Source: Clostridia bacterium
GTDB taxonomy: Bacteria > UBA6262 > WVXT01 > JAUXBS01
DNA length: 9,781 nt
Direction: 5' to 3'
NCBI GenBank assembly: GCA_030618495.1
Contig: JAUXDE010000064.1
Coordinates: 1 to 9,781, forward strand
Positions within the stretch are counted from its first letter, which is position 1. The number at the start of each line of letters is the position of its first letter. The notes under the pieces are model-generated. The model did no database searches. It was given only the letters and a program-made list of their open reading frames with translations, and was not told the DNA's origin. Made by a program: the position numbers and the translations under genes. Shown here piece by piece: positions 1-9,781 of this stretch.

Positions 1-1
1 G

Positions 2-442
2 GGTAAAGTATTTGCTGACAACAGGTCTGCGAGGCATAATTATCACATTTCCGATACCTTTGAGGCAGGTATGGTTCTTACCGGCCCCGAAGTGAAGTCA
101 ATAAGAAACGGCAAGGCGGCTTTAAAGGACGGGTTTGCGTGCATTGAGGACGGGGAAGTGTTCCTGCAGAAGGTGCATATAAGCCTTTACGAGAAAGCCA
201 GTGGTAAGGATTATAACCCCGAGAGAAAAAGAAAGCTGCTCCTGCATAAGAGTGAAATCAGTAAACTTACAGGCAAGGTCCAGGAAAAGGGATTAACCCT
301 GGTGCCGCTTCAAATATATCTGAATCACGGTAAGATAAAGGTTTCGCTGGGGCTGGCAAAAGGCAAGCGGAAACGCGACAAGAGAGAAGATATCAAGAAA
401 CGGGAAGTAAACAGGGAAATAAGAAGGTCCCTGAAAAGATAA
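2..442 (+). CDS. smpB: SsrA-binding protein SmpB (5' end outside window)
   Basis: SmpB binds the tRNA-like domain of tmRNA and carries it into the empty A site of stalled ribosomes during trans-translation. The open frame runs from base 2 with no start codon. The first visible residues (GKVFADNRSARHNYHI) match the SmpB N-terminal region, so only a few residues including Met are missing. The ATG at 71 is internal, because conserved SmpB sequence lies upstream of it. Family signatures follow in order: the FEAGMVLTGPEVKSIR stretch, the RKLLLHKSEI stretch, KGLTLVPLQIY, and the basic C-terminal tail GKRKRDKREDIKKREVNREI, which in the family enters the mRNA channel. The family is about 145-160 residues long, and 146 are visible. 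The stop lies 62 nt before the tmRNA gene, the usual functional neighbour. Identification is very secure. Confidence 0.96.
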   Translation, partial: GKVFADNRSARHNYHISDTFEAGMVLTGPEVKSIRNGKAALKDGFACIEDGEVFLQKVHISLYEKASGKDYNPERKRKLLLHKSEISKLTGKVQEKGLTLVPLQIYLNHGKIKVSLGLAKGKRKRDKREDIKKREVNREIRRSLKR

Positions 443-504
443 TAACCAGGTAGATTTATCATAGTTTCAATTCTAAATGTTGTATTTGTTTTCTGTGTTG
501 TAAC

Positions 505-855
505 GGGGGCGCACAGGTTTCGACAGGGGTTAATGGATGTAATACTGCAGGCCGAGGTTTGTCGAAGGCTCGTTAATCAATCGACAGTAAACTTTAAGTG
601 CAGCTTAATAAGCTAGCAGTTTAGTCCCTTTTAAGGGATTACGCTCGCCCTGTTTTGTCCGTTGGGCGGGGATGAGCGTCATAAAGACGGAATGGTTTTT
701 TCCTTTGCCTTGAAGGAAAAGATGAAGACTTAAAGGCTGGTGCCTACCGGATCCTGCTTGTGGGAGCCTGAAGGCATGAGATTAATACACAGGCAAAGCT
801 TGTTGACGTATTACTGAAGTACTTCTGGACAGCGGTTCGATTCCGCTCGCCTCCA
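505..855 (+). ncRNA. ssrA: transfer-messenger RNA (tmRNA, ssrA)
   Basis: This one-piece tmRNA rescues stalled ribosomes and tags their products. The 5' acceptor strand GGGGGCG (505-511) pairs with CGCCTCC (848-854). The third pair is G:U, the alanine identity element. Base 855 is the discriminator A. The next bases are TTA, so CCA is not encoded and must be added by nucleotidyltransferase. The T arm is AGCGG (831-835), loop TTCGATT, CCGCT (843-847). A conserved GGTTTCGACAGGG stretch follows the acceptor strand. PK1 can be drawn as CGAG 553-556 with CTCG 569-572, plus TGTCGA 560-565 with TCGACA 581-586. Downstream, CGCCC 646-650 pairs with GGGCG 664-668, and its loop TCCGT 658-662 pairs with ACGGA 687-691 (PK2). 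GCCTT 707-711 with AAGGC 733-737 and TGCCT 741-745 with AGGCA 772-776 fit PK3 and PK4. The gene is secure; the tag reading frame is not (see findings). Confidence 0.95.
587..624 (+). other. tmRNA tag-coding segment, reading frame ambiguous
   Basis: PK1 ends at about 586-587 and the resume codon normally lies about 11-14 nt later, here 598-601. Resuming at GTG 598 or CAG 601 reads (A)VQLNKLAV or (A)QLNKLAV and stops at TAG 622-624. Resuming at GCA 600 fits the family's upstream context best (a TAAGT-like stretch with A at -4) and gives the canonical GCA GCT TAA TAA ending. That choice adds only two residues to the tRNA-borne alanine. Going upstream in this frame is blocked by TAA at 588-590. 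The remaining frame reads ...CSLIS and stops at 614-616, which does not resemble a degradation tag. I cannot decide between the first two options from sequence alone. Confidence 0.5.
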
Positions 856-888
856 TTAAGCAGGAAGAATAAATTGTTGGGAGTTAAA

Positions 889-1263
889 ATGGGAAAAAAG
901 AGAGTGCTTGTGATTGATGACGACAAGGACTGCATTCAGCTTGTAAAGGATTTTCTTGAGAGCAAGGATTATGAGATAATAACGGCATTTGAAGGCGAAA
1001 CGGGCTTTGCAAAGGCGAAAACCGTAAAACCGGACCTTATTATCATGGATATCATGATGCCTGTGATGGACGGTATAACCGCCCTGCAGAAAATGAAGGA
1101 AGATCCTTTGACCTGTGATATACCGGTTATAATGCTTACGTCAAAAGACAAGGATGAGGATGTCCTGGCCGGGTATAAACACGGGGCGGAGTATTACATC
1201 ACGAAACCGTTTGATTTAAAGCAGTTGATTCTCGGGGTGAACCTGATGTTGAAACAGGATTGA
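889..1263 (+). CDS. Stand-alone response regulator receiver protein (1)
   Basis: A 124-residue CheY-like receiver with no output domain. It should accept a phosphoryl group from a histidine kinase or phosphotransfer protein and act through protein-protein contact in the cytoplasm. Acidic pocket residues D10, D11 and D12, phospho-acceptor D54 (IIMDIMMP), switch Thr84 (MLTS) and Lys106 (TKPF) are all present, so the site looks functional. The start is taken at ATG 889 because GGGAG (879-883) lies 5 nt upstream and the encoded protein begins MGKKRVLVIDDD, as usual for the family. A TTG at 874 in the same frame would add five residues that do not look like receiver sequence. It lies 33 nt after the tmRNA and 3 nt before a second receiver. 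The partner is inferred to be the kinase encoded downstream. Confidence 0.93.
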   Translation: MGKKRVLVIDDDKDCIQLVKDFLESKDYEIITAFEGETGFAKAKTVKPDLIIMDIMMPVMDGITALQKMKEDPLTCDIPVIMLTSKDKDEDVLAGYKHGAEYYITKPFDLKQLILGVNLMLKQD

Positions 1264-1266
1264 GGC

Positions 1267-1647
1267 ATGAAGAAAAAATCAAGGACAAAAATACTGTTAA
1301 TCGATGATGACCCGCAGGCGCTGGAAATTACCGAGGCAAGGTTAAGGGCGAACGGGTATAAGTTCAAGGGAGCGCTTGACGCGGTTGAAGGTATAAATCT
1401 TATACGGTCCGAGAAACCGGATATCATTCTTCTTGACGTTGAAATGCCGGGGGTTGACGGTTTTTCTTTATGCAAAATAATAAAGGGCGATAGAAGTATA
1501 AGTAAAATCCCTATTATTTTCATAACGGCAAAGGAATTAATCGGAGATGTGGAAAAGGGTTTTGAAGTGGGGGCGGTTGATTATGTGCTTAAACCCGTTA
1601 ACTGGGACCGCCTTATGGGAAAAATAGAGAAACTGTTGTCTTCCTGA
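1267..1647 (+). CDS. Stand-alone response regulator receiver protein (2)
   Basis: A second single-domain receiver of 126 residues. Acidic pocket D13-D15, phospho-acceptor D57 (ILLDVEMPG), Thr87 (FITA) and Lys109 (VLKP) are visible, and the C-terminal helix ends a few residues past the fold, leaving no room for an effector. The sequence is clearly different from the preceding receiver, so this is not a recent tandem duplication. The start ATG 1267 is 3 nt after the previous stop, with AGG at 1256-1258 as a weak ribosome-binding site. Close spacing suggests translational coupling. It probably shares signalling with the kinase that follows 10 nt later. Which kinase phosphorylates it, and its target, cannot be read from the sequence. 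Confidence 0.93.
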   Translation: MKKKSRTKILLIDDDPQALEITEARLRANGYKFKGALDAVEGINLIRSEKPDIILLDVEMPGVDGFSLCKIIKGDRSISKIPIIFITAKELIGDVEKGFEVGAVDYVLKPVNWDRLMGKIEKLLSS

Positions 1648-1657
1648 ATATATTTAC

Positions 1658-3547
1658 ATGAAATTAATTGAACGCATAAAGAAAAAGACGGTATTTCTCA
1701 GCATAAGAAACAAGTTAATTATACTGTTCTTCGTTATAGCGTTACTGCCCGTCATACTGGGTTATATTACCCTTCTCGTTTACCAGAAGTCCATTAAAGA
1801 ACAGGTTCGCGCAAGTCATTTTGCCATGGAAGAGAGCCTGGTGAAACTCGTTGACCAGTACGTTGTTGACTGCCAGAAGGTGATTATAGACGCTTCATAC
1901 CAGCAAACGATTATTGACGGTGTGGCGTACTGGAACCTTCCCAAACTCAGGAACAGGTTTTCAAGTGTACACAAGAGATATAAGAACTTTACCTTTATTC
2001 TTGCAGAGGACAGGAATGGGGTTGTTAAAGTTTCATACCCTCAAAACAGCGGTATTATCGGGAAAAAGTTTTCACCAAAGGTGAATTTAAGTATTAAGAA
2101 GCCGGGTATATCGGATGTGTTCTGCTCCAATTATATCCGTGAGCTTGCGGTCGTGGTTGTTTATGCGCCGGTTAAGAACAGCGCCGGAAGGATTATCGGG
2201 ACATTGATAGGCGGGATTGATATAAAAACGCTTTCCAGCATGCTGGACAAGGTAAAACCGGACAAGGACAGTTATATATACATAGTGGACAGGAAAGGCG
2301 TTATTCTCTCACATCCGGACGAGAGCATGTTATTGACTGATTTAAGCGAAGAAAGCAGTATGGTGAAGAAGGTAATCCAGGATAAAACAGGTGTTGAAAG
2401 TGTTATGGATTACAGGGGCACCAAGATGCTTGCCGCGTATAAGCTGACACCGCTTTCAAAATGGGGGGTTGTTTTCCAGGAGCCGTTCAGGAATGCCTAT
2501 GCAAACCTGATACGGTTAAAAATATTTTTCATAATATTGACGCTCGTGGGACTTGCGGTTGCCCTGTATTTCAGCATTCGTTTCAGCAGTATGATTACTG
2601 CTCCTATCCATGACCTTCAGCATGGAGCCGAGATGATCGGCGCCGGCAACCTTAATTACCGCCTGAACATCAAAACGAGGGACGAAATAGAAAAACTGGC
2701 AAAAGAGTTTAATAGTATGGCTGAGAAACTAAATGAGTCTTACAGCGGGTTTGATGAAAAAATAAACAGCGCCACCAGGGATCTGAAGGAAGCGCATAAG
2801 GAAATAGAGGATAAGAATTTAAAGCTTAAAGAATCTGACAGGTTGAAATCGGAGTTTCTTGCCAACATGTCTCATGAGTTGAGGACTCCCATGAATGCCA
2901 TAATAGGATTTTCTTCACTGATGGAGGAGCGGATTTACGGTGAAATTTCCGCAAAGCAGGAAGATGCTCTTGGGAAGATAGGAAAGAACGCAAAGGCGCT
3001 GCTGCAATTGATAAACGATATACTTGACCTTTCCAGGATTGAAGCGGGGAAGGTTGTCATGAGTCCTTCTGAGTTTAAACTTACGCAGTTGGTTGATGAG
3101 ATAGTCGTCACAATGGAACCGCTGATACGGCCAAAGAGTTTTGAACTTACCAGGAACATAGATGAGCGGACACCGGAATTGTTTACCGACAGGAACAGGT
3201 TGAAGCAGATTATCATTAACCTGCTTACGAATTCAATCAAGTTCACCAAAGAGGGAAGAATAGCAATTGACGCGAGGGTTGTTGATCCCGGAGATAAGGT
3301 TGAAATATCGGTTGAAGATACGGGAATAGGCATACATGAGAATGATTTACCTTATATGTTCGAGGAGTTCAGGCAGGCTGACGGTTCATCAACAAGGCAG
3401 TACGGCGGGACGGGGCTGGGCCTGTCTATAACGAAAAAACTACTTGACCTTCTGGGCGGTGAAATAGAGGCCCAAAGCGTTTACGGCAAGGGAACGAAGA
3501 TGGTTTTCAGAATTCCGGTGAAAATGGAGGAAACTGAAAAAGTATGA
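1658..3547 (+). CDS. Membrane sensor histidine kinase (Cache-like sensor, HAMP, HisKA, HATPase_c)
   Basis: A 629-residue inner-membrane sensor kinase. A first membrane helix spans about residues 20-43 and a second about 287-307. Between them is a roughly 240-residue extracytoplasmic region with Cache-type features (YIYIVDRKGVILSHPD at 206-221, then a W-G-VVFQEP strand near 269-276), suggesting small-ligand sensing. A HAMP domain (about 306-358) and a short coiled coil (about 360-400) lead to HisKA. The phospho-acceptor is H406 in FLANMSHELRTPMN. The ATP-binding domain has N-box N521/N525, G1 box DTGIGI (554-559), F box near 568-571 and G2 box GGTGLGLS (583-590), so the catalytic set is complete. 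There is no fused receiver. The start at 1658 has no clear Shine-Dalgarno sequence but is needed to include the first membrane helix. The stop overlaps the next receiver gene, the most likely direct phosphorylation partner. Confidence 0.95.
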   Translation: MKLIERIKKKTVFLSIRNKLIILFFVIALLPVILGYITLLVYQKSIKEQVRASHFAMEESLVKLVDQYVVDCQKVIIDASYQQTIIDGVAYWNLPKLRNRFSSVHKRYKNFTFILAEDRNGVVKVSYPQNSGIIGKKFSPKVNLSIKKPGISDVFCSNYIRELAVVVVYAPVKNSAGRIIGTLIGGIDIKTLSSMLDKVKPDKDSYIYIVDRKGVILSHPDESMLLTDLSEESSMVKKVIQDKTGVESVMDYRGTKMLAAYKLTPLSKWGVVFQEPFRNAYANLIRLKIFFIILTLVGLAVALYFSIRFSSMITAPIHDLQHGAEMIGAGNLNYRLNIKTRDEIEKLAKEFNSMAEKLNESYSGFDEKINSATRDLKEAHKEIEDKNLKLKESDRLKSEFLANMSHELRTPMNAIIGFSSLMEERIYGEISAKQEDALGKIGKNAKALLQLINDILDLSRIEAGKVVMSPSEFKLTQLVDEIVVTMEPLIRPKSFELTRNIDERTPELFTDRNRLKQIIINLLTNSIKFTKEGRIAIDARVVDPGDKVEISVEDTGIGIHENDLPYMFEEFRQADGSSTRQYGGTGLGLSITKKLLDLLGGEIEAQSVYGKGTKMVFRIPVKMEETEKV

Positions 3548-3915
3548 AAAAAGTACTTGTAGTCGAGGATAATGCTGACAACCGCGAGGTTATCAGGACC
3601 GTTCTGAACCATCACGGCTATGAAGTGGTGGAAGCGGTTAATGGCGCGGAGGGGATAGAAAAGGCGGGAAGTCAGAAGCCTGATATAATATTAATGGATC
3701 TTTCGCTTCCCATTATGGACGGTTGGGAAGCAACCAGGCGCCTGAAAGCGGACGATGAGTTGAAGAATATTCCGGTGATTGCCATAACGGCTCATGCTAT
3801 GAGCGGCGATGAAGCCAAAGCCCTGAAGCATGGCTGTGACGGGTATCTTGCCAAGCCCTGCACCCCGAGAAGCGTTATTGACATAATTGAAAAATATCTT
3901 AAGGCGGATGAATGA
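3544..3915 (+). CDS. Stand-alone response regulator receiver protein (3), DivK-like
   Basis: A 123-residue receiver with E8 and D9 in the acidic pocket, phospho-acceptor D52 (ILMDLSLPIMDGWEA), Thr82 (AITAHAM) and Lys104 (LAKPC). The DLSLPxMDGWEATRRLK and AHAMxGDExKALxxGCDGYLAKP signatures are typical of receivers that work with hybrid or HisKA kinases, including DivK-like and CckA-type receivers. The start ATG overlaps the kinase stop (ATGA at 3544-3547), so it is translationally coupled. GGAGG at 3526-3530 is a rather distant ribosome-binding site. Its own stop overlaps the amidase start in the same way. It may act as the separately encoded receiver of the upstream kinase. No effector domain is present. 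The fold is certain; the DivK comparison is by resemblance only. Confidence 0.93.
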   Translation: MKKVLVVEDNADNREVIRTVLNHHGYEVVEAVNGAEGIEKAGSQKPDIILMDLSLPIMDGWEATRRLKADDELKNIPVIAITAHAMSGDEAKALKHGCDGYLAKPCTPRSVIDIIEKYLKADE

Positions 3916-5441
3916 AAAAAATATTTATACTTGCCATTGCCGTGGTTTTTCCGGTATTCCTTGCTTTAAACGTTGCCGGGGACGATAATTCGAAACTTGA
4001 AATAAAGGTGCTTGTCGATGATGAGCCGGCAAGGAAACTGGATATGCTTCTGGTTGATAAGAAGGGTTACCTTGCAATAGATGATGTTGCCCGTATCTTC
4101 AATGCAGAACTTGAGCCCGGTAAAAAACCCGGGGAGAAGGTGCTGGATTTCAGCAGGGGCAAGGTTATTTTCACTGATAACAGCCCGTACGTTATTATTA
4201 ACTGGATCAGGAGGAGAATGAACAAGAGCCCCCTGTCAATAGAAGGCAGAACATGGGTTCCGCTGGAAGGGATTATCTCCAGCGCGTTTGTGGGTGTCGT
4301 AGGGCGGACGGTTACATGGAATTATTCAAAGAAAACACTGCGTGTAATAAAAAAATCCGAGAAAAAAGAAGAAATTGAAGAAGAAATAAAGAAGGCAGTG
4401 AATATTACCAGCGTAAATATTTACCCGCACAAGAATTATACGCGTTCTGTTATAAGATTATCCGAAGACCTGACTTACAAGTTTACCAGGGTGGAAGACA
4501 AGAAGTTGTTCCTGAGAGTGCAAAACGGCAGTGTTGATACCGAAGCGGGAACTTATACCCTGGATGATGATGTAATTAAAGGAATAAGAAGCATCCAGGA
4601 CACGGATTCAGCTTTGATTGAACTTGAGCTCGGGAAAAATGCCGGCGGCCACATTGTGGAAAAGAAGACCAGGCCTCTCAGGATAGTCGTGGATATAAAA
4701 AAGAAGGTGAAAGAGGAAGAAGAGGATAAGATAAAGAAAACGGCAAAGGCAAAAAAAAGGATTAGAACCATTGTTATTGATCCCGGGCACGGGGGGAAGG
4801 ACCCGGGCGCCATAGGCCCGAGGGGCACGAAGGAAAAGGATGTTGTCCTGAGAATAGCGCGCCAGCTTGCAAGGTACTTGAAGAAGAACCTGAAATGCAG
4901 GGTCATTATGACGAGAAGTTCCGATATCTTTATACCGCTGGCGCAGAGGACGGAGATAGCAAACCAGAAAAAAGCGGATTTGTTCATAAGTATTCATGCA
5001 AATGCTTCGTTGAGGAAAAACACCAGGGGGTTCGAGATATTTTTCCTTTCGGAAAAGGCAACCGATGCTGAAGCGCAGGCCGTGGCAAACAAGGAAAACG
5101 AGGTAATAATCCTTGAAAGAGGAATAGACAGGTCAGATGAATTGTATAAAATCCTGGGAGAGATGGCAATTTACGAATTCATTAATGATTCAAGCGAGGC
5201 CTGTTCCTTCGTGAGTAAGGCGGTCAGCAAGAGCGGCAGGTTGATAAACAGGGGAGTAAAACAGGCAGGTTTCCATGTGCTCAGGGGCGCGGGAATGCCT
5301 TCGGTGCTGATAGAATGCGCGTTTATCTCCAATCCCACGGAGGAAAAGAGGTTGAAAAACAGCGCGTTTCAGAGCAGGATAGCAAAATCCATAGGTGAGG
5401 GTATTAAAGAATACAAGGAATGGACGGAAAGAGGTAACTAA
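3912..5441 (+). CDS. N-acetylmuramoyl-L-alanine amidase (Cu-amine-oxidase-N-like, AMIN, Amidase_3)
   Basis: A zinc hydrolase that cuts the MurNAc-L-Ala bond of peptidoglycan outside the cytoplasmic membrane. It has a signal peptide (residues 1 to about 22, cleavage near NVA/GDD). Next is a copper-amine-oxidase-N-like domain (about 30-146, ending WVPLEG...VTWNYSKKTLRVI), a charged Lys/Glu linker, and an AMIN domain (about 164-264) likely for wall or septal targeting. A second Lys/Glu linker leads to the Amidase_3 catalytic domain (about 285-502). Zinc and catalytic residues are H293 (DPGHGG), E308 (TKEKD), H362 (SIHAN) and E468 (LIECAF). The insertion at about 383-435 (AEAQAVANKENE..., then a helix) resembles the autoinhibitory segment of AmiB/AmiC-type enzymes. 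The start overlaps the receiver stop (ATGA) and has AAGG 8 nt upstream. A direct link between signalling and wall cleavage is inferred from the overlap only. Confidence 0.94.
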   Translation: MKKIFILAIAVVFPVFLALNVAGDDNSKLEIKVLVDDEPARKLDMLLVDKKGYLAIDDVARIFNAELEPGKKPGEKVLDFSRGKVIFTDNSPYVIINWIRRRMNKSPLSIEGRTWVPLEGIISSAFVGVVGRTVTWNYSKKTLRVIKKSEKKEEIEEEIKKAVNITSVNIYPHKNYTRSVIRLSEDLTYKFTRVEDKKLFLRVQNGSVDTEAGTYTLDDDVIKGIRSIQDTDSALIELELGKNAGGHIVEKKTRPLRIVVDIKKKVKEEEEDKIKKTAKAKKRIRTIVIDPGHGGKDPGAIGPRGTKEKDVVLRIARQLARYLKKNLKCRVIMTRSSDIFIPLAQRTEIANQKKADLFISIHANASLRKNTRGFEIFFLSEKATDAEAQAVANKENEVIILERGIDRSDELYKILGEMAIYEFINDSSEACSFVSKAVSKSGRLINRGVKQAGFHVLRGAGMPSVLIECAFISNPTEEKRLKNSAFQSRIAKSIGEGIKEYKEWTERGN

Positions 5442-5693
5442 TACTCAGAGGTCGCTCACGTGAGAGGCTCGCTCCGTATTAAGATAAAAAAATTAACAAA
5501 GGGGGAAGACAGCACATTCGCTTCGCTCAGTATAAACTCCCGATGGTTTACCGAGGGAGCGTCAACACGGGGGGGAATGTGTCACCCCAATGAGGAGCGG
5601 CTGATTCACAGGAGTGGGTTTAACCTTTCGGGATTAGGCCTCTTCGTTAAAAGTCTATTAGTTTATGAGGAAAAAAAAGACAACAAAAAGCAA
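5442..5693 (+). repeat. Palindrome-rich intergenic segment
   Basis: This 267-nt gap between amidase and protease genes holds no convincing protein gene but several inverted repeats. There is a perfect 10-nt palindrome CTCACGTGAG (5455-5464). CACATTC (5513-5519) faces GAATGTG (5575-5581), enclosing a smaller hairpin CTCCC (5538-5542) / GGGAG (5555-5559). GAGGAG (5592-5597) can pair with CTCTTC (5640-5645, one G:U). CGCTCC at 5470-5475 is complementary to GGAGCG at 5556-5561 and 5594-5599. It could be a structured leader RNA, a remnant of a small non-autonomous element, or a processing/termination region. I recognise no riboswitch class and no hairpin followed by a T-run. Confidence 0.5.
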
Positions 5694-5701
5694 TAAGGAG
5701 G
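5694..5701 (+). promoter_or_regulatory. Strong Shine-Dalgarno site of the HtrA-type protease gene
   Basis: TAAGGAGG ends 7 nt before ATG 5709. It is the best match to the anti-Shine-Dalgarno sequence in the window and fixes the protease start. Most other starts here rely on overlaps or weak sites, so this gene is probably translated independently and efficiently. Confidence 0.85.
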
Positions 5702-5708
5702 ATTTGGA

Positions 5709-7250
5709 ATGGAGGATGGGGAAAGAAAGAATCTGAAGGTATTATCGTTTTTGTTAATTTTACTTGTCGGGTTGCTGGTATACTGGGGCAGTTCAAACCA
5801 GAAAAAAATAAATCCGCAGCTAAAGCTTGCGGCGGATAAGAACGCCCAGGCAAAAAAAATAGATGTATCCAGGGAAGTTTTTAATTTGCAGGATTCCTTC
5901 GCAAACGTTGCCGAAGCGGTAAAGCCGGCAACCGTGAATATCAGCATAGTGCACCTGCTTAAGATGAAGTCGCCGTATTATGATTTTTATTTTGGCGATC
6001 CTTTTGAAGAGTTTTTCCAGGAGTTTTTCGGTACCCCGCAGAGGAAAAGCGAACCGAAAAAAAGACAGCCTTTTTACAGGAAGATGGAAGGAACCGGCTC
6101 CGGGGTAATAATAGACCCGAAGGGATACGTTCTTACGAATTATCACGTTGTTAAGGGCGCCGATGAAATTAAGGTTACGCTGTCCGACGGCAAGTCATAC
6201 ACGGGAAAGGTAATAGGCAAGGACCCGAGAACCGACCTTGCTGTTATTAAAATAAGTTCAAAAAAAGATTTTTCTTACGCGTCCTTAGGCGATTCGGAGA
6301 AAATAAGGATAGGAGACTGGGCTGTAGCCATAGGTTCTCCTTTCGGACTGGAACAGACCGTAACGGTTGGGATAATAAGCGCCAAGAGGCAGTCACTTAA
6401 TATCGAGGGAAAAACCTTCAGGGAAATGATACAGACCGATGCTTCCATCAACCGCGGGAACAGCGGCGGCCCCCTGCTTAATATTAAAGGGGAGGTTATA
6501 GGGATAAACACCGCTATTTATGCCCCCACGGGTGTATTTGCCGGCATAGGATTTGCGATACCGATAAATAAGGCAAAGGAAATTCTTGATGACCTTATTG
6601 AGAAGGGCAGGGTTGTAAGGGGATGGCTCGGCATAGAAATAAAAGTCGTGGACGATGTGATGTCAAAACAGTTCGGCTTGCCCGATAAGGACGGGGCGCT
6701 TGTCAGCGGGGTAGTGGAAGAATCTGCCGCGGCGAAGGGGGGGCTTGAGCGCGGAGATGTTATCGTGGAGTTTGACGGCAGGAAGATAAAAAACCCGCTT
6801 GCCCTGCAGGATATTGTTGCCAAAACCGAGCCCGGTAAAATGGTTAAAGTAATTGTTATCAGGGGCGGCAAGAAAAAGGGACTGAATATGGAGCTGGGTG
6901 AAATGCCTTCCGAGCCCGGAACCGCAGTGAAAGAACCGGAAGAAAAAGAGGAAGAAGAAAGCAAGGCGGAATGGCTCGGTATGGAGGTCCGGTTATTGAC
7001 AGCCTATCTTGCGCAGCAGTTTGATATTAATGAGAAGGAAGAAGGCGTTGTGGTGACTTACGTGGAGATGGGAAGCAAAGTTTCGGAAATGGGCATTGAT
7101 GCCGGGGACCTGATAAAAGCAATAAACAGGCAGAAGACTGCAAACCTTTCCGAGTTTAAGAAAGTTACCGGGAAAATAAAATTATCTGATGGAGTTCTGT
7201 TTGATATAATCAGGCGGGGTAAGCCGCTTTATATTACTTATTCAGAGTAG
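5709..7250 (+). CDS. HtrA/DegP-like serine protease, membrane-anchored, two PDZ domains
   Basis: An envelope quality-control protease of the trypsin-like Deg family (DegP/DegS/DegQ group), 513 residues. After a short charged N-terminus, a hydrophobic helix (about residues 9-27) acts as membrane anchor or uncleaved signal. There is no obvious signal-peptidase site. The protease domain (about 60-300) contains the triad H146 (TNYHVV), D176 (RTDLAVIK) and S252 (GNSGGPLLN). The Phe/Tyr-rich stretch near 89-107 corresponds to the LA-loop region that governs assembly in DegP relatives. PDZ1 spans about 303-397. An acidic linker (about 409-419, Glu-rich) precedes a degenerate PDZ2 (about 421-511). 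Catalytic residues are intact. The start is set by the adjacent Shine-Dalgarno. It lies 267 nt after the amidase gene, a gap large enough for its own promoter, although I see no clear one. Confidence 0.95.
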   Translation: MEDGERKNLKVLSFLLILLVGLLVYWGSSNQKKINPQLKLAADKNAQAKKIDVSREVFNLQDSFANVAEAVKPATVNISIVHLLKMKSPYYDFYFGDPFEEFFQEFFGTPQRKSEPKKRQPFYRKMEGTGSGVIIDPKGYVLTNYHVVKGADEIKVTLSDGKSYTGKVIGKDPRTDLAVIKISSKKDFSYASLGDSEKIRIGDWAVAIGSPFGLEQTVTVGIISAKRQSLNIEGKTFREMIQTDASINRGNSGGPLLNIKGEVIGINTAIYAPTGVFAGIGFAIPINKAKEILDDLIEKGRVVRGWLGIEIKVVDDVMSKQFGLPDKDGALVSGVVEESAAAKGGLERGDVIVEFDGRKIKNPLALQDIVAKTEPGKMVKVIVIRGGKKKGLNMELGEMPSEPGTAVKEPEEKEEEESKAEWLGMEVRLLTAYLAQQFDINEKEEGVVVTYVEMGSKVSEMGIDAGDLIKAINRQKTANLSEFKKVTGKIKLSDGVLFDIIRRGKPLYITYSE

Positions 7251-7282
7251 CGGCGGATTTGGCGGTTCCCGCAAACATTTAA

Positions 7283-9178
7283 ATGAAAAAATATTTGGAT
7301 AAAATTGTTCTCTGGATATTCATCTTCTTTACGGTCTTCTCAACTGTAGCCATCGACGTTAAACTTACCCGCTATAAGTTGTTTTCAATGGAATTTTCAA
7401 TAATCCTGCTTATTGCGCTGTGGCTTGTAAAAATGGCGCATGAAGGCGCCTTTAGGATTAAGAAGAACCGTTTAAACCTGCCTGTCCTGACTTATTTTCT
7501 GCTCGTGGTTGTACTCTACGGTATTTCCCCGGATAAAGCGGTTGCAAAAATGGTATTTGAAAGCACCCTGTTTTGTTTCCTGGTTTATTTCGGTACGGTT
7601 AACAGTATAAACAACAGGGAAACAAGGATAACCATTCTTAAAGTGTGGTTTATTGCGTCAATCTTTGCCGGCATACACGGGCTTGGTTCGTATATTGCAG
7701 TGAACAACCCGGCAAACCCGATTACCACAATGTTTTCAGGTTTTGCGGAGTTCTTTGATTTAATAGGAAAGAAGGTTAATTTTCCTGTAAGGAATATTTT
7801 TGGTTTTGCCCATTTTGCGCCGAACAAACGCCCGTTTTCCACGTTTGGCAATCCTAACTTCTTTGCTTCCTACCTTATAGCGGTTCTGCCCGTATTTGCG
7901 TCTCTTCTGTTCATCCTGAAGAAGAAATGGTTTGTTGTTGTAAACCTGGCGGTTGTCTGTTTGCTGTTGTTCAACCTGTGGTGTACGGCTACCAGGGGGG
8001 CGTGGCTGGGGTTTGTTGCATCAATGGTGGTGTTTATCGCGCTCCTTAAGCCGAGGTGGAACAGGTTATTGAAATCAAAGAAAGGGATTATCATATCCTT
8101 ACTCATAGTCCTGGTTTTTACGGGGATAATCGTCCGTGGAGGATTCGTAAAGGAATTCCTGAATGTCGCCAGAAGGCCTACCGACAGGCTGCTGATATGG
8201 CGTGACACCATGGTGATGGGGTTGAAGAAGCCTCTCGGGGTGGGAATAGGCGCGTTTCATATATATTTCCCGAGGTATGCTTCAATGGAATTGACCAGCC
8301 GTATCCCGCAGGATAAATTCATAGTTAACTATGCGCACAACGAGTTCCTCCAGGTTCTCTCTGAGACGGGCATTTTAGGTTTGGCGATATTTATCTGGCT
8401 CATATACGCGTTCTTCAGGGCCGGGATAAAACAGCTTAATTCCCTGTCCGGCGAAAACAACGCTACGCGCTATCTCATCATTGGTTTTCTTTCGGGCGGA
8501 ACGGGCATTCTTGTTCATAACTTCTTTTCGGTAAGCATGCGTTTTATAGTTACTTCTATCTACCTGTATTTTATAATGGGCATGATGGCTTCGTGTGGAA
8601 AGGATGAAATTACAGTCTATAAAGCCAGGGAAAACAGTTTTAAAAAATTTATTAAGGCCGCGGTCATGGTGATTGTTTTGCCCTTATGCTGGTTTTCAAT
8701 AGGAAAGATTGCCCAGCCTTTTAAGGCGCACAAGCAGCTTACCGAGGAAATCGGCTTCTTTGAAGAGAAGGTCGTTTCACCGCAGGCAACAATAAATAAC
8801 CTTATGGACGGGATAAAGAAAAACCCCAATAATGCCGACCTTCATTACAGGCTTGCATGGGTTTACGCAAAACAAAAGAAGTGGGCGCAGGCGGTGAAGC
8901 ACTTTGAGGCAACGGCTGCTATTAACCCGGGACAGGAGGGGCCGTATAATAACCTGGGAAACATCTATTTATTGACGGGGAACAAGAAAAAAGCAATAGA
9001 GAATTATAAAAAGTCAATTGCCATAAACCCCGGCAAGGTGGATGCCCATTTCAACCTGGGATATAGTTACTATACCTCGGGAAAGTTAAAGGAAGCCAGT
9101 GATGAATTCAAGAAAATTCTTGAAATTGACCCGAAGAATTACAAGGCAACCATAATGTTGGAAAAGATGGTCCAGTAA
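7283..9178 (+). CDS. O-antigen ligase/polymerase-family (Wzy_C) membrane protein with C-terminal TPRs
   Basis: A 631-residue polytopic membrane protein. About ten or more hydrophobic segments occupy residues 5-435, with another at about 455-474. Family signatures are GNPNFFASYLIAVLP (189-203), the TATRGAWLGF motif (235-244), RLLIWRDTM (302-310), GVGIGAFHIYFPRY (318-331) and AHNEFLQVLSETGILG (351-366). The last two include the conserved periplasmic-loop Arg/His region of WaaL/Wzy/PglL-type glycan transferases. After the final membrane helix come three tetratricopeptide repeats (about 516-549, 550-583 and 585-618), ending in the typical INPG/IDPKN turns. Related proteins join undecaprenyl-linked glycans to lipid A core, to other repeats or to proteins; sequence alone cannot say which. 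It follows the protease by 32 nt with no evident Shine-Dalgarno. No glycosyltransferases are seen nearby. Confidence 0.88.
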   Translation: MKKYLDKIVLWIFIFFTVFSTVAIDVKLTRYKLFSMEFSIILLIALWLVKMAHEGAFRIKKNRLNLPVLTYFLLVVVLYGISPDKAVAKMVFESTLFCFLVYFGTVNSINNRETRITILKVWFIASIFAGIHGLGSYIAVNNPANPITTMFSGFAEFFDLIGKKVNFPVRNIFGFAHFAPNKRPFSTFGNPNFFASYLIAVLPVFASLLFILKKKWFVVVNLAVVCLLLFNLWCTATRGAWLGFVASMVVFIALLKPRWNRLLKSKKGIIISLLIVLVFTGIIVRGGFVKEFLNVARRPTDRLLIWRDTMVMGLKKPLGVGIGAFHIYFPRYASMELTSRIPQDKFIVNYAHNEFLQVLSETGILGLAIFIWLIYAFFRAGIKQLNSLSGENNATRYLIIGFLSGGTGILVHNFFSVSMRFIVTSIYLYFIMGMMASCGKDEITVYKARENSFKKFIKAAVMVIVLPLCWFSIGKIAQPFKAHKQLTEEIGFFEEKVVSPQATINNLMDGIKKNPNNADLHYRLAWVYAKQKKWAQAVKHFEATAAINPGQEGPYNNLGNIYLLTGNKKKAIENYKKSIAINPGKVDAHFNLGYSYYTSGKLKEASDEFKKILEIDPKNYKATIMLEKMVQ

Positions 9179-9258
9179 GAGATTTTTCATATCTGACACT
9201 GCTATGAACCCAAAGTTAAGCTGCTTGACAAACCCCTATTCAGACGGAAAATCCCACT

Positions 9259-9278
9259 ACAGAGTGCCACAGAGTACC
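9259..9278 (+). repeat. Short tandem repeat, two 10-nt copies
   Basis: ACAGAGTGCC is followed directly by ACAGAGTACC, nine of ten bases identical. It lies between the ligase gene and the palindromic array. Function is unknown and chance is possible. Confidence 0.5.
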
Positions 9279-9288
9279 CCGGAACAAT

Positions 9289-9363
9289 AAGACATATTTG
9301 GAGTGTTGTATAATATTGTCATGACAATATTGGAGTAGAGTATAAATATGTCTTGACAAAATT
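9289..9363 (+). repeat. 32-nt-period array of GACA half-sites within an interrupted palindrome
   Basis: Two 32-nt units (9291-9322 and 9323-9354) match at 22 of 32 positions. A third GACA begins at 9355, again 32 nt on. The same block is also a large interrupted palindrome centred at 9321/9322. Its outer arms are AAGACATATTT (9289-9299) and AAATATGTCTT (9344-9354). The inner core (9312-9331) is a perfect 20-nt palindrome with half AATATTGTCA. Between arms and core sit two same-direction copies of GGAGTNNNGTAT (9300-9311 and 9332-9343). The arrangement looks like a multi-site operator for a dimeric repressor or the binding array of an element end. The last half-site overlaps the -35 box of the downstream gene. 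Confidence 0.75.
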
Positions 9364-9381
9364 ATGTATATGCGCTATAAT
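9353..9381 (+). promoter_or_regulatory. Consensus sigma-70-type promoter of the AAA ATPase gene
   Basis: TTGACA (9353-9358) and TATAAT (9376-9381) are both perfect consensus hexamers separated by the optimal 17 nt. The expected transcription start is about 9387-9389, immediately before ATG 9390. The -35 box overlaps the last arm of the palindromic array, so a bound repressor would block RNA polymerase. Confidence 0.85.
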
Positions 9382-9389
9382 ATTTGATA

Positions 9390-9781
9390 ATGGAAAAGAT
9401 AAGATACTTACATAAACCAATAGCTGAAGACATATTGAAAAAAATGGTTTTTATAGGCGGTCCAAGACAGGTGGGAAAAACCACATTGTCAAAAATGATT
9501 GCCAGTAATGTTAAAAATAGTAAGTATTTCAATTGGGACAGCAGGAGCCACAGGCTAGATATTAATAGTGAAAACTGGCCACCAGAAACAAAGTTTATTA
9601 TTTTTGATGAACTTCATAAATATGCTAAATGGAAATCATTTATTAAAGGGGTATGGGATACAAAGGATAGTCCTTTAAAAATAATTGTTACAGGTAGTTC
9701 AAAATTAAATGTATTCAGAAAGGGTGGGGATTCTCTTCTGGGAAGGTATCATTATTATACGTTACATCCTTTTTCTTTAAA
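9390..9781 (+). CDS. AAA_14/DUF4143-type ATP-binding protein (3' end outside window)
   Basis: The open frame runs from ATG 9390 to the window end with no stop; 130 residues are visible of a family usually near 370-420. The Walker A motif is GGPRQVGKTT (23-32), Walker B is FIIFDELHK (69-77) with D73 and E74, and the sensor region is VTGSSKLNVFRKGGDSLLGRYHYYTLHPFSL (from residue 100; given in motif form VTGSS, SLLGRY, LHPFSL). This order is characteristic of the AAA_14 N-terminal domain of proteins whose C-terminal half is DUF4143. Their cellular role is poorly defined; they are often accessory genes and are linked to nuclease-like or mobile contexts. The gene is visibly more A/T-rich than its neighbours. 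It has a perfect promoter and no Shine-Dalgarno, so translation is probably leaderless. Confidence 0.88.
   Translation, partial: MEKIRYLHKPIAEDILKKMVFIGGPRQVGKTTLSKMIASNVKNSKYFNWDSRSHRLDINSENWPPETKFIIFDELHKYAKWKSFIKGVWDTKDSPLKIIVTGSSKLNVFRKGGDSLLGRYHYYTLHPFSL

Follow-up and report, generated by a model that had tools for sequence, protein, structure and literature searches.

A tmRNA gene with a tag that has very probably shrunk from a normal long form to two alanine codons

The tag of a tmRNA is usually about ten residues long. The ssrA gene analysed here raises the question of what a tmRNA encodes when none of its reading frames yields such a tag, and whether it then still works as a tmRNA. 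The gene lies in the window, a stretch of 9,781 nucleotides from a Clostridia bacterium, whose genome (G000) is a MAG of 1.69 Mb that is 98% complete and belongs to a phylum represented by six genomes. We consider it very probable that the gene encodes a functional tmRNA with a tag shrunk to two codons, derived from a normal long tag.

The RNA had been described as intact in the initial annotation, and our analysis agrees. The match to the RF00023 covariance model is full-length (model positions 1–374) and its 173.4 bits compare with a gathering threshold of 47. Neither PK1 nor the tRNA-like domain shows any abnormality, and the acceptor stem (GGGGGCG/CGCCUCC), as read from the sequence, retains the G3.U pair of alanine identity. 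The gene for the partner protein, smpB, is located immediately 5′ of the tmRNA (Table 1). The 3′ CCA is not encoded, the window having ATTA at 855–858 and the congeneric genome (G001) ATTG, whereas a genome of the sister family (G003) encodes ACCA. On the 3′ side of ssrA, positions 874–3915 hold a pair of response regulators, then a histidine kinase and one more response regulator; ssrA is likewise followed by response regulators in G001 and G003. A scan of viral contigs with the PK1 pattern gave no match.

Table 1. Features of the smpB–ssrA region of the window.
Feature	Positions	Strand	Basis
smpB, truncated at its 5′ end by the window edge, with a basic C-terminal tail	2–442	+	NCBIfam NF003843.0, 199.5 bits
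tmRNA gene ssrA, including the 3′ bases at the CCA-addition position	505–858	+	RF00023, 173.4 bits, 1e-69; ARAGORN 505–855
Resume-codon context UAAGU (A at −4)	595–599	+	Same in sister family
Predicted hairpin UGCAGCUU-AAU-AAGCU(A)GCA enclosing the mini-ORF	599–618	+	Predicted fold, z −3.17 for 595–645
Complete tag message GCA GCU (Ala-Ala)	600–605	+	Position-weight matrix; same tag in G001
Tandem stop UAA UAA	606–611	+	Sequence; identical in G001
Helix 5 (UAGUCCC/GGGAUUA), 3′ of the stop	622–641	+	C-G to U-A and G-U to A-U in G001

On the 3′ side of PK1 the sequence continues as ...TTTAAGTGCAGCTTAATAAGCTAGCAGTTTAG, and the collapse of the tag noted earlier is borne out, as none of the three frames yields a normal one. 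The frame beginning at 600 reads GCA GCU UAA UAA (Ala-Ala-stop), that at 601 reads CAG CTT AAT AAG CTA GCA GTT TAG (QLNKLAV-stop), and that at 602 reads AGC TTA ATA AGC TAG (SLIS-stop). In order to choose among them, we scored all starts from 596 to 605 with a position-weight matrix built on the resume-codon contexts of 59 further tmRNAs whose tags could be recognised; two false ARAGORN tags and the sister species were left out of the matrix, and the result is the same with them included. GCA 600–602 scores 9.35 bits, against a leave-one-out median of 8.9 for true sites, and scores at all the other starts are strongly negative. With the upstream bases alone, GCA 600 scores 5.0. The site UAAGU GCA has A at −4 and a codon beginning with G. 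Mutational data on the Escherichia coli tmRNA indicate that the frame is set by A at −4 and that A at −5 raises reading in the −1 frame, and in natural tmRNAs G at −1 is uncommon (PMC2481249). Because the matrix favours position 600 in agreement with these data, the message is read as GCA GCU UAA UAA, and this is probably the message used in vivo. The resume point proposed in the initial annotation thus stands, as does its outcome of Ala-Ala-Ala once the alanine carried by the tmRNA is counted. At two encoded residues, the tag is unlike the canonical ssrA degron of some ten residues with an LAA-like end.

Alternatively, the resume point could be shifted by +1, with a restart at CAG 601 giving QLNKLAV, a lineage-specific tag ending in LAV of the kind suggested initially from CAG 601 or GTG 598. 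This start too has A at −4, and the nucleotides of the NKLA codons are kept (11/12 identical with G003), which a used +1 frame would also explain; moreover, the TTA-to-CTA change is silent, and in G001 the TAG is replaced by another stop, TAA. However, CAG 601 scores −14.9 bits (−12.0 for GTG 598), its upstream part alone scores −6.7 when no true site falls below −0.1, a resume codon beginning with C occurs in none of the training sites, and an A at −5 favours the −1 frame in E. coli (PMC2481249). Retention of the NKLA bases can also be accounted for by structure: they sit in the loop and 3′ arm of the predicted hairpin and hence need not be coding. The context points to a LAV frame that is unused, and we regard restart at 601 as very unlikely. 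A hairpin of the same kind, formed by other pairs, is predicted in the sister family. Such a hairpin was rejected as a hallmark of Ala-Ala tmRNAs, since pairing of the resume codon, though seen in 17/17 distinct Ala-Ala sites, extends to 35/58 ordinary tmRNAs. The tag that ARAGORN reports, AGAYRILLVGA at 736–771, is an artefact; it maps to the region of PK4, and G001 has a non-conserved counterpart, AGAFRILLMGDGWHEIKI. Given the false tag returned here, automated pipelines will probably misannotate this gene.

Comparison with the sister family suggests how the two-codon message originated. In general, tmRNAs have a long tag, and the direction of change was most likely from long tag to mini-tag. 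The sister-family tmRNA resembles that of the window in its PK1, its UAAGU GC context, the smpB–ssrA order, and the hairpin at the resume codon, but its tag is normal (ADTNKLALAA and variants), with ten or nine residues ending in ALAA and a stop in the helix 5 loop. In G003 the message reads UAAGU GCT GAC ACT AAT AAG TTA GCA TTA GCC GCG TAA, and G002 and G005 carry closely similar versions. Of the 12 nucleotides of the NKLA codons, 10–11 are kept between the window and the sister family. The distance from the resume codon to AATAAG is 7 nt in the window against 9 nt in G003, so that the two differ by a net 2 nt; the out-of-frame TAATAA that G003 contains within ACTAATAAG is brought into frame in its window equivalent by this difference. 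In an ADTNKLALAA-like tag, a net change of 2 nt located 3′ of the resume codon and 5′ of the NKLA codons would thus have placed UAAUAA in frame. The in-frame deletion between two GCA codons that had been put forward does not fit this alignment, in which the change is frame-shifting. The sister-family genes differ further in that a group I intron is present in two of the three copies (L039:1325–1573 in G002 and L041:1289–1563 in G005; RF00028, 51.8 and 47.8 bits), where it splits the tmRNA after GGTTCGAT in the T-loop; G003 is intron-free. In the latter (L040:547–1001) the smpB stop codon ends one base 5′ of the tmRNA start. A full tmRNA match was not found in a further sister genome, G004, which is 83% complete.

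The short message could instead reflect a sequencing or assembly indel, as initially considered, or a decaying pseudogene, and the two genomes of the genus in which it is found are both MAGs, each from a different species. Against this, the 29 bases from 595 to 623 are identical in the separately assembled G001 (76% complete), even though the two tmRNAs as a whole are identical at only 316 of 354 aligned positions (89%) and differ at 38. Both genomes carry the message GCA GCU UAA, helix 5 shows compensating changes between them, the tRNA-like domain is intact, and smpB is intact as far as seen in the window and has its full tail in G001, where it is again located 5′ of the tmRNA. An identical segment within a diverged tmRNA argues that the collapsed tag is beyond chance or error, and we consider an artefact or pseudogene highly improbable.

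A two-codon message has precedent. Twenty-five tmRNAs that encode only Ala-Ala were described in 2025, notably in Fermentibacterota, for example in Fermentibacter daniensis (PMC11915505). The tmRNA of the window joins this rare class, with which it shares a standard one-piece structure and a message limited to two Ala codons and then a stop; unlike in the published cases, its descent from a longer tag is still visible. A pattern scan of 386 genomes recovered the two-codon arrangement in three genomes (G107, G244, and G372) of a single other phylum (42 genomes), probably Fermentibacterota, and GCC GCN TAA was present in all 30 tmRNAs examined from that phylum, with resume-context scores of 8.1–11.5. 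As in the window, a hairpin is predicted around the mini-ORF of these 30, but they use a GCC resume codon and read GCC GCN UAA in place of GCA GCU with tandem UAAUAA, and they belong to a different phylum. With the long tag still readable in the sister family of the window genus, the class looks convergent.

The tmRNA would be expected to act as follows. Alanyl-tmRNA with SmpB would enter the stalled ribosome, where the tmRNA-carried alanine would be added; resumption at GCA 600 would add Ala-Ala, and termination would take place at UAA UAA, such that each rescued protein would end in Ala-Ala-Ala. An engineered Helicobacter pylori mutant, SsrA-STOP, offers a comparison: its message is one resume codon and then stops, yet it is viable in an organism that cannot live without ribosome rescue; it appends Ala-Val and has tagging-related defects (PMC2584231). 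By analogy with this mutant, in which ribosomes are still rescued by a minimal message, the mini-tag should free ribosomes. Among the proteins encoded in G000 are also two release factors of full length and a third, short protein with an RF-1 domain.

Whether the Ala-Ala-Ala end also marks proteins for degradation bears on a further alternative, release of ribosomes without marking for ClpXP having also been raised in the initial annotation, in which the message is Ala-Ala but the end is too short to serve as a degron and proteolytic tagging has been lost. The viability of H. pylori with only Ala-Val shows that rescue can proceed with a short tag (PMC2584231). On the other hand, the main ClpX determinant is the Ala-Ala-carboxylate (PMC7652416), which an -AAA end retains, and ClpX and ClpP are present in 14/14 genomes tested; in G000, ClpX has intact GYVG, SITRDV, and RKH motifs, to which the residues that contact the Ala-Ala-carboxylate belong. 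In addition, retention of Ala-Ala sense in 30/30 distant tmRNAs examined is unexpected under neutral loss. We therefore view a role confined to rescue as possible but somewhat unlikely. With ClpX and ClpP present and the degron-contact motifs intact, Ala-Ala-Ala may remain a weak degron, and it is plausible that, besides the freeing of ribosomes, it directs proteins to ClpXP as a minimal degron.

Alanine tails are made elsewhere by RqcH. A search for NFACT_N (RqcH) proteins in the six genomes of the window's phylum found none, whereas they are present in 8/8 genomes checked from the other phylum. We tentatively raise the possibility, which we hold at less than even confidence, that the tmRNA of this genus, in which RqcH is undetected, itself writes an RqcH-like short alanine tail that acts as a minimal degron, and that it arose independently of Fermentibacterota through the 2-nt frameshift. 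The step from tag to mini-tag can be seen here because the sister family still has the long tag, and the genus thus offers a natural test of the minimum tag that a bacterium needs.
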